DNA of 9,985 nt from Marinagarivorans sp. UBA5870. Its GTDB lineage: Bacteria > Pseudomonadota > Gammaproteobacteria > Pseudomonadales > Cellvibrionaceae. The notes beneath the pieces were generated by a model. That model did not search any database. It saw only the letters and a program-made list of their open reading frames with translations, and was not told the DNA's origin. Positions within the stretch are counted from its first letter, which is position 1; every line of letters starts with the position of its first letter. This document shows, one piece after another, positions 1-9,985 of the stretch. Both the position numbers and the translations under genes were made by a program. The DNA lies in assembly GCA_002432555.1 (NCBI GenBank), contig DJFO01000039.1, positions 3,106 to 13,090 on the forward strand. The letters are read 5' to 3'.

Positions 1-507
1 GGTGGCCGCGCGAATTCCCTGACGGCGCCGAACGTCAACGCCCAGGCGGCTCTGGTGAAAGCCGCTTACCGTAAGGCGGGTGTCGACCCGCGCACGATCA
101 CCTACATAGAAGCGCACGGTACGGGCACCGAGCTCGGCGACCCGATCGAAATCAACGCTTTGAAAAATGCCTTTGTCGAACTGAACGCAGCACCGAGTGA
201 AGGGGAGGCTGCGCGCTGTGGCCTCGGCTCGGTGAAATCCAATATAGGCCATCTGGAGTTGGCGGCGGGAATCGCCGGGGTGTTCAAAGTGGTGCTGCAA
301 ATGCAGCATAAAACGCTAGTGAAAACCCTCCATGTCGATAAGTTGAACCCGCATATTAGATTGGCGGAATCGCCATTTTTTATCGTGCGGGAGACGCAGC
401 CTTGGCATCCCGCAAAGTCTGCGTCGGGCACATCCTATCCGCGCCGAGCCGGCGTCAGTTCATTCGGCTTCGGCGGCGTCAATGCTCACGTAATTATGGA
501 AGAATAC
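1..507 (+). other. Ketosynthase domain KS1, C-terminal part (about residues 1-169)
   Basis: Condensing (beta-ketoacyl synthase) domain cut by the window start, so its active-site Cys lies upstream and cannot be checked. The opening GGRANSLTAPN is the loop typical of trans-AT KSs. The EAHGTGT box is intact at residues 37-43 with catalytic His39, followed by GDPIE. The second catalytic His is His84 in NIGHLE, residues 81-86. The domain closes with the canonical SFGFGGVNAH box (154-163). By these motifs KS1 could decarboxylate and condense a malonyl unit, unlike KS2. It belongs to the module that ends at ACP1. That module has no KR, so whether KS1 elongates or only passes on a chain already reduced upstream remains open. 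Confidence 0.97.
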
Positions 508-3500
508 TGTCCCGCGGCACCAGCGGAGCCACCTGTCACAGGTAAACACGCGATAATCCTTTCGGCCAAGTCCACCGAGCAACTGCGCCAGCAGGCGGAA
601 AATCTGCGGCTGCATATTCTCACCCGCGCGCTCTCGGATACCGAACTTGCCGACGTGGCCTTTACGCTCCAGTTGGGCCGCGACCCCATGGAGGAAAGGG
701 TTGGTTTTATTGTCGACAACATGGCCGCGCTCACGGCTGCGCTCGGTGCTTTTGCCGAGGGTCAGGTGCCCCGCGATAGCTTTCGCGGCAGCGCCCAGGC
801 CCGGGGCGCTGTCGCAGGATTATTCAACCGGGATCAAACACTGAAGTCCGCGGTGGCGACTTGGCTCGAACAGCGTGACTATGCCAGCTTGCTCAGCCTG
901 TGGGTCCAAGGCATGGACGTGGACTGGCGCGCTGGGTATCGGGGAACGTCGGGTCACCCACGCCGCGTCAGCCTGCCTGTTTACCCCCTGGCAAAGCAGC
1001 GCTTTTGGGTCGCCGACCAAATCCACGCCGCGCGCAGCGGAAATCAATCGGTAACCCATGTAGAACGGTCAGACACCGGCTTGCGCAATTCTTTGGCGAC
1101 TGCCCTGTCACCGAGCTTGTTACGCCGCGCTGCCACTACGGAGCGAGAAACCGTCTTCCATGTCACTTTCAAGGGTGATGAATTTTTTCTGCGGGATCAC
1201 CAGATTTCGGGCGAGAGCCTGCTGCCGGGCGCCATGCAACTGGAACTGATTTACCGCGCAGCATCGGAAAGTTTTGCCCGCCCGGTCCAAATCCGCGACC
1301 TGGTTTGGATCAAGCCGATAAAAGGTGCAATAAAACCTGTTGAGCTCGCCGTGGTTATCAGCGGTAACAACGGCCAAACTGCCGACTGTGAAATCCGCGA
1401 TGCGGCGACGCAGACGCTCTACTGCAAAAGCCGAGTCGAAATTGCGCAATTCACTGCACCGGCTGCCATGGATCTCGCTCGGCTCCAGCGCCATCCGACA
1501 CTGGTTTCCATAGAGGCCGCACCGCTTTATGCCACTTATGCGCGTATGGGTCTTGCTTACGGAGCCGCGCATCGGAGTCTGACCCGGTTGGCCCATTTTC
1601 GCGATGAAGAGCGCGGACCCGGGGTGCTGGCGCAAATCGAATTGCCGGCCGAGGCCAAGACAGATTTCAGCTTCACTTTGAATCCGGCCATTTTAGACGG
1701 CGCACTCCAGGCGATCGCCGGCCTCATGCTCAATAAATCTTCTGAGCCAGTGCCCGCTGTCCCTTTTGCACTTGGTAGCTTGCGGGTCTACCAACCGCTC
1801 CCCGCCAAGGCTTGGGCGCTGCTGTATTTCGGCGCAGGCAGCCGATCGGACGACCCTGTGCAAAAGATTCATATCGATCTGATCGACGCTGCTGGCGCCC
1901 TCTGTGCCGAGCTGCGCGATTTTTCCACCCGCCGATTGTCCTCCGCCGGATCAAGGGCGCTGCTGGACGATCAGCCCGCCCAGAATGAGCTTGCGGACCT
2001 GCAGGACCTGGGATTCGCGCCCGTGGTGAAACTCGTCAAACAAATTCTTTGCAGCACCACAGGTCTTGATGAAAACGTGATTCGCCTCGATACCCCTTTC
2101 GAAAAATTCGGCATTGACTCGGTTACTCAGGTGAATTTCACTGCCGAGCTGGAAAAAATCGTCGGTCCTTTACCCAAAACATTGATGTTTGAATACAGCA
2201 CTGTGCGGGAATTGACGGATTACCTCATCCGCGAAAAGGGCGATGAACTGCGCCTGGCGAATGGAGTAAATATTCGCGCCCGGACGGAGGATCTCAAACC
2301 CGCAGCATCCCCCATGGGCGCAGCTGTGCCCGAAGGCAAAAGCTCACCATCCACTACAGGATTCAAAGCGGGCAATCGGCCGGCCTCAAGCGAGGATATT
2401 TCATTGAATTCGGACCGCTCCGCAGCTGGTGAACCGGAAGCGATCGCCATCATCGGGATAAGCGGCCGCTATCCGGGCGCCAGGGATCTGGCAGAGTTTT
2501 GGGAAAACCTCAACCAAGGCAAAAACTGTATCGCGCTGGCACCGGAAGGCCGGTGGCATTTTCCGTTGCAGTCCGACAATCCGGAGAGTGCGCGGCGATT
2601 TGGTGGATTTCTCGACGCGGTTGACTGTTTCGACCATCGTTTATTCGGTATAGACCCCACCTGGGTGACGCAGGGTTTAACCTACGAAACCCGCCTGTTT
2701 CTGGAAACTGTTTATCGCTTATTTGAAAATGCCCATTACGGGCGCGATGCGATCGGCGATATTCAGCAGCGACGAGGCGCGGGCATAGGTGTATTCGTTG
2801 CCTCCATGTACAGTCAAAGCGCCTGGCGGCAAGCTTCCCTTGAACAGGCTTCCATGGTGTCCAATCTGTCCGAGTGGCATATCGCCAATCGGACGTCGCA
2901 TTTTTTCGATTTGCAAGGTCCCAGCATCGCCATCAATACCGCCTGTTCCGGATCCTTGACCGCGGTGCATCTCGCTATGGAAGCCTTGCGTACGGGCAGT
3001 GCCTGCCTGGCGGTGGCCGGCGGAATCAATTTAAGTCTCAATGAATCCAAATACGCCGCCCTGGCGAGCGCGGACTTTCTCGACAGAGGCAACGCCAGCA
3101 AAAGTTTTGGGGTCGGCGAAGGTTATATTCCCGGCGAAGGGGTGGGGGCGGTCCTGCTAAAGCCACTGGGCGATGCGGAACGCGACGGGGATTTTATTTA
3201 TGCCGTGTTGCGCCATAGCGAAGTTAATCACGGCGGCGCCCGCCAAGCCTATAGCGCACCGGATCCGAAACAGCAGGCGCGGTTAATCCAGCGTGCGCTC
3301 CAGCGCAGCAAAATTGACCCGAACTCCATCAGCTACATAGAGTCGGCGGCAAACGGATCGCCGCTGGGTGACCCGATCGAAATCGTCGCGCTCAAAAGAG
3401 CGTTCACCGACGCGGGTATAACGCCCGCTTACCGCTGCGCCCTCGGGTCGGTCAAATCCAATATTGGCCACCTCGAGGCTGCCTCCGGGATATCGCAACT

Positions 3501-6500
3501 CACCAAGGTCGTGCTGCAACTTGCGGCGGGAAAAATCGTTCCCTCCATCAATGCCCGTCCGCGCAACCCCGCGATTCAGCTCGACCAAAGTCCGTTTTAT
3601 ATCCAGGAGGAAATTTCGGAGTGGCGCGCGGTGACCGATAGCGATGGGGCAGCTCTGCCTAGGCGCGCCATGATCAATTCTTTTGGAGCGGGTGGTGCAT
3701 GCGCCAACCTGCTCGTCGAAGAATATTTGGCTTCCGGGACCGTCGGCCGCGGAGGAATCCCGGCGGTGGGAGACGAACATTTGTGTCCATTTTCCGCGGC
3801 GACAGAGTGGTCCCTCTGGGAAAACCTGCGCAACGTCCGTCAGTTTCTCTCGCAGGGCTCCGATCTCGACCTCGTTGCCATCAGCCAGGCGCTGCTGCGG
3901 CGCAATTTTAATCTGCCGGTTCGAGTGTGTGTCCTGGCCGCGTCGATCGAGGACCTGCTGGACAAGCTGGATTTTATTCTGGCGCGCCGCTGCGGTGATC
4001 GGGCGCGGGGCCTGTTTTTCTCCGCGCCGACCCGGCCGGCTGATGTTGCCCTGATCGAGCGGCTGGAAGCGGGCGGCGAGGCGCTATTGATTTGTGCAAA
4101 GGCAGACATCGCGGAAGCTTGGGTTGGCGGAATGCATCTCAACTTTTTGCCGCTCGTCAAATCTTTCACCGCCCGCCAGCAGGTTCGGTTGCCGGATTAT
4201 GCTTTTGATCACGCGATCGATTTTTCCGCGCGAAGTCCGCAAGCTGCGTCGCCGCCAATGGCGGCGACAATCTTTCGTTGGGATGAGCCCCTGTTGCGCG
4301 ACCATCAGGTCAATGGCGAGCGGGTTTTGATAGGTGTCTGCCACGCGAGCTTGGCGATCAATAAATTCCTCGATACGCACGTCTCTGCCCCCGGCGCGCG
4401 TCTCAGCCGCCTGCTCTTCGTTGAGCCGGTGGTGGTCAAGCAGGGCGGGCAGGTGTTTATCGATATCGAATTGGATCCGCCAAGTCACGGCTTCAGCGCC
4501 CGCTTCACGAGTGGCGGAACCGATGGGAAAACCGGTGTGGCCGCCAAAGGAAAAATTCAGACCGACGAGCTGGATTGGGGAGGGAACATCGACCTGCACA
4601 AACTGCGTGACGGGTTGATCGAGTTCCCGGCAATCGATGCACTTTACGGCGCAAATCCTATCTTAACGCTGGGCGCCTATTTCAAGCCGCTCAGCAAACT
4701 CTACGTCAACACCACGGCGGCCCTGGGAGAAGTCAATCTGGGGGAGCAGGGCAGCTACCGGGTCCATCCCCTGGCTTTGAACACGGCTTTTCAGATGGTG
4801 GCTGCGATTCTCGCTACCGAAGGTTCCGCGCGCACCGACGATGGTTATTTGCCGTTTGGCATAGGTTCTGTACGCGCTTCCCGAATTATACAGCCCGCGC
4901 ATTTTTGGCTGCATGTGCGTTTAGTCAAAAGGACCAGCGACATTATCCTCTTTGATGCAGATATTTTCAGTGAGGATGGCGCCGTACTGGCCAAGGTGGA
5001 AGAGGGCGCTATCAAGCGGGTTCGCCAAGCTGCGGCATCGACAGCAGCGACCGAAAAATCCGTGCCTCAACAAAACGCGACGCGCATGAGCGCTCCTGTC
5101 GGACCGTCAGTGCCCAACGCGGCGCCCGCCAAAAAGCGGGCGGAACAATTTTTAATTGAGAAAGTTCGAGGTTTGCATGGCGATATGCAGCTGCGGCTGA
5201 ATGTGCGTGCCAACCTCATGGATCTGGGGCTTGATTCGGCACGGCTGCTTGCGATGACGGAGTCCGTCAGCGCGGAACTCGGGATCGAATTAAATCCCAC
5301 GGTGTTGTTTGAGTACCCGAACATCGAAGAATTGGCTGCCTATCTTTTGCAGGAATTTCCGCATGCGTTTGCCGAGCCGGCGGTTTCCGCAACGGTCGCC
5401 GCGGCCGAATCCGCCCTCGGCGACTCCGGAACGGCGCAGGCCGGGTCGCGCCTGGAAGCTGTCGTGCCTGCGCGCCAGCAGCAAACCGCCGCTGCGCTCC
5501 CGCACGGCGCAACGCAGGGTCAGCCCAGTGGTTACGCGGTTATCGGCATGAGCGGTCGCTTCAGCCATTCCGAGAATCTGGAGGCATTTTGGCAGAACCT
5601 CCTGGACCGGCGCGACCTGATGACCGAAATTCCAATGGATCACTGGGATTTTCGTCCATGGTATTCGCCGGAGCGAGGTGCCGAGAACAAAACCTATTGC
5701 AAATGGGGCAGTTTTATCTCGGACGTGGATAAGTTTGACGCGCGATTTTTTGGCATTTCGCCAATGGAGGCGAAGTGGATCGATCCGCAGCTGCGCCTGC
5801 TGTTTGAAAGCACCTACCACGCGGCGGAGAACGCGGGTGTCATCCGTCAATTGCGCGGCAGCCGCACCGGGGTTTTCATCGGCGCGTGTTTTCATGACTA
5901 TCTCGACAAAATGAATGAGCTCAAATTGTCGGTCAACCCCTACATGGGAATGGGTAATGTGCAGACCATTCTCGCCAATCGTTTGTCATTTTACTTCGAT
6001 CTGAATGGTCCCAGCGTCGCCTATGATACTGCCTGCTCTTCTTCACTGGTCGCTTTGCACGAGGCCTGCAAAGCCATCGACGAAGGCGAATGCGAAATGG
6101 CGATCGTGGGCGGAACCAATCTGCTCCTCGCCGCGGGACACTCCCTCTATTTTTCCAGCCTGAGCGCATTGTCCGGCACCGGACGGTGCCATACGTTCGA
6201 CGCGCGCGCCGACGGTTATGTACCCGGCGAATGCGTCGCAGCTATGGTCATTAAACCTTTGGCGAGGGCGTTGAAAGATCGCAATCGCATCGAAGCGGTG
6301 ATCAAAGGATCGGCGGCGCTGCATGGTGGTTACACGCCTTCGCTCACGGCCCCCAGTGTCAAAGGCGAAGAAAATGTCATAGTCAAAGCCTGGGAAAAAT
6401 CCGGGATCGATCCCGCGACACTGGGTTATATCGAAGCCCACGGCACGGGCACTCCGCTGGGGGATCCGATCGAAATCAGCAGTTTGAACAAAGCTTTCGC

Positions 6501-9500
6501 GCGCTATACCCCGGCAAAAGGTTTTTGCGCGATCGGCTCTGCGAAGGCGAGCATCGGCCATGCAGAAGGCGCCGCCGGCATTGCCGGGGTGCTCAAAGTC
6601 ATCAAACAGATCCAGCACCGGATCTTACCCGCGATGCCGGCATTCGAGCGGCTGAATCCCGCCATCAACCTCAGTCGTTCGGCACTCTATATCAATACGG
6701 AAGCCCAGCCATGGGTCGTCCCGGCCGGCGTTCCCCGGCGTGCCGGCGTCAATTCGTTCGGCTTCTCGGGCGTCTATGCCCATGCGGTCATCGAGGAATT
6801 TCTACCGGAGCAGTACCCGGAATATTTCTCTTCCGACGCGCCGCAAGTGTTTCCCATACTGACGTTGTCGGCGAAGAGTAGAACCCAATTGCGCAAAATT
6901 GCGCACAATCTGCTGGAATGGCTGGCCGCACAGCAACTGGACGTGCGGGACCTGCCCCGTTTGCTCTATACCCTGCAATGCGGCCGCGAAGGCATGGAAA
7001 CGCGCTTCGCGCGCCTTGTCACCTCGTTGGAGGATCTGCAGCAGAACTTGAATGATCTGGTGTATGAGGGGCAGTCCGCGTCCGCTGCAACCCAGGAGAG
7101 CAGTGCGACCGATCAATTCGCCACAGAGGAAGAGTCGCTGGATTATGTTGAGCGCTGCATCGCCGCGAAGGATTGGGCCACTCTTGCGACTGCCTGGTCT
7201 CAGGGTTTGCCAATTGACTGGCAGAGCCATTATCGGGGAGGCGCCGCCGCACTGATTCCGCTTGCCTTGCCTGAGTATCCATTTCTCAAGGAATCCCACT
7301 GGATTGAACCGCGGGAATCCATGGCAGGCATTGCGGCCGTCACCGATTCCCCGGTCGTCAATAATGCGCCGTCCCACCATTCGGAGACCGATAACAATGT
7401 GTACACCTGGGCACCGGTATGGGAGGAGGCGGAGCTGAAGTCCCCGTCCGCAAAGTGGAATGAGTTAGCGCGCCACGTGATATTGATAGGCGATTCCGCC
7501 GCAACTGCCTTCGCAGCTCTGCGTGCCCAGGCACCAAATCCCGCCTGGCAGTTTGTCGCACGGGGCGATGATCTCCGCGGGTTGACGCCGCTGATCGCAA
7601 AAGTTTTTTCCGCGACGAAGAGCATTTCCTCCGCCAGGGGAACGTCGTTGTTAATTCAATTGGCCGTGCTGAGCGATGCCGAGCCGTGCGACCAGACGAT
7701 TGCCCTCGGCGGGCTCTTGCGGACATTGAGCAAAGAAAACCCAGCGATTCAGACCCAATGGATTCAGTTAGATACCCGCAGCGATGCGCCGACGATTATT
7801 CGTCAACTCGAGCACCAAGCGACGCAGACAGACAATGAAATCATTTTGCGGGCGGGTAAACGGATTACCAGGCGCTGGGTGCCGATGGAGTTGCCGCCCG
7901 CGCGCGGCAAACTTTTCTGCGACCAAGGCGTATACCTGGTCACCGGCGGCCTCGGCGGAATCGCCGGCCAGTTGATCCAGCATGCCGGCAGGGAACAGGT
8001 TGAAGCCAGCCTGATTCTCACCGGCCGATCGGCACTGTCAGCGGTAACGCGTGATCGGCTGGAGGTATTGCGACAGCACTCGGGCAAGGTAAAGATTCAT
8101 TACGCAACGATGGACGTGGCAAACCCTGACGAGGTCGCCCACGTGCTTGCTTCCGTGCGCGAGCAATTCGGGGCGCTGCGGGGAATTTTTCACTGCGCCG
8201 GCATCACGCGGGATACTTTAATTCGCCACAAATCGATCGACGAGTTTCTCGATGTATTGCAGCCGAAGGTCGAGGGTACGCTGAATCTCGATCAAGCGAC
8301 CCGAGCGGACCCGCTGGATTATTTCATCTGTTTTTCGTCGATCGCTGCGGTCCTCGGCAACCCCGGTCAGGCGGATTACGCCACCGCCAATGCTTTTATG
8401 GACAGTTTCGTGGGACGCCGAAACCAATTGGTGCGTGCAGGGCAGGGCCGTGGCCGGGCGGTGGCTATTAATTGGCCTCTGTGGGAGGAAGGTGGAATGG
8501 GTGTCGGAGCTGGGACACTGGCGGCCATGAACCAGCTGGGAATGGACGAATTACCCTCGGCGTCTGCCCTGCGTCTATTAGCGTCGCTCCTGACCGCGGA
8601 AGTCGGATTGGAGCAATTGTTGGTGCTGTGCGGCGACCGGTCGCGATTGAGCAAGTTGCTCGATTCGCCCGGCACTCGAGAACCGGAAATCCGGCCGAAG
8701 AGAGACGCTCGTGAAAATCGTGAAAACGGCGAATTGTTGCGACGGGTTCAGCAAGAGCTTATCCAGCAGGCGGCGAGCATCCTGCAACTGTCACCGCGGG
8801 AGATCACCCTGGAGGCGAGCCTGACCGACTTTGGTTTTGAGTCCATCAGTTTATCGATGTTGGCGAAAAACATGGCCGCGCGTTACGCAATAACGATTCC
8901 GCCCACCGTCTTCTACGAACACTTTTCGCTGGGAAGTTTTGCAAAATACCTGGCCGATGAGTATGTCGGTGAGCTGTCAAACCAGCTGCTGACGGGTTCC
9001 GGCATACAGGCAGAACCCGCCGAATCGTCATTGTCTGTGAAAAAAATCGAGAGTACATCGGCGGCGATGGCCTTACCCCGCGGTGCCACGGATCCGGATG
9101 CTATAGCCGTCATTGCCATGGCCGGAAAATTTCCCGGGGCCGAGACTCTAGAGACCTTTTGGGACAACCTGTTCAATGGCCGAGATTGCATCACGGAAAT
9201 TCCGCACAGCCGCTGGGATAGTCAGACCTATTTTGATGCGGAGCGCGGCAAGCTCGACAAAACTTACTGCAAATGGGGTGGTTTTATCGACGGCATCGAT
9301 CAATTCGATTCGCTGTTCTTTAATATCGCACCTAATGCCGCCGCGCTGATGAATCCTAAAGAGGGACTCTTTATGCAGTGCGTGTGGTCGCTCTTTGAGG
9401 GCGCCGGACTCACTCGGGCGGAAATCGCCAAGCAGTATGACAATCAGGTGGGAATTTATGTGGGGGTGATGGGCCACCAGGGCGAGGACCCGGCGAGCGC

Positions 9501-9985
9501 CGGTACTCGGCCTAAAATAACCGCTTTGAATACCGGTAGCGCACTGGCGAGCAGAGTTTCCTATTTCTTTGACTTCAAAGGACCGTGTGTTGCCTTCGAA
9601 ACTATGTGCTCTTCCTCGAGCACCGCGCTCTATTACGCCTGTCGAGATCTCCAGCGCGGTGACTGCGAGCTCGCCGTGGTGGGCGGTGCAAATCTTTCGC
9701 TTTATCCCAACAAGTACGTCGAACTCAGTTTGTTCAACATCGCGGGCAGCCGCGCGGACTGTCGCAGCTTCGGGCAGGGCGACGGCTACTTGCCAGCGGA
9801 AGCCGTAGCGGCGGTGCTGCTGAAGCCCCTCAGCAAGGCAATCGAAGATGGCGACAGTGTCGCCGGAGTGATTACCGCGGTCGGTCTCAACAACAACGGC
9901 AAAACGAACGGCTATTCCACTCCGAGTCTGGTGAGTCAGGCGGAGTTGATCGAGCGCACCCTGAGATCGGCCAAGATTTCACCTT
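1..9985 (+). CDS. Trans-AT modular type I polyketide synthase (internal fragment, open at both ends)
   Basis: One uninterrupted plus-strand frame (frame 1) spans the window, giving at least 3328 residues, over 350 kDa even as a fragment. Neither start nor stop codon is present: the first visible residues are already inside a ketosynthase and the last are inside another. Domain order is KS-DH-ACP, KS(0)-DH*-ACP, KS-KR-ACP, KS. The protein is a cytosolic megasynthase that builds a polyketide by decarboxylative Claisen condensation of malonyl units on ACP-bound phosphopantetheine arms. No integrated AT domain is present, and the docking-type linkers after the KSs assign it to the trans-AT class, known from the bacillaene, rhizoxin and corallopyronin pathways. 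Every expected domain motif falls in this one frame in order, so I see no frameshift or gene boundary. The final product is unknown. Residue numbers in all entries count from base 1 (residue n ends at base 3n). Confidence 0.98.
550..1017 (+). other. Post-KS flanking / trans-AT docking linker LD1 (residues 184-339)
   Basis: About 155 residues between KS1 and DH1. It begins with the LSAKS-type strand (residues 188-192) that opens the KS-AT linker fold. It then has a helical stretch with LQLGR, the WVQGMDVDW block (301-309), and the YPLAKQRFW motif (328-336), equivalent to the YPFxxxRYW post-AT linker of cis-AT synthases. A cis-AT would add about 300 residues with a GHSxG nucleophile here, and neither is present. 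In trans-AT synthases this remnant is the proposed docking site for the free-standing acyltransferase. Its good conservation here contrasts with the degenerate counterpart after KS2. Confidence 0.85.
1108..1935 (+). other. Dehydratase domain DH1, apparently active (residues 370-645)
   Basis: Double-hotdog dehydratase that removes water from a beta-hydroxyacyl-ACP to give the alpha,beta-enoyl thioester. The first motif HxxxGxxxxPG is intact, with His400, Gly404, Pro409 and Gly410. The second reads GLAYGAAH at residues 517-524; Pro of the usual YGPxH/F is Ala522, a mild change. The third motif is LDGALQ with Asp566 and Gln570, preserving DxxxQ, though the preceding HP is NP (561-562). The domain lies between LD1 and ACP1 with no room for a ketoreductase on either side, so its beta-hydroxy substrate must be generated elsewhere. 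The size (about 275 residues) is normal. A relaxed-function or relic DH cannot be fully excluded, but both catalytic residues are present. Confidence 0.9.
1996..2235 (+). other. Acyl carrier protein ACP1 (residues 666-745)
   Basis: Four-helix carrier domain that tethers the growing chain on phosphopantetheine. The modification site is Ser707 in FGIDSVTQ (residues 703-710; serine codon at 2119-2121). The upstream helix VVKLVKQIL and the downstream LMFEYSTV box plus a final YLI helix (from residue 741) match the carrier fold. It is a single ACP, not a tandem. No Trp occurs anywhere in the domain, so it lacks the conserved Trp reported for ACPs that recruit beta-branching (HMG-synthase) cassettes. 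It should present the DH1 product to KS2 of the next module. Confidence 0.96.
2236..2436 (+). other. Inter-module linker between ACP1 and KS2 (residues 746-812)
   Basis: About 67 residues rich in Ala, Pro, Ser, Gly and charged residues, with no recognisable domain motif. It reads as a flexible, unstructured connector between modules. The frame stays open and there is no stop/start pair, so this is an internal linker and not a junction between two subunits. Confidence 0.8.
2437..3726 (+). other. Non-elongating ketosynthase KS2 (KS0; residues 813-1242)
   Basis: Complete KS fold beginning AIAIIGISGRYPG (814-826). The acyl-accepting nucleophile is Cys982 in NTACSGS (codon 2944-2946). The usual EAHGTGT box reads ESAANGS at residues 1114-1120, so the decarboxylation His is Ala1116 (codon 3346-3348). 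His1157 in NIGHLEA is kept. Loss of the HGTGT His with retention of Cys is the accepted hallmark of KS0 domains in trans-AT synthases, which accept and pass on the chain without adding malonate. Other drift agrees: the usual DPQQR box is TYETR (894-898), and the C-terminal SFGxGGxNAH box reads SFGAGGACAN (1167-1176). It pairs with the DH-like isomerase candidate that follows. Confidence 0.93.
3781..4224 (+). other. Degenerate post-KS linker LD2 (residues 1261-1408)
   Basis: This occupies the position that LD1 and LD3 hold after their ketosynthases and is of similar size, but the hallmark motifs have decayed. The block WxxGxxxDW of the other two linkers is WVGGMHLNF here (1374-1382). The terminal YPFxxxxxW motif is YAFDHAIDF (1400-1408), lacking the Pro and the Trp. 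No GHSxG is present, so it is not an AT. Because KS2 should not need a malonyl extender, relaxed selection on AT docking is a reasonable inference, but it is not shown directly. Confidence 0.75.
4261..5025 (+). other. DH-like enoyl-isomerase / double-bond-shift domain DH2* (residues 1421-1675)
   Basis: A double-hotdog domain of about 255 residues aligned with DH1 by position and motif. The first motif keeps His1435 and Gly1439, but the Pro of HxxxGxxxxP is Ile1444 (HQVNGERVLIG, 1435-1445). The second motif is GAYFKPL (1558-1564). In the third, HPLALNTAFQ (1589-1598), the catalytic Asp of DxxxQ is Asn1594 (codon 4780-4782). Loss of both the Pro and the Asp with retention of the His is the pattern described for domains that move an alpha,beta double bond to beta,gamma in trans-AT synthases such as rhizoxin and bacillaene. 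Without the Asp, normal dehydration is not expected. An inactive DH relic or a pyran-synthase-like domain are alternatives; the KS0 partner and the exact two-site signature favour the isomerase. Confidence 0.85.
5131..5355 (+). other. Acyl carrier protein ACP2 (residues 1711-1785)
   Basis: Carrier domain with the phosphopantetheine serine Ser1746 in LGLDSARLL (1742-1750; codon 5236-5238), then a VLFEYPNIEELAAYL tail typical of the fourth helix. It is a single ACP that closes the KS0-DH* module. Expected cargo is the beta,gamma-unsaturated acyl chain made by DH2*, which KS3 would accept. The domain is preceded by a 35-residue Ala/Pro/Gln-rich spacer (about 5026-5130). Confidence 0.96.
5356..5532 (+). 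other. Ala/Gln/Pro-rich inter-module linker between ACP2 and KS3 (residues 1786-1844)
   Basis: Nearly 60 residues of low-complexity sequence with runs such as AVSATVAAAESA and RQQQTAAA, and no domain motif. It is probably a flexible tether between modules. The coding frame is open throughout. The base composition is noticeably GC-rich, reflecting Ala and Gly codons. Confidence 0.8.
5533..6801 (+). other. Elongating ketosynthase KS3 (residues 1845-2267)
   Basis: Complete condensing domain with all three catalytic residues: Cys2012 in DTACSSS (codon 6034-6036), His2147 in EAHGTGT (2145-2151) and His2187 in SIGHAEGAAG (2184-2193). The trans-AT-typical KTYCKWGSF block lies at 1877-1885. It should take the chain from ACP2 and extend it by two carbons from malonyl-ACP3. 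In trans-AT lines KS specificity follows the structure delivered upstream, so KS3 is expected to group with clades that accept beta,gamma-unsaturated chains. One oddity is the C-terminal box SFGFSGVYAH (2252-2261), where the near-invariant Asn before AH is Tyr2259. All catalytic positions are normal. Confidence 0.97.
6841..7311 (+). other. Post-KS flanking / trans-AT docking linker LD3 (residues 2281-2437)
   Basis: Same architecture as LD1: an LTLSAKS strand (2287-2293), LQCGREG in the middle, WSQGLPIDW (2399-2407) and a terminal YPFLKESHW motif (2426-2434). No AT domain or GHSxG is present. The preserved W-x-x-G-x-x-x-D-W and YPF...W motifs match LD1 and differ from the decayed LD2, in line with KS3 being an elongating domain that needs malonyl delivery by a separate AT. 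Confidence 0.85.
7399..8640 (+). other. Ketoreductase domain KR, predicted B-type (residues 2467-2880)
   Basis: NADPH-dependent short-chain dehydrogenase-type domain that reduces the beta-keto group formed by KS3. A structural half starts at VYTWAPVWEE (2467-2476) and a catalytic half at YLVTGGLGGIAG (2645-2656). The third Gly of GxGxxG is Ala2655, a tolerated variant in some SDRs. Catalytic residues are Lys2756, Ser2780 and Tyr2793 in GQADYATAN (2789-2797), with Asn2797. The LDD-type box reads TRD (2736-2738); the diagnostic second Asp (Asp2738) is kept, and the position eight before Tyr is Leu2785 and not the Trp of A-type KRs. This predicts a D-configured beta-hydroxyl (usually 3R). No DH follows in this module, so the hydroxyl should be retained unless a later module removes it. 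Confidence 0.94.
8731..8973 (+). other. Acyl carrier protein ACP3 (residues 2911-2991)
   Basis: Carrier domain with the phosphopantetheine serine Ser2948 in DFGFESISL (2943-2951; codon 8842-8844). The residue before the Ser is Glu instead of the usual Asp, a variant often seen in trans-AT ACPs. The C-terminal part has VFYEHFSLGSFAKYL. It closes the KS3-KR module and should carry the beta-hydroxy intermediate to KS4. Confidence 0.96.
8974..9096 (+). other. Inter-module linker between ACP3 and KS4 (residues 2992-3032)
   Basis: About 41 residues rich in Ser, Ala, Glu and Pro without domain motifs. It is an open-frame connector between ACP3 and KS4. No stop codon or new start with a plausible ribosome binding site is present, so the next module is on the same polypeptide. 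Confidence 0.75.
9097..9985 (+). other. Ketosynthase domain KS4, N-terminal part (residues 3033 to window end)
   Basis: Starts at DAIAVIAMAGKFPG (3033-3046) and carries KTYCKWGGF (3087-3095). The active-site Cys is Cys3203 in TMCSSSS (codon 9607-9609), and the sequence runs into the NGKTNGYSTPS loop (from residue 3299) before the window ends. The HGTGT and NIGH histidines lie downstream, so activity cannot be judged. Met before the Cys, in place of the common Ala, and YLPAEAVAAV in place of VPGEGVGAV place it in a different KS group from KS3. Departures from the general KS consensus include Gly3122, where an Arg of the PKERLF box is expected, and Ser3184, where the Asn of IANRVSY is expected. 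Its expected substrate is the beta-hydroxy chain from ACP3. Confidence 0.95.

Follow-up and report, generated by a model that had tools for sequence, protein, structure and literature searches.

The stretch of DNA analyzed here, referred to as the window (9,985 nucleotides), encodes part of a modular polyketide synthase (PKS), and the unit at positions 2437 to 5355 raises the question of whether it lengthens the chain it receives or shifts a double bond within it. A preliminary description had favored the second possibility. Our comparisons indicate that this unit is very probably a non-elongating KS0/enoyl-isomerase/ACP shift module of a trans-AT PKS.

The window is a single uninterrupted reading frame of 3328 amino acids that is open at both ends, and all features reported here lie on its forward strand. 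Pfam matches and direct reading gave the order KS1 (C-terminal part)-DH1-ACP1-KS2-DH2-ACP2-KS3-KR-ACP3-KS4 (N-terminal part), with the KS, DH, and ACP domains of the unit at 2437 to 5355 all matched by Pfam. ACP3 (positions 8755 to 8952, Ser2948) was located by Pfam and direct reading, and KS4 (9100 to 9984), which is cut by the window end, by Pfam and the KS tree. No AT domain was detected in the window by Pfam at E values up to 0.001, as is expected for a trans-AT line.

Enoyl-isomerase-type domains form a rare and sharply separated class

A single scan of genome contigs produced 16 loci, nine of which (L001 to L009) contained enoyl-isomerase-type (EI) domains, and plasmid records added three EI loci, from Bacillus velezensis (L025), Nostoc (L026), and Bacillus spizizenii (L027). 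The resulting 13 EIs in 12 loci belong to two Chitinophaga, a Desulfobacterales MAG (two EIs), a Verrucomicrobia MAG, three Pseudomonas, two Mycetohabitans, Nostoc, and two Bacillus. Three further EIs were found in L051, L052, and L053, and the scan of 143 proteins not derived from the window supplied two more (P0053 and P0079). Since a KS in L006 is almost identical to RhiE (4kc5) across 433 residues, L006 was identified as part of a rhizoxin cluster. PksR (PDB 4u3v), which we take to belong to the bacillaene line, was joined in the tree by the EI of L027 (100/99) and both by that of L025 (100/99), positions that led us to read the two loci as bacillaene-type.

The EI class is rare. Broad genome draws at E values up to 1e-30 contained an EI in the center genome only (1/337, 1/345, 1/369, and 1/294), and a draw at up to 1e-15 returned 4/296 genomes, of which only the center one reached an EI-level score. 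When the EI profile was run over ten genomes or records, 13 places scored at least 263 bits, nine of them the profile's own rows, and the rest did not exceed 99 bits; the class is thus sharply separated. In a protein search with residues 300 to 1300, the best 120 of 2355 scored candidates were swamped by multi-module proteins.

KS2 and KS3 are of the types that flank shift domains

In KS2 (2437 to 3720), Ala1116 (codon 3346 to 3348) stands opposite the HGTGT His (IESAANGSPLGD versus IEAHGTGTPLGD), so that HGTGT reads AANGS, and Cys982 and His1157 are retained; direct reading of the residues confirmed the initial report of this substitution. With the His lost and the Cys kept, KS2 is of the non-elongating type. 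The KS directly before each EI lacked this His in 13/13 cases (Ala in 12, Ser in one), versus 4 of 61 other KSs. Loss of the His was rejected as a stand-alone test for a shift module because of these four, and we consider it diagnostic together with the DH2 substitutions, not alone.

In the KS tree, KS2 and the 13 pre-EI KSs formed one group (14 of 78 rows, SH-aLRT of 100). KS3 (5518 to 6816), which is intact, fell into a second group of 12 with the KSs that follow 11 of the 13 EIs (SH-aLRT of 100), and is therefore of the post-shift type, a regularity of our set (11/13). Only the two Bacillus loci depart from this pattern, and we count them against the shift reading. The KS trees were quick trees without bootstrap that carried a long-branch warning for sequences including KS2 and KS4 of the window; a repeat tree under a mixture model, with the HGTGT columns removed, agreed for the KS2 group (99) and the KS3 group (100). 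KS1 (1 to 516), matched by Pfam, clustered with the pre-shift-module KS of five rhizoxin-type loci and of B. velezensis (97 in the full tree, 96 on its own columns). With these three placements, the window can be matched to a known arrangement one KS at a time.

KS0 and EI share one frame in 4 of the 13 relatives, and a stop follows KS0 in the other nine; KS2 and DH2 of the window are on the same protein. The pair co-occurs in Bacteroidota, Verrucomicrobiota, Desulfobacterales, Pseudomonadota, cyanobacteria, and Bacillota, accompanied by the same next-KS type everywhere except in the two Bacillus loci, which would fit its use as one exchangeable unit.

The module upstream of the shift unit has no ketoreductase

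DH1 (1105 to 1974), an ordinary dehydratase with intact motifs (H400, P409, D566, and Q570), runs straight into ACP1 (2032 to 2235, Ser707), with no ketoreductase (KR) between them. A KR match was present between DH and ACP in all 18 relatives that have the upstream module in view, a regularity of our set and not a published criterion, and we count the departure of the window from it against the shift-module reading. The 18 cases are L001 to L009, L025, and L026 (11), the EIs of L051, L052, and L053 (3), and P0003, P0004, P0053, and P0079. The count leaves out L027, truncated at this point, and P0002 and P0005, both of which start with the EI. KR matches were counted as domain matches; some are weak, such as the one of 48 bits in L009. 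Fewer than 18 cases are independent, since the five rhizoxin-type loci correspond closely to one another and the Chitinophaga loci are paired. Neither the missing KR nor the Gln1598 retained in DH2 (see below) appears in the preliminary description. We regard this reductase-less module as the part of the window that is worth a second look.

With HGTGT, NIGH, and the post-KS linker all preserved, KS1 looks able to extend, which makes a reductase supplied from elsewhere the simplest reading. It is possible, with a probability well short of even, that KS1 does not extend and that an upstream KS-KR-ACP supplies a beta-hydroxy chain for DH1, as in dehydrating bimodules, in which case no further KR would be needed, the chain would be one unit shorter, and the shift step would be unchanged. 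The KR-less order KS1-DH1-ACP1 fits such a division of labor, as does the organization KS-KR-ACP-KS0//DH-ACP given for type A bimodules in a section of PMC8456789, and a KS of the lasonolide line with intact catalytic residues is proposed to be inactive in a passage of PMC9600693. Against a non-extending KS1 stand its intact motifs and linker, the fact that its closest KSs belong to DH-KR-methyltransferase (MT) modules, and the position of the DH-KR-MT counterpart in B. velezensis, which comes after a KS-DH-KR-ACP module.

If KS1 extends, the reductase might be the KR of the post-shift module (7927 to 8490; Pfam and direct reading), the only one in the window. We suggest, tentatively, that this KR may serve two ketones, its own and that of ACP1, reaching back over KS0-EI-ACP. 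The line would then read KS-DH-ACP / KS0-EI-ACP / KS-KR-ACP with a single shared KR, an arrangement absent from the 18 relatives. Comparable proposals are contained in parts of two articles: for lasonolide, the KR of the next module standing in for a missing one, as in patellazole (PMC9600693), and for alpiniamide, one KR common to two modules (PMC6113372).

An assembly artifact, in which repeated modules were collapsed and the KR (and MT) lost, appears unlikely and would leave the shift module unaffected. The KR at the corresponding place in 18/18 relatives is in its favor, and sequence searches returned no near-identical copy of the window for comparison (best 38% identity), but no stop interrupts the frame, and DH1 is joined to ACP1 by what looks like an ordinary linker.

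DH2 belongs to the enoyl-isomerase clade

DH2 (4243 to 5064) was assigned by structure match, profile, predicted fold, and trees. It keeps the catalytic His1435 (codon 4303 to 4305) and Gly1439, and carries Ile1444 (4330 to 4332) in place of the Pro of HxxxGxxxxP and Asn1594 (4780 to 4782) in place of the Asp of DxxxQ, exactly as first described; Gln1598 (4792 to 4794) is also kept. We aligned 17 related EIs against 39 DHs, after removing one short DH row; L028_6001, L029_6001, and both rows from the window belong to neither count. The Pro column contained I/L/V in 17/17 EIs and P in 39/39 DHs, the Asp column N (13) or Y (4) in EIs and D/E in 39/39 DHs, and the Gln column Q/H in 0/17 EIs and 33/39 DHs; 12 of the 17 EIs have Leu in this column. 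DH2 shared 9 of the 16 EI-specific positions, and DH1 none (0/16). Judged by this alignment, the substitutions in DH2 are not chance divergence.

Among solved structures, the best relative of DH2 was the PksR enoyl-isomerase 4u3v (91 bits, next chain 29), which was also the top match to its predicted fold. In the tree, DH2 clustered with 14 EI rows, apart from 46 other DH-type rows (99/98), and this grouping persisted after removal of the diagnostic columns. The domain thus groups with EIs and not with ordinary DHs, the comparison that had been advised at the outset, and the suggested match to rhizoxin- and bacillaene-type shift modules is supported by the 4u3v match, the EI clade, and the KS2 and KS3 clades.

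Several observations were counted against the EI assignment. The predicted fold is also highly similar to that of ordinary DHs; within the EI set, DH2 has diverged furthest (29 to 38% identity to 11 others) and shares 9 of the 16 EI-specific positions; its profile score of 216 bits lies slightly below the lowest left-out value (221); and it retains the Gln lost in 17/17 relatives. In passages of PMC9600693 and PMC11672594, shift domains are called by loss of the Pro and of the Gln/His of DxxxQ/H, a rule that the latter words as "usually." DH2 agrees with its first part, having a hydrophobic residue for the Pro and the His kept, and departs from its second. The signature originally termed complete therefore stands for the KS0 His and for the Pro and Asp of DH2, and does not extend to the Gln. 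We gave the clade evidence more weight than the motif rule, while the retained Gln lowers the certainty that DH2 is an EI.

An EI works with its His alone as proton shuttle. DH2 could be a degenerate, inactive DH in a module that only relays the chain and leaves the olefin in the alpha,beta position, as the Asp-to-Asn exchange, the divergence, and the kept Gln would allow; this is improbable, given the conserved His1435, the nine EI-specific positions, the location inside the EI clade, and a KS3 of post-shift type. An unusual DH or a pyran synthase that retains dehydratase activity or forms a pyran ring is a highly improbable reading of DH2, in whose favor are the common double-hotdog fold and the retained His and Gln. 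Asn1594 breaks the catalytic His plus Asp/Glu pair of an ordinary PKS dehydratase. Pyran-synthase structures ranked below 4u3v in the fold comparison (the DH trees were built without pyran-synthase rows). DH2 is most likely an isomerase acting on an enoyl-ACP; PMC11672594 confirms the EI concept for bacillaene, rhizoxin, and corallopyronin, as well as the motif changes.

Predicted product and comparison with known systems

Domain identities, residues, clade membership, and the predicted fold are established directly; by homology, transfer by KS2, the shift by DH2, and the KS3 and KR steps would proceed as follows. KS1 would extend, and DH1, aided by a ketoreductase from outside the module, would leave an alpha,beta-enoyl thioester on ACP1. 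KS2 would load this chain via Cys982 and hand it to ACP2 (5143 to 5349, Ser1746; Pfam and direct reading) with no carbon added, because its HGTGT His is missing. His1435 of DH2, which would be unable to dehydrate because the Asp acid is lost, would move a proton from the gamma to the alpha carbon, yielding the beta,gamma-enoyl thioester. KS3 would accept and extend this isomer, and the KR would reduce the new ketone to give the piece R-CH=CH-CH2-CH(OH)-CH2-CO-. The product is accordingly predicted to contain a homoallylic alcohol, a concrete structural expectation for this assembly line.

The shift module is a known kind of unit, and that of the window is most likely a new, divergent member in an undescribed line. 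With DH2, a class for which we found one solved structure (4u3v) gains a deep branch in which the Gln is retained, and this helps to tell residues needed for isomerization from lineage habit. PksR and its Bacillus relatives (L025 and L027) have lost the Gln that the window keeps, and the downstream KS of the Bacillus loci is outside the post-shift clade, whereas KS3 is inside. Their upstream module is DH-KR-MT-ACP in L025 and, cut in L027, shows MT-ACP; that of the window has no KR. In the rhizoxin-type loci of Mycetohabitans (L006 and L007) and Pseudomonas (L005, L008, and L009), KS1, KS0, EI, and post-shift KS correspond clade by clade to the window, but a stop codon separates KS0 and EI, which are on one protein in the window, and the upstream module has the KR and MT that the window lacks. 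Dehydrating bimodules (hangtaimycin, gladiolin, and others), as treated in a section of PMC8456789, likewise have a KS0-DH-ACP that cooperates with a neighboring module; their DH is an active dehydratase, whereas DH2 lacks the acid and clusters with EIs. The Desulfobacterales MAG (L002 and L051) has two tandem shift modules whose upstream modules carry DH and KR, unlike that of the window, and its KS0 and post-shift KS are the closest to KS2 (58% identity) and KS3 (64%), respectively.

Related loci and DH-derived domains

Two shift modules (KS0-EI-ACP) are carried by a single line in a Desulfobacterales MAG (loci L002 and L051), with one KS-DH-KR-ACP module between them, so that two successive shifted double bonds would be predicted for this line. 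Two Chitinophaga species also contain two shift modules per cluster (L001/L052 and L004/L053), and the arrangement of these clusters is similar.

The DH-like domain encoded on the Klebsiella grimontii plasmid pNY3A (L028, 4021-7038) is possibly a DH-to-EI intermediate. In the tree it adjoins the EI clade, and it scored 175 bits against the enoyl-isomerase profile versus 126 bits against the dehydratase profile. It has lost the Pro of HxxxGxxxxP and retained the Asp of DxxxQ (IHPALLDGAMV), and the preceding KS has an intact HGTGT motif. The annotation splits this PKS into several short genes. A further DH-derived type was observed in the proteins P0006 (548-804) and P0007 (420-686), where the DH-like domains are directly followed by a KS and have an HxxxGxxxxM motif; as judged by eye, their Asp position is occupied by H or C.

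Modules flanking the probable shift module

The module KS1-DH1-ACP1, directly upstream of the shift module, contains neither a ketoreductase nor a methyltransferase (window 1974-2032), even though KS1 belongs to the KS type found ahead of the shift in Bacillus velezensis and in rhizoxin-type loci. At the other end, KS4 (window 9100-9984) contains TMCSSSS, and its HGTGT position lies beyond the window end. In the tree KS4 clustered with three Streptomyces KS sequences, two of them identical, a placement that is unsure because of long branches; the HGTGT His is absent from all three.
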